Assembly: GCF_018256155.1 (NCBI RefSeq)
Contig: NZ_JAERLY010000003.1
Location: forward strand, 177,560-241,559
From: Gluconobacter sp. Dm-62
Lineage (GTDB): Bacteria > Pseudomonadota > Alphaproteobacteria > Acetobacterales > Acetobacteraceae
DNA: 64,000 nucleotides
Direction of reading: 5' to 3'
Made by a program: the position numbers and the translations under genes. A model generated the notes under the pieces. The model was given only the letters and a program-made list of their open reading frames with translations, did no database searches and was not told where the DNA came from. Below are positions 1 through 64,000 of this stretch, in pieces; position 1 is the stretch's first letter; every line of letters begins with the position of its first letter.

Positions 1-4
1 GAGT

Positions 5-79
5 GCGGGCGTAGCTCAGGGGTAGAGCACAACCTTGCCAAGGTTGGGGTCGTGGGTTCGAATCCCATCGCCCGCTCCA
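5..79 (+). tRNA. tRNA-Gly (anticodon GCC)
   Basis: The cloverleaf folds completely. The acceptor stem GCGGGCG pairs with CGCCCGC, the D-stem is GCTC/GAGC, and the anticodon stem CAACC/GGTTG closes the loop TTGCCAA, giving anticodon GCC. The T-loop is TTCGAAT. The discriminator is T and the CCA tail is encoded at 77-79. Confidence 0.97.
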
Positions 80-243
80 GAAATTTTCCTAAAAGATGAG
101 AAATTACTGTTCGTCGCCTGTTTCGGGCGATGGATTTCTGCGTTCGGTCAGCGCTTTCGAGAGCGTCTGTTACGAAACGTCCCGCTCAGTTGCCTGCGTT
201 TCGGCCATGCTTCCCTGGCGATCCTGTGGAGAAAAACGGCAGC

Positions 244-1620
244 ATGTCCCCTTCAGACCGGCCTCTCATTGCCATTATCGGAGGCGGGGCCAGCGGAACG
301 TTGCTCGCCTGGAACCTGAGCCGGCTGCAGGCTCAGGCGCGGGTCGTCGTCATCGATCCTGCCGACCGTCCTGCGGTCGGGTTGGCCTATTCCACGCTGT
401 CTCCGTGCCATTTCCTGAATGTTCCTGCGGCCGGCATGAGTGCGGATGCCAATGATCCGGAGCATTTCCTGCGCTGGCTCCGCGTGCATCATGATCCGGA
501 AGTCACGCCCGCTCAGTTCATGCCCCGCGCCGTGTTCGGGCAGTATCTGTCCAGCCTCTGGGCCGAGATGCGCCCGGAATGGCGACAGACACGGGTTCTG
601 TCGTACCAGCGTGTCGCCGGACGGCTGGAACTTGCGCTTGGGGACGGAGACATTCTGCGGGCGGATCAGGTTGTGCTGGCCACCGGGAATTTCGGACCTG
701 CGCCAGTGGCCCCTGTGACGCCGGCCCTTGTTTCAAGCGGGCGGTATCATCCGTCGGGCTGGGATAACGGGTTTTATGATGCGATCACGCCCGAGGAGTC
801 TGTTATCCTGATTGGAACGGGGCTGACCTCCCTCGATGTCCTGATGCGATTGCGGGAAAATGGCCATCGCGGGAACGTTGTGGCGCTGTCCCGTCATGGC
901 TGGTGTCCGGAGCGTCATGCGTCGTCCGTTCCCGCGAAAACGGAAATCATTCCAGTCGGCACGCCTGCGACGGCGCGGGCATATTTTAGGGCGTTCCGGG
1001 ACAGTCTGGCTGATGGAACAGACTGGCGCAGTGCAGTCGATGCGCTGCGTCCGCGGATCAATCCATTATGGCAGGCGCTGGATCTGGCGGAGAAGAAGCG
1101 CTTCCGGCGGCATCTTCAGAGACGCTGGGATATCGTGCGGCATCGCATAGCGCCTGAAGTGGCGGATTTCATGGTGGCAGAACTGGAAAGCGGGACGCTG
1201 GACTGCCGGCGGGGGCAGGTGACGCGTCTGAGGCTGCATGACGGCCAGGTGAGGCTTGAAGCGCGCACGAAAGCCGGATTGTTCGCTCTGTCGGCGGATC
1301 ATGTGGTGAACTGCACGGGACCGAGCCGGGCCTATCGGCAGATGCAGGATGCCCTTCCCCGCAGACTTCTCGAAGACGGGGAGGTGCGGGAGACCGCACT
1401 GGGTGGTCTGCACTGCCTTGAGGATGGGTCCCTGACGGACGCGTCCGGGCATTGCTCCGGAGATCTGTTCGCGATTGGGCCCATGCGCTGGGGCACATTG
1501 TTCGAAACGACGGCTATTCCGGAAATCCGGAAGCAGGCGGCGGATCTGGCTGTTTTGTTGAGAGATCGCTGCATCCGTGATGTCCGGGAAGCCTCGTGTA
1601 AAACGGCGCTTCCCGGATAA
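244..1620 (+). CDS. FAD/NAD(P)-binding protein (YdhS-like oxidoreductase)
   Basis: This is a 458-residue flavoprotein of the FAD/NAD(P)-binding family that includes E. coli YdhS (COG4529-like). An N-terminal dinucleotide-binding loop GGGASG lies at residues 13-18. A second Rossmann motif, GTGLTSLD, sits near residue 190. The C-terminus carries the family's typical segment AIGPMRWGTLFETTAIPEIR. No signal peptide or membrane segment is seen, so it should be cytoplasmic. The ATG at 244 follows GGAGA, and the open frame upstream to 130 lacks the fold. The substrate is unknown. It stands alone after tRNA-Gly and converges on the porin gene, with about 9 bp between the stops and no visible terminator. 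Confidence 0.85.
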   Translation: MSPSDRPLIAIIGGGASGTLLAWNLSRLQAQARVVVIDPADRPAVGLAYSTLSPCHFLNVPAAGMSADANDPEHFLRWLRVHHDPEVTPAQFMPRAVFGQYLSSLWAEMRPEWRQTRVLSYQRVAGRLELALGDGDILRADQVVLATGNFGPAPVAPVTPALVSSGRYHPSGWDNGFYDAITPEESVILIGTGLTSLDVLMRLRENGHRGNVVALSRHGWCPERHASSVPAKTEIIPVGTPATARAYFRAFRDSLADGTDWRSAVDALRPRINPLWQALDLAEKKRFRRHLQRRWDIVRHRIAPEVADFMVAELESGTLDCRRGQVTRLRLHDGQVRLEARTKAGLFALSADHVVNCTGPSRAYRQMQDALPRRLLEDGEVRETALGGLHCLEDGSLTDASGHCSGDLFAIGPMRWGTLFETTAIPEIRKQAADLAVLLRDRCIRDVREASCKTALPG

Positions 1621-1629
1621 CGGCAGGGC

Positions 1630-3234
1630 TTAGAAGAACTGGATGTGGCTCTTGAAGCCGAGCATCGCCGCGTCTTTCAGGGCCTTCTGCGCGCCTGGGC
1701 GGAAGAAGTACTGGAAGTCAGGCGCGAAGGTGATGCCGCGCATCACATGGATGCGGTAGGTCGCTTCGAGTACCTCACCAAATGTCTGCGGCGTCAGCGA
1801 GCTGGCCATGAGAGGAAGTCCATACATGGCCTGCAGACGTTCCGTTGCCGTGGCGTTCTTGGCGACGCGGACATAGGTAAAGTTGACACCAATCGTATCC
1901 AGCGGACGCGCTGCCCAGAATCCGCTGTCGATCAGACCTGCGGAATACTGCTGCGCTCTGAGCTGGGTGCGGGGGCTGTTGGCATACATACCTCCCAGCA
2001 GGATCAGGCCTGCATCGGCATTGCCCTTGACGTGATGGCGCAGAACCATCTGATCCGCCAGAGCCCAGGCCGACCAGGAATAGTTTACGGTACGGGCAGC
2101 CAGACCGCTGATGGCGTAGGGCTGACCATTTACATCGTAGTAGTTGTCCTTGTGGGGCGCATTGTCGATCGCATAACCGACCTTATAGTGGCCGGGCAGC
2201 TTGTCTTTGCCGAACAGCGGTTCCCAGCCTGCTTCCACGGGAATGGCTTCGCCATGGATGTCCGCGCCGTTGAACTTGAAGCCCGTACGGTACTGTGTGT
2301 TGGCGTAAATGCCGGCCTGCGAGAAATAGACGCCCGTCTGGATGTAGGTGCTGGTGGTCGGGCGTGTTCGCACGCGGAAAGCCCAGCTTGCATCCGGATA
2401 GGATGAATGGGTGATATTGTCGGAAGATGCTTTCGGGTTTCCGCAGAACGCGTTGTTCTGGAAGGTGCAGTACAGCGGGCTGGCCGAGAAATCGTTCAGC
2501 AGTGGAATACGACCGCCCGCCAGATCCACGCGGCCTTTGGCAATCGTCTCTTCCGCATAGACATAGACGAGATGGACGACCACGTTGCCACCGGCGCCGT
2601 AGATTTCGGAGCTCGGGTTGAGGTTGTCACCGAACATGCGGCTGCCGGGGATGCCGTACCGGCCTACGACGAGTGCATGGGTCGAGAAGCCGCGCACATT
2701 GGCAAGCTTTTCCCAGTCGATATCGTTCTCAAGGCTGTACTGGCCAGCATTGCTGCTGCCCTGACGCAGGCCATAGCCCTTGGTCGGGCTGGTGATGGCG
2801 CCCGAGAACTCGTTGGTCGTATCCATCATGATGGCCACCCCCCGGTCCCGCAGCCAGGTGTTCCAGCCGAACGGATCGGTCAGGATAGCTTCGGGGTGCG
2901 GCAGGGGTGGGACCCATTCATTGCCGAAATAGATCTGGTTCAGGGGCGTGTTGACGCGCTCGCTGGGGAGTTCCGAGTTTTCGGAAGGCCAGACGACTGG
3001 CGGATTGGCCTGCTGGGGTGCGGTGACCTGGATCTGCGTGACCTTCTTGGCTGGACTATAGGTCTGGGCCGTTGTGGGCATCAGGCTCACACTTGAACCG
3101 GTGCCGGAGGTTGATGAGGTCCGTGCGGTGCTCTCCTGAGCTGTGGTGCTTGTGGCTCCAAGGCTCTGGGCAAGTGCGCAGGAGGGAAGAACTGTGGCCA
3201 GGCAGAAAACTGCGTGGAGGTGGACTCGAGACAA
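1630..3234 (-). CDS. OprB-family carbohydrate porin
   Basis: This outer-membrane beta-barrel porin of the carbohydrate-selective OprB family has about 534 residues. The N-terminus is a signal peptide ending in CALAQ (about 22 residues). A Ser/Thr-rich linker of about 60 residues follows, and then the barrel, which includes a stretch about the protein's position in the plane (FGWNTWLRDRGVAI). The last residues, SHIQFF, end in Phe, as expected for BAM-dependent barrels. The start appears to be TTG at 3234, with AAGGA nine bases upstream; no ATG lies nearby in frame. OprB porins admit glucose and other sugars to the periplasm, where acetic acid bacteria oxidise them. That role here is inferred from the family. 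Confidence 0.88.
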   Translation of the reverse strand: MSRVHLHAVFCLATVLPSCALAQSLGATSTTAQESTARTSSTSGTGSSVSLMPTTAQTYSPAKKVTQIQVTAPQQANPPVVWPSENSELPSERVNTPLNQIYFGNEWVPPLPHPEAILTDPFGWNTWLRDRGVAIMMDTTNEFSGAITSPTKGYGLRQGSSNAGQYSLENDIDWEKLANVRGFSTHALVVGRYGIPGSRMFGDNLNPSSEIYGAGGNVVVHLVYVYAEETIAKGRVDLAGGRIPLLNDFSASPLYCTFQNNAFCGNPKASSDNITHSSYPDASWAFRVRTRPTTSTYIQTGVYFSQAGIYANTQYRTGFKFNGADIHGEAIPVEAGWEPLFGKDKLPGHYKVGYAIDNAPHKDNYYDVNGQPYAISGLAARTVNYSWSAWALADQMVLRHHVKGNADAGLILLGGMYANSPRTQLRAQQYSAGLIDSGFWAARPLDTIGVNFTYVRVAKNATATERLQAMYGLPLMASSLTPQTFGEVLEATYRIHVMRGITFAPDFQYFFRPGAQKALKDAAMLGFKSHIQFF

Positions 3235-3355
3235 GCCGCTGATTCCTTGGAAAGCAGGTTAGCATTGTCGAGATAACACGCATTTAGCGTTAAAGATCAT
3301 GAAATAATGTTACTTGTATCATTAAATCTGACAAATATATGTGATATTGAACGAG

Positions 3356-3390
3356 GAAACCCCTGTTTCCGTGGGGAAACAGGGGTTTTC
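3356..3390 (-). terminator. Stem-loop after ppa
   Basis: A 14-bp perfect inverted repeat (3357-3370 with 3375-3388, loop GTGG) lies in the gap after the ppa stop and before the porin start. Its T residues lie mainly inside the stem, so it is a plausible but not textbook rho-independent terminator. Confidence 0.6.
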
Positions 3391-3457
3391 TGAAGCGAGC
3401 CATCAGGACTTCGGCCAGAGCAGGCGCGAAAGGGCGCCTCTAGACCGGGGCCGGGGC

Positions 3458-3988
3458 TTACTTTGCGGCGGCGACGGATGCCATGATGACTTCGCCAGCT
3501 GCAGCCTTGTCAGCCCAGCCCGTGACCTTGACCCACTTGTTGGGTTCCAGATCCTTGTAGCGCTCGAAGAAATGCGTGATCGCCTTCTTCGTGATTTCCG
3601 GCAGGTCGTCCACGGAATGGACGTTGGTGAACTGCGGATGCACCTTGTCGTGCGGGACGCAGATGATCTTCTCGTCCTGTCCGCTTTCGTCTTCCATCTT
3701 CAGCATACCGATCGGACGGGCACGGATCACGGCACCCGGGACGACAGCGGACGGCGTCAGGACAAGGGCGTCAGCCGGGTCGCCATCGGCGGCCAGCGTG
3801 CCCGGAATGAAGCCGTAGGCAGCCGGATAGGCCATCGGCGTGAAGAGGAAACGGTCAACGACGAGGGCGCCGCTGTCCTTGTCCACTTCGTACTTCACCT
3901 GCGAACCCTGCGGGATTTCGATGACGACATTGATGTCGTTGGGCAGGTCCTTGCCGGGCGAGATCTTGGAAACGTCCATGATGTTCAT
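3458..3988 (-). CDS. ppa: Inorganic pyrophosphatase (family I)
   Basis: This soluble cytoplasmic enzyme hydrolyses diphosphate to two phosphates and pulls biosynthetic reactions forward. The 176 residues match the usual length of bacterial family I enzymes. The start region reads [19 protein letters not shown] and the metal-binding signature DGDPADALV lies at 68-76. The C-terminus contains [17 protein letters not shown], as in E. coli Ppa. I chose the ATG at 3988, giving [16 protein letters not shown]; the longer frame upstream (to 4102) is not homologous and overlaps a terminator. The gene is monocistronic, between two hairpins. Confidence 0.96.
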
Positions 3989-4087
3989 GTCCTGAACTGT
4001 TTGGAGAGGCGGGGATATTACCGGCGCCCGGGGGCTCTGCCCAGTGCGGAAAGGCAGAAGTGCGGTCCGGCGATATATGGTGGCCAT

Positions 4088-4121
4088 AAAAAAGCTCCCC
4101 ATACCGTCGGGTATGGGGAGC
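4088..4121 (-). terminator. Rho-independent terminator of the gene at 4153-4554
   Basis: A perfect 12-bp stem (4094-4105 with 4110-4121) has loop GTCG. On the minus strand it is followed by a run of six T (4088-4093). It lies about 30 bp after the stop codon of the upstream minus-strand gene. Confidence 0.93.
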
Positions 4122-4152
4122 CTCTGAAGCTCCGTGTCCTGTAAACCAGGAC

Positions 4153-4554
4153 TCAGAGCATCGGCTGTGCGGCCTTGACGGCGGCGTGACAGGCAGCACG
4201 GCGGTCGTCTTCATTCGTGTAGGCCACGAGGTAGTAGCGCTTGCCGTTGCTGTCAAAATAGCCAGCGCTGCCAAGGGCATAGTCGGGACTGCCGACCGTC
4301 TGCTCGGTGGCCTTGTACTTATCGCTCAACCCGTAAAGGACAGGGTTGCCTTCATCGTAGGACACATACTGCAGTTCGATGCAGTAGTTCATGATGCCTG
4401 CAAGGTTGGCGGGCGAAACGCCCGTGAAGTCCTTGCCGGGCGTACCCTGCACGGCCGGCGGGGGCGGGGGGGACTGTTCCTGTGCCATGGCAGCCTGGGA
4501 AGCCAGACCCAGCCCGAGGGCGAGGCCGAGGACGGGCACGATACGACGAAACAT
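4153..4554 (-). CDS. Small secreted protein, DUF2501-like
   Basis: The product has 133 residues. A signal peptide ends near AAMAQ (residue 24), then a Pro-rich spacer ([11 protein letters not shown]) leads into a core starting [17 protein letters not shown] second Cys sits near the C-terminus ([12 protein letters not shown]), suggesting a disulfide in the periplasm. The spacing of the AG..xYC motif and the C-terminal Cys helix resembles the DUF2501 (YjjA) type and the protein encoded at 33700-34194, so I consider the two distant paralogues. The function is unknown. The frame continues upstream to 4761, but the signal peptide fixes the start at 4554. It is expressed alone and ends at a strong terminator. 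Confidence 0.78.
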
Positions 4555-4696
4555 CACGGTATCCTTAGTTCTGAAACCCTGTCGTCCGCGGTCACCCGCG
4601 GCTGAAAACGAACAATTCCTCCGTTTCCCGCAAAAGGGAAGTGTGTTGCAGAACATTTCTTCGTGATCAGTTCGTGAGGATTGTGTCAGGTGGGGT

Positions 4697-6916
4697 TTAT
4701 CCGGTGGATTCAATCTCGGCAGACTGCACGGAAGGATCGAAATACGGGCTGCTGGCGTCAAAGAAGATGCGGTTTGTGTCCAGCTCCGTGGCGATGACGT
4801 CCAGACTGGTCAGGGCGGCGATCAGCACGAAGCGCTCGCGGGGGCGGTCTTCGTCGCGTTCACAGGTCCGCAGCCGCAGAATCGCGAGTTTCGTGGCCCG
4901 GAGCGTGCGGCCGTAATGTCCGTGATAGCGGCCGCTGAAATGGCTCATGCGGCCCATGACGAGTGCAAGCGCCTGTCTGGCATCGACGCCCAGTCGCGTG
5001 TCACGGCGAATGGCCTGAAGGCGCAACAGATTGAGCATCACGCGCATCCCCGACAGGATGCCGGTCAGATAGGCCTGAATGACGGGTGACGGCGTCGAGC
5101 CGGAATTGGTCATAAGGCGGACGAAGCGGTCCACGTTTCGCGACACCACACTATCTACTGTTTCCTGCGCCTGTCCGTTTGCGATGCGATGCAGGTCCCG
5201 CAGGATGTTCTCGCGCATGGTCCAGCGCTGATGGGCCGGATCGTAGGGCAGGAACACCCGGTACATCCACGAAGCGTAAAGCAGACCCAGAACCAGCGGC
5301 AGGGCCGTGTTGAAATAGACGATTTCGTCGGTTTTCGCCTGATTGGACGGGCCGATCAGGATGGGCAGGAACAGGTTGTAGGACACGGCCGGAAGCGTCA
5401 GGGGCGGATAGGCAAAGGCCAGACCGCCGATCATCATCGCAAGGCCCGACCACATGCCGAGCATCTCGAAAGTGGTGGATTTGCCCATCAGGGCCAGATT
5501 CAGGATGCCCGCCGCGACGACTGCACAGCATGCGCCGCGCAGGAACGCCTGTGTGGCCAGCGCCGGGCGTTCCAGTGTGGAGAACAGGCTGCACACGATG
5601 CAGACGAACATGATGAAGGTCAGTCCGCTGGGCCAGGCGGTGCAGATCCAGATCAGTCCGGCGCCAAAAACCGTGACGGAAGAGCGCAGGCTGTTGGTGA
5701 TGGCCTGCTGCCAGTCGCGGTAGGAGCGGATCGGCGCATGGAAATGGTCGTGCGGCTGCGGGTGGCGGCTGGCTTCGAACTGGGTCAGGGCCATGCGGAG
5801 GGCGTCGATCAGTTCGACGAGGGCCTGCTGGAGCATCCCGTGGCGCAGGACGGCTTCGCGCGCGGCGTCGTCCGGCTGGATGGTGCTGAAATCGAGGACC
5901 ACTTTCTGGCGGCACTGACGGCGCAGGGCCAGCAGATCGGCCAGAATGGCGCTCATGCTCTCCGTCCCTTCCAGCCGGGCCGGAAGTTTCACGAACACAT
6001 CGCGAATGGCTTCCGCTTCGCGATGGAACATGTCGTCCTGACTGAGGGGCAGGCGCATAAGGGTCGCGAGATCGAGCGCGCGGGCCAGAAGGACCGCGAT
6101 GTCTGCCAGTGCGGCACGGGCATGGTCTCCGGCATGGTCACGGCGGCCAAGTTCGACTTCGGCGAACTCCACCTGATCGCCGAGTGTCGTGATCTGGGTG
6201 AAGATGGTCTGCACGTTCTGCATCGCCCCTTCCTTGCCGACAAGGATACCGGCAATGGCGGTCAGGGCAGGTTTGAGCGTGTCTTCAAATGTGCTGGCGA
6301 GCTGATGGCGCGTGCGTTTGGTCAGGCCGAGCTGGAACAGTCCGGAAATCGAGGCTTCGAGCACGATCCCCAGCAGGATATACGTGGCGCGGGACATCGC
6401 GATGGCGAAGATGTGGTGCGGGTCCGCGATGCCGTCGAGCGAGACAATGGCGTAGGTGAAGCCTGAGGCCCGCATGCCGTGGATGCGGTAGTTCGTCATC
6501 GACGCCGGGCCCGGCATGAACGTGCCGATCATGCAGAACGCGCCGATCCCCCCTGCGAGCAGGAGGATGAACATGAGCGGCGCCTGCGGAAAGGCTGCGA
6601 CCAGTGTAATGCCGCTGATGACGCCGACCACCATGCCGAACAGATGCCACTTGGCTTTCGCAAGGCTGCGTCCGCGGGTGCCCTGCGCGACCATCCAGAC
6701 GGTCAGGGCGGCCCATTGCGGGCTGCCCAGTTCCATCCACAGGGCAATGCCAAGCGCAAGGAGAGAGGTGCAGGTGGTCCGGAGCGCATATCCGGCCATG
6801 ACCGGATCGGGAGCGTAGAGCCATCGCAGTTTGCGAATAAGCGCGACCGGCCCGGCCAGTATCATGTCAGATGGGTACTGCTGGGTATTTTCGCGGTATG
6901 TGCAGGCATCGGACAT
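4697..6916 (-). CDS. FUSC family (fusaric acid resistance-type) membrane protein
   Basis: This integral inner-membrane protein of the FUSC/AaeB superfamily has about 739 residues. It shows the family plan: an N-terminal membrane bundle (about residues 30-190, with WMELGSPQWAALTVWMVAQ), a cytoplasmic helical domain (about 200-390), a second membrane bundle (about 400-530, starting near SVTVFGAGLIWICTAWPSG) and a C-terminal helical domain. Such proteins take part in aromatic acid efflux together with HlyD-type adaptors, but no adaptor lies beside this gene. The start is uncertain. ATG 6916 (MSDACTY) is chosen; TTG 6928 and ATG 6865 are alternatives, and none has a strong Shine-Dalgarno site. 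Confidence 0.85.
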   Translation of the reverse strand: MSDACTYRENTQQYPSDMILAGPVALIRKLRWLYAPDPVMAGYALRTTCTSLLALGIALWMELGSPQWAALTVWMVAQGTRGRSLAKAKWHLFGMVVGVISGITLVAAFPQAPLMFILLLAGGIGAFCMIGTFMPGPASMTNYRIHGMRASGFTYAIVSLDGIADPHHIFAIAMSRATYILLGIVLEASISGLFQLGLTKRTRHQLASTFEDTLKPALTAIAGILVGKEGAMQNVQTIFTQITTLGDQVEFAEVELGRRDHAGDHARAALADIAVLLARALDLATLMRLPLSQDDMFHREAEAIRDVFVKLPARLEGTESMSAILADLLALRRQCRQKVVLDFSTIQPDDAAREAVLRHGMLQQALVELIDALRMALTQFEASRHPQPHDHFHAPIRSYRDWQQAITNSLRSSVTVFGAGLIWICTAWPSGLTFIMFVCIVCSLFSTLERPALATQAFLRGACCAVVAAGILNLALMGKSTTFEMLGMWSGLAMMIGGLAFAYPPLTLPAVSYNLFLPILIGPSNQAKTDEIVYFNTALPLVLGLLYASWMYRVFLPYDPAHQRWTMRENILRDLHRIANGQAQETVDSVVSRNVDRFVRLMTNSGSTPSPVIQAYLTGILSGMRVMLNLLRLQAIRRDTRLGVDARQALALVMGRMSHFSGRYHGHYGRTLRATKLAILRLRTCERDEDRPRERFVLIAALTSLDVIATELDTNRIFFDASSPYFDPSVQSAEIESTG

Positions 6917-7083
6917 CCCTTCGGGCAATACGGACCAGTGAGGCCATCTCGCAACGGCAGCAAAGGTCGCCTGAACGGCCTTTAGGGAACGGGAAGGCGT
7001 GACACACTAACTTAAAAAGACACATTCCACCATGTCGGCCCTTGCAAAAAGACCCGAGTTGGGCGATTTCGGACTGCACCCGC

Positions 7084-7157
7084 GCGCCTGTAGCTCAATT
7101 GGTTAGAGCCGGCCGCTCATAACGGCTTGGTTGGGGGTTCGAGTCCCTCCGGGCGCA
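7084..7157 (+). tRNA. tRNA with anticodon CAT, probably tRNA-Ile2 (lysidine type); otherwise elongator tRNA-Met
   Basis: The acceptor GCGCCTG pairs with CGGGCGC, including C4-G69 and C5-G68. The D-stem is GCTC/GAGC, the anticodon stem GGCCG/CGGCT encloses CTCATAA, and the T-loop is TTCGAGT. The G1-C72 pair excludes an initiator tRNA. C4-G69 and C5-G68 are known TilS recognition features in E. coli tRNA-Ile2, and CATAA.CG.CTTGGT resembles Ile2 more than Met. CCA is not encoded. Confidence 0.9.
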
Positions 7158-7233
7158 CGGTGTGCCAATCTGATTTCTGCGGGACATCTGTTCTGCTTCT
7201 TCCCCGCCCATCCACCGATTGAGGAGACCTCCC

Positions 7234-8913
7234 ATGGCCGCCTACCAGTACGTCTATGTCATGAAGGACCTTACCAAATCCTATCCGGGTGGGCGTGAAG
7301 TCTTCAAGGGCATTACCCTGTCCTTCCTGCCGGGTGTGAAGATCGGTGTGCTGGGTGTGAACGGCGCGGGTAAGTCCACGCTGCTCAAGATCATGGCCGG
7401 CATCGAGAAGGAATATGGCGGTGAAGCCTGGGCCGCCGAAGGCGCGCGCATTGGCTATCTCGAACAGGAGCCCAAGCTCGACGAGACCCTGACGGTCGGC
7501 GAGAACGTGGCTCTGGGTTTCGGTGAGCTGAAGAGGGCCGTGGACCGCTTCAACGAGATCTCGATGAAGTTCGCCGAGCCGATGTCCGACGACGAGATGA
7601 CGGCCCTTCTGGCCGAGCAGGCCGATCTTCAGGAGAAGATCGATGCCGGCGACGGCTGGGAGCTGGACCGCAAGCTCGAAATCGCGCTCGACGCCCTGCG
7701 CTGCCCGTCCGCCGACAGCCCGGTGACGAACCTCTCGGGTGGTGAAAAGCGCCGCGTGGCCCTGTGCCGCCTGCTGCTTGAAAAGCCTGAAATTCTGCTG
7801 CTTGATGAGCCGACCAACCATCTCGACGCCGAGAGTGTGAGCTGGCTCGAAAAGACGCTGCGTGACTACGCCGGGACCGTCATGGTCATCACCCATGATC
7901 GTTACTTCCTGGACAACGTCACCAACTGGATCCTCGAAATCGAGCGTGGCCGTGGCTATCCGTTCGAAGGCAACTACTCGTCCTGGCTGACCCAGAAGCG
8001 CAAGCGTCTGGCCCAGGAAGAGAAGGAAGAAAGCTCCCGCCAGCGTGCCCTCGCGGCCGAGCAGGAGTGGATTTCCAGCTCGCCCAAGGCACGTCAGGCC
8101 AAGAGCAAGGCCCGTATCACGAAGTATGAGGAAATGCTGGCCGCCAATGCCGAGCGCGCAGGCGGCACGGCGGATATCGTCATTACGCCGGGCCCGCGTC
8201 TGGGTGGCACGGTCATTGAAGCCGAGAACCTCAGCAAGGGGTATGGCGATCGTCTGCTGATCGACAACCTGAACTTCAAGCTGCCGCCAGGTGGCATCGT
8301 GGGCGTCATCGGGCCGAACGGCGCGGGTAAGTCCACGCTGTTCAAGATGATCACGGGCGATGACACGCCTGATGGCGGCTCGCTCAAGATCGGCGAGACG
8401 GTGAAGCTGGGTTACGTTGACCAGTCCCGCAACACGCTCGATGACAACAAGACCGTCTGGGAAGAAATTTCCGGCGGTACGGACGTCATCCAGCTTGGCA
8501 AGCGCACGGTTCCGTCCCGCGCTTATGTGGGCGCGTTCAACTTCAAGGGCTCCGACCAGCAGAAGCGCGTTGGCATCCTGTCGGGTGGTGAGCGTAACCG
8601 CGTCCATCTGGCCAAGATGCTCAAGAAAGACAGCAACGTCATTCTGCTCGATGAGCCGACCAACGATCTTGACGTCGATACGCTGCGTGCCCTCGAAGAC
8701 GCTCTGGCGGATTTCGCAGGCTGCGCCGTGATCATCACCCATGATCGCTGGTTCCTTGACCGTCTGGCCACGCATATCCTCGCGTTCGAGGGTGACAGCC
8801 ATGTCGAGTGGTTCGAAGGCAACTTTCAGGATTACGAAGCCGACAAGCGCCGTCGTCTGGGCCCGGATGCCACCGAACCCGGCCGCATCAAGTACCGCCC
8901 GCTGGCCCGCTGA
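7234..8913 (+). CDS. ettA: Energy-dependent translational throttle protein EttA (ABC-F)
   Basis: This cytoplasmic ABC-F ATPase of 559 residues binds the ribosomal E site and tunes the first elongation step according to energy state (known for E. coli EttA). It has two complete ATPase cassettes. In the first, Walker A GVNGAGKST lies at 41-49, with signature LSGGEKRRVAL and Walker B LLLDEPTNHLD. The second has GPNGAGKST near 352, LSGGERNRVHLAKML and LLDEPTNDLDV. They are joined by a charged linker rich in K, R and E (KRKRLAQEEKEESS). No membrane domain is present. ATG 7234 follows a strong GAGGAG; the in-frame codon at 7219 lies before that site. Confidence 0.96.
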   Translation: MAAYQYVYVMKDLTKSYPGGREVFKGITLSFLPGVKIGVLGVNGAGKSTLLKIMAGIEKEYGGEAWAAEGARIGYLEQEPKLDETLTVGENVALGFGELKRAVDRFNEISMKFAEPMSDDEMTALLAEQADLQEKIDAGDGWELDRKLEIALDALRCPSADSPVTNLSGGEKRRVALCRLLLEKPEILLLDEPTNHLDAESVSWLEKTLRDYAGTVMVITHDRYFLDNVTNWILEIERGRGYPFEGNYSSWLTQKRKRLAQEEKEESSRQRALAAEQEWISSSPKARQAKSKARITKYEEMLAANAERAGGTADIVITPGPRLGGTVIEAENLSKGYGDRLLIDNLNFKLPPGGIVGVIGPNGAGKSTLFKMITGDDTPDGGSLKIGETVKLGYVDQSRNTLDDNKTVWEEISGGTDVIQLGKRTVPSRAYVGAFNFKGSDQQKRVGILSGGERNRVHLAKMLKKDSNVILLDEPTNDLDVDTLRALEDALADFAGCAVIITHDRWFLDRLATHILAFEGDSHVEWFEGNFQDYEADKRRRLGPDATEPGRIKYRPLAR

Positions 8914-8990
8914 TCCGGCCTTTTCCGTTCAGCGGACGGGTATAATGCCCGCCTGCTGAACGCGTGTGCTGAAGGCCCGGGGAGAGCTGC

Positions 8991-9488
8991 GTGCTGGGGC
9001 GTGAAATCCGAACCGCCCGGCTTGTCCTGACTCCGGTCAACTGGCCGGACCTTGAAGACATGATTTCGCTCAAGGGCGATGCAGGTGCGTTTGCCAAAAT
9101 GCTTGGCGGCGTGCGCAACCGGACCACGACCGAACAGGAAATGGCGGAAGACGTCAGCTTCTGGGCCCGGCGTGGCGTGGGTATTTTTGCCATCCGTGAA
9201 AATGGCCGCTTTGTCGGCATAACCGGCGTTCACGATCGTCCCGACGGGCGCGGCCTTGGGCTGCGCTTTTCCATTTTCCCCTGGGCTGCCGGGCGCGGAA
9301 TCGCCCGTGAAGCAGCTGCGGCCGCTCTGCGCTATGTTCTGGATACGGGCGAGAAGCGGATCGTAGCCGTTGCGCGGGAAGACAATCTGGCATCCCGTAC
9401 GGTTCTGGGCAGCATTGGCCTGCATCCTGCTGAGACGTTCCAGCGGGATGGCGATACGATGCTTCTGTACGAGATCACTGCTGACTGA
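8991..9488 (+). CDS. GNAT family N-acetyltransferase (RimJ/RimL-like)
   Basis: The product has 165 residues and the GCN5-related acetyltransferase fold. The N-terminus TARLVLTPVNWPDLEDM resembles RimJ/RimL-type enzymes. The acetyl-CoA loop lies around AAGRGIAREAAAAALRYVL (about residues 98-116), and the typical NLASRTVLGSIGL segment follows near 133-145. It would transfer acetyl from acetyl-CoA to an amine, either a protein N-terminus or a small molecule; the substrate cannot be read from sequence. GTG at 8991 is preceded by GGGGAGAG. It follows ettA by 77 bp and may be read through from it. Confidence 0.85.
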   Translation: MLGREIRTARLVLTPVNWPDLEDMISLKGDAGAFAKMLGGVRNRTTTEQEMAEDVSFWARRGVGIFAIRENGRFVGITGVHDRPDGRGLGLRFSIFPWAAGRGIAREAAAAALRYVLDTGEKRIVAVAREDNLASRTVLGSIGLHPAETFQRDGDTMLLYEITAD

Positions 9489-9588
9489 CGCGCGCCCGCG
9501 GATGCCCCTTACGGTTGTCTTCGCGGAATTGCGCGACTATTCCTGACAAATCGAAACGGTATGTCATAATCAGGACAGGGAATTTCTC

Positions 9589-9930
9589 GTGAAGCTTGCG
9601 AATATCTGCTCATGCGCTTTAGGGCTGGGCGTCCTGATTTCGGCGCCCCAGGCTTCGGCCGAGATTTCAAAGCCTGTGGAAAGTGTTGTCAACGGCATGC
9701 ATGTCGTGGACAGGATGATCGTGCTTCAGGTTGGGGGCAGCGAAATCGCGGCACTTCCGCCGAATGTGCAGTCAGCTTCCACATCCGTTCCAGATGTTCT
9801 GAGCATCAACCTCGTTTCCCATCAGGTGGCAGAGATCATGGCTCGGAAGGAAGGGCGAACGGACGTTCTGTTCAGTGGCCGCGACACCATTTACCGGTAT
9901 CACGTTACGGTCCAGCGCCCACAACACTGA
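9589..9930 (+). CDS. Secreted pilus-assembly N-terminal domain protein (RcpC/CpaC N-domain type)
   Basis: This exported protein has 113 residues. The signal peptide ends at QASAE (about residue 25). The rest is one small beta-rich domain with SVPDVLSINLVSHQVAEIMARKEGRTDVLF. That pattern, a conserved 'V.d..i..v.......i.a...G.t.l...d' arrangement, is typical of the N-terminal domain preceding secretins in type II/III secretion and Tad pili. No secretin, ATPase or pilin gene is nearby, so it is an orphan. GTG at 9589 is supported by AGGACAGGG upstream. Domain assignment is by pattern; its role is unknown. Confidence 0.72.
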   Translation: MKLANICSCALGLGVLISAPQASAEISKPVESVVNGMHVVDRMIVLQVGGSEIAALPPNVQSASTSVPDVLSINLVSHQVAEIMARKEGRTDVLFSGRDTIYRYHVTVQRPQH

Positions 9931-9936
9931 TGGAAG

Positions 9937-9968
9937 ACGCAGGACCGGCGTGACCGGCGGTCCTGCGT
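9937..9968. terminator. Hairpin between convergent genes
   Basis: An 11-bp perfect inverted repeat (9937-9947 with 9958-9968) lies between the convergent stops at 9930 and 9976. The following tract is only weakly T-rich on the plus strand. It probably serves as a shared terminator. Confidence 0.65.
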
Positions 9969-9975
9969 TCTGGAT

Positions 9976-10569
9976 TTACTGGTGGTGGTTGAGCTGACGC
10001 TCGAGTGCCGCGTTCAGTGCGTCCACATCACCGTTATGACGGGCGAGGTAGGAGCTGTAATCGCCGCGCTGGTTCATGCGCAGGCTGGCTCCTTCGCCAT
10101 ACATGTCCACGACCTTGGGCGGGTTGCCGCCGATGATCAGCTGCATGTTGACTTCCGGCTGGCCCGGACGGTCGATCAGCGCATTGACGCGCTCGCCTTC
10201 CGGCGTGGCCGTCGTCGTCGTGACGCGGAAGCTCACACCCTGATAGTTGCCGATCTGGTCCGTGATGGTGTTCACCAGCACCTGATCGAACAGGGAGATG
10301 TACTTGTCACGCTGGGCCTGGGTTGCCGTCCGCCAGTACTTGCCGAGGCAGTAGCGGCCGATCCCGGTGATGTCGACATTCTCCTTGAGCAGCGGGAGAA
10401 CCTCTTTTTTCTTTTCGTCCAGCGACTTGCCCGAGTTGACGACGCCGGCCAGACGCCCACCGAAGGAGTTCACGAAATCCGTCGCCGTGCTGGCGTGAGC
10501 GGCCCCTGTTGCAACGGCGAGGGAGACGACGGCACCAAGAACAGTGCGGCGCGAAAATACGTTGAACAT
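9976..10569 (-). CDS. mlaC: MlaC-type phospholipid-binding ABC transporter periplasmic protein
   Basis: This periplasmic lipid carrier of the MlaC/Ttg2D family has 197 residues. It shuttles phospholipid between the MlaA-OmpC complex and the inner-membrane MlaFEDB transporter (known function). The N-terminus RRTVLGAVVSLAVATGAAHAS is a signal peptide with a twin Arg. The mature part has the usual TDFVNSFGG opening, GRYCLGKYWRTATQAQRDKYISLF and the C-terminal NPPKVVDMYGEGASLRMNQR segment, where most family members have V-D-hydrophobic. It starts 10 bp after the mlaA stop, so the two are co-transcribed. The inner-membrane components are not in this window. Confidence 0.92.
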   Translation of the reverse strand: MFNVFSRRTVLGAVVSLAVATGAAHASTATDFVNSFGGRLAGVVNSGKSLDEKKKEVLPLLKENVDITGIGRYCLGKYWRTATQAQRDKYISLFDQVLVNTITDQIGNYQGVSFRVTTTTATPEGERVNALIDRPGQPEVNMQLIIGGNPPKVVDMYGEGASLRMNQRGDYSSYLARHNGDVDALNAALERQLNHHQ

Positions 10570-10579
10570 GTCGTTGTCC

Positions 10580-11398
10580 TCAGTTGTACCAGTCGGGAGT
10601 GGTTGCGCGGTCATCGCCCTTGATGGTGTCGATCTGGCTCTGACGGTTCTGCTGCCACGCGCTCCGGATATAGGAGTACGGGTCCAGACTGTCCTGTTCA
10701 AGATGGTCGATCTGGTCGATGGAGCTGGCGTAGCCTTCCATGGTCCCGGCCACGTTGTAAGCCCAGTTGAAGGTTAGCAGATCATAGCCGCGGGGCACAT
10801 AGTTGATCGGCGTCAGACCCTGGCTGATGCCGTAACCGATGCCATCGCGGATATTGGTCGGCCCGACGAACGGCACGAACAGGTAGGGACCACCCGCCAC
10901 GCCCCAGGTGCCCAGCGTCAGGCCCGGATCGGTTTCATGCTGCTTGTAGCCCACGAGGCCGGCTACATCGAAGAAGCCACCCACACCAGCGCTCATGTTG
11001 ATGGCAAAGCGCATGAAGGCGTCTCCGGCGCGGCGCGGCTTGCCCGCACCGACATCGGAAAAGAACACCGCAGGCTCGCGCCAGGTTTCATTCACGTTCG
11101 CAATGGAATGACGCACGGGCTTGGGAACGGCCCAGATCCAGGCCTTGCCCACCGGGCGCAGAACCTTGTGATAGGCCCACATCTGGATGTTGTACATCTT
11201 GCGGTTTGCGGGCTCGTAGGGGTCGTTGGCGGCTTTGTAATCCGCTAGGTCGTCCGGATCTGTCGGGGGAGGATTGCGCAGCGAACCGCAGGCTCCCAGC
11301 GTCAGCAGGGCAAGCGCGCCTGCGAGAGCCCGGCCACGCCGTGACACACGACGCGTGCGCGTCTCCCGGATTTCGTTGTCGTCCTGCCGAAAGTCCAT
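10580..11398 (-). CDS. mlaA: MlaA (VacJ) family outer-membrane lipoprotein
   Basis: This outer-membrane lipoprotein of 272 residues removes misplaced phospholipids from the outer leaflet together with porins. After an Arg-rich N-terminus, the hydrophobic stretch ends in lipobox LGAC (near residue 38). The family core follows: NDPYEPANRKMYNIQMWAYH, then NETWREPAVFFSD, then GFFDVAGLVGYKQHETDPGL and LFVPFVGPTNIRDGIGYG. The ATG at 11398 lies 6-7 bases after GGGGA; ATGs at 11404 and 11410 are alternatives. It is the first gene of a two-gene mlaA-mlaC unit and is divergent from the aldose epimerase gene across 316 bp. Confidence 0.94.
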   Translation of the reverse strand: MDFRQDDNEIRETRTRRVSRRGRALAGALALLTLGACGSLRNPPPTDPDDLADYKAANDPYEPANRKMYNIQMWAYHKVLRPVGKAWIWAVPKPVRHSIANVNETWREPAVFFSDVGAGKPRRAGDAFMRFAINMSAGVGGFFDVAGLVGYKQHETDPGLTLGTWGVAGGPYLFVPFVGPTNIRDGIGYGISQGLTPINYVPRGYDLLTFNWAYNVAGTMEGYASSIDQIDHLEQDSLDPYSYIRSAWQQNRQSQIDTIKGDDRATTPDWYN

Positions 11399-11714
11399 AA
11401 CCATCCCCAAAATACCCTCCCCGGCCCAGTGCTCACGAAGAAGTCACCGGAAAACGGAAATTTTCGTAATCCGTTCCCTGCAGGACTCCATGAACCCCAA
11501 TTGGCCACGCGCCATCCGTCGCGGAAAACTGCGGAGGGGCGTAGTCATAACGTATCCTCCGATAGCGTGCATCCCTGTATGTCTGCAAATGCTGGCCGTT
11601 TGAAGAGGACGTGCGCTTTAACGATCCAGTTGGTCTTCCGCCGCTTTCCGGGCTTTGACCCCTTGGGATTTTTGGGATCAGTGTGGCCTCAACTCAACAC
11701 CCGGGAGGTTTTCA
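11399..11714. other. Divergent intergenic region, mlaA / aldose 1-epimerase
   Basis: The 316 bases separate two divergent genes and must contain both promoters. Apart from the Shine-Dalgarno sequences at each end, I recognise no riboswitch, palindrome or small gene. Confidence 0.5.
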
Positions 11715-12875
11715 ATGTCCAGATTCTTCGGTTCAAGGAGCGCTCTTCTCGCGACTGTCGCAGCACTTTCCGTAAGCGCTGGCGTGGCACAGGCGCATCC
11801 CACTGTTGCAAGCCAGCCCTGGGGCAGCACGCCGGACGGCAAACCCGTGCGGATCGTAACCCTGAAAAACGGTCTCGGCACGACGGCCCGCGTCATCACC
11901 TATGGCGGCATCATCCAGTCCGTCGAGACGCCGGACCGTGAGGGGCATGTCCAGGACGTGGTTCTCGGGTTCGACAACCTGAAGGGCTACACGGTCGATA
12001 GCGCGAAGGGTGGTTTGTTCTTTGGCGCCATTATCGGCCGCTATGCCAACCGTCTGGCGGCCGGGACTTTCCCCGTTGAAGGCAAGACGTACCATACGGA
12101 CATCACTGCCCCGCCCAACGCGCTGCATGGTGGCAAGAAGGGCTTCGACAAGAACGCCTGGACGATCGAAAAGACCGGCACCAACGCCAATGGCGCGTAT
12201 CTGACGCTCAAGCTCGTCAGTCATGACGGTGATCAGGGCTTCCCCGGCACGCTGACGACGCATGTGACCTACACGCTGGGTACGGATAATGCCCTGTCGC
12301 TGCATTATGTCGCCACGACCGATGCGCCGACGGTTCTGAACCTGACGAATCACAGCTACTGGAACCTGAACGGTGAGGGTTCGGGCTCCATCGAGCCGGA
12401 AATCCTTCAGATCAACGCTGATGGCTTCACGCCGGCCGACGCCACGTCCATCCCGACCGGCCAGATCGCCCCTGTCGCCGGCACGCCGCTGGACTTCAGC
12501 AAGCCGACCGTTATCGGGGATCGTCTGCGCAGCAACGATCAGCAGATGATGTATGCGCGTGGCTATGACATGAACTGGGTCGTCAACGGGCCGTATGGTC
12601 AGACGCCGCGTCTGGCTGGCAAGGTCTATGATCCGCGTTCGGGCCGCAGCATGGAGATCCTGACGAACCAGCCGGGGCTTCAGGTCTATACGTCCAATTC
12701 GCTGGATGGTGGGTATGCCGGGGTGTCCGGTCATGCCTATCGTCAGGGCGATGCGATTGCGTTCGAGGCCGAGCACTACCCCGACAGCCCGAACCACCCG
12801 TCTTTCCCGACGACCGAGCTCAAGCCGGGCCAGACGTTCGATTACACAACGACGTTCAAGTTTTCGAACAAGTAA
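11715..12875 (+). CDS. galM: Secreted aldose 1-epimerase (mutarotase)
   Basis: This galactose mutarotase family enzyme of 386 residues interconverts alpha and beta anomers of aldoses. A signal peptide, ending near VAQAH (about residue 28), places it in the periplasm, unlike cytoplasmic GalM. Visible active-site landmarks are GRYANR, the His in NALHGGKKGFD, the His in LTNHSYWNLNG and the catalytic Glu in AFEAEHYPDSPNHP. ATG 11715 lies 7 bases after GGGAGG; the frame extending to 11655 is upstream of that site. A periplasmic mutarotase fits an organism that oxidises sugars with membrane dehydrogenases specific for one anomer (inference). It is followed directly by a terminator. Confidence 0.95.
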   Translation: MSRFFGSRSALLATVAALSVSAGVAQAHPTVASQPWGSTPDGKPVRIVTLKNGLGTTARVITYGGIIQSVETPDREGHVQDVVLGFDNLKGYTVDSAKGGLFFGAIIGRYANRLAAGTFPVEGKTYHTDITAPPNALHGGKKGFDKNAWTIEKTGTNANGAYLTLKLVSHDGDQGFPGTLTTHVTYTLGTDNALSLHYVATTDAPTVLNLTNHSYWNLNGEGSGSIEPEILQINADGFTPADATSIPTGQIAPVAGTPLDFSKPTVIGDRLRSNDQQMMYARGYDMNWVVNGPYGQTPRLAGKVYDPRSGRSMEILTNQPGLQVYTSNSLDGGYAGVSGHAYRQGDAIAFEAEHYPDSPNHPSFPTTELKPGQTFDYTTTFKFSNK

Positions 12876-12880
12876 GACAC

Positions 12881-12919
12881 AACAGGGTCCAGGGCGTAGG
12901 CCCCGGACCCTGTTTTTTC
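12881..12919 (+). terminator. Rho-independent terminator of galM
   Basis: A 10-bp perfect stem (12881-12890 with 12905-12914) is followed by a T-run. It starts five bases after the galM stop and also separates it from the convergent cysE gene. Confidence 0.93.
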
Positions 12920-12933
12920 TTTAAGCCAGGCCT

Positions 12934-13716
12934 TCAGGCTGGCCGGGGCGTGCTGCCCACAATCCGTGCCGGATTGCCGACCGCTGTGGAATAGGCCGGG
13001 ATGTCTTCCAGCACTACAGAGGCCGCGCCGATCCGGGCATATTCCCCAATGACGAGACGCCCGAGGATGCGTGCGCCTGCGCCGATCATGGCGCCGCGAC
13101 GCACGATGGGGTGACGGTTGCCGCTCAGCTTGCCCGTACCACCCAGCGTAACATCCTGAAACAGCGAAACATCGTCTTCGACGATGCTGGTTTCGCCAAT
13201 GACGATGCCTGTTCCATGATCAATGCTCAGCCGCCGTCCCAGACGGGCCGCGGGGTGAATGTCGATGGCGAACAGCTCGTTGATCCGGCTCTGGAAATGA
13301 TGGGCCAGATGCTGGCGACCCTTCGTCCAGAGATGGTGCGAAATCCGGTAGGCCTGAAGCGCCTGCCATCCCTTGAAGAACAGGAAGGGTGTGACGAGGT
13401 CCGGACAGGCCGGGTCGCGGTCATAGGTCGCGAGAATGTCCGCCGCCGCTGCTTCCGCAATGTCGGGATCGGCACTCAGGATCGAGGCGACGAGACGGGT
13501 AATGCTGGTCGCCGGGATGGAGCGGTCCGCGAGTTTGGTGCCCAGCAGGGACGCCAGCGCGGACGGGAAGTCCGGATGATCACCGATATTGGTGGAAAAG
13601 ACGTCCTGGATCAGCGGGTCATGGCAACTGCAGGCCTGGGACTGCATGTCCTTCCAGAAGGCTGTGAGATCCGACGTTCGGTCCATTCTGGATATCTCTT
13701 CGGCTACTCCTGTCAT
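12934..13716 (-). CDS. cysE: Serine O-acetyltransferase
   Basis: This cytoplasmic enzyme of 260 residues makes O-acetylserine from serine and acetyl-CoA, the committed step of cysteine synthesis. The N-terminal helical domain contains FFKGWQALQAYRISHHLW. The C-terminal left-handed beta-helix starts at DIHPAARLGRRLSIDHGTG and includes the active-site His/Asp region and DVTLGGTGKLSGNRHP. The C-terminus is STPRPA and lacks the terminal Ile that docks into CysK in E. coli and many others. The ATG overlaps the stop of the hydroxylase upstream (ATGA at 13713-13716), indicating translational coupling; ATG 13686, with GAAGAG upstream, is an alternative. Confidence 0.94.
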   Translation of the reverse strand: MTGVAEEISRMDRTSDLTAFWKDMQSQACSCHDPLIQDVFSTNIGDHPDFPSALASLLGTKLADRSIPATSITRLVASILSADPDIAEAAAADILATYDRDPACPDLVTPFLFFKGWQALQAYRISHHLWTKGRQHLAHHFQSRINELFAIDIHPAARLGRRLSIDHGTGIVIGETSIVEDDVSLFQDVTLGGTGKLSGNRHPIVRRGAMIGAGARILGRLVIGEYARIGAASVVLEDIPAYSTAVGNPARIVGSTPRPA

Positions 13717-14921
13717 ACGCCCATGGCCTTCTGCACAAACGCCCGGCGCAGGGCAGGGAAACGCTGAACGCCCGCGATACCGATATCGCGCAAGCGGCGC
13801 AGAATGGGATTGTCGTTTCCGAACAGGCGCTCAAGTGCATCCGTTGCGGCGAGCATGGCCATGTTGCCGGGGCGGGTGTTGCGCTGATAGCGGACCAGAA
13901 GCTCGCGGCTTCCCATGTCCCTGCGATTGCGATGGGCCTCGATCAGCAGCTCGGCGAGTGAAATCACGTCCCGGAAGCCGATGTTCAGGCCTTGCCCTGC
14001 GATCGGATGAATGCCGTGTGCTGCATCGCCTGCGAGCGCTAAGCGCGGGCCGATATAGCTCTGGGCGTACTGGGCTGAGAGCGGATAGATCCAGCGACGG
14101 CCGGTCGGGGTGATCTCGCCCAGATCCTCGTCCGCCATGCGGGCCTTGATTTCGCGGGCAAAAATTTCGTCCGGGAGGTCATGGAAGCGCTGCGCGCGGC
14201 CTTCGCCTTCGGCCCAGACGATGGCGGAGCGATGCGGGTGTTCGGCCGTGCCGGGCATGGGCAGGCGCGCGAACGGACCTTCGGGCAGGAAGTGCTCGAG
14301 GGCCACGCCGTGATGCGGCTTTTCATGCGCGATCGTCGCGACGATGCCGTATTCATTATAGGGGATTTTGGTCAGGCCGATCCGTGCCTGACGGCGCAGT
14401 GGGGAACGACGTCCTTCCGCGGCCACGGCGAGCTTTGCCGTAACGGTTTTGCCCGAGGCCAGACGGATGGAGACATGATCCGGATGGAACGTAAAATTCC
14501 CCAGATCCGGTGCCAGCACATCGAGGCTGTCATACTGCCTCAGCGTCTGGTTAATCGCCAGCCGAAGGTCCCGCGCTTCGACCATCCAGCCGAAGCTCTG
14601 GCCTTCGGGGGCGTCTTCTGGGCCGAAATGCAGTGTCAGCGGGGAGGGCGCTTCATGGGGGCGTCCGTCCGCAACCCGGATCTCATGGATCGGCTGGGCC
14701 ACGTTGGGCAGATTGTCCCAGATTCCGGCGTCGGCCAGCATCCGTCGGGAGCCTTCCGCAATGGCATAGGCCCGGCCGTCCAGAGCGGGATCTTCCATGC
14801 CGGGCAGGGCGCTGCGGTCGATGAGCAGGACGCGCACGCCCTCTGCCGCCAGACGACACGCCAGCGTGGCGCCCACAGGGCCGGCGCCGTTGATGCAGAG
14901 GTCGTAATGGGTTTTTTTCAT
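13713..14921 (-). CDS. UbiH/UbiF/COQ6-family FAD-dependent monooxygenase
   Basis: This flavoprotein hydroxylase of 402 residues belongs to the ubiquinone biosynthesis family, acting on the polyprenyl-benzenoid ring at the membrane. Dinucleotide loop NGAGPVGATLACRLA lies near residue 11. The FAD pyrophosphate motif is LAGDAAHGIHPIAGQGLNIGFRD (about 293-315), and the family DG motif region is YGIVATIAHEKPHHGVALEHFLP. ATG 14921 (MKKTHYD) is chosen because GGGAG lies nine bases upstream; ATG 14930 would abut that site. Which ring position it hydroxylates cannot be told. It leads a two-gene unit with cysE. Confidence 0.9.
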   Translation of the reverse strand: MKKTHYDLCINGAGPVGATLACRLAAEGVRVLLIDRSALPGMEDPALDGRAYAIAEGSRRMLADAGIWDNLPNVAQPIHEIRVADGRPHEAPSPLTLHFGPEDAPEGQSFGWMVEARDLRLAINQTLRQYDSLDVLAPDLGNFTFHPDHVSIRLASGKTVTAKLAVAAEGRRSPLRRQARIGLTKIPYNEYGIVATIAHEKPHHGVALEHFLPEGPFARLPMPGTAEHPHRSAIVWAEGEGRAQRFHDLPDEIFAREIKARMADEDLGEITPTGRRWIYPLSAQYAQSYIGPRLALAGDAAHGIHPIAGQGLNIGFRDVISLAELLIEAHRNRRDMGSRELLVRYQRNTRPGNMAMLAATDALERLFGNDNPILRRLRDIGIAGVQRFPALRRAFVQKAMGV

Positions 14922-14984
14922 CGTACTCATCTCCCTGCCCCTGTCCTACTCCCGCGGCGGTGTGAGCGGAAGGGGGCGCGCGCG

Positions 14985-15662
14985 TTACGATCCGCAGCGC
15001 GCCTGCCGCAACTGAACCAGCGCCAGAGCGGCCCGATGAAACAGCCGGTCCGGATGGTCCTGGCAATATTGCACAAGAAAAATCTGATCTTCCCTGACGA
15101 ATTCTGGTGTCAGGGAAAACGTCATGACCGGCTTGCCGTCCTGGTATCGGACGGCATTTATGGCTGTGACCAGCCCAAGATACCACTGGTAGAACATGAG
15201 CCCATCCTGCGTTCCAGAAGCCGCCATGGCCTTCGTGAAGTTTGCGCAGGGATTGCAGCCAATGCCGTAGGCCACTGCTCCCGGCTGGGGAGCAGGGCCG
15301 CTTTCGTCTACGACCAGCTTCCCATGTTCATCCAGATCATAACGTTCGCCGTTGTCGCCTATGACGATTGCGTTCAGCTTGCGGCTGATCTGGACCATTT
15401 TGAGCATCTGGTGTTCGTCCGGATACTTGTAGATGATGTTGCCACCGCACCACGAGAAAAACGTCCCATGCGGGGCCTTTTCAGGGTGGGGATGGGCCAG
15501 CCATTCGCCGTCACAGGAGGGGTACTTCCGGGGATCTGCCGAGGGGACGAAACAGAGCTCGTCATCGCGCTGGATGACGTCAAACCATTCCTCCAGCGTC
15601 AGGCCGCGGCCTGGACGTCCTGTCCAGACGGAATCTCGGGTAATACTGAGGTCATAGCCCAT
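14985..15662 (-). CDS. Two-module protein: immunity-like N-domain plus Rap1a/Tai-like C-domain
   Basis: The product has 225 residues. Residues 1-110 begin MGYDLSITRDSVWTGR and contain LEEWFDVIQRDDEL, WCGGNIIYKYPDEHQMLKMV and IVIGDNGERYD. This is a layout I know from small hypothetical proteins often found singly or in clusters and suspected to be immunity proteins. Residues 135-225 contain NPCANF, YQWYLGLVTAINA, then LVQYCQDHPDRLFHRAALALVQLRQARC. This resembles the Rap1a/Tai4 type VI immunity fold, where a Cys pair, a 'YL..HP' helix and an Ala-rich last helix recur. There is no clear signal peptide. ATG 15662 has GGAG five bases upstream. Module assignments are pattern-based; no toxin gene is adjacent. 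Confidence 0.7.
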   Translation of the reverse strand: MGYDLSITRDSVWTGRPGRGLTLEEWFDVIQRDDELCFVPSADPRKYPSCDGEWLAHPHPEKAPHGTFFSWCGGNIIYKYPDEHQMLKMVQISRKLNAIVIGDNGERYDLDEHGKLVVDESGPAPQPGAVAYGIGCNPCANFTKAMAASGTQDGLMFYQWYLGLVTAINAVRYQDGKPVMTFSLTPEFVREDQIFLVQYCQDHPDRLFHRAALALVQLRQARCGS

Positions 15663-15803
15663 GAATGCTCCTGAAGTCCGCAAACTATAGCGTTAAAGAA
15701 AGACAAGGAGATGCGTGTCCCCCAAAGTCAATCGAGATACTGAAAACGTTCCTGGCTGGAAAATTTCACTCAGGCTGCCATCGTTGTGCTTTACTGTCAT
15801 CCG

Positions 15804-15825
15804 TCGAAAGAGAATTTTCTTTCGA
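15804..15825. promoter_or_regulatory. Palindrome in divergent promoter region
   Basis: TCGAAAGA (15804-15811) and TCTTTCGA (15818-15825) form an 8-bp perfect inverted repeat. It lies between the divergent genes at 15662 and 15954, so it is not a terminator of either. It could be an operator; no regulator is known. Confidence 0.4.
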
Positions 15826-15953
15826 TAATTTCGTATGACTGCCGGATGGCAGGGAACAATTCATTCCCGGTGATGTTCTGTCCTGCGTCATCGTGATCAT
15901 CCGCGGGAAAAGGCGGATTCTGAATACGCAGGGGAAAGGGAACCGCAGGCCGT

Positions 15954-17189
15954 ATGATTGAACATTCCTACGTCAATTCCATGAGCCGGGTCGGGCATCT
16001 GCTGGACTGGCTGCCCGCGCCGCTGGGCTCGATCCTGCTGCTGATGCTGGCTGCCGGGATTGCGATGCTGTTCAGCCGGGTCATTACGGACGCCCTGCCG
16101 CGCCTGCCGGGTCTGCGCCGCATCCAGTTCATTCACGCCATCATCGCGCGCCTGCGCACGACCATCCGCAATTTCCTGATCATCATTGCCGTCAGTGCCG
16201 CCCTTCAGGCCACGACCGGCTTTACCGATGCGACGACTGCCTTTCTCGAACAGATGTTCCTGTGCCTGTTCATTCTCAATCTTGGCTTCGGCATCATCAA
16301 GACGTTCCGTCTGCTGACGGACCAGTACCTCAACCGGATCAGCGCCAAGGAACATACGGACGACATCACCGCCCGCTCCCATCAGACGCAGATCCGCGTC
16401 CTGCGTCGCCTGATCGAGATTTCGTTCGGTGTGCTGACGGTCGCATCCTCCCTGATGGTGTTCCATTCGGTCCAGAAATTCGGCGTCTCGCTGTTTGCTT
16501 CGGCCGGTGCGGCCTCCCTGATCGTTGGTCTGTCCGCACGACCGGCTCTGACGAACCTTCTGGCCGGCATCCAGATCGCCGTCACCCAGCCGATCCGCAT
16601 GGAGGACATGCTGATCCTGAACGGCGACTGGGCGTGGGTTGAGGAAATCAATGCGACCTATGTTGTCCTTCGCACATGGGATCGCCGCCGCTACATCGTG
16701 CCGATCTCGTACTTCCTCGAGAACCCGTTCCAGAACTGGACGCACAGTTCGCCGTCCCTGATCTGTTCGCTGTTCCTGTGGCTGGATTACCAGACGCCGG
16801 TCGAGCGTCTGCGGGAGATCTATTTCGAGGAACTGGCCAAGTGCCCCGACTGGGATCAGGACAAGACCTCCATCGGCTGTCAGATTGCGGACAGCAATGC
16901 GCAGGTCATTTCCATCCGTCTGATCGCGGGTGCCGCGGATGCGAACGGGATGTGGAATCTGGGCTGCGACATCCGCGAGCGCATGCTGCGCCGTCTGCGC
17001 ACCGAAATGCCGGAATGTCTGCCGCGTGGCCGTACCGCCATCGTCTCCGGCACGCCGGACCAGAATCCCTGGCCGGACAACCTGGTCTCGCCGCCGGTCA
17101 ATCGCCCGCAGGATGGTCCCTATCGCGGCCCGGATATGCCTGCGACCCCACCCGCTGTCCCTCCCGGCGGGATGCCCGGGCGTCCCTGA
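15954..17189 (+). CDS. MscS-family mechanosensitive channel
   Basis: This inner-membrane small-conductance mechanosensitive channel homologue has 411 residues. Four or five membrane segments occupy about residues 20-200. The pore-lining TM3 region contains SLFASAGAASLIVGLSARPALTNLLAGI, with the Gly/Ala packing pattern, followed by the conserved beta-domain sequence QPIRMEDMLILNGDWAWVEEI and PISYFLENPFQNWT. The last about 50 residues are a Pro-rich tail (ATPPAVPPGGMPGRP) not needed for the fold. It would release solutes on hypo-osmotic shock. The ATG at 15954 follows a weak GCAGG. It precedes the PII gene by 138 bp on the same strand. Confidence 0.92.
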   Translation: MIEHSYVNSMSRVGHLLDWLPAPLGSILLLMLAAGIAMLFSRVITDALPRLPGLRRIQFIHAIIARLRTTIRNFLIIIAVSAALQATTGFTDATTAFLEQMFLCLFILNLGFGIIKTFRLLTDQYLNRISAKEHTDDITARSHQTQIRVLRRLIEISFGVLTVASSLMVFHSVQKFGVSLFASAGAASLIVGLSARPALTNLLAGIQIAVTQPIRMEDMLILNGDWAWVEEINATYVVLRTWDRRRYIVPISYFLENPFQNWTHSSPSLICSLFLWLDYQTPVERLREIYFEELAKCPDWDQDKTSIGCQIADSNAQVISIRLIAGAADANGMWNLGCDIRERMLRRLRTEMPECLPRGRTAIVSGTPDQNPWPDNLVSPPVNRPQDGPYRGPDMPATPPAVPPGGMPGRP

Positions 17190-17327
17190 GACGAAGCGTT
17201 TGGGCAACAGCCCCGTTCGTTCAGGGAAATTTCAGTGAAAACGGCACGAACGGACTGCCAATATCATTATGAGACTGGCATGATCTGGGGCATACTCTGA
17301 TACAGATTGCCAGACCGCAACGAGGAT

Positions 17328-17675
17328 ATGCCGTTCGTGAAGCTCGTTACTGCCATCATCAAACCGTTCAAGCTTGATGACGTCCGCGAAGCCCTGACCC
17401 CGCTTGGGGTGCAGGGTCTGACTGTTACCGAGGTCAAGGGTTTTGGCCGCCAGAAAGGCCAGACCGAGATCTATCGTGGCGCCGAGTATCACGTCAGCTT
17501 CCTGCCCAAGCTCAAGATCGAGGTCGCCGTTTCCGACACGATCGCCGAGGACGTGATCGAAGCCATCATGACCGCAGCCCGCACCGGCAAGATCGGTGAC
17601 GGCAAGATCATGGTGTCCAGCCTCGATCAGCTCATCCGTATCCGTACGGGAGAAACCGGCGAGGGCGCTCTCTGA
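17328..17675 (+). CDS. glnK: Nitrogen regulatory protein P-II
   Basis: This PII signalling protein has 115 residues and is trimeric in known cases. It senses 2-oxoglutarate, ATP/ADP and, through uridylylation, glutamine. The sequence is canonical: [31 protein letters not shown], and the T-loop TEIYRGAEY with Tyr54 at the uridylylation position. The C-terminal [20 protein letters not shown] is also typical. ATG 17328 follows CGAGGAT. Its stop overlaps the amtB start (TGATG), so the protein is made with the transporter it gates; this is the usual glnK arrangement, though by sequence alone GlnB cannot be excluded. Confidence 0.95.
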
Positions 17676-19033
17676 TGGCCGGCTGTGCGCTGAAGCGCTC
17701 CGCATTTTCCATCGCAGCGGGCACCGCCATCCTCCCTGCAATCGCCCACGCCGCACCTGCCGCTGCCCCCATCGATACGGGCGATACGGCCTGGATGCTC
17801 GTCAGCACGGCTTTCGTGCTGATGATGACCATCCCGGGTCTGGCGCTGTTCTATGGCGGCATGGTCCGCAAGAAGAACGTGCTGGCGACGCTGATCCAGT
17901 CTTTCATGATCTGCTGCATCGGCAGTCTGGTCTGGATGATCGCCGGATACAGTCTGGCGTTCTCGACCGGTTCGCCGTGGATCGGGGACCTGTCGCGCGC
18001 CATGCTGCGTGGTGTTGCGGACAATTTCCATGAGGGTGTCGATTCCGCCTTCACGCTCGGTGCAGGCACGCCTGCCGCCGTGCCGATGACGATCCCCGAG
18101 AGCGTCTACATGATGTTCCAGATGACGTTCGCCGTCATCACTCCTGCCCTCATCACGGGTGCCTATGCCGAGCGCATGAAGTTCTCTTCCATGTGCCTCT
18201 TTACGGTAGCCTGGCTGCTGCTCGTCTATGCCCCGGTTGCACACTGGGTCTGGAGCCCGACCGGCTGGGTCGCGGGGCTTGGCGCGGTGGATTTTGCGGG
18301 TGGTACGGTCGTGCACATCAATTCCGGTGTGGCCGGTCTGGTCTGCGCGATCATTCTCGGTCGGCGCAAAGGCGTTGGCACGGAAGACCTGTCTCCGTTC
18401 AATCTGACCTACGCCATTATTGGCGCATCGCTGCTCTGGGTTGGCTGGTTTGGCTTCAATGCCGGGTCCGCGCTGGGCGCCAATGGCCGCGCGGGCATGG
18501 CCATGTTGACGACGCAGGTGGCAGCCGCCGCGGGCGGCGTGGCTTGGATGGTTGTCGAATGGGCCCGTACGGGCAAGCCGACGGCTCTGGGCATCATTTC
18601 GGGTGCGGTGGCCGGTCTGGTCGCCATCACGCCGGCCGCAGGTTTTGTCCTGCCGGGCAGCGCCGTTCTCATCGGCCTGATCGCCGGTGCGGGATGCTTC
18701 TGGAGCGCCACCTGGCTCAAGCATCGCTTCGGGTATGACGACAGCCTCGATGCGTTCGGCGTTCACGGAACGGGCGGCATCATCGGTGCGATCCTGACCG
18801 GCGCATTCGCCTATGGTCCGCTTTCGGCGACAGCGTCCAACCCGGCCGGGACGGTCGCCAGTGTCCATCAGGTCGTGGCGCAGGCCGAGGCCGTGGGTGT
18901 GACGGTGGTCTGGTGTGTTATCATGACGACGGTGATTCTGAAGGTTCTGGATCTGGTGATGGGCCTGCGGGTCTCGCCGGAAGAGGAACTTGAAGGTCTC
19001 GATACGGTTCTGCACGGTGAGCGCATCAACTGA
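17675..19033 (+). CDS. amtB: Ammonium transporter AmtB
   Basis: This trimeric inner-membrane ammonium channel has 452 residues, about 11 TM segments and a cleavable signal peptide (ILPAIAHA). Landmarks are TIPGLALFYGGMVRKKNVL, APVAHWVWSPTGW, the twin-His region VVHINSGVAGLV and later VHGTGGIIGAILTG, and a cytoplasmic C-tail RVSPEEELEGLD that meets PII. Ammonium uptake under nitrogen limitation is the known role. The start ATG shares a base with the glnK stop, so the two are translationally coupled. No fitting sigma-54 promoter was found ahead of the pair. Confidence 0.96.
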   Translation: MAGCALKRSAFSIAAGTAILPAIAHAAPAAAPIDTGDTAWMLVSTAFVLMMTIPGLALFYGGMVRKKNVLATLIQSFMICCIGSLVWMIAGYSLAFSTGSPWIGDLSRAMLRGVADNFHEGVDSAFTLGAGTPAAVPMTIPESVYMMFQMTFAVITPALITGAYAERMKFSSMCLFTVAWLLLVYAPVAHWVWSPTGWVAGLGAVDFAGGTVVHINSGVAGLVCAIILGRRKGVGTEDLSPFNLTYAIIGASLLWVGWFGFNAGSALGANGRAGMAMLTTQVAAAAGGVAWMVVEWARTGKPTALGIISGAVAGLVAITPAAGFVLPGSAVLIGLIAGAGCFWSATWLKHRFGYDDSLDAFGVHGTGGIIGAILTGAFAYGPLSATASNPAGTVASVHQVVAQAEAVGVTVVWCVIMTTVILKVLDLVMGLRVSPEEELEGLDTVLHGERIN

Positions 19034-19106
19034 GTGCGCGTATCCGGCGGTCAAGCTGCGGGGGGCTGTCATCTCCCGCCGATTTCAGAATGAAGGTTCT
19101 TTCTGC

Positions 19107-19628
19107 ATGACGTTTACAAAAGCCTTTTCGGGCCTTTCCCTCGCGGCACTTCTGGCCGCCGGTCTGAGCGTTGCTCCCGCCCATGCCATGACCGCCAAGG
19201 AATGCCATGCCGCGTTCAAGACGGCCAAGCAGAACGGCTCCCTGAACGGCCAGTCCTACAAGTCGTTCAAGGCCGCGAGCTGTGGTGACACGTCCAACGC
19301 TGCTGCCCCGGCGGCCGCATCCGGCGCAACCCCGACGACCACGGCAACGCCTGCGGCTCCCGCAACGGCCGCAGGACCGGATTCCTCTCCGGCCGGGACA
19401 AAGGCGCCGATCGCTCCGAAGGCTTCCGTTGCGTCTTCAGGCAACGTCGTGTTCCCGACGGCCATCTCGCCGGAGTTCAGCAAGCTCTCCGCCGGCAAGG
19501 CCCGTCAGAAGACCTGCGTAGCCCAGTACAACGCTAACAAGGCCAATGGCGGAAACGGTTCGCTGAAATGGATCCAGAAGGGCGGCGGCTACTGGTCGCA
19601 GTGCAATTCACGTCTCAAGGGTGAATGA
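19107..19628 (+). CDS. Secreted protein with two Cys-paired motifs, function unknown
   Basis: The product has 173 residues. A signal peptide ends APAHAM (about residue 28). Two similar motifs flank a long Ala/Thr/Pro-rich linker. The first has ECHAAFKTAKQNGSLNGQ and ends AASC. The second has TCVAQYNANKANGGNGSLKW and ends SQC. Each has a Cys pair about 25-35 residues apart around 'K.NG..NG', so the protein seems to be an internal duplication joined by a flexible linker. It is probably periplasmic with two disulfides. It follows amtB by 73 bp and ends at a terminator, so it could be co-transcribed with glnK-amtB. I do not recognise a named family with confidence; PsiF-repeat proteins are the nearest I can think of. 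Confidence 0.72.
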   Translation: MTFTKAFSGLSLAALLAAGLSVAPAHAMTAKECHAAFKTAKQNGSLNGQSYKSFKAASCGDTSNAAAPAAASGATPTTTATPAAPATAAGPDSSPAGTKAPIAPKASVASSGNVVFPTAISPEFSKLSAGKARQKTCVAQYNANKANGGNGSLKWIQKGGGYWSQCNSRLKGE

Positions 19629-19642
19629 GCATCGCTTTTCAG

Positions 19643-19678
19643 AAAAGGCTCCTTCCTTCGGGAAGGGGCCTTTTTTAT
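19643..19678 (+). terminator. Rho-independent terminator
   Basis: A stem of about 13 bp (AAAAGGCTCCTTCC with GGAAGGGGCCTTTT, one mismatch) with loop TTCG is followed by a T-run. It lies 15 bp after the stop at 19628. Confidence 0.92.
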
Positions 19679-19735
19679 TTGATCATTTTTCCTGCAGGCA
19701 TGATTATTTTTGCAGTAACCACAATTTTCTGTCGC

Positions 19736-19745
19736 TTGAAAATTA
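19736..19745. repeat. Left copy of 10-bp direct repeat flanking the low-GC gene
   Basis: TTGAAAATTA here recurs identically at 21736-21745, exactly 2000 bases away. The two copies enclose the coding region at 19754-21622. It may be a target-site duplication or an excision/insertion junction. Confidence 0.45.
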
Positions 19746-19753
19746 ATAGTTTC

Positions 19754-21622
19754 TTAATCAACACGTTCGCACGGCCAAGTATGATGTGAAGAGAGAGAGT
19801 CGTCAGATATATTTAGTCTTAGGCGGTAACGCGTGCCTACGGCGCTCTCTTTAATGGTCTTTGGGCATCGTTTGATCGGTACAGTCGTATTCAATCCTTG
19901 GCCTGGGCAAGCCTTGACTTCGTTTCCGTGGGCACCAGCGTGTACCTCGACCAGATATTGTTGATGCTTATCGTGACCGCCTTTCTCCAGACTTTGATCG
20001 GGAATAAAGGTGAGTGCACAAGGCACACGCATCATGTCTAGGCGTTGCATATTGCGCATCAGGCTAATCTTTGAAAACAAGGGGAGATTGTCCGAGTGCG
20101 CTGCAGGGTTTTTATGGGTTATGATCCCGAAAACGACCCTAAAATCATAATGGTCAAACGGTTTATGATAGATTGCCTGATCGTTCGCACCCAGCCGATC
20201 GGTCACAAGCTGCTTCATTTTGTTGCGTGATGTTTCCTCCAATTTGATTAGCTCAATGGAATTCACGCCTCGATTGAACAAATGGCTCAAATGAGAGGAG
20301 CGTGTTGAAATTTTGATATGGTATAGTGAGGCCCGATAATCGCTCATCGCCTCCACGTCGACTGAGACGCTGTAGAGATCGCACGGTTCGATATTCGTGC
20401 TACCCGCAGGGTTAATATCTGTCTGATCGAGACAGATAAAGCGGCTTTGCCAGCTAGGAACTGCTGCATTGTAGTTGCCCTCGCTATAAACTGCTTTTCT
20501 GTCTTTCACTCCGTCATGGTTATATGAACAAAGATCAGTAGCTTCACACTTCGCATCTAGATAAGTCTTGAGTCGCTCGACGAAGCTAATCTGGGCTTTG
20601 AACCAGTCTCCTTCGTTGAAATGGTAAAGCACCTGCATATCGCTTGGGTGTACATCGAAAATAAGGCTGCGATAGAAGCCATAGGAACGTCCGAGCACGC
20701 CTTCTACATCGGTTAGCACCATGCGGAAAGATTTCAACTGCTCTAGTGTGAGTGCTTCGAAATCGAAGTCATCGCCAAGGTAATCGTAGAACGCCTGCAG
20801 TGAGATGTCAGGGTAAATGTCACTTTGTCCTACAGGTCCATTAAACATACAGCAAGTGTTGTCTCGATAATCGACGATATCGGGAACTGCTAGCGTCGTG
20901 TTTCCATCGCGTTTTTTAATCGAATCCAGAAGCAGCGCATCAAGCTTATCTATCTCCGTTGGATCCTTTATCGGCACAATATTTTGAATATTTGGAAATG
21001 AAGACTTGTAGTCGTCGCTCTCATAAAGCGCCAGAAGCGTCTCACAACGTGTCGTCAGTTCACTTGGAGCGATCTTCATACTGATCTTCAGGCTCGCTGA
21101 GCCAGTAGCTGTAGTGAAAAGTTCTTTGTACTCCTTCCGCACCTTGCCTGTCAGACTCTTGATGATTTCGCTGTTACCGTCGAAATCTAGATAGGTTAGC
21201 TCGGTGGATATCGGTACTTGTGTGCGCTTGCGACGTGCTGGCCCCGGTTCGATCATGTCCGCGCTTTTTAATTCTTGAGGATCAAGACTGTTCAGCGTTA
21301 CGCGCAGCCCAAAGTCATACTCGTAGGCTTCATCTTTTAGGTAATGGAATACGTGCCCAAACGATAAAGCGAAGCAACGCTCTTCGACAGGCAGGAAGAG
21401 CAAGGCACCCTTGAACTGTTGCCACAGATCTTCTTGCACACCGAAATAATCACGCCACCAAGGCTGTTTGCGCTGTGCGTCTAGAATGTACAGTTTTGAT
21501 CCTACAGGCAGCTTTGTCGCCCCGTCTGCCTCTATCAGATTGTGACTGTCCGTCAAAGCATTCGTGCAATCGAAATTCTCCTTTAGCAAATAGATGGAGA
21601 ACGAGCGTGTCTTCTCACTCAT
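19754..21622 (-). CDS. TIGR04141/DUF6119-like sporadically distributed protein
   Basis: The product has 622 residues, with no signal peptide or membrane segment. The N-terminus SIYLLKENFDCTNALTDSHN and later LFLPVEERCFALSFGHVFHYL, RCETLLALYESDDYKSSFP, VPDIVDYRDN and FICLDQTDI match my memory of the TIGR04141 (DUF6119) family. That family is scattered irregularly among bacteria, as expected for horizontally moved, possibly defence-related genes. The role has not been settled to my knowledge. The last about 75 residues (from about KGGHDKHQQYLVEVHAG) look like a separate small basic domain. The gene is AT-rich compared with both flanks: the 60-base line at 20281 has 24 G+C. ATG 21622 has GAGGA five bases before it; an upstream in-frame codon (21655) lacks this. 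Confidence 0.75.
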   Translation of the reverse strand: MSEKTRSFSIYLLKENFDCTNALTDSHNLIEADGATKLPVGSKLYILDAQRKQPWWRDYFGVQEDLWQQFKGALLFLPVEERCFALSFGHVFHYLKDEAYEYDFGLRVTLNSLDPQELKSADMIEPGPARRKRTQVPISTELTYLDFDGNSEIIKSLTGKVRKEYKELFTTATGSASLKISMKIAPSELTTRCETLLALYESDDYKSSFPNIQNIVPIKDPTEIDKLDALLLDSIKKRDGNTTLAVPDIVDYRDNTCCMFNGPVGQSDIYPDISLQAFYDYLGDDFDFEALTLEQLKSFRMVLTDVEGVLGRSYGFYRSLIFDVHPSDMQVLYHFNEGDWFKAQISFVERLKTYLDAKCEATDLCSYNHDGVKDRKAVYSEGNYNAAVPSWQSRFICLDQTDINPAGSTNIEPCDLYSVSVDVEAMSDYRASLYHIKISTRSSHLSHLFNRGVNSIELIKLEETSRNKMKQLVTDRLGANDQAIYHKPFDHYDFRVVFGIITHKNPAAHSDNLPLFSKISLMRNMQRLDMMRVPCALTFIPDQSLEKGGHDKHQQYLVEVHAGAHGNEVKACPGQGLNTTVPIKRCPKTIKESAVGTRYRLRLNISDDSLSSHHTWPCERVD

Positions 21623-21735
21623 AAATCCTCTTTTGTCGACTTTTGCAAAATTCAATGGGTAGTATGTACGAAATCAAATGTTTTGATTGGAAAGTGACAT
21701 TAGCATTCAATAGGTGTTTCGACCATTTTTTTGAA

Positions 21736-21745
21736 TTGAAAATTA
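21736..21745. repeat. Right copy of 10-bp direct repeat
   Basis: TTGAAAATTA is identical to 19736-19745. It lies upstream of the low-GC gene and five bases before a 13-bp inverted repeat. Confidence 0.45.
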
Positions 21746-21749
21746 TTTC

Positions 21750-21806
21750 CGTTTCATTTGAATTGGTTAGGGTTCAGTATGCCCCTTAAAAATTTCAAAT
21801 GAAACG
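21750..21806. repeat. 13-bp inverted repeat near the edge of the low-GC insert
   Basis: CGTTTCATTTGAA (21750-21762) is perfectly complementary to TTCAAATGAAACG (21794-21806), with 31 bases between. It lies after the stop of the retropepsin gene and about 130 bp ahead of the low-GC gene. It could be an operator of that gene, a terminator with a long loop, or a remnant element end. Confidence 0.6.
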
Positions 21807-21872
21807 TCTGTCTAACTCTTGGAAGATGGGCGATACCAGTCGTGTTTGCGGTCAGCATGGTCTCTCCTGCAC

Positions 21873-22787
21873 CTAACGGAAGAAAAGCTGCTTCGTGGCG
21901 TAGGACAGCCAGATTTCGTGATGGGCGAACCAGTCCGAGCCCAGAAGCATGTCGGCCTGATCGTGGACCGGGGCGACAGTCAGGACGGGGCGGGTCCAAG
22001 CCGTGCCACCCAGTTCAAAGCGTTTGAAATGATGCCAGTGATACTGGCGCTCCCGCAGATCCACGCCTGAGGTCATGCCGCCCGGATCGAGGGCAAGCTC
22101 GTCGTCCGTCAGGCCGAGGCGATGGGCGAAATCCGTGCTGACGATATGCGAGCGCGCGCCGCTGTCCAGCAGGGCCGTGCCGCTCAGCCCGTCCAGCGTG
22201 AAGGGCACGGTCAGGCGGCCTGAGATCCGGTGGACCGGGATGGTCGTCCAGTGCCCGATCCAAGCGGGTGGCTGCTGGCATACGTGGGAGCCCAGATGGA
22301 CGTGCCACAAGATCAGGCGCTGGTGCGGGACGTCGAATTCCAGATCGTAATCCGCCAGCACATCTGCCCCGAGCAGACCGAAAACGGGCGGTGTGATCAT
22401 GGGCGAGCCGGGCAGAACCCCGACAGCCATTGTTCCTGCGCCGAGCGGGAGTTTGCCCAAGTGATGCGTACCGAGCCTCAGGTCCTGAATCCGGATGTTT
22501 GGCACAAGCCGCGGGCTGCCGTTGGGGCCCTGCATCATCGTCCGGTGTTCGGGGTCGGGTGGCAGGTGCAGGGCTGCGACGCCGCCCGGTGTCATGAGGC
22601 TGCCTTCGGAGCCCGTATCCACGATCATGGATGCGTTCTGGCCGTTCACCGTCACCGGCACGCTCAGATAGCCGCCATCATCGCGCAGTGGCAGCACGAC
22701 CGCACGGGTCATTTCGCAGACGGGCGCTGCATGGAGCATGGGTGTGCAAAGGCCCAGAATCAGGGCTGCGACGAGGGCGCGCTTCAC
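21873..22787 (-). CDS. Exported aspartyl protease-like protein with two retropepsin domains
   Basis: The product has 304 residues, with a signal peptide ending LHAAP (about residue 22). It holds two retropepsin-like halves. The first has IVDTGSEGSLMTPGGVAALHL with DTG at 57-59 and ends FGLLGADVLADYDLEFDVPHQRLIL. The second has LLDSGARSHIVSTDFAHRLGL (DSG near 210) and ends MLLGSDWFAHHEIWLSYATKQLFF. Cellular retropepsins act as dimers of one such domain each, so a tandem may form a pseudo-dimeric site; activity is unproven. GTG 22787 overlaps the xerC stop (GTGA), so it is translationally coupled; ATG 22823 would lie inside xerC and delay the signal peptide. Confidence 0.83.
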   Translation of the reverse strand: MKRALVAALILGLCTPMLHAAPVCEMTRAVVLPLRDDGGYLSVPVTVNGQNASMIVDTGSEGSLMTPGGVAALHLPPDPEHRTMMQGPNGSPRLVPNIRIQDLRLGTHHLGKLPLGAGTMAVGVLPGSPMITPPVFGLLGADVLADYDLEFDVPHQRLILWHVHLGSHVCQQPPAWIGHWTTIPVHRISGRLTVPFTLDGLSGTALLDSGARSHIVSTDFAHRLGLTDDELALDPGGMTSGVDLRERQYHWHHFKRFELGGTAWTRPVLTVAPVHDQADMLLGSDWFAHHEIWLSYATKQLFFR

Positions 22788-23752
22788 GAGCCCTGATCCG
22801 CGCGGGGATGGGCCTTGCGCCACACATCCAGCAGGTGCTTTTCGTCGGCCAGCGTATAGGCCTGTGTCGTCGAGAGGCTGGCGTGGCCCATGAGTTCCTG
22901 AATAGTGCGCAAATCCGCCCCGCCTTCCATCAGATGAGTGGCGAAGGAATGGCGCAGGGCATGGGGCGTGGCGGAATCGGGCAGGCCTTCGCCTTTGCGC
23001 CAGTTCCGCATGGCGCGCTGGGCCACGCCGGGATTGAGCCGACCGCCCCGCACGCCGCAGAACAGGGGCGCATCGGGCGCGGGGGAGGGATGGGCCGCCT
23101 TCCAGCTTTCCAGAGCCGTAATGACCGCCGGAAGCAGGGGCACGAGCCGCTCCTTGCCACCTTTGCCAACCACGCGAAGCATGTCCTGCCCTGCATTCGT
23201 TAGGTCCCGGATGTCGAGCGAGAGCGCCTCGCCTATCCGCAGTCCTGTGCCGTAAAGCAGGGTGAACAGTGCCCGGTCGCGCAGGGCCGCCTGACTGGTT
23301 TCCGCGTCGTCGGAAATGCCATCGGCCGCGGCCAGCGCCGCTTCCTGCCCCAGAGGACGTGGCAAGCGCTTTTTCATGCGCGGCGTGGCGAGTAATGAGG
23401 GAGCGGGATTGGACAGATCATGCCGCAGCGCCAGATACCGGAAGAACGACCGGAGCGCGGAGACATGCCGCGCCCGGGAGCATGCCCGCGAGTCGGCGCT
23501 GGTGGCGCGACGGGTTGGCTTTTCGCTGCGGGCCGTTTCATGGGCGAGCCAGGCGCGCAGGTCGGCAAGCGACAGCTTTCCCAGATCGGCCAGCGTGACT
23601 TCCCCGCCCAGATGCTGCTGAAAGAACGTGAGCGCCAGAAGGATGTCGTGCCGATACGCCTCGACCGTGCGCAGGCTGGAGCGCCGTTCATGCGTCAGCC
23701 ATTCGGTCCAGTCGCGCAGAGCGTCGATCGCCATCAGTGATGATGCGGTCAT
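22784..23752 (-). CDS. xerC: Tyrosine recombinase XerC
   Basis: This site-specific recombinase of 322 residues resolves chromosome dimers at dif with XerD. The N-terminal SAM-like core-binding domain (LRTVEAYRHDILLALTFFQQHL) is followed by the catalytic domain. That domain has Arg in GTGLRIGEALSL (about 172), HALRHSFATHLM (His and Arg, about 262-265), His in LMGHASLSTTQ (about 289) and the nucleophile Tyr in TTQAYTLAD (about 299). It has no neighbouring integrase targets or phage genes, so a housekeeping Xer is more likely than an integrase. It is divergent from priA, with 33 bp between the two start codons. Confidence 0.92.
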   Translation of the reverse strand: MTASSLMAIDALRDWTEWLTHERRSSLRTVEAYRHDILLALTFFQQHLGGEVTLADLGKLSLADLRAWLAHETARSEKPTRRATSADSRACSRARHVSALRSFFRYLALRHDLSNPAPSLLATPRMKKRLPRPLGQEAALAAADGISDDAETSQAALRDRALFTLLYGTGLRIGEALSLDIRDLTNAGQDMLRVVGKGGKERLVPLLPAVITALESWKAAHPSPAPDAPLFCGVRGGRLNPGVAQRAMRNWRKGEGLPDSATPHALRHSFATHLMEGGADLRTIQELMGHASLSTTQAYTLADEKHLLDVWRKAHPRADQGS

Positions 23753-23785
23753 GGCATTTCGGAGCGGGGGAGGTTAGACACGGTC

Positions 23786-26026
23786 ATGGCATCCAGCAGC
23801 CTATCCAAGCCTGATCCCCGGCGAAAGCCACCTTCCACCGGAACGCGCGTTTCGGTGCTTGTGCCGCTGCCGTTTCCGGGGCCGCTCGACTATCTGGCCC
23901 CCGAACCGCTTCAGCCGGGAGACCTCGTGACGGTCCCGCTGGGACGCCGAGAAACCGTGGGCTGCGTTTGGGAAACCGATCGCACGCTGCCTGCCGATTT
24001 TGCTTTGCCGGTGGGGCGTGAACTTCCGCTTGAACGTCTGCGGCCCGTTGTCGGAAAAATGGACGTGCGCCCGCTCCCGCAGAGCCTGCGCCGTTTCATC
24101 GACTGGGTCGCGGCCTATACGCTCACGCCGCCGGGTCTGGTGCTGGCGATGGCGACGCGCATCCATCTGAAGGATGCGCCCAAACCCACTCTGGGCTGGG
24201 TGCGGACGGCAGAGCCCGAAGGGGATCTGCGCATCACGCCTGCCCGTCGCTCGGTGCTGAATTTTGCGTCTTCCACGCCCATGAGCACTGCCGAACTTGG
24301 AGATCGCAGCGGGGCGAGTGCCGCCGTCATCCGAGGCCTTGCCACGGTCGGTCTGCTGCGTGAGGCCGTTATCGCCCCCGCCGCCCCGTTCGGACTGCCG
24401 GACCCAACGCATGGTGCGCCAAAGCTCTCCGAAGAACAGGCCGAAGTCGCGCAGGAACTCTGCGGGCCTGTTGAGGCCGGGCGGTTTCAGGTCACGCTGC
24501 TGGAAGGCGTGACCGGATCGGGCAAGACGGAAGTCTATTTTGAGGCCGTGGCGGCCTGTCTGGCCAAGGGAAAGCAGGTTCTGGTTCTGCTGCCGGAAAT
24601 TGCGCTTTCCGCTCAGTGGACGGACCGTTTCATCCGGCGCTTTGGAGCTGAACCCGCCATCTGGCATTCCGATCTCGGGGCCAAGCGCCGACGTGAGACA
24701 TGGCGCGCGGTGGCAGAAGGCAGCGCCCGCGTTGTGGTCGGCGCCCGCTCGGCGCTGTTCCTGCCATTTGCCAATCTGGGCCTCGTCGTGGTGGACGAGG
24801 AGCATGAGAGCGCCTTCAAGCAGGAAGAGGGCGTCATGTATCATGGCCGCGACATGGCAGTTGTTCGCGCCCGTCTGGCGGATGCGCCCGCGATTCTTGT
24901 CTCCGCCACACCGTCGCTCGAAACGCTCGCGAATGTGGAGAGCGGCCGCTACCGGCATGAACTCCTGACCGCGCGGCATGGCGGGGCAACCCTGCCGGAT
25001 GTTTCACTGGTGGATATGCGGGCCGATCCGCCGGAGCGGGGGCTGTTTCTCTCGCCCAAACTCTGTACCGCCATTGATGAGACGCTGGAGAAAGAGGAGC
25101 AGGCCATGCTGTTCCTCAACCGGCGCGGCTATGCGCCCCTGACGCTGTGTCGGGCGTGCGGGCACCGGATGCAGTGTCCCAACTGTTCGGCCTGGCTGGT
25201 GGAGCATCGGGCGCGGGGCATCCTGACCTGTCATCACTGCGGGCATAACGAGCGGATTCCCAAGGACTGCCCGGAATGTCATGCCGAGAACTCGCTCGTG
25301 CCAATCGGGCCGGGAATTGAGCGCATTACGGAAGAGGCGAAGCTGCGTTTTCCGGACGCGAAACTGCTGGTGATGTCCTCCGATACGCTCGGCTCCCCGG
25401 CCGCTACGGCGGAGGCGGTCCGGAAGATTTCGGACGGGGAGGTCAACCTCATCATCGGCACGCAGATCGTCGCCAAGGGCTGGCATTTCCCGAAACTGAC
25501 GCTCGTGGGTGTTGTGGATGCCGATCTGGGTCTGGGCGGCGGCGATCTGCGCGCTGCGGAGCGGACCGTGCAGCTTCTGCATCAGGTCGCGGGGCGTGCG
25601 GGTCGTGCGGAACATCGGGGCCGCGTGCTGCTTCAGAGCTATGTGGGGGAGCATCCGGTGATGACGGCGCTGGTCTCCAACGATTTCCAGACCTTCATGG
25701 AGCAGGAAGCCGAGCAGAGGCGCCCGTCATTCTGGCCGCCTTATGGACGGCTGGCCGCACTGATCGTGAGCGCGCCGAGTGCGGACGCCGCGGATGCGCT
25801 GGCGCGGGAGATTGCGCTCTCCGCGCCGGAGCGGGAAGGGGTGCAGGTTCTGGGGCCTGCCCCGGCACCGCTTGCCGTCCTGCGCGGACGGCACCGGCGC
25901 AGACTGCTGCTACGGACCATGCGGGGCATCGCCGTGCAGCCGATTCTGCGTCAGTGGCTTAGGGATATCAAGCCTGTGGGTGGAGCAAAGGTCGATATTG
26001 ATATCGACCCTATTTCCTTCCTTTAG
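23786..26026 (+). CDS. priA: Primosomal protein N' (replication restart helicase PriA)
   Basis: This superfamily 2 DNA helicase of 746 residues reloads the replisome at stalled forks. The N-terminal DNA-binding domain starts VLVPLPFPGPLDYLAP. Walker A is GVTGSGKTEVYFEA (near 243) and motif II is DEEHESAFKQEEG (near 337). Eight zinc-binding Cys occur in two CxxC pairs each, CRACGHRMQCPNC and CHHCG...CPEC (about 455-500). IVAKGWHFPKLTLVGVVDADLGL is motif V. The C-terminus contains the typical PAPAPLAVLRGRHRRRLLLR. ATG 23786 lies 13 bases after a GGGGGAGG run. Confidence 0.97.
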   Translation: MASSSLSKPDPRRKPPSTGTRVSVLVPLPFPGPLDYLAPEPLQPGDLVTVPLGRRETVGCVWETDRTLPADFALPVGRELPLERLRPVVGKMDVRPLPQSLRRFIDWVAAYTLTPPGLVLAMATRIHLKDAPKPTLGWVRTAEPEGDLRITPARRSVLNFASSTPMSTAELGDRSGASAAVIRGLATVGLLREAVIAPAAPFGLPDPTHGAPKLSEEQAEVAQELCGPVEAGRFQVTLLEGVTGSGKTEVYFEAVAACLAKGKQVLVLLPEIALSAQWTDRFIRRFGAEPAIWHSDLGAKRRRETWRAVAEGSARVVVGARSALFLPFANLGLVVVDEEHESAFKQEEGVMYHGRDMAVVRARLADAPAILVSATPSLETLANVESGRYRHELLTARHGGATLPDVSLVDMRADPPERGLFLSPKLCTAIDETLEKEEQAMLFLNRRGYAPLTLCRACGHRMQCPNCSAWLVEHRARGILTCHHCGHNERIPKDCPECHAENSLVPIGPGIERITEEAKLRFPDAKLLVMSSDTLGSPAATAEAVRKISDGEVNLIIGTQIVAKGWHFPKLTLVGVVDADLGLGGGDLRAAERTVQLLHQVAGRAGRAEHRGRVLLQSYVGEHPVMTALVSNDFQTFMEQEAEQRRPSFWPPYGRLAALIVSAPSADAADALAREIALSAPEREGVQVLGPAPAPLAVLRGRHRRRLLLRTMRGIAVQPILRQWLRDIKPVGGAKVDIDIDPISFL

Positions 26027-26036
26027 GGCTGGAAAA

Positions 26037-26279
26037 TCAGCCCTTGCGCTTGCGGAAGAACTCGACCGAAGCGGTCACGACCGCGATGACGGCCAGAATC
26101 TGCTGGAAATACGGACGGAAGCGCTTGGGTCCGAACGTCGCCATGGCGGTCATGCCGGCGAGGCCGATTTCACGGGCGCGCGTGGCTTTCTGACAGCAGG
26201 TCTTCATCTTGGAGCAGCAGCTCTTCTTGGCGTCAGCTTCGGGAAGAGCGGTTGCATGGGCGGGGGACTGCTTTGTCAT
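26037..26279 (-). CDS. Small Cys-rich protein with one membrane segment
   Basis: The product has 80 residues. The N-terminal half carries KKSCCSKMKTCCQK, a CC-x4-CC cluster that may bind metal or form disulfides. The C-terminal half has a hydrophobic segment FQQILAVIAVVTASVEFF followed by a basic tail FRKRKG, suggesting a membrane anchor with the tail inside. ATG 26279 has GGAGA six bases upstream; the open frame to 26345 adds unrelated sequence. Function unknown. It is convergent with priA (10 bp between the stops). Confidence 0.72.
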   Translation of the reverse strand: MTKQSPAHATALPEADAKKSCCSKMKTCCQKATRAREIGLAGMTAMATFGPKRFRPYFQQILAVIAVVTASVEFFRKRKG

Positions 26280-26370
26280 ATGAAATCTCCTGAAAAAGGG
26301 AATCAGGGGATCAACACACGACATTACAAGGGGTTGCCGGAGCAACAGGGAAGAGGCGCTGTTGGTAGCG

Positions 26371-27057
26371 TCAGTCCTGCTGGCCGTCGCGGGCCTGTTC
26401 CAGCGTTTTGAGCTGTTTGTCGGAATCGGGCGATTTCGGATTCAGCAGCAGCATCTGATGGAAGGCCTGAAGGGCGGCTTCGGGTTCATGCCGATCATGT
26501 TCGGCGTCCGCGAGCATGCCCCAGGCCATCGGATCGCCGGGATCGGCCTGGAGTTCGACGCCCAGATCGGCAATCGCGCCATTGCTGTCGCCCGCAGCCA
26601 GCCGGATGGCGGCGCGCTGGCGATAGAGCACGGACTGGTCGGGCTGGATCGTGATGGCGGCGGTCAGATCGTCCTGCGCCTGTTGGAAATCATGTTTCTC
26701 CAGCGAATCATGCGAATCGCTGATGAGCATCTGCACGCTGCCGGTCAAAGCGCGGCTGCGGAGACCTTCCGCGCGGTCGGAAATCTCGCCAGCCTGCTTT
26801 TCATTACCCGCCTTGGCGAGCGCTTTTTCCGCCTCCACGAGGCGATCATGGAGCGTTTTGCGTGGCGGATGGGGGGAAGATGCAGGGGGCGTGGCCTTCG
26901 CGGGTCCCGCAGGGGAGCCGGGCAAGGCAGGCGGTGTAACAGACGTGGCAGCCGAAGGGGCTGCAGGGCCGGGCGCGGCCTGAACTGGCAGAAAAGTCAG
27001 GGCCGGGCTACAAAGCAGAACGGCGCCAGCCATCAGCCAGCGCCGCCCGTCCGTCAT
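26371..27057 (-). CDS. Exported TPR protein
   Basis: The product has about 228 residues. A signal peptide (WLMAGAVLLCSPALTFLPVQAA) is followed by an Ala/Pro-rich linker and then helical repeats from about residue 75. These include DFQQAQDDLTAAITIQPDQSV, NGAIADLGVELQADPGDPMAW and EAALQAFHQMLLLNPKSP, each a tetratricopeptide unit with A8/A20/P32-type spacing. It probably scaffolds protein contacts in the periplasm; no partner is evident. The ATG at 27057 has no clear Shine-Dalgarno site and lies 18 bp after the rpmJ stop, so it may be translated by read-through from rpmJ. Confidence 0.75.
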   Translation of the reverse strand: MTDGRRWLMAGAVLLCSPALTFLPVQAAPGPAAPSAATSVTPPALPGSPAGPAKATPPASSPHPPRKTLHDRLVEAEKALAKAGNEKQAGEISDRAEGLRSRALTGSVQMLISDSHDSLEKHDFQQAQDDLTAAITIQPDQSVLYRQRAAIRLAAGDSNGAIADLGVELQADPGDPMAWGMLADAEHDRHEPEAALQAFHQMLLLNPKSPDSDKQLKTLEQARDGQQD

Positions 27058-27074
27058 CCGGCAGACCAAGGGGT

Positions 27075-27200
27075 TCAGCCCTGGCGAGCCTTCATGCGCG
27101 GGTTCTTCTTGTTGATGATGTAGACGCGGCCGCGACGGCGGACAACGCGGCAATCCTTGTCACGAAGCTTGGCGGACTTCAGGCTGTTGCGGATCTTCAT
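27075..27200 (-). CDS. rpmJ: 50S ribosomal protein L36
   Basis: The reverse complement encodes [19 protein letters not shown] followed by [20 protein letters not shown] and QG, 41 residues. This is the length and sequence of alphaproteobacterial L36. Only one Cys remains (CRVV), so the CxxC...C...H zinc ribbon of the classic form is absent; zinc-independent L36 is common in this class. The gene is shorter than most ORF-length cut-offs. Confidence 0.95.
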
Positions 27201-27416
27201 GGTGATCAGGCTCTCGACGGGTAAGGCCCTTGCGGACCGGACAGCGGGCCGGAACGCCCGCGAAAGAATGGCCCCGATTACCCATCCCGCCTTCCAGAGT
27301 CAAGCTGACAAGCCATGCAGACGGCGGAATTCCTTGCGGATGTCTATTTGCAACAACCTGCAACAGTCTCGTTCAGGGTCTTTGTCAGGGTGGCGTTTTC
27401 TCCTAACCTGTATTTC

Positions 27417-27854
27417 ATGATCAAGCGCCATTCCCGTCCCGCCCTGCTGCTGGCCCTTCTTCCTCTCGCCGTCGCTCTGGCCGCGCCTGTCACGGCCTGG
27501 TCCGATGATGGCCAAGCCAAGACCAATGACGACGATCCCACGATCAATCAGCAGGGTTTCGCCATCAATAAAATTCTTCGGGTCCTGCAGATCAACCCGG
27601 ATGCCGCGAGCGACTCCTGCATCAGTTCGCTCAAGGAGATGCATCAGGCCCAGACGGCCTTGGGCAAGGAAGAAGGTGGGGACCCCGAGCACAATCAGGA
27701 TATTGGTGTCGCGCGTGACGTGGTGTCTTCTGCAATGGAGGATGTCACGAATATGTGTGGTGCCGATGCGCGGACATACTGCCGCAAGGCAACGGCACAT
27801 CCGGATCCCAAGTTCACTGCGGCCTGTAACGGCCTGCCCGCAGAAGAAGACTAG
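27417..27854 (+). CDS. Exported protein with four Cys, function unknown
   Basis: The product has 145 residues, with a signal peptide (LLLALLPLAVALAAPVTAWS). The mature part is acidic and helical, with four Cys in ASDSCISSLKEMH, VTNMCGADARTYCRK and FTAACNGLP, likely two disulfides in the periplasm. I do not recognise the family. The ATG at 27417 is the first codon that gives the signal peptide; upstream frame to 27315 is longer but unrelated. It is divergent from rpmJ and followed by a long perfect palindrome. Confidence 0.68.
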   Translation: MIKRHSRPALLLALLPLAVALAAPVTAWSDDGQAKTNDDDPTINQQGFAINKILRVLQINPDAASDSCISSLKEMHQAQTALGKEEGGDPEHNQDIGVARDVVSSAMEDVTNMCGADARTYCRKATAHPDPKFTAACNGLPAEED

Positions 27855-27860
27855 CCCTCA

Positions 27861-27892
27861 GACAGACACATCCGTGCATGGATGTGTCTGTC
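27861..27892. terminator. 13-bp palindrome after the gene at 27417-27854
   Basis: GACAGACACATCC (27861-27873) pairs perfectly with GGATGTGTCTGTC (27880-27892), with loop GTGCAT. No T-run follows on the plus strand, so it is an atypical terminator or an operator ahead of the FUSC gene. Confidence 0.55.
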
Positions 27893-28022
27893 AAAACATG
27901 TCCAGATGATTCGAGGACTAACTTTTCAGGACAAGCGCTCCTAAGGTTTGAAGTCTGATTCTGGTAACGAGGGCCGTGGGACTGTTTCTGATGAAGTCTG
28001 TGCCGGACGGGGAGCATTGCTC

Positions 28023-30032
28023 TTGACCGCAGCACTACAGTCAGTCTTTCGCCCGGGGTGGCTCCAGTTCAGTCTCAGGACATGGTTTGCACTTGTCCTG
28101 GCATTGGGAACAGCCTTCTGGTCGCAGCTTGATTCGCCAGCGAGCGCGGGCGTGACTGTCATGATCCTTGCGCAGCCTCTGCGCGGTCAGGCGCTGTCCA
28201 AGGCGTTCTATCGCCTTGCCGGGACCGTGCTTGGCGTAAGTGTCTCCATTATTCTCGTGGCGATGTTCAATGAAGAACGTGCCCTCTCCCTCGGCGGTGC
28301 GGCGCTCTGGATTGCAGCCTGCGCCTTTGTGGGCTCGCTGGAGCGAGACTTCCGCTCCTATGGCGCGCTTCTGGCGGGCTATACGGTTGCGCTCGTGGCC
28401 ATTCCCACCATGGATGATCCGCAGAACATCTATCCCGTCAGTATCGCGCGCGCCTCCGACATTGCGATCGGCGTGGCATCCATTGCTGTCGTCAATATTC
28501 TGTCCGGGTCTCCCGAAGCCTGGCGCAAGCTGTCCAAGGCGATGGAAACATTGTCCCATCGCGTGCGGCAGACCGGCAAGTCCGCCATCATGGGTGAGCC
28601 GATCGCAACGCCGGAGCAGATGATCGGGCTGAGCGGTGAAATCCTCGCGCTCATGACCCAGATTTCTTACGCACGGACAGAAGTCGAGCGCGGGCGTCTG
28701 CGGATGGCGGGCGCGCGGCTGGGCATCATCGGCATGCTTACGGTCCTGACCACAAGCCGTGCGATTGCGTGGCTGCTGGAAACCGGTGGTATTTCCGACG
28801 TCCTGATCCGTCACATCCGCGCCTGGCATGAACGGTCCGAGGACGGCACGACCCGTCTCGAGACAATGGATACGATTCTGGATGAAATCCGCATGGAAGA
28901 CCCGGATTTCGTCCCCTCAGCGCGGGAAGCCTGGTTTCTGGAGCGCTGTGCGACATTGCTCAGCAACCGCCTGCATATCCGCACCGGGATGAATACGCTT
29001 CTGCGTGCGACACCGGCGGGCGATGCGCTCAAACTGGCGCAGCTTGAGAGTAATCCGGACTATGTGACGGCGTTCATCAACGCGATGCGCGTTCTGCTGG
29101 GATTCAGTGTGGCGGCGGCATTATGCCTGGGGTCCAGCATTCCGGCATCCGTCACGGCTCTGTCCCAAACGGCCCTTGTCCTGACGCTGGCGTCCACAGC
29201 CATCGATACCGCACAGTTCGGCAAGGGCGCCATCATAGGCATGCCGGCTGGCATTCTCGTGGCGGCATGGCTGGATTTCATGATCCTGCCGCATGTGGAA
29301 AGCATGCTGAGCCTCGCCCTTGTGCTCCTGCCGCAGACCGTCATTTCCTGTCTGCTGCTGATGAACCCGAAAACCAGCGCTATCGGGTTCAATTACGGCG
29401 TGTTCTTTCTGGTGTTCATTGGGCTCGGCAATCACCACAACTACGATCCGCTGGCCTTCATCACGCGCAATACGTTCTATGCGATGGCGGCCGTGCTGTC
29501 CTTTGTGCTGCTGGTGCTTCTCTGGCCACCTACGGCGCGGCGGCACCGGTTCCGGCTGGCCGTGTCCATTGCCTATGATCTGGAAACCCAGCTTGCCGGG
29601 CATGGTGAGCGGATGGGGCCGCCGCTTCTCAGCCGGAAATACGAGCGCCTCAGCCAGTTTCTGATGTGGACGGAACGACTGCATGATCCGGGCCTGCGTT
29701 CGCGACGGGTTTTTAACCGTTTCGTGGCGCTGGAGGATTTTTCCAGTACGATCGCACGCGTGCGGCACTATCTCGATCAGGCCGGGCATCTTCAGGGTCT
29801 CAGACCCATGGTGCGCCATGTGCGGCGTCTGCTGGCCCATGACAGGCTTGGTCTGCTGGAAGCCGAAATCCCCGAGCTTCAGGCCATGTTTTTCGAACGG
29901 CTTTCCGAAGGAATCCGCGAAGAACAGTCCATGATCATCAACTGTATCGGCGGTCTGGAAGCAGTCCGCACCATGGTGCGGCTGAACCGTTCCGCCGTGC
30001 ATCACTACGGAATAGGACGCAAGCGATGGTGA
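28023..30032 (+). CDS. FUSC family efflux protein (AaeB-like)
   Basis: This inner-membrane protein of about 669 residues is the transport component of an aromatic acid or solvent-type efflux system. It has an N-terminal membrane bundle (FSLRTWFALVLALGTAFWSQ, then VTVMILAQPLRGQALSKAFYRLAG), a cytoplasmic helical region (about 160-330), a second membrane bundle (about 345-510) and a C-terminal helical domain. Its stop lies seven bases inside the next gene, and a HlyD adaptor follows: the AaeB-AaeX-AaeA composition. The start is uncertain. TTG 28023 is eight bases after GGGGAG and is preferred; TTG 27948 would add 25 residues. No in-frame ATG exists near the N-terminus. Confidence 0.87.
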   Translation: MTAALQSVFRPGWLQFSLRTWFALVLALGTAFWSQLDSPASAGVTVMILAQPLRGQALSKAFYRLAGTVLGVSVSIILVAMFNEERALSLGGAALWIAACAFVGSLERDFRSYGALLAGYTVALVAIPTMDDPQNIYPVSIARASDIAIGVASIAVVNILSGSPEAWRKLSKAMETLSHRVRQTGKSAIMGEPIATPEQMIGLSGEILALMTQISYARTEVERGRLRMAGARLGIIGMLTVLTTSRAIAWLLETGGISDVLIRHIRAWHERSEDGTTRLETMDTILDEIRMEDPDFVPSAREAWFLERCATLLSNRLHIRTGMNTLLRATPAGDALKLAQLESNPDYVTAFINAMRVLLGFSVAAALCLGSSIPASVTALSQTALVLTLASTAIDTAQFGKGAIIGMPAGILVAAWLDFMILPHVESMLSLALVLLPQTVISCLLLMNPKTSAIGFNYGVFFLVFIGLGNHHNYDPLAFITRNTFYAMAAVLSFVLLVLLWPPTARRHRFRLAVSIAYDLETQLAGHGERMGPPLLSRKYERLSQFLMWTERLHDPGLRSRRVFNRFVALEDFSSTIARVRHYLDQAGHLQGLRPMVRHVRRLLAHDRLGLLEAEIPELQAMFFERLSEGIREEQSMIINCIGGLEAVRTMVRLNRSAVHHYGIGRKRW

Positions 30033-30226
30033 TGACACAGGTCGTGGACCTTGATGGCGTGCTGGTGTCGGCATTCGTCATCAATCTGGCACTGGCTCTG
30101 GTCACGCTCGGCATCCTGCGCTGGATGATGGGCTGGTTCGATTTGTGGCGCTTTGTCTGGGATCCGCCCCTGGCGCAGTTTGGCATCCTGATTTGCCTCA
30201 TCGGCCTCTACACCCTGATTCTCTGA
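30026..30226 (+). CDS. DUF1656 membrane protein (AaeX-like)
   Basis: The product has 66 residues and two predicted membrane helices: VLVSAFVINLALALVTLGILRWMM and LAQFGILICLIGLYTLIL. The sequence and the position between FUSC and HlyD genes are typical of DUF1656, whose E. coli member is AaeX. The ATG lies seven bases inside the end of the FUSC gene, so translation is coupled. It is presumably an accessory subunit of the efflux pump. Confidence 0.92.
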   Translation: MVMTQVVDLDGVLVSAFVINLALALVTLGILRWMMGWFDLWRFVWDPPLAQFGILICLIGLYTLIL

Positions 30227-30261
30227 GCTTTTTCCCTATCTGAACCCAAGGTGACCGTCCC

Positions 30262-31212
30262 GTGCTTTCCAGTGCCCATCGCCTGATCCGCTTTACCATC
30301 ACGCTCTGCATTCTCGTGGTGGCGGCTCTCGTGGTCGTCATCCTGTGGGATTACTACACAGCCTCTCCCTGGACCCGGAACGGGCAGGTGCGTGCGCAGG
30401 TCGCCAATATCGCCCCTCGTGTATCGGGACAGATCCTCGAAGTGCGCGTGAAGGATAACCAGTTCGTCCATAAGGGGGACGTGCTCTATGTCATCGATCC
30501 ATTCGACTTCAAGGTAGCGCTCGATACGGCCAAGGCCCGTGTGGCGGAGCGCAAGGCCGATCTGGAATTCCGTGTCGTTCAGGCTCAGTGGCGCAAGGCC
30601 ATCCCCGGCACCGCCGTCTCAGTCGAAGAAAAGCGGCAGTATGAAGCTCTCTCACAACAGATGCAGGCCCAGTACGATGCGGCGCAGGCCGCTGAACGTC
30701 AGGCTGCGATCAACCTTGAGCGAACGGAAGTCCGCAGTTCCATCGACGGTATCGTGACCAACCTCATCATGCGGCCCGGCGACTTTGCAACAGCTGGTGT
30801 GGTCAACATCCACATCATCGATACCAGTTCCTACTGGGTGGACGGCTATTTCGAGGAAACCAAGGTCCATGATCTCGATGAGGGTGATCTCGTTCGCATG
30901 GATCTGATGGGCTATCACGACCCGCTGTTCGGGCATGTTGAAAGCATCACCCGGGGTATCGCCAGCAACAACGCGCAGGTGAACAAGCAGGGTCTGCCGG
31001 AAGTGGATCCGGTTTATACCTGGGTGCGTCTGGCACAGCGCATCCCGGTGCGCGTGAAGATCGACAAGATCCCCGATGATCTGACGCTGGCTGCGGGCAT
31101 GACGGCAACCGTGACCGTCGTGTCAGAAGAAGGCAACCGCCGTCACCGCTCTACCCACGCCGCCTTCCAGCACTTTGGCGACGACATCCGGCATCTGTTC
31201 GGGCATCGATAA
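30262..31212 (+). CDS. HlyD-family efflux periplasmic adaptor (AaeA-like)
   Basis: This membrane fusion protein has 316 residues. One N-terminal membrane helix is visible (FTITLCILVVAALVVVILW), followed by the biotinyl-lipoyl half WTRNGQVRAQVANIAPRVSGQI. Then come a short helical hairpin (about 85-155, KARVAERKADLEFRV to AAERQAAINLERT), the second lipoyl half VRSSIDGIVTNLIMRPGDF and a beta-barrel with YWVDGYFEETKVHDL. It links the FUSC pump to an outer-membrane channel not present here. GTG 30262 lies about ten bases after AAGG. Confidence 0.9.
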   Translation: MLSSAHRLIRFTITLCILVVAALVVVILWDYYTASPWTRNGQVRAQVANIAPRVSGQILEVRVKDNQFVHKGDVLYVIDPFDFKVALDTAKARVAERKADLEFRVVQAQWRKAIPGTAVSVEEKRQYEALSQQMQAQYDAAQAAERQAAINLERTEVRSSIDGIVTNLIMRPGDFATAGVVNIHIIDTSSYWVDGYFEETKVHDLDEGDLVRMDLMGYHDPLFGHVESITRGIASNNAQVNKQGLPEVDPVYTWVRLAQRIPVRVKIDKIPDDLTLAAGMTATVTVVSEEGNRRHRSTHAAFQHFGDDIRHLFGHR

Positions 31213-31220
31213 GGATTTTG

Positions 31221-31308
31221 GAATAAAAGTTTTTGGTGAAGCTTTTTTCAAAAAGCTTCGGCGTTCTCCGCCTTTTTGAAAAAAGGCGGAACCCAAAAAC
31301 TTTTATTC
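31221..31308. repeat. Nested palindromic element between convergent genes
   Basis: The outer arms are a perfect 16-bp inverted repeat (31221-31236 with 31293-31308). Inside are two further perfect 10-bp hairpins (31238-31247/31250-31259 and 31268-31277/31280-31289), so the 88 bases can fold as a branched structure or cruciform. It sits between the convergent stops of the HlyD gene and the peptidase gene and probably terminates both. Its regular design also resembles a small mobile or REP-like element. Confidence 0.8.
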
Positions 31309-31320
31309 ACTGGTTCTTTT

Positions 31321-33432
31321 TCAAGTCCGGTCGATGGCCCAGATGGCGAAGGCCTGTACCAGAGCGACTTCTTCCAGTCTTTTGAAGCGGCCGGATGAGC
31401 CGCCGTGGCCGGCTTCCATGTTGATGCGGCACAGGAATGGGCCGCCGGACGTGACTTCGCGCAGTTTGGCGATCCATTTCGCGGGCTCCCAGTAGGTCAC
31501 ACGCGGGTCGGACAGGCCGCCCATTGCCAGAACCGGGGGATAGGTTTTGGCGGCGATGTTGTCATAGGGTGAGTAGCTGGCGATCAGGTCATAAGCGGCG
31601 GGGTCTTCTAGCGGGTTGCCCCATTCCGGCCATTCGGGCGGTGTCAGCGGCAAGGAGACGTCCGACATGGTGTTAAGCATGTCCACGAACGGCACCTGCG
31701 CGGCAATGCCCGCGAAAAGCTCGGGCGCCATGTTCGTGATCGCGCCCATCAGCAGACCACCGGCCGAACCGCCCTGCGCGACGATGCGCCCGGCCGAACC
31801 GTAGCCTTCGGACACGAGATGTCGGGCGCAGGCGATGAAATCAATGAAGGTGTTGGGCTTCTTCGTCCCGCGGCCGTCCAGAAACCAGTTCCAGCCCTTT
31901 TCGGAGCCACCGCGCACATGGGCGACGGCATGGATCCAGCCCCGGTCCACCAGACTGAACACGGTCGTGGAGAAATCGGCGTCCATTGCGATGCCGTAGG
32001 AGCCATATCCATACAGAAGCAGCGGCGCAGAGCCGTCCAGAACCTGACCTTTTCGCATCAGAACCGTGATGGGCACCTGTGCACCATCGGGGGATGTCGC
32101 AAACAGACGGCGTGTCTCATAGCGGCTCGCATCATGGCCGGACGGGACTTCGCGGATTTTGCGCAGAACGCGCTCGCCGCTCGCCATATCGTAATCGTAC
32201 CAGTGTGCCGGGTTGGTGGGTGACTGGTAGATGTAACGCAGGACCGGAGCGTCATATTCCAGCGTGCCCAGCATCGTCAGGTCATAGGCCGCTTCGTCCA
32301 TGCCGATGGCCTTGGCCTGCGTGCGGATATCGCCTTGCGTGCCTTCGGGAACCACGAGAATATGGATGTTCCCGTCCCGCCGCTCGGCCCAGGCGAGATG
32401 CCCGCGCGAAGCGCTGGCCCCCAGCAGGTAATGCCCTTCCCGGTACGGCACGAAGGGCGTCCAGTTCTCGCGTCCCATGGCCGTGTCCGGCGTTTGCATG
32501 AGCTGGAAATCCACCGCGCCGCCAGCATTGGTCAGGATGATGAAGCGGTCGTTCCAGTGCGTCAGGGAGTAGCGCTCGCCCCGTACCAGAGGTGCCGCCA
32601 CGACAGGCAGGGCCGTGGGATCTGAGGCCGGGATGAGCAGCGTCTCGTTGGTATCATGGTCGCCGCGTTCGATGACAATCCATTTGCGGGATGCGCTGAC
32701 ACCGATGCTCAGGAAGAACCCCGGATCGGTCTCGTCGAACACCAGAACATCTTCGCCTCCCGTCAGCGGACGGCGATAGATCTTCGACGGGCGGCCATTA
32801 TCGTCGCGGTAAATCCAGAACAGCCACTGGCTGTCCGGAGAAATAGCGAAGCTGCCTGTGGTGCTGGGGACCGGTTCGGCACAGAGAGTGCCTGTTTCCA
32901 GATCCTCGACCTGAATGCGATAGACCTCGGAGCCCTGAATGTCCTCCGCATAGACGAAATAGCGGTGGTCGGGCGAGTGGTCCGTCTGCGAGAGCGCGTA
33001 ATAGTCATGCTGCTTGGCCAGCGCATCGGCATCGAGCAGAACCTGCTCCGCTCCGCCGCCACGTGGGGAACGGACCCGCAGCGGATGTTGGGCACCATCC
33101 TCGAAGCGGACGTAATACTCCCACGGCCCATCCGGAACCGGCACTGAGGATTCCGCTGGTGGAACGCGGCCGATCATTTCCTGAAGCAGCGTTTCGCGCA
33201 GCGGCTCCATGCCTGCCAGCACGGCCTCCGCATAGGCGTTCTCCGCTTTCAGGTGCGTGGCGATGTCTTCGCGCAGGGCAGACGGGTCCCGCAGGACCTG
33301 CTGCCAGTTCTCGTCCTTCATCCAGGCGTAGGAATCCGTGCGCGTGCGGCCCAGCTGCGTGGTGGTCAGCGGCTCGCGGCGGGCGACGGGAGGAACGGGT
33401 ACGGCGGAGGGGGCATCGGGGCTTTGTGACAT
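31321..33432 (-). CDS. ptrB: Oligopeptidase B (S9 prolyl oligopeptidase family)
   Basis: This cytoplasmic serine peptidase of 703 residues cleaves short peptides after Arg or Lys. An N-terminal beta-propeller precedes the alpha/beta-hydrolase domain. The nucleophile Ser lies in QGGSAGGLLMGA (near 555), the Asp in GGLSDPRVTYWEPAKW (near 635) and the His in EAGHGGSSGRFK (near 676). YAWMKDENW near the N-terminus and FIACARHLVSEGY are typical of the family. ATG 33432 (MSQSPDAP) is chosen. The frame continues to 33588 but upstream residues are not conserved-looking. Confidence 0.94.
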   Translation of the reverse strand: MSQSPDAPSAVPVPPVARREPLTTTQLGRTRTDSYAWMKDENWQQVLRDPSALREDIATHLKAENAYAEAVLAGMEPLRETLLQEMIGRVPPAESSVPVPDGPWEYYVRFEDGAQHPLRVRSPRGGGAEQVLLDADALAKQHDYYALSQTDHSPDHRYFVYAEDIQGSEVYRIQVEDLETGTLCAEPVPSTTGSFAISPDSQWLFWIYRDDNGRPSKIYRRPLTGGEDVLVFDETDPGFFLSIGVSASRKWIVIERGDHDTNETLLIPASDPTALPVVAAPLVRGERYSLTHWNDRFIILTNAGGAVDFQLMQTPDTAMGRENWTPFVPYREGHYLLGASASRGHLAWAERRDGNIHILVVPEGTQGDIRTQAKAIGMDEAAYDLTMLGTLEYDAPVLRYIYQSPTNPAHWYDYDMASGERVLRKIREVPSGHDASRYETRRLFATSPDGAQVPITVLMRKGQVLDGSAPLLLYGYGSYGIAMDADFSTTVFSLVDRGWIHAVAHVRGGSEKGWNWFLDGRGTKKPNTFIDFIACARHLVSEGYGSAGRIVAQGGSAGGLLMGAITNMAPELFAGIAAQVPFVDMLNTMSDVSLPLTPPEWPEWGNPLEDPAAYDLIASYSPYDNIAAKTYPPVLAMGGLSDPRVTYWEPAKWIAKLREVTSGGPFLCRINMEAGHGGSSGRFKRLEEVALVQAFAIWAIDRT

Positions 33433-33699
33433 GGGCAAACTGTGACGCAGAAACTGCTGCCGTTCAATCCGCTCTTCTGCGGAAACGCATTGCTCTGGCA
33501 GGCACGTTAAAACGTGATGATCCAAGAGTTCCCGCATGCCCGCTATGAGGAAAAAGGACCCCTTCCAAGAAACCGCGTCTGATTTCAAGTGTTACTCAAG
33601 GCAACGGAGCATCCTTCAAGATGTTCCAGACCGGATGATTTCTGCTCGGCCTTTCAAACAGATCGCGCAGAGCATCCTGTATACGGAAAGAAGAGTGCC

Positions 33700-34194
33700 A
33701 TGATTTCGAATAAATATTTCGCTGTTCTTGCTGCTGCCGCTCTGACCATTTCGGGCGCGGCTGTTGCGCAGACGGTACCCCCCATCCCGCAGAGCAGCCC
33801 CGTCCCGACGATTCCGGCTGGTACGCAGGCCACTCTGCCGTCCGCCAATCTTCAGGCGGTCTCTGGCGGAAAGAGCATCCTGACGGCCGCAGCGCCAGGC
33901 ACGCTGGGTGCGGATGGCGTTCCGTCCATTGAGAACGCACAGGCAGGGAACGTCGCCGGACTGACCTACTACTGTGTGCATCACAAGCTGGTGCTCGGCA
34001 CGTCGCCGATCGTGGCGTCCCGGAAGCTGGCCAAACGTCCCGACGTGCAGAGTGATCAGTTCTATTCGCTCGGTGGCAAGGGCCTGCTCCAGACGGCTGG
34101 TGGGAACGTTTTCGATATCAGCACGCTGCCCAAGGACAAGCGCGTCATGACGTGTAACGACCTCGTCAAGAAGGCCCAGTCGCTCGGCCACTAA
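33700..34194 (+). CDS. DUF2501 family secreted protein
   Basis: The product has 164 residues. A signal peptide (YFAVLAAAALTISGAAVAQ) and a Pro/Ser-rich spacer are followed by NVAGLTYYCVHHKLVLG and SLGGKGLLQTAGGNVFDIS, ending in CNDLVKKAQSLGH. The 'NvAGl..YCv...yl' start, 'GLLQT..G...d.s' middle and C-terminal Cys helix fit DUF2501, of which E. coli YjjA is a member. The function is unknown; it is likely periplasmic. ATG 33700 follows GAAAGAAGAG. Compare the related gene at 4153-4554. Confidence 0.82.
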   Translation: MISNKYFAVLAAAALTISGAAVAQTVPPIPQSSPVPTIPAGTQATLPSANLQAVSGGKSILTAAAPGTLGADGVPSIENAQAGNVAGLTYYCVHHKLVLGTSPIVASRKLAKRPDVQSDQFYSLGGKGLLQTAGGNVFDISTLPKDKRVMTCNDLVKKAQSLGH

Positions 34195-34215
34195 GCCGTC
34201 ACTGACGTCTGAAAC

Positions 34216-34253
34216 AAAAAACGCCCCGGCTGTCATGGCCGGGGCGTTTTTTT
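34216..34253. terminator. Bidirectional rho-independent terminator
   Basis: A 10-bp perfect stem (34221-34230 with 34238-34247) has an A-run on its left and a T-run on its right. It serves the DUF2501 gene on the plus strand and opgH on the minus strand. Confidence 0.95.
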
Positions 34254-34275
34254 ATGCTTGGAAGCTGCGAGGCTT

Positions 34276-36462
34276 TCAGGTCCGGAGCTGTTCCATAAGC
34301 TGAATACCTTCGGGATTTCCCAGAACAGCGGCCTTTTCCTGCCGGGAGAGGCGTTCCAGCGCAACCTGAAGAGAGGGCGCCTCCCTCAGTTTGACCAGCC
34401 CGACAAGAAGATGGGCATCGATCGGGCTGCCGGCCTTTCGCACCGGGGGTAAGGCGCCTTCATGCGCGGCACGCAGCGCAGGGCTCAGACGGAGTGCGGC
34501 AAAAGCCTCTTCCGGCGGCGCATCGGGGGCATGAGCAGCACGCTCGCGTGCGGCATCATTGGCAGCGGCCAATTTGAGGATCGGAGGTGGTGCGGTTTCT
34601 TCTTCGATCAGCAGAAGCCCGGCCCGACGCAGACCCAGCCCGACGTCCCGGCTTGCTGCCAGCGCAGCCAGCGGAATGGCAAGGATCAGACCCAGCAGCA
34701 CCGGCGTCATCCACAGGAACAGTGCCTGTGAGACCGACCATGCCGCAATGGTCAGAAGAATCCCGAATACGGTGTAAATCCAGTAACCGTGCGCCACTTC
34801 CTTGAGCGAGACGCGGCCGTCGTCGCGGTTCTGTGCGTTCCATCCGGAATCCCGCCCAAGCAGGATGGAAATGACGCCGGAGGTCTGGATCAGCATCGCG
34901 ATCGGCGCGATCAGGCCGCCGATAAGCGTTTCCAGCAGGATGGAGACTGCCAGCCGGAATGCGCCGCCCGAACCCTTCAGGGCCGCGCGGTCGAACATCA
35001 TGGCTATGAAAGCGAGCGCTTTCGGAGCCAGCAGGATTCCCATTGTCCCGATGAAGACGAGCTTGGCCTGTACGGGATCGACGCGCGGCCAGTGCGGATA
35101 GAGCGTCGGCTTCGAGCCGAAATATTCGGGGTGATAGAAATGCGACTGGAGCGAGATCAGGATGCCGAACAGAAGGAACAGCAGCCACAGCGGCGACATG
35201 ACATAAGAGCCGATGCCCGTCAGCATATGGACGCGACTGACCCAGTGCATGCCCTTCGTGCCGAGGATCTTGCTGTGTTGCAGGTTCCCCTGACACCAGC
35301 GGCGGTCGCGAATGGCGACATCCGTCAGCGACGGCGGGCTTTCTTCATAGGAGCCGAACAGGCCGGGCACCATGTGAATGGCCCAGCCGCCGCGGCGCAT
35401 GAGCGCGGCTTCCACGAAGTCATGGCTCAGGATATGGCCGCCAAATGGTGCACGACCCTTCAGGTGCGGCAGACCGGCCTGTTCGGCAAAGGCCTGCGTG
35501 CGGATGATGGCGTTATGGCCCCAGTAATTACCTTCCGAACCGTGCCACCAGGCAATGCCATGCGCGATCAGCGGTCCGTACACTCGGCCTGCGAACTGCT
35601 GCATCCGGGCAAAAAGCGTGCGGCCACCAACAATGACTGGAAGGGTCTGGATCAGGCCCACGCCGTCATGCTGTTCCATGGCTGCCGTGATACGGACGAT
35701 CAGGCTGCCATCCATGACGCTGTCGGCATCGAGCGTCAGCATCTGCTGATAGGATGAGCCAAAACGCGTCACCCAGTCGCCCAGATTGCCGGCTTTGCGG
35801 TCTGTATTCTTATGGCGTCGGCGATAGAAGACGCGTTTTTCGCCGTTCGTCGCCTTCCGGAATTCCAGAAAGGCCCGCTCTTCCTGTACCCAGACGTCCG
35901 GATTGGTCGTATCGGACAGAATGAAGAAATCGAAGGCGTCGATCTGTCCCGTGGCCAGAATGCTGTCATGAATGGCGCGTAGACCTGCGAGAACGCGCGT
36001 CGGGTCCTCGTTGTAGGTCGGCATCAGGACGGCCGTGCGGTTTTTCAGTTCCGGCAGCGGCCCGGACCGTTGAATGCCCAGTCCCAGACCGCCCCGCAGC
36101 ATCAGCGAGAAGAAGCCGCCAAGGCAGGACATGAAAGACAGGGCGATCCAGAAAGCGAGAATGGCGAACAGGATCAGGATGATGACGCCAAGCGCGGAGA
36201 CGCCGAGCGAGTTAAAGACCTGATTGATCCTGTAGATGCCATAGCCCGTCAGCAGCATCGCGCCGCCGAAGACGAACAGGCGCCGCATCCACAGGAATGA
36301 GGGCGTGGTGGGCAGGGAATAAAAAGGCCTGCCGTGCCGGTCCGGCTGCTGATGAAGGTTCTGTGGCTTCATCTCCAGCGGCGCCTCGTGTGGCAGGAAC
36401 GGGGCGGAGGCCGGATCAGCGGAAGGGGAGATTTCGGTCACGGCGTCCAACGATACATCCAT
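34276..36462 (-). CDS. opgH: Glucans biosynthesis glucosyltransferase H
   Basis: This inner-membrane GT2 glucosyltransferase of 728 residues makes the beta-glucan backbone of osmoregulated periplasmic glucans from UDP-glucose. Several membrane helices (about 60-130 and 405-610) surround the catalytic domain. That domain carries VLMPTYNEDPTRVLAG (near 145), LTLDADSVMDG (DxD, near 240), and the RRWCQGNLQH motif (near 391). The start overlaps the end of opgG by 25 bp. The last about 100 residues are a cytoplasmic tail. Confidence 0.95.
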   Translation of the reverse strand: MDVSLDAVTEISPSADPASAPFLPHEAPLEMKPQNLHQQPDRHGRPFYSLPTTPSFLWMRRLFVFGGAMLLTGYGIYRINQVFNSLGVSALGVIILILFAILAFWIALSFMSCLGGFFSLMLRGGLGLGIQRSGPLPELKNRTAVLMPTYNEDPTRVLAGLRAIHDSILATGQIDAFDFFILSDTTNPDVWVQEERAFLEFRKATNGEKRVFYRRRHKNTDRKAGNLGDWVTRFGSSYQQMLTLDADSVMDGSLIVRITAAMEQHDGVGLIQTLPVIVGGRTLFARMQQFAGRVYGPLIAHGIAWWHGSEGNYWGHNAIIRTQAFAEQAGLPHLKGRAPFGGHILSHDFVEAALMRRGGWAIHMVPGLFGSYEESPPSLTDVAIRDRRWCQGNLQHSKILGTKGMHWVSRVHMLTGIGSYVMSPLWLLFLLFGILISLQSHFYHPEYFGSKPTLYPHWPRVDPVQAKLVFIGTMGILLAPKALAFIAMMFDRAALKGSGGAFRLAVSILLETLIGGLIAPIAMLIQTSGVISILLGRDSGWNAQNRDDGRVSLKEVAHGYWIYTVFGILLTIAAWSVSQALFLWMTPVLLGLILAIPLAALAASRDVGLGLRRAGLLLIEEETAPPPILKLAAANDAARERAAHAPDAPPEEAFAALRLSPALRAAHEGALPPVRKAGSPIDAHLLVGLVKLREAPSLQVALERLSRQEKAAVLGNPEGIQLMEQLRT

Positions 36463-38006
36463 TTTTCTGAAATCGGACCCTGATCGCCGGCAAGCTGGGC
36501 CTGAAGTTCACACATCTTGGCATCACCGGGCACGAATTCGAACGTCGTGCGCCAGCCCTGGATTTCGGGGTTCGGCTCGACGACGACGTTGCGGATCGTC
36601 CCCGGCGAGGACTGCGAAATCAGATGGAAATTCGTGCCCTGCGGCACGCTCTGGAACGGCGCGCCCGTAAAATCGATCGCGAAGAACCGTGCATCCGGAT
36701 GGTCGGTCGCCCCGCCAATCCGCGTTGCGGCAACGCGGGCCAGCTGCGTCGGCCAAGGCGTGTCCCAGCCCCAGTACATCCGGTAGATATAGCTGTATTC
36801 CTGCCCGCCCTTCATGGGCTGCCGCGGCCGCCAGAAGGAAACGATGTTGTCGTTCACCTCGTTGGGCGTCGGAATTTCCACTAGATCGACGGCACCATCG
36901 CCCCAGTTGCCGATGGGCTCGATCCAGAGCGACGGTCGCTTCTGGTAATTGAGCGCCAGATCCTCGTAGTCGTGGAAGGACCGCTTGCGCTGCATCAGGC
37001 CGAAACCATGCGGGCTGCTGTCCTCGAACGCCGAGAACTGGAGGTCGGTCGGGTTGATGAGCGGGCGATAAAGCTGTTGTCCCGCACCCGTCCAGATCTG
37101 AAGCGCCTCACTGTCATGTGCGGCAGGACGCCAGTCATCGACGTGATTGCGCTCGTTTGCGTCGAAATAGAACATGCCCGTCAGCGGAGCGATGCCCGAT
37201 TCCGTAATGTCCTGACGTGGGAACAGCGAGGACTGGACGTCGAAGACGGTTGTGTCGCCCGGACGGATGGTGAAGCGGAATGAGCCGGTCAGGGACGGGC
37301 TGTCGAGCAGCGCGTGAATGACGATCGATTCTACGCCTGGCTCCGGCTTTTCAAGCCAGAACTCCCGGAACAGCGCAAATTCCTCGCCCTTCGGATTGCC
37401 GGTACCATCTGCAAAGGCACGGGCGGACAGTCCGTAATTCTGCCCTTTGGCCACGGCGCGGAAATAGGATGCGCCGAGGAAAACCGCGCATTCTTCCATC
37501 ACACCCGGCGTGTTGATCGCATAGCGCAGGCGCAGGCCGGAAAAGCCGAGATCGTCCGTAACGCGCAGAACGGGGTTGGAATAGGTGAAGACGTCGGGAT
37601 CGTATGCAATGGGCGTGGACTGTCCGCCCGTGACCTCGTTCATGCCGATCCGCGGCTTGTACAGGAAGCCACGCGGGAAAAACTCTACGTCGAATGCCAG
37701 GTTCTGACCGTGCCACAGGGCCTTCTCGGGATTGAAGGCAATGCTGCGGAACTGGTCGAAATCCATGTTCGCAATGGCACTGGGCAGCGTCGGAGACGGC
37801 GGGGAATAAGGCTTTTTCGACAGACGCTGCGCCAGAATCCGGACCGTGCCGTCATCAAAGGGCGTTGGTTGCGGAGCAGGGGTCGCAGCGGGTGGAGACG
37901 CAGCTGCGGGTGTGGCTGTGGACTGGGCATGGGCCATACGGGAGGCTGTTCCCATAAGGGTCAGTCCGGCCCCAAGCTTGACCAGATCACGGCGCAGGAT
38001 ACTCAT
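36438..38006 (-). CDS. opgG: Glucans biosynthesis protein G (OpgG/OpgD)
   Basis: This periplasmic protein of 522 residues is needed to make branched or modified osmoregulated glucans. The N-terminus ILRRDLVKLGAGLTLMGTASRMAHAQ has a twin-Arg motif and an AxA-type cleavage site, so export by the Tat system is likely, as in OpgD of E. coli. The core contains FDQFRSIAFNPEKALWHGQNLAFDVEFFPRG, EFALFREFWLEKPEPG and the C-terminal KMCELQAQLAGDQGPISEKW, all typical. ATG 38006 is chosen for the signal peptide. It is the first gene of opgG-opgH, with the second gene starting 25 bp before its stop. Confidence 0.94.
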   Translation of the reverse strand: MSILRRDLVKLGAGLTLMGTASRMAHAQSTATPAAASPPAATPAPQPTPFDDGTVRILAQRLSKKPYSPPSPTLPSAIANMDFDQFRSIAFNPEKALWHGQNLAFDVEFFPRGFLYKPRIGMNEVTGGQSTPIAYDPDVFTYSNPVLRVTDDLGFSGLRLRYAINTPGVMEECAVFLGASYFRAVAKGQNYGLSARAFADGTGNPKGEEFALFREFWLEKPEPGVESIVIHALLDSPSLTGSFRFTIRPGDTTVFDVQSSLFPRQDITESGIAPLTGMFYFDANERNHVDDWRPAAHDSEALQIWTGAGQQLYRPLINPTDLQFSAFEDSSPHGFGLMQRKRSFHDYEDLALNYQKRPSLWIEPIGNWGDGAVDLVEIPTPNEVNDNIVSFWRPRQPMKGGQEYSYIYRMYWGWDTPWPTQLARVAATRIGGATDHPDARFFAIDFTGAPFQSVPQGTNFHLISQSSPGTIRNVVVEPNPEIQGWRTTFEFVPGDAKMCELQAQLAGDQGPISEKWMYRWTP

Positions 38007-38168
38007 ACTTTTCCCAATATCCCAGTTTCTGTCGGCGTCTCCGAAACGAAGACCGAGTTTCCAGCGATACGCCGGAAGCCTTTCGTTGCGAAGAGCCCTT
38101 CTATGATGAGGATGCCATTTCACAAGGGCTGACGCGGCCTTTTTATGGCACGCGTCCCAGATGACACA

Positions 38169-38834
38169 TTATTGTGAAATCTGTTGCTGCAAGACATCAA
38201 GTAACGGAACGTTACCGGATAATCCGGAGACAACAGTTTCCGTTATCTCGTCAAGCTGAGGAACCCGGAACAGGATACGCGTTTTGCCAAAGCGTGCGAT
38301 GTCGCGTTCGTTGCCGGGATTTGGCGGCCCAACGGGTACGATGCCGAGCACAGGAATGCCGCGCCGCCGCAGAGCTTCGAGGCTCAGAAGCGTGTGGTTG
38401 ATCGTGCCAAGTCCGCTGCGTGTCACCAGAACAACCGGCAGGCCGAGAGTTTCGATCAGGTCCACGATCATCACGTCATCGCGGACCGGCACCATCAGCC
38501 CGCCCGCGCCTTCCACGACGAGCGGTCCGCCAACCTGCGGCAGGACGAGCCGCCCCGGATTGACGGTTACGTTTTCCAGATTGCCCGCTGCTAGAGGAGC
38601 AAGCGGTGCCTGAAAAGCATAGGCTGGGGGAATGATCCGCGAGGGCGCGAGGCCAGCGAGCGTCCTGACTGTGGGCGTATCGCCATCCTCATCCGCAAGA
38701 CCGGTCTGAAGGGGCTTCCAGTAGGTGGCGGTCCACGCACGGCACAGAATGGCGCTGACCAGCGTCTTGCCGATTCCGGTATCCGTTCCCGTGACGAAAA
38801 CGCCGCGTTGCCCGTGTGTCGAGATGTCTCTCAT
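38169..38834 (-). CDS. bioD: Dethiobiotin synthetase
   Basis: This ATP-dependent synthetase of 221 residues closes the ureido ring of dethiobiotin from diaminopelargonic acid and CO2. The P-loop is GTDTGIGKTLVSAILC (residues 16-31). The substrate Lys/Trp region is TYWKPLQTGL, and GPLVVEGAGGLMVPV (E-G-A-G-G) follows near 105. The start overlaps the bioC stop (ATGA at 38831-38834). It is the last gene of the biotin operon bioA-F-H-C-D. Confidence 0.95.
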   Translation of the reverse strand: MRDISTHGQRGVFVTGTDTGIGKTLVSAILCRAWTATYWKPLQTGLADEDGDTPTVRTLAGLAPSRIIPPAYAFQAPLAPLAAGNLENVTVNPGRLVLPQVGGPLVVEGAGGLMVPVRDDVMIVDLIETLGLPVVLVTRSGLGTINHTLLSLEALRRRGIPVLGIVPVGPPNPGNERDIARFGKTRILFRVPQLDEITETVVSGLSGNVPLLDVLQQQISQ

Positions 38835-39634
38835 GACCGTGTTCCTTCTCCGGATTTCACAAACGTCCCGATGCCGATCTGGTAGGTCACGCTGGAATGT
38901 GTCCGGTCAAAATGCTGCATGGACCGGCGCAGAGCCGCAGTGCTGGCGGGTGTGCTGTCGTGCCGCGGCAGGGACGCCCCGATCTGCCGCAGACCCCGCA
39001 GGAATGCGCGCGCGCTGTCCACGGGATCGTGCAGGGTCAGCACTTCCCACGACCCCACGCCGCTCATGGGCCACTCGGTTTCCACGGTCTGAGCAGACGG
39101 ATAATCCGGCACGCCGCAGGGAGCATTTTCTGCCAGACAGGCTTGCTTCCATTCTTCCAGACTGCCTTGCAGCAGCGTCGTGACCATGAGCCGCCCCTGT
39201 GGTGCCAGCAGGTTGCAGAGTCGTTTCAATCCGTCGCGTCGGCTGGAAAACCATTGCAGGCACAGGCTGGATGCAATCAGGTCAAACGGACCGGAGATAT
39301 CCGGATGTTCGGCGTCCATGACGTGAAAGCGGATGGCCTTTTCGGCAAGGTGCTGCTTTGCACGCCCAATCATGCCCGGTGCCAGATCGGTCGCGAGCAG
39401 GCTGGCCTCCGGGAAATGATCCGCCAGCCGTGCTGTCAGAAAGCCTGTGCCGCAGCCAAACTCCAGAATGGATGCGGGCGGATGGTCTGCCGTGGCGGTG
39501 CGGATGCGCTCCATCAGTGCCGTGGCGCAGCGGCGCTGGATATGGGCGGCCGCGTCATAGCTTTCTGCGGCGTCAAAGCGCGTGGCGATGCTGTTCCGGC
39601 GCAGGATGTTTTCGGGGGCGTCAGCTCCGGTCAT
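38831..39634 (-). CDS. bioC: Malonyl-ACP O-methyltransferase BioC
   Basis: This SAM-dependent methyltransferase of 267 residues caps malonyl-ACP so that fatty acid synthase can build the pimeloyl chain. The SAM-binding motif is ILEFGCGTGFLTARLADHF (near residue 57), followed by LLATDLAPGM (acidic loop) and FDLIASSLCLQWFS. ATG 39634 overlaps the preceding hydrolase gene by 14 bp. Operon position between a BioH-type hydrolase and bioD supports BioC over other methyltransferases. Confidence 0.93.
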   Translation of the reverse strand: MTGADAPENILRRNSIATRFDAAESYDAAAHIQRRCATALMERIRTATADHPPASILEFGCGTGFLTARLADHFPEASLLATDLAPGMIGRAKQHLAEKAIRFHVMDAEHPDISGPFDLIASSLCLQWFSSRRDGLKRLCNLLAPQGRLMVTTLLQGSLEEWKQACLAENAPCGVPDYPSAQTVETEWPMSGVGSWEVLTLHDPVDSARAFLRGLRQIGASLPRHDSTPASTAALRRSMQHFDRTHSSVTYQIGIGTFVKSGEGTRS

Positions 39635-40247
39635 CAAGCCTCCGCCGGATAAAGGCCGCACAGAGCTCGGGCTGGGTCAGCGGCAGAAGATGGCCACCTT
39701 CAACCTTTTCTCCGGGGGGCGCAAAACCCGCCTTAGTCGCACCGAACGGATCATCCGTGCCCGTTATCCAGTGCAGCCTGTCGCTCCACTCCGTAGCCTG
39801 CGCGCGATGGTCCAAAGTCTGAAGCGCCTCCATCCCCCGGTCCAGTAGGTCCACATCCGGCGTGCCGGGTAGAGGGGCACTCGTTCCGCAAAGGGCACGG
39901 AAATCGTGCAGAACGGCGGCCGGATAACGCTTCAGGCGCGCCCGCATCCGGGTCAGGACCCGCTCGGGCGTGCCATCCGGAAAGTCTGGGGCAGCTGTAA
40001 AACGTGGGAAGCCGTTGAAAAAGATCAGCCCCTCACATCCCGGCAGGTCCTGCCCGAGCAGGGCCAGCGATCCGGCCGAATGTCCGACGGCCAGATAAGG
40101 CGTCTGCGGCAGTGCCGGGCGATGTTCCGGGCCGAAATATCCGCACTCCACGACCTGCGCGCTCACATCCGGCAGATGCGCCAGCATCAGTGCCCAGAAG
40201 GACGCATCGAACCCCCAGCCATGCACAAGATAGAGCGCCCGTGTCAT
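39621..40247 (-). CDS. Pimeloyl-ACP methyl ester esterase candidate (BioH-type alpha/beta hydrolase)
   Basis: This alpha/beta hydrolase of 208 residues has oxyanion region LVHGWGFDASFW, nucleophile elbow GHSAG (near residue 55), Asp in ITGTDDPFG and His in EGGHLLP. It is shorter than E. coli BioH (256 residues), apparently with a reduced cap. Its place in the operon between bioF and bioC, with ATGA overlap at the bioF stop, strongly suggests that it removes the methyl ester added by BioC (inference). I cannot assign one of the known BioH/BioG/BioJ/BioK families with confidence. Confidence 0.84.
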   Translation of the reverse strand: MTRALYLVHGWGFDASFWALMLAHLPDVSAQVVECGYFGPEHRPALPQTPYLAVGHSAGSLALLGQDLPGCEGLIFFNGFPRFTAAPDFPDGTPERVLTRMRARLKRYPAAVLHDFRALCGTSAPLPGTPDVDLLDRGMEALQTLDHRAQATEWSDRLHWITGTDDPFGATKAGFAPPGEKVEGGHLLPLTQPELCAAFIRRRLDDRS

Positions 40248-41422
40248 GCGATATCTCTTGTCAGGCTGATGACTGCCTGTCCCAGACGATCAATCTCCGC
40301 ATCGCTCAGCCCAGCATGGAGCGCCAGACGCAGCCGCGCGGTTCCGGTTGGCACCGTGGGTGGGCGGATGGCGACCGTCAGGAAGCCAGCCTCCTCAAGC
40401 CCGGCCGCTACGGACATGGCGCGTTCGGATTCCCCGATCAGGACAGGGACGATCTGCGTTGTGGAGTCCGCCGTGGACAGCCCGGCGCCGTGCAGCATGG
40501 TCCGGAGCCGTTCCGCCTGTCCGAGTAGCCGGGTGCGCTCTGCGTCCAGACCGGGGACGACATCCAGCGCCGCATCAATCGCACCCAGAACCGCAGGGGG
40601 CAGGGCCGTGCTGTAGATGAAGCCCGATGCATGGTTCACCAGATAGTCGCAGAGGGGTTTCGAGCCCGCGATATACGCGCCCATCCCGCCCAGCGCCTTG
40701 CTGCACGTTCCCATCGTTAGATCGGCCATTCCGCAGGACAGGCCGCGACCTTTTGGTCCCAGCACGCCGGTCGCATGGGCCTCGTCAATATAAAGGAACG
40801 CGCCCGCCCGGTCCGCCAGCGCCCTTAGGGCCGGAACGTCCGCCCGGTCTCCGTCCATGGAGAACACGCTCTCCGTTACGATCATCCGCAGGCCGGGTTT
40901 TTCGGCCTCGCGGGACAGCAGGGTTTCCAGATGGGACAGATCATTGTGCCGGAAGCGGATCTGCCGGACGCCTGCTGCCGCGCAGCCATGATGCAGGCTG
41001 GCATGGTTCAGACGGTCCGAAAACACCAGCATCGGCGCGCCCGTCCGGGCCACGGACAGCGCACACAAAGCGGGCATGACGGACGCATTGGCCTGCCAGC
41101 CCGACGCAAACAGGATCGCGTCCTCACAGCCCTTGAAGGCGGCCATTTTCGTCTCGACCTGCCTGTGCAGGTCCAGCGTTCCGCTAACCAGCCGTGAGGC
41201 CCGCGCACCCGTCCCGAAGCGCAGCGCCCAGTCAGCAGCGTGTTCGCGCAGCATTGGGTGATCCGCCAGCCCCAGATAGTCGTTGGACGACACATCCAGC
41301 ATCCGCCGCCCGTCGCGGACGATCATTCCGTCCTGCCGGACCACAGGGCGCAGGCTCCGGCGCGTTCCGGCGGTTTCACGTTCGGTCAGGGCGGCTGTGA
41401 AATGGCTGTCGAACAGGCTCAT
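40244..41422 (-). CDS. bioF: 8-Amino-7-oxononanoate synthase
   Basis: This PLP-dependent enzyme of 392 residues condenses pimeloyl-ACP (or CoA) with alanine. The glycine-rich SNDYLGLADHP near the N-terminus, ETKMAAFKGCEDAILFASGWQAN, the Asp/His pair in YIDEAHATGVLGPKGRG, and the PLP lysine in TCSKALGGMGAYI (near 238) are all canonical. It overlaps bioA by four bases upstream (ATGA at 41419-41422) and the hydrolase gene downstream. Confidence 0.96.
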   Translation of the reverse strand: MSLFDSHFTAALTERETAGTRRSLRPVVRQDGMIVRDGRRMLDVSSNDYLGLADHPMLREHAADWALRFGTGARASRLVSGTLDLHRQVETKMAAFKGCEDAILFASGWQANASVMPALCALSVARTGAPMLVFSDRLNHASLHHGCAAAGVRQIRFRHNDLSHLETLLSREAEKPGLRMIVTESVFSMDGDRADVPALRALADRAGAFLYIDEAHATGVLGPKGRGLSCGMADLTMGTCSKALGGMGAYIAGSKPLCDYLVNHASGFIYSTALPPAVLGAIDAALDVVPGLDAERTRLLGQAERLRTMLHGAGLSTADSTTQIVPVLIGESERAMSVAAGLEEAGFLTVAIRPPTVPTGTARLRLALHAGLSDAEIDRLGQAVISLTRDIA

Positions 41423-42696
41423 GCGCCCTCCTGCAACACGTTTGTGATGGCCGTTGTCAGGCGTGTGAGCTCTTCGGGCGTGATCGTGAAGGCGGGCGTC
41501 AGATAGACGATGTTGCGGAAGGGCCGGATCCAGACGCCACGTTCCACGAAGGCACGGCGCAGGGCGTCCGGATTGTCCAGCGTCTCAAGCTCCACCACGC
41601 CGATCGCGCCGAGGACGCGCACATCCTTCACGCCGGGCAGCGTGCGGCAGGGCTCCAGTTCCCGCGCAAGCTGGGCCGAGATCGCCGCGACCTGCTCCAG
41701 TCGCGGCTCGGATTCAAACAGGTCCAGCGACGCATTGGCGACCGCGCAGGCCAGCGGATTGGCCATGAAAGTCGGCCCGTGCATCAGGGCGTGACCGGCG
41801 CTGTCGGACAGGAACGCCTCGAAGACATGCCGCCGGGCCACGGTGGCGGCCAAGGCCATGGTGCCGCCCGTCAGGGCTTTGGAAAGGGCCACGATATCCG
41901 GCACGATCCCGGCCTGCTCGCAGGCGAACATCGTGCCGGTGCGTCCGAAGCCTGTGAAGATTTCGTCCAGGATCAGCAGGATGCCATGATGGTCGCACAA
42001 TTCGCGCAGGCGGCGCAGAACCTTCGGGTCATGGAACAGCATCCCGCCCGCGCCCTGAACCAGAGGCTCCGTGACCATGGCTGCGATGCTGTCGCCGCGT
42101 TCCGACAGCAGGGCTTCAAGCCGCGCCAGACTGTCCGCATCCACGGGCAGATCGGCCAGAACCTGTTCGGGCAGGACGCCTGCGAACAGGCTGTGCATGC
42201 CCTCCTCAGGGTCACAGATGGACATCATGCCCAGCGTATCTCCGTGATATCCGCCCCGGAAGGACAGGATTTTTGTCCGGCCTTCAGTGCCCCGGTTGAT
42301 GTGGTACTGCACTGCCATCTTGATCGCGACTTCCATCGCGACCGACCCGGAATCGGTGAAGAACACGCGCTCCAGATCCCCCGGCAGCATCGCCGCCAGC
42401 CGCGCGGCCAGACGGATGGCGGGTTCATGTACCATCCCGCCGAACATCACATGCGGCATCTGACCGGCCTGACGGACCAGTGCTTCATGGATGTGCGGAT
42501 GGCTGTAGCCGTGACACGCCGTCCACCAGGCCGCTACCCCGTCCACAAGCTCGCGGCCGTCCGCAAGCGTGATCCGGCTGCCGGAGGTGCTGACGGCTTC
42601 TATGGGAAAAGACGCGGTCTGCATCTGGGTGTAGGGCAGCCACAGATGGGCCAGGTCAGCGGCAGTGTGGGGGGCGGAGGGAGCGTTGCGAGACAT
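41419..42696 (-). CDS. bioA: Adenosylmethionine-8-amino-7-oxononanoate aminotransferase
   Basis: This class III aminotransferase of 425 residues converts 8-amino-7-oxononanoate to 7,8-diaminopelargonate, using SAM as amino donor. [22 protein letters not shown] at the start is typical of BioA, as are [15 protein letters not shown] and [14 protein letters not shown]. The PLP lysine is in [17 protein letters not shown] (near 271). ATG 42696 is chosen; the open frame to 42966 adds no recognisable sequence. It is the first gene of the biotin operon. bioB is absent from this window. Confidence 0.95.
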
Positions 42697-42909
42697 GATT
42701 TGCGTTTTCCCGCATGGCTGGGGGTGAGTCCATCCCCCGCCCCTTATGGAGCCTCGGGGAAGGGGCAGGATCGTTCCGCAGACGGCACGCCGTATCATAA
42801 AAAGGTCACGTTTTGTCAGGCAACGATGTGGCATCACCCCCGTTAGTGGAGCGTTCCTGACTAGTGGAACCCTGAGCCGGGGTAAGTGTGGAACGTGGAA
42901 ACATTTTGA

Positions 42910-42926
42910 GCTCCCGACGCGGGAGC
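42910..42926 (+). promoter_or_regulatory. GC-rich hairpin in the leader of the small ORF
   Basis: GCTCCCG and CGGGAGC form a 7-bp stem with a 3-base loop. It ends about six bases before the AACGAGG that could serve as ribosome binding site for the ORF at 42947, so it could modulate translation. Confidence 0.35.
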
Positions 42927-42946
42927 CATAACGAGGTTGAAGACCA

Positions 42947-43153
42947 ATGCTGAGTTCCAAGGTCATTCATGTTGATGGCGTCTTTCTGGGAACGGCCATC
43001 ATGAGTGGAAGCCTGAACACCCTGCGTTTCTATGCCACCCATGAAAGCGTCCGTGCCCTGCACAATGCCTGCATGCCCGATTTCGGTGCGCTTTATGCTC
43101 AGGTGAGAAGCCTGTTCAATCGCAGCCGCCTGCTGACGCCGCAGGTCGCCTGA
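42947..43153 (+). CDS. Small protein, function unknown
   Basis: The product has 68 residues: MLSSKVIHVDGVFLGTAIMS, then a segment with NTLRFYATHESVRALHNACM and LYAQVRSLFNRSRLL. It has no signal peptide or clear membrane helix and is basic at the C-terminus. CGAGG lies about 12 bases upstream, and no competing gene overlaps it. It occupies the gap between divergent bioA and convergent selO. I do not recognise a family. That it is a real gene rests on its intact reading frame and the leader, so confidence is moderate. Confidence 0.55.
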   Translation: MLSSKVIHVDGVFLGTAIMSGSLNTLRFYATHESVRALHNACMPDFGALYAQVRSLFNRSRLLTPQVA

Positions 43154-43171
43154 TTTTTTCTTTGCGGCGCG

Positions 43172-44626
43172 TCAGGTGCCGCAGAATGTGTTCATCACCT
43201 TTTCATGGGGCGCCGGTGGTGCCTCCAGCCCGTCCGCGGCGTCCTCAAATGGATGCGAAAGCGCCTCGGTCAGCCGATGGAACGGGGCGTAGTCGCCTGC
43301 CACTGCCGACTGGATCATCTCTTCGATTCGGTGATTGCGTGGAATGAGGCGTGGATTCGTGGCCTGCATGTCCGTGTAACAGGCCTCCACAGATCGCTCT
43401 TCCCGGCCCAGCCGCGTCTGCCAGTCTCCGATCCAGCCTTCAATTTTTGAGTCTGGCCCGAACAGCGACACGAGATTTTCCGTTCGTCCCGTGCGAACCA
43501 CTTCTCCAAGCTGGCGGAATGTCAGCGTGAAATCAGCCTCTCCCCGCTGCATGGCCGTCAGCAGCCGCCCTGCCAGTCGGGCATCTCCGTCTTCTTCCAG
43601 CGCCAGACCCAGCTTGCGGCGCCAGCCCCCGAGATAGGCCACGTTGAACACGTCATCGAAGCGCATCAGCGCGCTCTTGGCCTGTGCGACCGCCTTCTCG
43701 CGATCAGTATCGAGCAGTGGCAGCAGCGTTTCGGCCAGCCGTCCGAGGTTCCACAGAGCCATATCGGGCTGGTTCCCGTAGGCGTAGCGCCCGTTCTGGT
43801 CGATGAAGCTGAAGACCTTTGCCGGATCATAGGTGTCCAGAAATGCACAGGGACCGAAATCGATGGTCTCGCCCGCGATGGACATGTTGTCCGTGTTCAT
43901 GACGCCGTGAATGAACCCGACCAGCATCCAGCGCGCCACCAGATCAGCCTGTCGGGTTGTGACGGCTTGCAGCAGGGCCAGATAGGGATTTTCGGCATCC
44001 GCCACTTCCGGATACAGCCGCCCGATTACATGATCCGCAAGAATGCGGACCCCTTCAATATCGCCTTGTGCCGCGAAATACTGGAACGTCCCGACCCGTA
44101 CATGACTGGAGGCGACCCGCACGATGACGCCACCGGGCTGCATCGTCTCGCGGGCGACGCTCTCGCCTGTCGTCAGGGCGGCAAGGGCGCGCGTTGTGGG
44201 AATCCCAAGTGCATGCATGGCTTCACTGACCACATATTCGCGCAGGACCGGTCCCAGAGCCGCGCGCCCGTCTCCACGCCGGGAAAATGGCGTCGGCCCG
44301 GAGCCCTTGAGATGAATGTCCCGCAAACGTCCCGACTGGTCCGTCAATTCACCCACCAGCATCGCGCGTCCGTCCCCGAGGCTCGGGACGAAATGCCCGA
44401 ACTGATGCCCCGCATAGGCCATGGCGACGGGTGCGGATCCGTCCGGTCGGGTGCCCTGACTCAGGAACGCGATCCCCGCCGGGCTGCGCAGCCAGTCCGG
44501 GTCCATCCCCAGTTCACGTGCCAGAGGCTCGTTCAGCGCGACGATCTGGGGATCGCGAAATGGTGCCGGGGTGAGGGGGGCGAAGAAACGCCCGGGCAGG
44601 GACGCGTAGATGCGGGAGAGCTGCAT
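43172..44626 (-). CDS. selO: Protein adenylyltransferase SelO
   Basis: This pseudokinase of 484 residues transfers AMP from ATP to Ser/Thr/Tyr of target proteins, linked to redox stress (known for E. coli YdiU). Length and sequence fit: FDNSYASLPG-type start (LSRIYASLPGRFFAPLTP), YAGHQFGHFVPSLGDGRA, DIHLKGSGPTPFSRRGDGRAALGP, HGVMNTDNMSIAGETIDFGPCAF and MALWNLGRLAETLLPL. It ends TFCGT, a Cys near the position of selenocysteine in animal SelO. No partner genes lie next to it; it is convergent with the small ORF. Confidence 0.96.
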   Translation of the reverse strand: MQLSRIYASLPGRFFAPLTPAPFRDPQIVALNEPLARELGMDPDWLRSPAGIAFLSQGTRPDGSAPVAMAYAGHQFGHFVPSLGDGRAMLVGELTDQSGRLRDIHLKGSGPTPFSRRGDGRAALGPVLREYVVSEAMHALGIPTTRALAALTTGESVARETMQPGGVIVRVASSHVRVGTFQYFAAQGDIEGVRILADHVIGRLYPEVADAENPYLALLQAVTTRQADLVARWMLVGFIHGVMNTDNMSIAGETIDFGPCAFLDTYDPAKVFSFIDQNGRYAYGNQPDMALWNLGRLAETLLPLLDTDREKAVAQAKSALMRFDDVFNVAYLGGWRRKLGLALEEDGDARLAGRLLTAMQRGEADFTLTFRQLGEVVRTGRTENLVSLFGPDSKIEGWIGDWQTRLGREERSVEACYTDMQATNPRLIPRNHRIEEMIQSAVAGDYAPFHRLTEALSHPFEDAADGLEAPPAPHEKVMNTFCGT

Positions 44627-44678
44627 CGGAGATCCAATCAGGACTGAAGAGGTCTCCCTTCAGATGGGCCATTGGCTT

Positions 44679-45599
44679 TCAAAAGGGAAGGGCATCATTG
44701 GGAAAGCAGTGTTCGTTCAGCAGATCCGTCAGCCAGTCCGTAAAGACTTCCAGCCGCCGGGAAAGATGCTTGCGGTGGGGATAGAGCAGCGTCATGGGAA
44801 GCGAAGCCGGACGCCATTGCGGCAGAACGTTCACAAGCTCGCCAGTGCGGATATGGGGCAATACGTCATAAGCGGGAAGCTGTGCCAGTCCCAGCCCCGC
44901 AAGGCAGCATGCGACCGCGCCTTCCGCGCTATTGACCGTAACCCGTCCCGAAAGTGGCAGGTTTTCCTCTCGTCCATCCACGTTCCATTCCCATTCCTCG
45001 ATCCTTCCCGTGGAAGGAGACGCATAGAGAACAGCCTGATGGGCCGCGAGGTCCTCCAGCGTCCGGGGCATACCATGCCGCTCCAGATAGGCCGGACTGG
45101 CCACATTGAGAACCGGAAGTACCCCCAGTCTGCGCCCGATCAGGCTGGAATCGCGTAGCGGACCGACGCGCAGCACACAGTCTGTGCCTTCTTCAGCCAG
45201 ATTGATGCTGCGATCAGTCATACCAAGCTCGATATCCAGCCCCGGATGTCGTGTCAGAAATTCCGGCAGGGCTGGCGCTACGATTAATCGACCGATTCTT
45301 CCTGGCAGATTAACCTTCACATGGCCTTGCGTTTCTTCCCGCCGAAGACGGAACTGGTTTTCGGCGTCTTCAAAATCGGCCAGAAGGCGCAGCGCATTCT
45401 GATGGAATAGCCTCCCGTCCTCCGTAAGCCGCACGGAACGTGTCGTGCGGGTCAGGAGCTGGGTGCCCAGCCGGTTTTCCAGCTCCTGCACGGCGGTCGA
45501 GACAGTGGAGCGCGGCATCTGAAGCGTATCAGCGGCGTGCGTGAAGCTGCCGCTTTCCGCGACCCGTACGAAAACGCGGAACAGGTCTATGCGGTCCAT
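44679..45599 (-). CDS. LysR-family transcriptional regulator
   Basis: This regulator of 306 residues has an N-terminal winged HTH (MDRIDLFRVFVRVAESGSF through QMPRSTVSTAVQELENRLG, residues 1-60) and a C-terminal LysR substrate domain (from about 90). The domain resembles the subgroup that represses or activates an adjacent oxidoreductase. ATG 45599 gives the typical N-terminus; the frame to 45707 is upstream sequence. It is divergent from the SDR gene at 45733 with 133 bp between, so the SDR gene is the natural target (inference). The effector is unknown. Confidence 0.92.
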   Translation of the reverse strand: MDRIDLFRVFVRVAESGSFTHAADTLQMPRSTVSTAVQELENRLGTQLLTRTTRSVRLTEDGRLFHQNALRLLADFEDAENQFRLRREETQGHVKVNLPGRIGRLIVAPALPEFLTRHPGLDIELGMTDRSINLAEEGTDCVLRVGPLRDSSLIGRRLGVLPVLNVASPAYLERHGMPRTLEDLAAHQAVLYASPSTGRIEEWEWNVDGREENLPLSGRVTVNSAEGAVACCLAGLGLAQLPAYDVLPHIRTGELVNVLPQWRPASLPMTLLYPHRKHLSRRLEVFTDWLTDLLNEHCFPNDALPF

Positions 45600-45639
45600 C
45601 AGGCCTCCGAAATCAGCAGATCCGGTTTGTTCGGATTTC

Positions 45640-45656
45640 CTGACAGATAATATCAG
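45640..45656. promoter_or_regulatory. Imperfect palindrome, possible LysR operator
   Basis: CTGA-N9-TCAG with one further symmetric pair lies in the LysR/SDR divergent region, 40-57 bp from the LysR start. It also overlaps a TATTAT-like element on the minus strand. It fits autoregulation but is short. Confidence 0.35.
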
Positions 45657-45732
45657 AACTTCGCTCTTTTTGCAGATTTTTTGACAAATCATAGTTGTGG
45701 TCGTCATCCATCAGCGCAAGGAGGTCACCCTC

Positions 45733-46506
45733 ATGGCCGATCACAGCATCAAGGGAAAAACCGTTCTCATCACAGGGGGCGCCAAGAATCTCGGTGGCCT
45801 GATCGCCCGCGATCTCGCATCACAGGGCGCGGTGGCCATCGCCATCCACTACAACAGCGCCGCAACACAGGCCGATGCGGATGCGACGGTCTCCGCTCTG
45901 AAAATGCAGGGCGTCAAAGCACAGGCCTTTCAGGGAGACCTGACGAGTGCCGCTGCCAATACCAGACTCTTCGAAGAGGTCGTGGCAGTCTTTGGGAAGC
46001 CGGACATCGCCATCAATACGGTGGGAAAGGTTCTCAAGAAGCCAATCCTCGAAACCTCCGAGGAAGAATATGACGGGATGTTCGCGGTCAACGCGAAGGC
46101 TGCCTATTTTTTCATCAAGGAAGCTGGCCGGCATCTGAATGACAACGGCAAGATCCTGACCATCGTCACATCCCTGCTGGGCGCTTATACGCCCTTCTAT
46201 TCAACCTATGCGGGTTCAAAGGCTGCCGTGGAGCATGTAACGCGTGCGGCCTCCAGGGAATTCGGTGCGCGCGGTATTTCCGTCAATGCAATCGGCCCAG
46301 GTCCGATGGACACGCCGTTCTTCTATGGTCAGGAAGCGCCGGAAGCCGTGGCCTATCACAAGACCGCCGCTGCTCTTTCAGCGTTTAGCCGTACGGGTCT
46401 TACCGATATCGAGGACATCGTACCCGTTGTGCGTTGCCTGGTGTCAGATGGCTGGTGGACGACCGGACAGACCATTCTGGTTAATGGTGGCTATACAACA
46501 AAGTAG
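45733..46506 (+). CDS. Short-chain dehydrogenase/reductase (SDR)
   Basis: This NAD(P)-dependent oxidoreductase has 257 residues. The nucleotide-binding TGGAKNLGGLIARDLA is at about 14-29, NTVGK stands for the usual NNAG, and the catalytic Ser is in TIVTSLLGAYTPFYSTYAGSK with Y-x3-K. The ending is GQTILVNGGYTT. The TGG.K.LGG form is typical of a subgroup of classical SDRs acting on alcohols or ketones; the substrate is unknown. AAGGAGG lies seven bases ahead of ATG 45733, an unusually strong site. It is paired with the divergent LysR gene. Confidence 0.93.
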   Translation: MADHSIKGKTVLITGGAKNLGGLIARDLASQGAVAIAIHYNSAATQADADATVSALKMQGVKAQAFQGDLTSAAANTRLFEEVVAVFGKPDIAINTVGKVLKKPILETSEEEYDGMFAVNAKAAYFFIKEAGRHLNDNGKILTIVTSLLGAYTPFYSTYAGSKAAVEHVTRAASREFGARGISVNAIGPGPMDTPFFYGQEAPEAVAYHKTAAALSAFSRTGLTDIEDIVPVVRCLVSDGWWTTGQTILVNGGYTTK

Positions 46507-46855
46507 TGGTTTTCGGGGGTTTGCGAAAGGAAAGCCAACCCTCTCCAAAAGCAGCAAACGGCATGATGGAAGCAGCAGAGACAAAAAATCCTGCTCAGGA
46601 ATAACCCGATACGGGATATGATTTTTCTGTTCATATCCCGTATTTTCAAGAAAACGGCCCTGTGATGAAGGTGTCTATGCTTGAAGCCGTTAATGAGTTT
46701 TTGATCACTCGGAACTATGCTGGCGTCAGGTATTTTTCAGTTCTCGCCTGCAGAGGTGGTGACGGAAAAGAGAGTCTTCTCTATTCATGAGAAAATAAAC
46801 TGGCGTTCCTACCTTTGGTGCCGCCTGCGCGCGACAACAGCATAGAGGACATTTC
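46507..46855. other. Intergenic region before the type I secretion genes
   Basis: The 349 bases hold the SDR terminator (46609-46646) and presumably the promoter of the secretion operon. No small gene, riboswitch or recognisable operator was found. The AT content rises in the last 200 bases, as in a promoter region. Confidence 0.6.
46609..46646 (+). terminator. Rho-independent terminator of the SDR gene
   Basis: A 13-bp perfect stem (46609-46621 with 46631-46643) with a T-rich loop is followed by TTTC. It lies about 100 bp after the SDR stop. Confidence 0.8.
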
Positions 46856-49078
46856 GTGGAGCATACCCAGAGCTTGTCAGGCCCGGACGGAAGAGTCAGT
46901 CCGACTGTCATTCGACTTTATGCTGTCCTGGCCGCAGCCCGCTATCATGGCCTTGAGCTGGATATCCGCGATTTTGCGGCAGAGCCAGGTGAGGATTCGC
47001 CGTCTCCCGCAACCCTCGCAAGATGGCTGAACGAGCAGGGGGGGGTGGCCAAGGGCATGCGCCTTCGGTGGCGTTACCTCGTCAAGATCCGCAATGCGCC
47101 GCCTGTTGTCCTGATGTTCAAGGACGGGTCGGCCGGTCTGATGGTGCGTGCCGATGCCGAAAAAGGCGTGGTATGGCTTCGTGATCCCATGGGCGGCGAA
47201 GGGGACGCTCCCGTTCCGGTGGACGAGCTGCGCCTCATGCAGGTCTGGACCGGAGATGTTCTGCTGGTCAAACGTCGTCGCGACGAATCCGAGGCAGACG
47301 CGAAGTTCGATCTGCTCTGGTTCGCGAAAATGGTGCTTCGCGAAAAAAAGGTGCTGCGGGATATCGCCTTTGCGTCGCTGATCCTGAGTGTATTGCAGAT
47401 TTTCCCTGCGCTGATCGTCATGCAGGTCATCGACCGGGTGGTGAACTACCATTCAATGGCAACGCTGATCTCATTGAGTGGCTTTGTCGTCATTCTCTCT
47501 TTTTACGAGATCCTGCTGACCTATGCCCGTCGTGAGCTTTCACTGATCCTGTCCACCCGTCTGGATGCCCGGATTTCGCTCCACGCCTTCAATAGGCTTC
47601 TCGCTCTGCCGCTGGAATTCTATGAGCGTGAACAGACAGGCGAAGTCCTGGGGCGTTTCATGGCCGTCTTCAAGGTCCGGGACTTTCTGACCGGCCAGCT
47701 GATGAGCACCATGCTGGATCTCTTCACGCTCGTTGTGGTGCTCCCGGTACTGTTCATACTGAGCTCAACCCTTGCATGGATGACGCTGGCCGGAGCGGGT
47801 TGCATCGGTCTTATCGTGGTACTCTTTCTGCCCCCGGTCACCCGTGTCATCGGCCAGCAGGTTGTTGCGGAGATGAAGCGTGGCTCCGTTCTTTATGAAA
47901 CGGTTGCCGGGATCAGAACGGTCAAGACGCTTGCTCTGGAAGCGACGCGCCGGGAGATCTGGGACGAGCGGACGGCAGAAGTGGTGCGGTGGAAGCTCGC
48001 GGCCGGACGGATGGTCAACTGGCCCCAGACGCTGGTCATGCCGTTTGAAATCTTCATCAATCGCGGCATTATCCTGGTAGGTGCTTACCTGATCCTGACG
48101 AACAGCAGTTCCATGCAGCCGGGTGCTCTTATGGGTTTCATGATGCTCGGTGGACGTGTCGCCGGTCCGCTTGTCAACCTTGCCAAGCTGATGGAAGCCT
48201 TCAACGAAGTCAGTGTCTCTCTGAGTGAAGCGGGCAGGGTTCTGAACCAGCCCACGGAAACCAAGGCTCTGACCACTGGAATGCGTCCTGTGGTCAAGGG
48301 TGCGCTGTCTTTCGTCAATGTCGATTTCTGTTATCCCGGCTCGACGACCAAGGCTCTGAATGACGTTACGTTTGAGATTCCGGCGGGAACAATGCTGGGT
48401 CTTGTCGGCCGGTCCGGGTCGGGTAAATCGACAGTAACGCGTCTTCTTCAGGGTGTGAGCCGTAATTATACGGGCTATCTGCGTCTGGACGGTGTGGATC
48501 TGCGTGAAATCAATCTTACCCATCTGCGCCGTTCTTTCGGTGTGGTGCTTCAGGACAACTTCCTGTTTCGTGGGACTATTCGCGACAACATTACAGCTGG
48601 CCGTCCTGGCCTGACGATTGACGATGCAATCCGGGCTGCGCGCCTGGCCGGTGCAGAAGAATTCATCGAGCGTATGCCAGCAGGTTACGATACCTGGATT
48701 GAAGAGGGCTCAACCAACATCTCGGGTGGGCAGCGTCAGCGCCTCGCGATCGCGCGTGCGGTTATCAGTGATCCAAAGCTGATGATTCTGGATGAGGCGA
48801 CATCGGCTCTCGATCCGGAGTCCGAAGCTCTGGTGAACGCCAATCTGCAGCGTATTGGCAAGGGCCGGACGATGGTGATTGTTTCCCATCGTCTGTCGTC
48901 TCTGGTAAACTGTCACCAGATCGCGGTCATGGACCAGGGCAAGCTGATCGATATTGCGCCCCACAGAGTTCTGCTGGAACGGTGTGAGATCTACCGTATG
49001 CTGTGGTTGCAGCAGAACCGGCACATGACAGATAAAGATGTTCCCCGCGACGCCGGGCAACTGACGGAAGGAGAGTAA
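46856..49078 (+). CDS. Type I secretion ABC transporter with C39-like domain
   Basis: This inner-membrane exporter ATPase has 740 residues. Residues 1-150 form a C39-like domain (STPTVIRLYAVLAAARYHGLELD-type start), without the catalytic Cys expected in true C39 peptidases. It therefore docks rather than cleaves a substrate, as in HlyB. Membrane helices occupy about 165-440. The ATPase has GRSGSGKST near 519, NISGGQRQRLAIARA near 620 and LMILDEATSALD near 641. GTG 46856 follows GAGGA six bases upstream. It is the first gene of a cluster with a HlyD adaptor, a Sel1 protein and glycosyltransferases; no substrate gene and no TolC are adjacent. Confidence 0.94.
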   Translation: MEHTQSLSGPDGRVSPTVIRLYAVLAAARYHGLELDIRDFAAEPGEDSPSPATLARWLNEQGGVAKGMRLRWRYLVKIRNAPPVVLMFKDGSAGLMVRADAEKGVVWLRDPMGGEGDAPVPVDELRLMQVWTGDVLLVKRRRDESEADAKFDLLWFAKMVLREKKVLRDIAFASLILSVLQIFPALIVMQVIDRVVNYHSMATLISLSGFVVILSFYEILLTYARRELSLILSTRLDARISLHAFNRLLALPLEFYEREQTGEVLGRFMAVFKVRDFLTGQLMSTMLDLFTLVVVLPVLFILSSTLAWMTLAGAGCIGLIVVLFLPPVTRVIGQQVVAEMKRGSVLYETVAGIRTVKTLALEATRREIWDERTAEVVRWKLAAGRMVNWPQTLVMPFEIFINRGIILVGAYLILTNSSSMQPGALMGFMMLGGRVAGPLVNLAKLMEAFNEVSVSLSEAGRVLNQPTETKALTTGMRPVVKGALSFVNVDFCYPGSTTKALNDVTFEIPAGTMLGLVGRSGSGKSTVTRLLQGVSRNYTGYLRLDGVDLREINLTHLRRSFGVVLQDNFLFRGTIRDNITAGRPGLTIDDAIRAARLAGAEEFIERMPAGYDTWIEEGSTNISGGQRQRLAIARAVISDPKLMILDEATSALDPESEALVNANLQRIGKGRTMVIVSHRLSSLVNCHQIAVMDQGKLIDIAPHRVLLERCEIYRMLWLQQNRHMTDKDVPRDAGQLTEGE

Positions 49079-49080
49079 TC

Positions 49081-50547
49081 ATGAGCTCTTCCGACATGAT
49101 TCCTCAGGACGACAATTCGCCACCTCAGTCCGATGAAGATTTCACCCAGCATGTTCCGCGGACTGCTACGGATCCTTTCGCACCCAATGACATGCCATTG
49201 GCCCTGCTTGAGTTCCACTCGCCCACGGCGGGGCTTGTCAATCTTCCGGCAACTCCATCTGCCCGGTACATCACCTGGCTGATCGGTGGCCTGTTTCTGG
49301 CCTGCGTGGCTGCAATGGCGCTTTTCCCGATCAATCGCGTTGTTTCGACGCCGGGCCGGCTGATTTCCACGCAGCCAACCATCGTCGTGCAGCCGCTTGA
49401 GACAGCCATCATCCGCTCAATTGACGTCCGGGTTGGCGACTTCGTGAAAAAGGGTGATGTCCTCGCGCATCTCGACCCGACAATCACGGAAGCTGACATC
49501 ACGAATATGCGTGTGCAGCGGGATGCCTACCAGGCGGAATATGATCGTCTGAAAGCCGAGGCCGCGGGGCAGGATTATCATGTCAATCTGAATGATCCGG
49601 CATCAGTGGAACAGGGAGCGGCTTTCCTGCGCCGCAAGACTGAATATCAGGCTCATGTCGAGAATTACGCCCAGCAGATCGCTGGTCTTGAAAGCGACAT
49701 CCAGGGCTACCGGGCAAACGCAGCCATGTATGGCAGCAAGATGCGTGTTGCTTCCGAAGTCCTGCAGATGCGGCAGCGTGAGCAGGCCGATCAGGTTGGT
49801 TCGCGTCTTTCGACCCTTGGTGCCCAGACCGAACTGATGGAAGCCGAGCGGGCAGAAATCTCTTCTCAGCAGAGTGCAAACTCTGCCGAGAAGAAGCTGG
49901 CTGCCATGAAGGCCGAGCGTGATGGGTATGTTGGGAACTGGCAAGCCAAGATCTATTCGGAACTGACCGAAGCCGGGCATCATGTCGCGGAATATCGCAG
50001 TTCTTTTGAAAAGGCGCAGCTTCGTCAGGACCTTGTTCTGCTGCGGGCGCCTGAAGACGGTGTCGTCCTGACCATTGCACAAGGATCTGTCGGATCTGTT
50101 CTTCAGTCTGCCGGGCAGTTCATCACGCTTGTTCCTACGGGTTTTGGACTTGAAATGGAGGCCGTCATGCGTTCGCAGGACGTTGGCTTCGTTCAGGTGG
50201 GAGACCATGCGCTCCTGAAATTCGCTACCTTCCCTTACGATCAGTATGGGGGTGCTGAAGCGACAGTTCGCGTCATCAGTGCGGACGCCTTCACGCCTTC
50301 TTCGCAGGGTGGGGGCGCAAATGGAGGAGGAAGCGGCGGTGCGACTTCTGAGGACACGGCTTCAACTGGCATCTATCGTGTCCGTCTGCGGATCGATCGT
50401 TACACGCTCCACGGTCAGCCCTCTTTCTTCCATCCAATGCCGGGTATGTCTGTGACTGCCGATGTTGATGTCGGAAAACGGACTGTCCTGCAGTACCTGT
50501 TTAACAAGCTGACCCCTGCGCTCACCGATGGCATGAGGGAGCCATAA
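49081..50547 (+). CDS. HlyD-family type I secretion adaptor
   Basis: This periplasmic adaptor of 488 residues is anchored by one helix (about 63-83, YITWLIGGLFLACVAAMALF). The short lipoyl start VVQPLETAIIRSIDVRVGDFVKKGDVLAHLDPT is followed by a long coiled-coil hairpin (about 130-310) for an outer-membrane channel and then APEDGVVLTIAQGSVGSVLQSAG. A Gly/Ser-rich insert (GGGANGGGSGGATSED) near 405-420 interrupts the C-terminal beta domain and is unusual for this family. The ATG follows GGAGAGTAATC, three bases after the stop of the ABC gene. Confidence 0.93.
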   Translation: MSSSDMIPQDDNSPPQSDEDFTQHVPRTATDPFAPNDMPLALLEFHSPTAGLVNLPATPSARYITWLIGGLFLACVAAMALFPINRVVSTPGRLISTQPTIVVQPLETAIIRSIDVRVGDFVKKGDVLAHLDPTITEADITNMRVQRDAYQAEYDRLKAEAAGQDYHVNLNDPASVEQGAAFLRRKTEYQAHVENYAQQIAGLESDIQGYRANAAMYGSKMRVASEVLQMRQREQADQVGSRLSTLGAQTELMEAERAEISSQQSANSAEKKLAAMKAERDGYVGNWQAKIYSELTEAGHHVAEYRSSFEKAQLRQDLVLLRAPEDGVVLTIAQGSVGSVLQSAGQFITLVPTGFGLEMEAVMRSQDVGFVQVGDHALLKFATFPYDQYGGAEATVRVISADAFTPSSQGGGANGGGSGGATSEDTASTGIYRVRLRIDRYTLHGQPSFFHPMPGMSVTADVDVGKRTVLQYLFNKLTPALTDGMREP

Positions 50548-50581
50548 CAGAAATACGGAGCGTCCTTGGAACGCTCAAAGG

Positions 50582-50608
50582 AACGCCCGGCAAAGTCCGG
50601 GCGTTTTC
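50582..50608 (+). terminator. Rho-independent terminator
   Basis: AACGCCCGG and CCGGGCGTT form a 9-bp stem with a 6-base loop, followed by TT. It lies 35 bp after the HlyD stop and may set a lower level for downstream genes. Confidence 0.9.
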
Positions 50609-50639
50609 ATGTGACAGTCATTGAGGACCCAACCTGCTC

Positions 50640-52412
50640 ATGTCGGTTAAACATCGTCTTGCCGCTCTTTTTTCTTCGCGTGGAAAGCTGGAATATGCGA
50701 TCCAGCTTACGGAAACAGGCAAGGCTGTTCAGGGGTTTGCGCTTCTCAGCCGCCTTGCAGCAGCAGGGGATACAGAGGCGGCTTTTCGGGTTGGCCGGGC
50801 CTATCTGGACGGACTTGGCGTTCCGCCCAGTCTGGAAGATGGCGCCAGATGGATTTTTCTTGCCGCCGAAGCAGGGCATATCGAAGCGGCCTTTGTCCTG
50901 GCGACACTTTATACGATAGGTCTGCCAGAAGGCTTCGAGATAAGGGCTTCCGGCAAAGCACTGGATCTTTCACATACTCCCGCAGCAGGCCCAAGACATC
51001 CGGATTTCCATCTGGGAATTCATTGGGCGAGGATTGCGGCCGAAGGTGGATCTCCGGATGGGCAGGCCCTTCTGGGATATATCCTGACGAGCGGCCCCGA
51101 AGACCTGCGTGATCCGCTACAGGCCCGGTCCTGGTATGACCGGTCTGCCGCAGCAGGGTGTTCACAGGGTCATCTCGGGGTGGCGCTCTCTATCCTTCAG
51201 AATGCTAACACAGGCGAAGAACTCGCGTCTGCGGCCAGACATCTGACGGAAGCGACGAAAGGTGGTCTGGGTACTGCGTTCGACATTCTGGGGCGTATGT
51301 ATGAATCCGGGTCGGGTGTTCCTCGAGATCTTGGAAAAGCGGCTGGTTATTTCCGTGAAGCTGCAGAGCGGAATGTTGTAACGGCACAGGCCCGGTATGG
51401 CGTGATGCTGCTGGAAGGAATCGGCACGCCCCGCCATTATGGGCGTGCGGAAACCTGGCTGAAGCGGGCTGCGACGAATGGCGATACCCAATCGGCGGCA
51501 CTGATCGGGGATCTGTGTGCCAATGGTGGAGATCTGCCGCCAAATCTTATGGAGGCGGCCAAATGGTACCGGCTTGCGGCAGAGCAGAAACATGCCGGGG
51601 CGGCCCGTGCTCTGGGTCTGCTTTATCTGACCGGGAACGGTGTCCATCAGGATCCGGATGTCGCAGCACACTGGTTCAAGGTAGCATCGGAAGCGGGCGA
51701 TGCTCATGCAGACGCCGATTTTGGCAACCTGATTCTTGCGGGTGCCTCGGCTACTCCAGATGAAAAGCAGGCTCTGCACGCGCGTTTTGAAAAAGCGGCG
51801 GAAAAGGGTGATCTGGTTGGAGCCTATAATCTTGGCGTATGTTTTGCCGAAGGCGTGACGGGCGCGCAGAACGGGCGTGAAGCGGCCCGCTGGATGCAAA
51901 AGGCCGCTGATGGCGTCGTCAACGCCCAGTATCACTATGGCAAAATGCTGCTTGAGGGACGGGGTGTGCAGCCTGACCCCACTCAGGCCCTGTACTGGAT
52001 GGAAAAGGCGGCAGACGCAGGCATGGCCGATGCTCAGGTGGCTGTGGCTGGTCTGCTTGTTGATGGACGAATCAATGGTCGCCGGGATCATGAAAAAGCC
52101 CTGACGTTCTATCGGAACGCTGCCGAGAGTGGAAATGTCGATGCCATGTTCTCGCTGGCTGCGATGTATGGCGGGGGACATGACGTGCCTGAAAACCGTC
52201 CGCAGGCACAGTTGTGGTTCCGCAAGGCTGCCCAACGCGGAAACGGCCTCGCCCAGATGATGCTGGGGCGCTACCTCATTCGTGGACTGGGAGGTGTCAC
52301 GGATCCGGTAGAGGGACGTATCTGGCTGGAACGGGCGAAAGCACAGAATATCAAGGATGCTGACGCGGAACTGTCTCTTCTGAATGAAGCACAGCCGGAT
52401 GACGATGATTGA
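50640..52412 (+). CDS. Sel1-repeat protein
   Basis: The product has 590 residues made almost entirely of Sel1-like (TPR-type) alpha/alpha repeats. About a dozen are visible, for example AAFRVGRAYLDGLGVPPSLEDGA, ILGRMYESGSGVPRDLGKAAG, ALGLLYLTGNGVHQDPDVAAH and MLGRYLIRGLGGVTDPVEGR, with 'A..G...A...LG..Y..G.GV' spacing. No signal peptide is seen. Sel1 proteins are scaffolds that assemble membrane or cell-envelope complexes. Its stop overlaps the TTG start of the glycosyltransferase, so the two are probably translated together. Its link to secretion is by context only. Confidence 0.92.
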   Translation: MSVKHRLAALFSSRGKLEYAIQLTETGKAVQGFALLSRLAAAGDTEAAFRVGRAYLDGLGVPPSLEDGARWIFLAAEAGHIEAAFVLATLYTIGLPEGFEIRASGKALDLSHTPAAGPRHPDFHLGIHWARIAAEGGSPDGQALLGYILTSGPEDLRDPLQARSWYDRSAAAGCSQGHLGVALSILQNANTGEELASAARHLTEATKGGLGTAFDILGRMYESGSGVPRDLGKAAGYFREAAERNVVTAQARYGVMLLEGIGTPRHYGRAETWLKRAATNGDTQSAALIGDLCANGGDLPPNLMEAAKWYRLAAEQKHAGAARALGLLYLTGNGVHQDPDVAAHWFKVASEAGDAHADADFGNLILAGASATPDEKQALHARFEKAAEKGDLVGAYNLGVCFAEGVTGAQNGREAARWMQKAADGVVNAQYHYGKMLLEGRGVQPDPTQALYWMEKAADAGMADAQVAVAGLLVDGRINGRRDHEKALTFYRNAAESGNVDAMFSLAAMYGGGHDVPENRPQAQLWFRKAAQRGNGLAQMMLGRYLIRGLGGVTDPVEGRIWLERAKAQNIKDADAELSLLNEAQPDDDD

Positions 52413-55375
52413 CCTCTGTGTCCTCTGACCGTTCTTCCAGGCCCGTAAAATCCAGCGCGGCGTTTGCGGGCTTTGGCCGGGCTGTGAGCGATGAAGACCG
52501 CGCCCGCTGGCGAGATGCCATGAGCCGCAGGGCCCAGGAAGCGTTTTCCAGAGGGCAGGCTGCTCTTCAAAACGGCAACGCCAGTTTGGGCCTCTTCTGG
52601 CTTGAGCGCGCGGAACGGATGTCCCGGCATAATCCCAACCTGAAATGGTCAGTCGGATTGGCCTGTCTTTCTGTCGGACGGATTACGGACTGTCTGCTCC
52701 GTATGGAAACCCTGCGGCGGGATTTCGGCCTCCGGGAAGCCGCATTTCTTGAAGTGATCTGCCTGGTGCGGCTCCAGCGCATGGAAGAGGCTACAAGCCG
52801 GATGCAGGCTGCCCTTGCGCGCTTTCACGCAACACCGGAAACATATCGTCTGGCTGAGCAGATTGCAGCCGCTGCCGGGCTGCCCGGGTGGATGACCGCG
52901 TCCAATGCAGGCACTGTTTTTGTCGGGGCATCCTCCGGTCTGCCCCGGCTGTTTCTGGACGGGCAGGAAATCGCGCGCAGCACGACGCATGACGGTGTCT
53001 ATGGGCTTCCGAAAGGCTGGCGCGCGGCTCGCAAGCTGGAGGTCCGTGTTGGGAGACGGCATGTTCTGGGCAGTCCAATGGATCTTGCCGCTCTCACCCG
53101 ATGTGAATCCTTTGTTGAAGCAACCACCGATGGGTTGAAAGGCTGGATCTGGACCCCGGCCGAACCAGAACACACACCTCTGCTCACCCTGTGGGACGGC
53201 TCCTCTTTTCGCGTTGAGGCCTTTGCCGAGGACGTGGATAGTGACGTGCCGCTGGCGCGAAACCGGACATTTCACGTGCCTGCCACGCGCTGTCCGGAAG
53301 GCGACACAGGCCCTGTTGCTCTGTGGGACGAAAACGGGCGTCTTCTGACCGGAGCTCCGGTCGATCCCATGGTTGGAAGGCTGTTTTCAGGACGCGTTCG
53401 GGCGCTACCGGCACGATTGCGTCCCGTGAGGGTCAAAGCCGGAGACAGACGTCCGCATCATTCACGCATAAGCCCCGGCTGCGCGGTTGTTATCCCGGTC
53501 TATGCCGACCGCATCCGGACAATGGCCTGCCTCAGGACGGTACTGGCGACATGTCCGACGGATATTCCGGTAATTGTCGTGGATGATGCGACCCCTGAAC
53601 CGCTTCTGGCTCAGGCGCTCGATCAACTGGTGGAAGCGGGTCGTATTACCCTGATCCGCCATGAGCAGAACCGGGGTTTTCCGGTTTCCGCCAATGCCGG
53701 CATGCGCGCGGCAGAAGGCTTGGATATCCTGCTGCTCAACAGTGACACGCTTGTCCCTGCGGGGTGGGTTGAACGGTTGCGGGCCAGACTCGCTTTTTCG
53801 GATGTCGGCACGGTAACGCCGCTTTCAAATGACGCGACCATCCTGTCCTATCCGTCTACGCAAACGCCCAATCCGGTTCCGTCACTCGCAGAAATGCGGG
53901 CACTGGACCGTCTGTGCCGGGAGACTGCGGAGACGGGTATTCGTGACGAGATCGATCTGCCAACTGCCCATGGCTTCTGCATGGCGATCTCCGCAGATTG
54001 CCTGACAGAGATCGGCCTGTTCCGGGAAGACCTGTTTGCACAGGGCTATGGAGAGGAAAACGATTTCTGTCTCAGGGCTTCGGCAAGAGGCTTCCGGCAT
54101 CTGGCAGCATCGGAGCTTTTTGTGGCCCATGTGGGATCTGCGTCTTTCGGAACAGCGCGGAAGTCCCTTGGTGTGCGGAATCTGGAAATTCTCAATGCCA
54201 TGCATCCGGGTTACGATCTGCTTGTAAGGCGCTTCATTGATGCTGATCCGTTGCATGCGACCCGGCGCAGGCTGGATGCCGCAGCCCTGACCCGGCTGGC
54301 TGCAGGCAGGCCGGCCATTCTGATGGTCCAGCATGATGCTGGCGGCGGCGTCGGGCGTGTGGTGCGCGAACGCTCGGAGGCGCTCGAAGCTGACGGGGTT
54401 TTTGCACTTGCACTTCGTCCGCATGAGCGTGGATGCCAGCTAGAATACGCCCTGAACAGCAAGCGTTTTCCCAATCTCACATTCCGCCTTCCTGACGAGC
54501 TGCCCTTTCTGCTCGATCTGCTCAAAGGTCTTCGGGTGGATGCGGTGGAATGGCATCATCTGATCGGTCATGCGCCCTGCATCCGGACGCTACATGAGGC
54601 ACTTGGTGTTCCGTATGACGTCTTTATTCATGACCATGTCTGGTTCTGCCCGCGAATCTCGCTCTGTGACGGGGAGGGGCGTTACTGCGGCGAACCTGAC
54701 CCGGCGGGGTGTGAACTTTGTATTACACGCTGGGGAAGTTATCTTGGTGAAGACCTTTCGGTCTCCGAACTTCTGGTGCGCTCTGATCGGGAGCTGTCAG
54801 GTGCACGCCGCCTCATGGCGCCTTCGGACGACACGGTACGGCGGATCCGGAGGCATTTTCCTGGCCTGACAATCGATGCGGTCGCCCTAGAGAACGATGC
54901 TGCGCTTTGCGAAGCCATTCGCCCCGGCCGGCATGCAGCATATGGGCAGCCATTGCGGGTCTGCGTTGTGGGAGGGATCAGCCAGTGGAAGGGCTATGAT
55001 GTCCTGCTGGCTCTGGCGGCTGAAATCCAGACCCATCGCCTTCCGATCGAACTGTCACTGGTGGGGCACACACATGACGATGACGCCCTGATCTCACTGG
55101 GAGTCCGGGTCACGGGAGAATACCGGGAAGAAGAAGTTCTGACCCTGATCCGGCAGCAGCAGCCGGATGTCGGGCTGATTCCGTCCATTGCGCCTGAAAC
55201 ATGGTGTTATGCCCTGGGGCAGATCTGGCGCAGCGGTCTGGAGGCTGTCTGTTTTGATCTGGGCGCGCAGGGAGAGCGGGTGAGAAGAAGCATGACAGGG
55301 CTGGCAGTGCCCCTTGGGGCCCCGCCTTATCAGCTTGCGACGCTTCTGCTGCGGCGATGGGGTGCACCCGGGTGA
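52409..55375 (+). CDS. Large multidomain glycosyltransferase (TPR + GT2 + GT4-like)
   Basis: The product has 988 residues, with no membrane helix or signal. Residues 30-170 are helical TPR-like repeats. About 175-335 look like a beta-domain (LFLDGQEIARSTTHDGVYGLPKGWRA). About 355-600 form a GT2 domain: AVVIPVYADRIRTMACLRTVL, VVDDATPEP, LLLNSDTLVPAGWVERLRARL and GEENDFCLRASARGF. About 635-988 form a GT4-like domain: VQHDAGGGVGRVVRERSEAL, a Cys cluster HDHVWFCPRISLC...CGEPDPAGCELC, and CVVGGISQWKGYDVLLALAAE. Such enzymes glycosylate proteins or build glycans from nucleotide sugars. The start is uncertain. TTG 52409 overlaps the Sel1 stop; GTG 52418 is an alternative. Confidence 0.88.
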   Translation: MTSVSSDRSSRPVKSSAAFAGFGRAVSDEDRARWRDAMSRRAQEAFSRGQAALQNGNASLGLFWLERAERMSRHNPNLKWSVGLACLSVGRITDCLLRMETLRRDFGLREAAFLEVICLVRLQRMEEATSRMQAALARFHATPETYRLAEQIAAAAGLPGWMTASNAGTVFVGASSGLPRLFLDGQEIARSTTHDGVYGLPKGWRAARKLEVRVGRRHVLGSPMDLAALTRCESFVEATTDGLKGWIWTPAEPEHTPLLTLWDGSSFRVEAFAEDVDSDVPLARNRTFHVPATRCPEGDTGPVALWDENGRLLTGAPVDPMVGRLFSGRVRALPARLRPVRVKAGDRRPHHSRISPGCAVVIPVYADRIRTMACLRTVLATCPTDIPVIVVDDATPEPLLAQALDQLVEAGRITLIRHEQNRGFPVSANAGMRAAEGLDILLLNSDTLVPAGWVERLRARLAFSDVGTVTPLSNDATILSYPSTQTPNPVPSLAEMRALDRLCRETAETGIRDEIDLPTAHGFCMAISADCLTEIGLFREDLFAQGYGEENDFCLRASARGFRHLAASELFVAHVGSASFGTARKSLGVRNLEILNAMHPGYDLLVRRFIDADPLHATRRRLDAAALTRLAAGRPAILMVQHDAGGGVGRVVRERSEALEADGVFALALRPHERGCQLEYALNSKRFPNLTFRLPDELPFLLDLLKGLRVDAVEWHHLIGHAPCIRTLHEALGVPYDVFIHDHVWFCPRISLCDGEGRYCGEPDPAGCELCITRWGSYLGEDLSVSELLVRSDRELSGARRLMAPSDDTVRRIRRHFPGLTIDAVALENDAALCEAIRPGRHAAYGQPLRVCVVGGISQWKGYDVLLALAAEIQTHRLPIELSLVGHTHDDDALISLGVRVTGEYREEEVLTLIRQQQPDVGLIPSIAPETWCYALGQIWRSGLEAVCFDLGAQGERVRRSMTGLAVPLGAPPYQLATLLLRRWGAPG

Positions 55376-55542
55376 ATAGCGGTTTACCTTTTCCATTGAA
55401 AGAGGCCACTATTATGCGAAAACAGAAGCCTGTTTTAACACATCGTCGGGATGCCGCTCATAACTGTGATGACCACTCGTGACAGTTCATGAAACATGCC
55501 AGTATTATTGCCAGCAAGAACAGACGCAATTGGGAGTAGGGA

Positions 55543-56532
55543 ATGTCTAACGCCGCCGAAGCACCGCGACAGAACCGGGTCATCGACCTCAAGGCTGGTG
55601 CACATATGATGGTGCTGGATGCAGGGATTTTCTGTATTTTCCATGCTGCTGGTCAGGCTCCCGCTGGCCCGACCGGACTGCCGGGCGTCAGGATTTCCTG
55701 TGCGCCTGGGACGCCGCCGGGGATCGTGACGGTCAGCACGTTCGAGGAAGATGGCTGGATTGGCGGCTCCAACGGAGCTGCGCTGGTTCGGATCATGCGG
55801 GGACCAGCCGCTGTTCTGGTGACGACGTATCAGGAACCTGACAGCCCCCACGCCGCGCCGCGTCTTCAGGTTGCCCAGCTTGCAGGCCCTGTGACCACAG
55901 CGCCCGCCCAGTCCCCCGTTCCAGCGGCCGCGCCGGCACCTGCTCCGGCTTCAGCCGCAGCGGTCGAGGCGGCTGAAGCTGCAGTGGAGACTGCTGCAGA
56001 AAAGATTTCGAAAGATATCTCTGCTCATATCCAGCGTCGTGGCGACGTCACCACAGGGGTCGGACACTGGATGGGCGTTCCGGGAAGCCAGAGCTGGATT
56101 GAAGGCTTCAGCATCGCCCCCCAAACGGGCGTTCCTGCTTCGGACATCGAGTATCAGGCTGTTCTCGGCAAGGGCTGGCTCTCTCCCTGGGCTGAAGGCG
56201 GGCAGTATTGCGGCTCCCGTGGCATGGCACTCCCTATCCTGGGACTTCGCGTCCGGCTGAAAGGCGAGTCTGCGAAGACACACAAGGTGCGGCTGACGGC
56301 AACATTCACGGATGGGACGCGCCTTGGCCCTGTGGACGGCTCCGAGGCCCTTGAAGCAGAAAGCCTGGCTCCGCTGGAAGCTTTCCTGCTGGAAGTTGTC
56401 CCCGAGGGAGAGGAAACCCCGGTTTCCAAGCCTGCGTCGAAGCCCGCGGCAAAGCCCCGTGCGGCAAAGTCGTCTGAAACGCCTGCCAAGCCGCTTTCTC
56501 CCAGAAAGCGCAAATCCACCCCAGCCTCCTGA
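55543..56532 (+). CDS. Protein with hydrophobic-W-like domain and Ala/Pro/Lys-rich tail, function unknown
   Basis: The product has 329 residues, with no signal peptide. Residues 1-110 form a small domain (NRVIDLKAGAHMMVLDAGI), followed by an Ala/Pro-rich linker (about 115-160). The central domain contains WIEGFSIAPQTGVPASDIEY, GKGWLSPWAEGGQYCGSRGMA and LPILGLRVRL. This fits the 'GW..W...G...G..G....l..i.i.L' pattern of clostridial hydrophobic-W (ChW) repeats. The tail (about 285-329) repeats KPASKPAAKPRAAK and is strongly basic. A type I signal would sit at the C-terminus, and the unusual tail may serve that purpose (inference only). ATG 55543 lies after GGGAGTAGGGA. It follows the glycosyltransferase by 167 bp. 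Confidence 0.72.
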   Translation: MSNAAEAPRQNRVIDLKAGAHMMVLDAGIFCIFHAAGQAPAGPTGLPGVRISCAPGTPPGIVTVSTFEEDGWIGGSNGAALVRIMRGPAAVLVTTYQEPDSPHAAPRLQVAQLAGPVTTAPAQSPVPAAAPAPAPASAAAVEAAEAAVETAAEKISKDISAHIQRRGDVTTGVGHWMGVPGSQSWIEGFSIAPQTGVPASDIEYQAVLGKGWLSPWAEGGQYCGSRGMALPILGLRVRLKGESAKTHKVRLTATFTDGTRLGPVDGSEALEAESLAPLEAFLLEVVPEGEETPVSKPASKPAAKPRAAKSSETPAKPLSPRKRKSTPAS

Positions 56533-56540
56533 ATAAGTAA

Positions 56541-56573
56541 CTGGAGAAGGAGTTTTCCTTCTCCAGACTTTTT
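56541..56573 (+). terminator. Rho-independent terminator
   Basis: An 11-bp perfect stem (56541-56551 with 56556-56566), loop GTTT, is followed by ACTTTTTC. It lies eight bases after the stop at 56532. Confidence 0.95.
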
Positions 56574-56647
56574 CTGATTTTACCTGCCGTCCGCTGTCCT
56601 CTCCGTGCGCGAACAGGAAACCGCGGAGGCTTCCAGCCGCTCCGGAG

Positions 56648-57886
56648 ATGATGTTGCGCTACCTATTCGTTCACCAGAATTTTCCAGGACAGTTTCTGCA
56701 TTTTGTTCGCCATCTTCAGGAGCAGGGTCATGAAATTGTCTTCATCTCCGAAGCGAACAACAATCATATTCCCGGTGTCCGGCGTGCCATCTATCGCGTA
56801 CCGCGTCTGCCTTCGATGGACACCCACCGTAATCTGAGAGAATTCGAATACGGCCTTCTCCGCGCTGAAGCAGTCGCAACAGCGGCTCGGACGCTCAAGG
56901 GCCTTGGGTATGAGCCTGACATCATTGTCGGTCATCACGGATGGGGCGAACTGCTTAATCTGGGCGATGTGTTTCCGGAGTGCCCGATCCTCGGATATTT
57001 CGAGTTCTTTTATCATGCCGAACAGAATGACGTTGGTTTCGACCCTGAATTCCCGCCATCTCCGGAACTTGCCGCTGCCGTCAGGGTCAAGAACGCGATC
57101 AATCTGCAGGCGCTCTGCCTGACAAATGGATATGGCCAGAGCCCTACGCAATTCCAGCTCGGAACATATCCGGTCTGGGCGCAGGAGAAAATTTCCCTGC
57201 TGAGGGAAGGTGTCAATCTTGAGTTCTGCTGTCCGGAGCCGCAGGCCCGGCGGCGTAATCTCGTCATCAAGGACGTCAGGATTACACCCAAGCAGCCGCT
57301 CATTACCTATGTTGCCCGCGATCTCGAGCCATATCGCGGATTTCACGTCCTCATGCGGGCGCTTCCCCGCATCCTTTCCAAACGCAAGGATGCGCATGTC
57401 ATTATTGTTGGCGGAGACAAGGTCAGCTACGGAACACTGCCTCCAGACGGAGGGAGCTGGCGAGAGGTTATGCTGCGCGAAGTCGGGGACAGGCTCGATC
57501 TCGATCGGGTGCATTTCGTTGGCAAGATCGAATACGATGATTTTCGGGCTCTTCTGCGCCGGTCAGATGCCCATCTGTACCTGACCTACCCCTTCGTGGC
57601 GTCCTGGTCCCTGCGCGAAGCGATGGCAACGGGATGTCCGATTGTCGGAAGCGATACGGCCCCGGTCAGGGAATTCATTACGCATGATGTGACCGGTCTG
57701 CTGGTGCCGTTTCTGGACCCTGAAAAAATTGCCGAAACCACCCTGACGCTTCTGGGGGATCGTAAAATGGCGCGCCGTCTGGGGCAGGATGCCAGACGTT
57801 ACGCTGAGGCCGAGCTCTGTCTGAACGATTATCTGGAGCGCTATGACAATCTGGTCAGCCGGATTATCGAAACGTATCGCTCCTGA
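56648..57886 (+). CDS. GT4-family glycosyltransferase
   Basis: The product has 412 residues. The N-terminus YLFVHQNFPGQFLHFVRHLQEQGHEIVF is typical of the GT4 subgroup that begins 'FPGQF', and HHGWGELLNLGDVFPECPILGYFEFFYH follows. The C-terminal GT-B half holds PLITYVARDLEPYRGFHVLMRALP, IIVGGDKVSYG and the E-x7-E donor site region WSLREAMATGCPIVGSDTAPVREFI. It would use a nucleotide sugar and act on a lipid-linked glycan or protein. GGAG lies just ahead of the ATG pair at 56648/56651, so the second ATG may be used. It probably works with the larger transferase upstream. Confidence 0.92.
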   Translation: MMLRYLFVHQNFPGQFLHFVRHLQEQGHEIVFISEANNNHIPGVRRAIYRVPRLPSMDTHRNLREFEYGLLRAEAVATAARTLKGLGYEPDIIVGHHGWGELLNLGDVFPECPILGYFEFFYHAEQNDVGFDPEFPPSPELAAAVRVKNAINLQALCLTNGYGQSPTQFQLGTYPVWAQEKISLLREGVNLEFCCPEPQARRRNLVIKDVRITPKQPLITYVARDLEPYRGFHVLMRALPRILSKRKDAHVIIVGGDKVSYGTLPPDGGSWREVMLREVGDRLDLDRVHFVGKIEYDDFRALLRRSDAHLYLTYPFVASWSLREAMATGCPIVGSDTAPVREFITHDVTGLLVPFLDPEKIAETTLTLLGDRKMARRLGQDARRYAEAELCLNDYLERYDNLVSRIIETYRS

Positions 57887-57943
57887 AACGGGTTGGCCCT
57901 CACTTGAATGGGACTTTCCACAAGACCAGCAAGGAACACAGGG

Positions 57944-58372
57944 ATGGGTAGTGAAATAATGTCAGAACTTAAAACACTGCTGGGGCAGTGGATCTGCAAG
58001 AAGGATGCCTCTACCCATCCAGGCCTCCTCACAGACTCTGATATCCACAATATTGCTGTGGCCATACAGGAAGGGATTTCCGAGACGGTTTCTGCCGACG
58101 GGCATAGGGAATGGGGAAAGCTGAGAGATCTGACCAGAGGCTGGCTGGTCCAGCAGAAGCCTGGTACGGAGCCTGGGCCATTACAGACGCATGACTTCGA
58201 ACGGCTGGGATCGCTCGTTGTAACGGAGACTCCCGAGCCAACGCCGTCTCATGATGTTTCCGAAGCTCCTGCTACGGTGCCTGACACGGAAAATGTTCCT
58301 CCACTCCAGGTAGATGCCAAAAATGATGCGGCACTCTTCTTTGCCCGGGAACACCTGGAACGCTGCCTCTGA
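57944..58372 (+). CDS. Small acidic protein, function unknown
   Basis: The product has about 142 residues, with no signal or membrane helix. The N-terminal half is predicted helical (MSELKTLLGQWICKKDASTH, HNIAVAIQEGISETV). The C-terminal half has a Pro/Glu/Thr-rich stretch (VVTETPEPTPSHDVSEAP), and the end is LFFAREHLERCL. ATG 57944 is placed about nine bases after AAGGA; ATG 57908 and 57959 are alternatives. I do not recognise it. It is the last gene of the same-strand run that starts with the secretion transporter, and it ends at a hairpin. Confidence 0.62.
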   Translation: MGSEIMSELKTLLGQWICKKDASTHPGLLTDSDIHNIAVAIQEGISETVSADGHREWGKLRDLTRGWLVQQKPGTEPGPLQTHDFERLGSLVVTETPEPTPSHDVSEAPATVPDTENVPPLQVDAKNDAALFFAREHLERCL

Positions 58373-58379
58373 AATGCAC

Positions 58380-58408
58380 AACGCCCCGCAGAAGACCTGC
58401 GGGGCGTT
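58380..58408. terminator. Hairpin between convergent genes
   Basis: A 12-bp perfect stem (58380-58391 with 58397-58408, loop AAGAC) lies between convergent stops at 58372 and 58438. T-runs are absent on both sides, but the stem is very GC-rich. Confidence 0.7.
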
Positions 58409-58437
58409 GTATGACCTGTGTAGGTAAGAGCGGGTTA

Positions 58438-58977
58438 TTAGCCCCGGCTACCCTTGTGATCACCATCACGCATCTGGCCGGTTGGTTCCTGCACATGTGC
58501 TTCCAGGAACCAAAGATGCTTGTCGAGACCACGGGAAACCTCCGTGAAGACATCAGCCGTATCATCATCCCCGGCTTCGTCCGTCACCTTGATGGACTCA
58601 CGCATGTTGTTGGCAACCGTGGCGTAGCGGTCGATCAACGCGGCAATATGATCTGCAACGCGGTAGATATTGTTGGGATACGGGGTGCAGGCACTGTTTT
58701 TGGAGACGTCCTGCACAGTTCCCAAGGCCGTACCACCAAGCTGGACAGCGCGTTCTGCAACCGTATCTGAAAAACCATCGATGCTGGAGCGGAAGCCATC
58801 GAGCATTTCATGCACGCCGATGAACTGCGGTCCCTTGAGGTTCCAGTGGGCCTGCTTGGTGATGAGCGCCAGATCGATCAGATCGGAAAGTCGGGCGTTC
58901 AGTGTCTCGATGGAAACATTCTTGGTGTTGTCTGCAGTGTTGTTCTGCGTGACGTGGCGATCGGTTCTGGAAACCAT
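58438..58977 (-). CDS. dps: Dps-family DNA-binding ferritin-like protein
   Basis: This iron-storage and DNA-protection protein of 179 residues is dodecameric in known cases. The ferroxidase ligands are visible in ALITKQAHWNLKGPQFIGVHEMLDGFRSSIDGFSD (H, H-x-x-x-D and D/E at the usual spacing). The rest includes VADHIAALIDRYATVANNMRES and KHLWFLEAHVQEPTG. The N-terminus (VSRTDRHVTQNNTADNTKN) is polar, as in Dps tails. ATG 58977 has GGAG eight bases upstream. Dps oxidises Fe(II) with hydrogen peroxide, limiting Fenton damage. It is divergent from pstC. Confidence 0.94.
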   Translation of the reverse strand: MVSRTDRHVTQNNTADNTKNVSIETLNARLSDLIDLALITKQAHWNLKGPQFIGVHEMLDGFRSSIDGFSDTVAERAVQLGGTALGTVQDVSKNSACTPYPNNIYRVADHIAALIDRYATVANNMRESIKVTDEAGDDDTADVFTEVSRGLDKHLWFLEAHVQEPTGQMRDGDHKGSRG

Positions 58978-59338
58978 GAGGATACTCCTGATCATCGGCA
59001 TGCAACCCGAAGACGGAATTCAGGTCACTGAAATGTCTTGCTGCCCGCCTGTGATGCGGGGCTGTCACTCTCCCAAACGTGTTATTCGTGCCACGGTTCC
59101 TTTCTGAACCTTCATCATTTCCGACGCGTCCATGCTCTGGTCCGGAAGGACGCATCTGGCCTCTCTGATAAAGGATCAGGACGGCAGTTGACCGCCGTTC
59201 CGGGTGGGGATGACTTAAATCTTTCATCCAGTGTCGTTCCTGTTCCGGTTGTCCTTCCATGGCAGGACGGCTAATGCACTGATGTGGTGGCTGCGGCTGC
59301 CGGATAATGCCCGTTTTTCAAGTCAGAGCTTCTCACGC
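58978..59338. other. Divergent intergenic region, dps / pstC
   Basis: The 361 bases separate dps from pstC and must hold both promoters. A single CTGTCAC occurs near 59060, but no second Pho-box half follows at the required spacing. No pstS or small gene was seen. Confidence 0.55.
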
Positions 59339-60319
59339 ATGACCCTTGCCACAGCCACGCAGACCGAAAAGGCCCGCGACAAGGCCGGTGTTTCCCCGAA
59401 CGGAAGCCGCCGCAGCGGGCCTGACACCGCATTCCATCTTCTGGTAGCCGCTTCGGCGCTTCTGGTTCTGGTGGTGCTTGGCGGTCTCGTGGTCCTGATG
59501 GGCGTCGGTGGCAGTCAGGCTTTCCGCACGTTCGGACTCGGATTTGCCTTTCACGATGTATGGAACCCTGTTGCAGACCTGTACGGAGCCTGGGCGCCGC
59601 TGTTCGGGACGATCGTCAGTACGCTGATCGGCGTGGCCATTGCGCTCCCGCTGGCCTTCGGAACGGCGTTCTGGCTGACGGCGATGGCGCCCCCCCGGAT
59701 CGCAGCAATCGTTGGAACGGCCGTGCAGCTTCTGGCCGCGGTGCCGTCGATCATTTTCGGAATGTGGGGCTTTTTCACAATCGTCCCCTTCATGGCGCGA
59801 ACAGTTCAGCCTTTCCTCACCCATCATTTCAAACACGTCCCCGGCATCAGATTCATTATTCATGGCGCGCCGTTTGGAACGGGCCTTATGACGGCGGGGC
59901 TGGTACTCGCCGTGATGATCGCCCCTTTCATGACCGCCGTGATGCGCGACGTGTTTGCTGCCATGCCCAACATGCTGCGTGAGAGTGCCTACGGTCTTGG
60001 CGCCACGCGTTGGGACGTGATGTGGAAAGTCGTGGTGCCCTGGTCCCGCTCGGGCATGATTGGCGCGATCGTTCTCGGCATGGGGCGCGCACTGGGCGAG
60101 ACCATGGCCGTGACCTTTGTGATTGGTAACGTCACTGCTGTCGGCTGGTCGCTGTTTGCGCCGCGTAGCACGGTCGCGTCCCTGATCGCCCTTCAGTTTC
60201 CTGAAAGTCCGGCCGGCTCGCTGCGTCTGTCCGCGTTGCTGGCGCTGGGCTTTATCCTGATGCTGCTGTCCTTCGCCAGCCTTGCGCTTGCGCGGATGCT
60301 GCGGGGAGACACGAAATGA
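59339..60319 (+). CDS. pstC: Phosphate ABC transporter permease PstC
   Basis: This inner-membrane permease of 326 residues has about six or seven TM segments. It has the typical N-terminal segment (LVAASALLVLVVLGGLVVLM), GAWAPLFGTIVSTLIGVAIALPLAFGTAFWL and the EAA-type loop LRESAYGLGATRWDVMWKVVVPWSRSGM. It forms the channel with PstA. ATG 59339 has no strong Shine-Dalgarno site; the frame runs upstream to 59231 without homologous sequence. The stop overlaps the pstA start by four bases. The phosphate-binding protein PstS is missing next to it. Confidence 0.93.
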   Translation: MTLATATQTEKARDKAGVSPNGSRRSGPDTAFHLLVAASALLVLVVLGGLVVLMGVGGSQAFRTFGLGFAFHDVWNPVADLYGAWAPLFGTIVSTLIGVAIALPLAFGTAFWLTAMAPPRIAAIVGTAVQLLAAVPSIIFGMWGFFTIVPFMARTVQPFLTHHFKHVPGIRFIIHGAPFGTGLMTAGLVLAVMIAPFMTAVMRDVFAAMPNMLRESAYGLGATRWDVMWKVVVPWSRSGMIGAIVLGMGRALGETMAVTFVIGNVTAVGWSLFAPRSTVASLIALQFPESPAGSLRLSALLALGFILMLLSFASLALARMLRGDTK

Positions 60320-61188
60320 GCGATACAACCGTTCCCACAACCGGCTGGAAGCCCAATCCCCGCGCTGCCCGCCGTCGGAGTGCCGATCATGTGGCGACGG
60401 CGTTTGGCATGGTCATGGCGGGCATTCTTGTGCTGGTTCTGGCCTCGATTCTGTGGACGCTGCTCTCCAGAGGGCTCGCCGGTCTGTCGGCTGCCGCGAT
60501 CATGAAGCCCATGGGGCCCCCCGGTTCATCCTCGGGGCTTGCCAATGCGATTGTCGGCAGTCTGATCCAGACCTTCATCGCCCTGCTGATGGCGACGCCC
60601 CTTGGGCTGGGATGCGGCATCTATCTTTCGGAATACGGTGCGGAAACCAACAGGTTCGCGTCATGCGTCCGCTTCGTGTCTGACGTGCTGATGTCGGTCC
60701 CCTCCATTCTGGTGGGTCTGTTTGTTTATCAGGTCATGGTTGCTCCCTTTGGGCATTTTTCGGCACTGGCCGGTTCTGTTGCGCTCGCGATCCTGGCCGT
60801 GCCGATCATCGTCCGCACGACGGAGGACATGCTTCGGCTTGTCCCGACATCCATGCGCGAGGCAGGTGCGGCTCTGGGTGCGACGCGCTGGCGGGTGACG
60901 CTGTCGCTGTGTCTGCGCTCCGCCAAGACAGGCGTGCTGACGGGCATTCTGCTCGCCCTGGCGCGTGTAAGCGGTGAGACGGCACCGCTGCTGTTCACAT
61001 CGCTGGGCAATCAGAACTGGTCTTTCAGTCTCAACAAGCCGATGGCGAGCCTGCCGGTGACGATCTACCAGTATGCCGGCGCGTCCTATGAAGACTGGGT
61101 GCAGCTGGCCTGGGCCGGTGCGCTGCTGGTGACGATGGGTGTGCTGGCCATCAATATTGCCGTCCGCGTCTCGGCACGACGCGGATGA
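60316..61188 (+). CDS. pstA: Phosphate ABC transporter permease PstA
   Basis: This second permease subunit of 290 residues contains [61 protein letters not shown] and the EAA loop [28 protein letters not shown]. It ends with [28 protein letters not shown] at 60316-60319 couples it to pstC, and its stop overlaps the pstB start. Confidence 0.94.
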
Positions 61189-62015
61189 CCCCGGGAACAA
61201 TGCAGGGGATGATACAGGATTCCATGATGACCGAGACTGATCCGCAGGTGGCGAAAAGCCCTGAAGTGGCCCTGGCTGTCCGCAACCTGAATTTCTATTA
61301 CGGCGAAAACCACGCCCTGCACGACATTTCGGTGGATTTCCCGGCACGTCGGGTCACGGCCATGATCGGGCCGAGCGGCTGCGGCAAATCGACGCTGCTG
61401 CGGGTCTTTAACCGCATGTATGATCTGTATCCCGGTCAGCGCGCCACGGGCGAAGTGATCTTCGACGGACGCAATGTTCTCGATCGTGACCTAGACCTGA
61501 ATATTCTGCGCGCACGCGTTGGGATGGTGTTCCAGAAGCCGACGCCGTTTCCGATGTCCATTTATGACAACATCGCCTTTGGCGTGCGTCTGCATGAAAA
61601 GATGAACAAGGCCGACATGGACGCCCGTGTTCAGGACGTGCTGACGCGCGTGGCGCTTTGGAACGAAGTCCGCGACCGTCTGAATGCTCCAGCTTCTGGT
61701 CTTTCGGGTGGCCAGCAGCAGCGTCTGTGCATCGCTCGTTCGATTGCGACGCGGCCTGAAGTCCTGCTGCTCGATGAACCAACCTCGGCGCTGGATCCGA
61801 TTTCTACGGCGCGTATCGAGGAGCTTCTCGACGAGCTCAAGGAAGAGTTCACGATCGCAATCGTGACGCATAACATGCAGCAGGCTGCGCGCTGTGCGGA
61901 TCAGGTCGCCTTCTTTTACATGGGGCGTCTGATCGAAGTGGACAGCGCTGACCGGATGTTCACCAATCCGAAGCAGCAGCAGACCCAGGACTACATCACC
62001 GGCAGGTTTGGATAA
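61185..62015 (+). CDS. pstB: Phosphate import ATP-binding protein PstB
   Basis: This ATPase of 276 residues powers phosphate import. [35 protein letters not shown] contains Walker A (near 62-70), followed by [36 protein letters not shown] (signature near 171, Walker B near 192) and [22 protein letters not shown]. The ATG at 61185 overlaps the pstA stop (ATGA); ATG 61224 or 61227, preceded by AGGATTCC, would give 262-263 residues and is a fair alternative. Confidence 0.95.
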
Positions 62016-62021
62016 CGCGTC

Positions 62022-62756
62022 ATGGCTGACAGATCCCACATCGTCAAAAGCTACGAGCAGGAGCTGGGTCAGCTCCGGTCCATGATGGCGCAGATGGGCG
62101 GCATTGTGGAAAACCAGGTGGCCCTCGCGCTGTCCGCCATCGCGGACCGCAACGAGGAAGCCGCCGATGCTGCCGCGCGGCAGGACCCGGAAGTGGACCA
62201 GCTCGAGCGTGAGGTCGAAAGCCTCGCAATCCGTCTTCTGGCGCTGCGAAGCCCCATGGCGGGCGATCTGCGCGAGATCGTGGCGGCCCTGAAAATTACG
62301 GGTGATCTGGAGCGGATTGGCGATTACGCGTCTTCCATCGCGCGGCGTTCGCTGCGGATCCGGATGCCGGAAAACCAGATCTCGCTCTCGGGTCTGCGGA
62401 GCATGGGCCGTCTGGTGCAGGAGAACCTGCGTCGTTCGATCGATGCGATCACGCAGCAGGATTCCAACCGCGCCATGGAAGTCTGGCATTCGGACCGTGC
62501 GGTGGACGAGTATTACACGGCCCTGTTCCGTGAACTCGTGACCTACATGATGGAAGACGCCCGCAATATCCGCGCCTGCACGGAACTGCTCTTCATCGCC
62601 AAGAATCTTGAACGGATCGGCGATCATGCGACCAACATTGCCGAGCGCGTTTTTTATGCCGTAACGGGCGATAACCTGCCGTCCCTGCGTCCGCGCGGTG
62701 GTCCCGCCTCCGCCCTGACAGTGGCAGAGACGATGCAGGAGCCCGACGTCCGGTGA
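62022..62756 (+). CDS. phoU: Phosphate transport regulator PhoU
   Basis: This helical protein of 244 residues has two PhoU repeats. They include QVALALSAIADRNEEAADAAARQDPEVDQLEREVESLAIRLL, DLREIVAALKITGDLERIGDYASSIARR and, in the second, YYTALFRELVTYMMEDARNIRACTELLFIAKNLERIGDHATNIAERV. It restrains PstSCAB and PhoR in phosphate-rich conditions. It starts seven bases after the pstB stop, and its stop overlaps the phoB start (GTGA). Confidence 0.95.
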   Translation: MADRSHIVKSYEQELGQLRSMMAQMGGIVENQVALALSAIADRNEEAADAAARQDPEVDQLEREVESLAIRLLALRSPMAGDLREIVAALKITGDLERIGDYASSIARRSLRIRMPENQISLSGLRSMGRLVQENLRRSIDAITQQDSNRAMEVWHSDRAVDEYYTALFRELVTYMMEDARNIRACTELLFIAKNLERIGDHATNIAERVFYAVTGDNLPSLRPRGGPASALTVAETMQEPDVR

Positions 62757-63475
62757 AGGGCCCTTCACCGGCGCGTGCCAAGGGGCTCGTTCTTCTGGTC
62801 GAAGACGATCCCGCCCTTCTGCTGATGACCTGCTACAATCTCGAACAGCGGGGATACCGCGTCGAGACGGCCGAAACCGGAGAGGCAGCCCTGCTGGCTC
62901 TGGAAACGTCCCGCCCGGATGCAGTGGTTCTGGACTGGATGCTTCCCGAGCTCTCCGGCCTTGATGTCTGTCGCCGCATCCGCGCCAATCCCGCGCTGCG
63001 GGATGTTCCCGTACTTCTCCTGACGGCGCGTTCAGCAGAGCAGGACGCGATCCGGGGGCTGGATACGGGGGCGGATGACTATCTGATGAAGCCCTGCAGT
63101 ATCGATACACTCGATGCACGTCTGCGGGCGCTTTTGCGGCGGCACCAGTCCTCCTACGATCGTCTGTCTTTCGCCGATATCACGCTGGACCCTGAAACGC
63201 ATCGCGTGGAGCGGGGCGGGCGGATGCTGTCTCTCGGTCCAACAGAATATCGCCTTCTGGACCTGCTGATCCGCAATCCGCGCAAGGTATTCTCCCGTGA
63301 GGATCTGCTGCGGCGGATCTGGGGCCAGAACATCCATGTCGAGATCCGGACGATCGACGTCCATATCCGGCGTCTGCGCAAGGCCATTAACGGGCCGGGT
63401 GAGATCGATCTGGTGCGGACCGTGCGTGCAGCCGGTTATGCACTGGATGACGGCCCGACGACGGACGGCGCCTGA
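62753..63475 (+). CDS. phoB: Phosphate regulon response regulator PhoB
   Basis: This OmpR-class response regulator of 240 residues has receiver motifs LLVEDDPALLLM, phospho-acceptor Asp61 in VLDWMLPELSGLDVC, T/S near LLTARSAEQD and Lys in LMKPCSIDTLDARL. The C-terminal winged HTH contains RMLSLGPTEYRLLDLLIRNP and IRTIDVHIRRLRKAI. When phosphorylated by PhoR it binds Pho boxes. GTG 62753 overlaps the phoU stop, so it is the fifth gene of the pst-pho operon. Confidence 0.94.
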   Translation: MKGPSPARAKGLVLLVEDDPALLLMTCYNLEQRGYRVETAETGEAALLALETSRPDAVVLDWMLPELSGLDVCRRIRANPALRDVPVLLLTARSAEQDAIRGLDTGADDYLMKPCSIDTLDARLRALLRRHQSSYDRLSFADITLDPETHRVERGGRMLSLGPTEYRLLDLLIRNPRKVFSREDLLRRIWGQNIHVEIRTIDVHIRRLRKAINGPGEIDLVRTVRAAGYALDDGPTTDGA

Positions 63476-63478
63476 CAG

Positions 63479-64000
63479 GTGCCGCCGGGGGGACTCTCGC
63501 CTGCAGCGGACACGCTGCCATTGCAGGTGGGCATGGTCCTCGTCTGCGTGGCATTGGCCGGCTGGGTGCTGGCGGTATGGCTTCTGCTCCGCCAGCCCCG
63601 TGTTCCGACATCTCCGCCGGATGATTATCTGAAACCCGTGTCTCCGGCCGATCTGCCGGTCGATCCGCTTCCTGCCTGCGCCGTGGTGCTCGATGGGCTC
63701 GGGGCGATCGTGCAGGTCAACGAGGAGGCTGCCTCCCAGTTCGGGGAAACAGTCGGGGCAATCCTGCGTCATCCGGCAGCCCGCTCGGCACTTTCCGCGG
63801 CCTTGCGAGTCCCGGTCCCAGGAAGTCATGCGGGAAGCAGTAACCGGGGAGACCTGCCGCCAGTCTGCTCTACGACATTCACACTTGATGTGCCGGTTCC
63901 GCGCACCCTTCATCTGATGCTGCGTCGGCTTCCGGGGGGAAAGGGGCAGGACAAGCGTGTTCTGGTTGTCCTGAACGATCGCAGTGAAGCGCAGGCTGCC
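63479..64000 (+). CDS. phoR: Phosphate regulon sensor histidine kinase PhoR (5' part)
   Basis: An open frame from GTG 63479 to the window end gives the first 174 residues. It has one membrane segment (VGMVLVCVALAGWVLAVWLLL) followed by a linker and a PAS-like region (PACAVVLDGLGAIVQVNEEAASQFGE, then VLVVLNDRSEAQAA, where the dimerisation helix with the phospho-His should follow). This matches the topology of PhoR, though the kinase core lies outside the window. It starts three bases after the phoB stop. Confidence 0.85.
   Translation, partial: MPPGGLSPAADTLPLQVGMVLVCVALAGWVLAVWLLLRQPRVPTSPPDDYLKPVSPADLPVDPLPACAVVLDGLGAIVQVNEEAASQFGETVGAILRHPAARSALSAALRVPVPGSHAGSSNRGDLPPVCSTTFTLDVPVPRTLHLMLRRLPGGKGQDKRVLVVLNDRSEAQAA

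Follow-up and report, generated by a model that had tools for sequence, protein, structure and literature searches.

Gene content of the locus

Which protein leaves the cell through a type I exporter whose genes lie among those of glycosyltransferases, and do these enzymes act in the same pathway? We addressed this question for seven genes within a window of 64,000 nucleotides (the whole stretch of DNA that was analyzed) from a draft genome of 3.46 Mb, whose nearest named relatives, as judged by similarity of the ChW-domain protein, are Gluconobacter species (69–88% identity). All seven open reading frames (46856..58372) lie on the plus strand at the positions given in the initial annotation, and the families that it had described were borne out by Pfam and NCBIfam (Table 1), apart from one domain. 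The 988-aa protein had been described as a TPR/GT2/GT4 enzyme; of these, GT2 (50.9 bits) and, marginally, a GT4-type domain (PF13692, 27.6 bits against a cut-off of 27) were recovered, whereas the Pfam scan listed no TPR match for the window's protein. TPR matches were present in a fused homologue (L099).

Table 1. Features of the locus in window coordinates
Feature	Position	Strand	Family or basis
740-aa ABC exporter of HlyB type, N-terminal domain lacking Cys	46856..49078	+	TIGR01846
HlyD-family type I periplasmic adaptor, 488 aa	49081..50547	+	TIGR01843
Sel1-repeat protein, 590 aa	50640..52412	+	PF08238, 8 stretches, 245.5 bits
988-aa enzyme, GT2 and GT4-type domains	52409..55375	+	Pfam
329-aa protein with a ChW domain, probably an accessory subunit of the 988-aa enzyme	55543..56532	+	PF07538, 25 bits (cut-off 22)
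Hairpin, 11 pairs and T-rich tail, terminator-like	56541..56566	+	Consensus match only; between the ChW and GT4 genes
GT4 enzyme, 412 aa	56648..57886	+	PF12000, 182.4 bits
154-aa protein, lineage-specific	57908..58372	+	No Pfam or NCBIfam family

The best NCBIfam model for the ABC protein was that of HlyB (518.8 bits, under the model cut-off of 725.55), and the adaptor scored above the cut-off of its own model (317.1 against 208.65 bits). The terminator-like hairpin between the ChW and GT4 genes suggests that the genes are read as more than one transcript. The Sel1-repeat protein, which appears cytoplasmic from a reading of its sequence, is possibly a chaperone or scaffold. The 154-aa protein, which had no Pfam or NCBIfam match at E 0.01, was matched in 33 of the 80 named loci described below.

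Putative components of type I export

No cysteine occurs in the first 150 residues of the window's ABC protein, and this region was Cys-free in 21 of 25 sequences, the window's included. The protein aligned over almost its full length, N-terminal domain included, with HlyB structures (7sgr and 8dck, E about 1e-108), and was likewise collinear with chains of bacteriocin transporters such as 4ry2. Since the N-terminal domain as a separate query matched no PDB chain, the label 'C39-like' rests on this collinearity. Three other full-length exporters of the same genome were scanned (L005 and L007 lay outside the scan) and scored best as MsbA-type, the window's ABC protein as HlyB-type.

In agreement with the initial annotation, neither an RTX gene nor a TolC gene was found in the window: the PF00353 matches of this genome all lay on contig C4, and its 12 matches to TIGR01844 lay on other contigs or on C33 outside the window. 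One TolC protein, encoded away from the cluster (G000:C22:255237-256469), passed the type I cut-off (261.8 against 225.15 bits).

Copies of the ABC/HlyD pair that lack the other four genes were considered as guides to the cargo at five loci with usable flanks (L072, L073, L082, L101 and L102). A HAF-repeat protein adjoined the pair at two of them, no common neighbor gene was seen at the remaining three, and these copies were dropped as guides. Because HAF-repeat proteins adjoin two lone pairs, the transporter family is not tied to a single cargo. A 38–42% clade of ABC proteins has different neighbors, for example an ALTTAQ-repeat protein (L077).

Conservation of the gene order

The initial annotation had proposed a comparison of the gene order across Acetobacteraceae. 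An ABC match at E 1e-100 was found in 117 of 150 Acetobacteraceae genomes, and from this pool we fetched 40 stretches from 39 genomes, picked mainly for long contigs. The order ABC, HlyD, Sel1, 988-aa enzyme, ChW, GT4 was kept in 33 of the 40, including one in which the ABC gene is split (L081); the other seven comprised three stretches with ABC/HlyD only, three from a 39–40% ABC clade and one decayed copy (L080). The full six-gene order was likewise present in 74 of 80 named loci (the best 80 of 300 relatives found), and the other six were interrupted by contig ends. The named loci came from Gluconobacter, Neokomagataea, Acetobacter, Asaia, Bombella, Saccharibacter, Swaminathania and Commensalibacter. 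One locus (L049) lies between MetH and inorganic pyrophosphatase, and relatives of each were found in 14 fetched loci.

The window's ABC clade was present in 109 of the 150 genomes (exporter-positive genomes). Left out of the exporter and cargo count were G003, G095 and G133, judged to belong to a shorter paralogue group, together with the lower rows of that group, and eight genomes with only the 38–42% ABC clade. A 988-aa enzyme was among the matches listed for 99 of the 109 exporter-positive genomes and was not listed for the other 10. The ABC and enzyme genes lay side by side in 73 of these 99 genomes and on separate contigs in 26, all of which are drafts with at least 50 contigs; one of the 26 that was checked (G058) carries the enzyme, ChW and GT4 genes without the exporter (L256) and looks like a truly split cluster. 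The cluster is common to many acetic acid bacteria, and because its order is kept across the family, the arrangement is not a matter of chance.

The ChW protein and the 988-aa enzyme

A profile of the ChW protein (A1) was run against 385 genomes across the class and matched six, namely four Acetobacteraceae and two genomes from other families (G423 and G393). In the latter two, the counterpart of the ChW protein forms the C-terminal portion of a single polypeptide that also contains a 988-aa-type enzyme, and the same fusion is encoded on plasmids of Azospirillum brasilense Sp7 and A. thermophilum, where A1 matched the ends of enzymes of 1396 and 1383 aa (2e-60 and 3e-63, respectively). The fusions span 1197–1396 aa across the four genomes, all of families other than Acetobacteraceae. 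Because of these fusions, we read the ChW protein as a probable accessory subunit of the 988-aa enzyme. In Azospirillum and G423, the fusion gene is followed first by a methyltransferase gene and then by a gene for a homologue of the 412-aa GT4 enzyme (43–48% identity). A PF07538 match was obtained for 43 of 45 relatives. The ChW protein has two invariant cysteines, and the window's copy ends in a Lys/Ala/Pro-rich tail; a PDB search with the ChW profile returned nothing convincing.

A candidate cargo encoded outside the window

Two cargo-type proteins were the first to be scanned against Pfam, and both contain RTX repeats. One is a Gly/Ser/Thr-rich protein of 399 aa encoded upstream of the fusion gene in G423 (PF00353, 111.2 bits; cut-off 23). 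The other, of 461 aa (37.3 bits), was the single open frame matched by PF00353 in the window's own genome (G000:C4:24621-26003); it has no cysteine, and Ser, Thr, Gly and Asn make up 53% of its residues. An 888-aa protein with GT4-type domains is encoded downstream of the 461-aa gene on the same strand, with an RgpF-like gene beyond it on the opposite strand, and a divergent gene for a 957-aa protein with GT4-type and GT2 domains flanks the 461-aa gene.

When 43 genomes were searched with the 461-aa protein as query, 36 of them had a match at E 0.01. Exporter-negative genomes yielded partial and weak matches (best 1.6e-9, G011) or, in G066, G045 and G044, none; no match was obtained in G029, G116, G070 and G140 either, although the exporter is present there. 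A search of plasmids with the same query gave no match. We rejected a plain search for PF00353 as a definition of the cargo: at E 1e-3 the family was absent in nine small exporter-positive genomes out of 30 genomes searched, so that RTX repeats alone are insufficient, and six of the nine had a cargo-type match to the 461-aa protein. Nor are the repeats general among cargo-type proteins, since a 790-aa paralogue in G046 matched no Pfam family at E 0.001.

All 30 cargo-type proteins that we extracted (among them two from exporter-negative genomes, L135 and L136, and one, L125, whose gene is broken) lack cysteine and contain more acidic than basic residues, with Ser, Thr, Gly and Asn contributing 36–56%. 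Both the N-terminus and the C-terminus are conserved in the aligned sets, and no signal peptide was visible on reading the sequences. A profile of the C-terminal domain found nothing convincing in the PDB, and this domain also matches within some very large open frames. The initial annotation had considered a large adhesin encoded elsewhere as one candidate for the exported product; the present candidate does lie elsewhere in the genome but is of medium size rather than mainly a large adhesin, with 23 of the 27 unbroken relatives from exporter-positive genomes measuring 416–514 aa. The 461-aa protein is most likely the cargo in this genome and is a better candidate than the ChW protein.

Links between the candidate cargo and the cluster

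We compared the occurrence of the exporter with that of a cargo C-terminal profile (A2), built from 25 of the 30 extracted proteins; as these came solely from exporter-positive genomes, the test is favored by its construction. At E 1e-10, A2 matched 77 of 109 exporter-positive genomes and 3 of 41 exporter-negative genomes (counted without a tree), and with one genome per genus the counts were 54 of 73 and 2 of 28. Two of the three exporter-negative exceptions were a genome that is 73% complete and has the 988-aa enzyme (G082) and an assembly of 480 contigs (G004). At E 1e-3 the counts rose to 94 of 109 and 14 of 41. Even at this threshold, 15 of the 109 exporter-positive genomes had no A2 match (G029, G116 and G140 included); at least one of these 15 (G018) does carry a cargo-type gene, which A2 failed to match.

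Cargo-type genes were also found beside the enzymes outside the cluster. At seven such loci (G086, G018, G010, G006, G423 and the plasmids of A. brasilense and A. thermophilum), a cargo-type gene lies directly upstream of a 988-aa-type enzyme gene, and in G018 a ChW gene also follows the cargo gene and the extra enzyme. In A. brasilense, A. thermophilum and G423, an RTX-like protein of 339–399 aa is encoded just upstream of the fusion, and the C-termini of these three proteins, none of which was used in A2, matched it at E 2e-23 to 3e-17. Among eight loci with extra copies of the 988-aa-type enzyme (L256, a split main block, was excluded), four had a cargo gene directly upstream (L230, L250, L251 and L252) and four had no adjacent cargo gene (L249, L253, L254 and L255). 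A search for the 888-aa-type glycosyltransferase matched 34 genomes, of which four weaker ones were dropped (G001, G002, G023 and G053). The remaining 30 (E 1e-120) were all exporter-positive, G126 counting as a decayed copy. In 24 of them a cargo match is followed, after 67–746 bases, by the 888-aa-type enzyme, which has no adjacent cargo gene in the other six (G078, G049, G043, G080, G014 and G009).

In G126, which belongs to the genus of G046, all 10 pathway genes (ABC, HlyD, Sel1, 988-aa enzyme, ChW, GT4, three cargo genes and the 888-aa-type enzyme) are broken or missing, at four places. Background decay affected 6 of 26 neighboring genes, counted among genes of at least 100 aa with at least 95% of their DNA present and including DUF2142; metH, which is also broken (0.35, DNA 0.70), was excluded. 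Since neighboring genes decay as well and sequencing error is possible, we take the joint decay as support rather than proof.

Proposed pathway and alternatives

The initial annotation had supposed that a protein is glycosylated and then exported. We consider it probable that an RTX-like protein is glycosylated in the cytoplasm and then leaves through the type I exporter. In this proposal the cargo would be synthesized without a signal peptide. Sugars would be added to it in the cytoplasm by three sets of enzymes: the 988-aa GT2/GT4 enzyme together with the ChW protein as its subunit, the GT4 enzyme of 412 aa, and the cargo-linked glycosyltransferases, the acceptor suggested by gene adjacency being the RTX-like, Cys-free protein rich in Ser, Thr, Gly and Asn. 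The ABC/HlyD pair would recognize the cargo C-terminus, the product would exit through the TolC protein encoded elsewhere, and the Sel1 protein could hold or guide the cargo. What the sequences show directly is the order of the genes and their families, together with the co-occurrence, the adjacency, the fusions and the joint decay; from sequence and gene context we infer the catalysis, its sites and sugars, the order of the steps, export, a surface location and any role for the Sel1 protein. A fuller version is put forward tentatively, at somewhat less than even chances: a dedicated pathway, retained in much of the Acetobacteraceae and represented by a sister form in Azospirillum, where several enzymes acting as a complex may glycosylate the RTX-like protein in the cytoplasm, the glycoprotein may be threaded through the exporter, and the Sel1 protein may keep the cargo export-ready.

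A different arrangement, which we regard as unlikely, is that the ABC/HlyD pair exports the RTX-like protein while the glycosyltransferases build a part of a surface polysaccharide or lipopolysaccharide to which the unglycosylated protein binds. GT2 and GT4 domains are of a kind also used for exopolysaccharide (Eps and Hps models were listed, far under their cut-offs), the Azospirillum loci sit amid sugar-nucleotide and polysaccharide-type genes, an RgpF-type protein neighbors the cargo gene, and the ChW domains of clostridia are thought to bind sugars. However, Pfam listed no flippase, polymerase or polysaccharide export family among the seven genes, and the position of the 988-aa-type enzyme gene directly downstream of cargo-type genes at seven loci outside the cluster is as expected if the enzyme acts on the protein. 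The initial annotation had named, as grounds against its own idea, a substrate gene elsewhere together with glycosyltransferases that form a separate polysaccharide locus; a candidate substrate gene does lie elsewhere, whereas the glycosyltransferases do not look like such a locus.

It is quite improbable that the genes are neighbors through old history alone and serve separate pathways, the exporter having some other cargo not yet seen. The lone ABC/HlyD copies would fit this idea, as would the exporter-positive genomes without a listed 988-aa enzyme (10/109) or an A2 match (15/109), but the order is held in all named loci save those that end at contig breaks, and the joint decay in G126 struck at four places. 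Least credible is the proposal of the initial annotation that the ChW protein is itself the exported product: a reading of its sequence reveals no signal peptide, and the protein carries a ChW domain and was matched in all 33 full-order stretches, yet it is part of the enzyme in four genomes, and its two invariant cysteines and the Lys-rich tail of the window's copy are unlike the cargo family, on which grounds we set it aside as cargo. Glycosylation of the RTX-like protein before export is the reading that we retain.

Relation to known systems and significance

HlyB/HlyD/TolC systems with RTX cargo resemble the present system in the Cys-less N-terminal domain of the ABC protein, the HlyD adaptor, an RTX-like cargo that is acidic, free of Cys and conserved at its C-terminus, and a TolC encoded elsewhere. 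They differ in that here the cargo gene is unlinked, the ABC protein falls under the cut-off of the HlyB model, and the exporter comes in fixed association with glycosyltransferases and with a Sel1 and a ChW protein. Three cargo-type proteins partially matched the SMc04171 family of calcium-binding repeat proteins (NF046115); because they scored 25.9, 75.5 and 33.7 bits against a cut-off of 625, they are not members of it. On plasmid ABSP7_p5 of A. brasilense Sp7, the annotation reads calcium-binding protein, glycosyltransferase, methyltransferase and glycosyltransferase family 4. This locus shares the cargo type, the enzyme, the ChW part and the GT4 enzyme, but the enzyme and ChW part are fused, a methyltransferase is added, and no HlyD or Sel1 protein is annotated in the stretch; in the Azospirillum stretches, ABC genes are annotated and a HlyD-type adaptor is not.

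Oscillin (646 residues) and SwmA are cyanobacterial cell-surface RTX repeat proteins that a review reports to be glycosylated (PMC3034196). They are alike in being glycosylated surface RTX proteins, a likeness of description rather than of compared sequences, and differ in that the available part of the review names no dedicated glycosyltransferase set for them (PMC3034196). The available part of an Asaia genome paper mentions type II secretion and a large adhesin, and the word 'glycosyltransferase' is absent from it (PMC4596401). A full-text literature search, with most subscription papers outside its coverage, found no paper on this locus.

Taken on its sequences and gene context, the locus appears to represent type I secretion in a new form, one tied to glycosyltransferases, and a strong candidate for its cargo is available. 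Acetic acid bacteria are found on flowers, fruit and insects, and they can be grown and modified. For the cyanobacterial RTX glycoproteins, the available part of the review names no sugar-adding enzymes (PMC3034196); here, cargo, enzymes and exporter are proposed together as a set that can be put to the test. Such a pathway would reveal whether glycosylated chains are able to travel through a type I exporter, it suggests a role for the conserved ChW protein, and it would provide a surface glycoprotein for study in acetic acid bacteria that live with insects.

Candidate cargo genes beside related exporters

The ABC/HlyD pairs of two fetched loci (L101 and L102) are lone copies that are kin to the window's exporter, and in each a HAF-repeat protein gene adjoins the ABC gene divergently (see the table). 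An identical scan of 37 other loci yielded no such HAF-repeat ORF. We consider the HAF-repeat protein a likely cargo of this lone ABC/HlyD branch. Another ABC/HlyD pair (L077, 40% identical to the window's exporter) is preceded by an ALTTAQ-repeat protein gene.

The C-terminal profile of the Cys-free, cargo-type proteins (A2) also found matches in very large open frames, namely at G086:C22:213092-213295 within a frame of 8358 aa, and on contig C1 of G100, a genome with 17 matches, within frames of up to 3512 aa.

Features of the window and of related loci
Feature	Coordinates	Details
HAF-repeat protein	L101:6249-7031	261 aa (cut by contig end), 0 Cys
HAF-repeat protein	L102:13041-13952	303 aa, 0 Cys
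ALTTAQ-repeat protein	L077:311-4765	1484 aa, 51 repeat stretches; immediately upstream of ABC/HlyD
DUF2142 membrane protein	L227:11633-13024 (G046)	at the end of the 888-aa-type enzyme gene, which adjoins a cargo-type gene
154-aa protein	window 57908-58372	without known family
Hairpin	window 56541-56566	11 pairs, T-rich tail

Associated genes and transcription

The DUF2142 gene, which overlaps the end of the 888-aa-type (GT4-domain) enzyme gene in G046, is broken in G126, a genome of the same genus, as well. On a Komagataeibacter saccharivorans plasmid (L262), the gene for a 988-aa-type GT2/GT4 enzyme (34% identical) is adjoined by a second annotated glycosyltransferase gene and a GT61 gene; the ChW profile matched neither of the plasmid locus's two larger enzymes.

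Within the window cluster, the 154-aa protein has a match, whatever its position, in 33 of the 80 named loci (the best 80 of 300 relatives). Because the hairpin with its T-rich tail lies between the ChW and GT4 genes, the cluster may be expressed as several transcripts.
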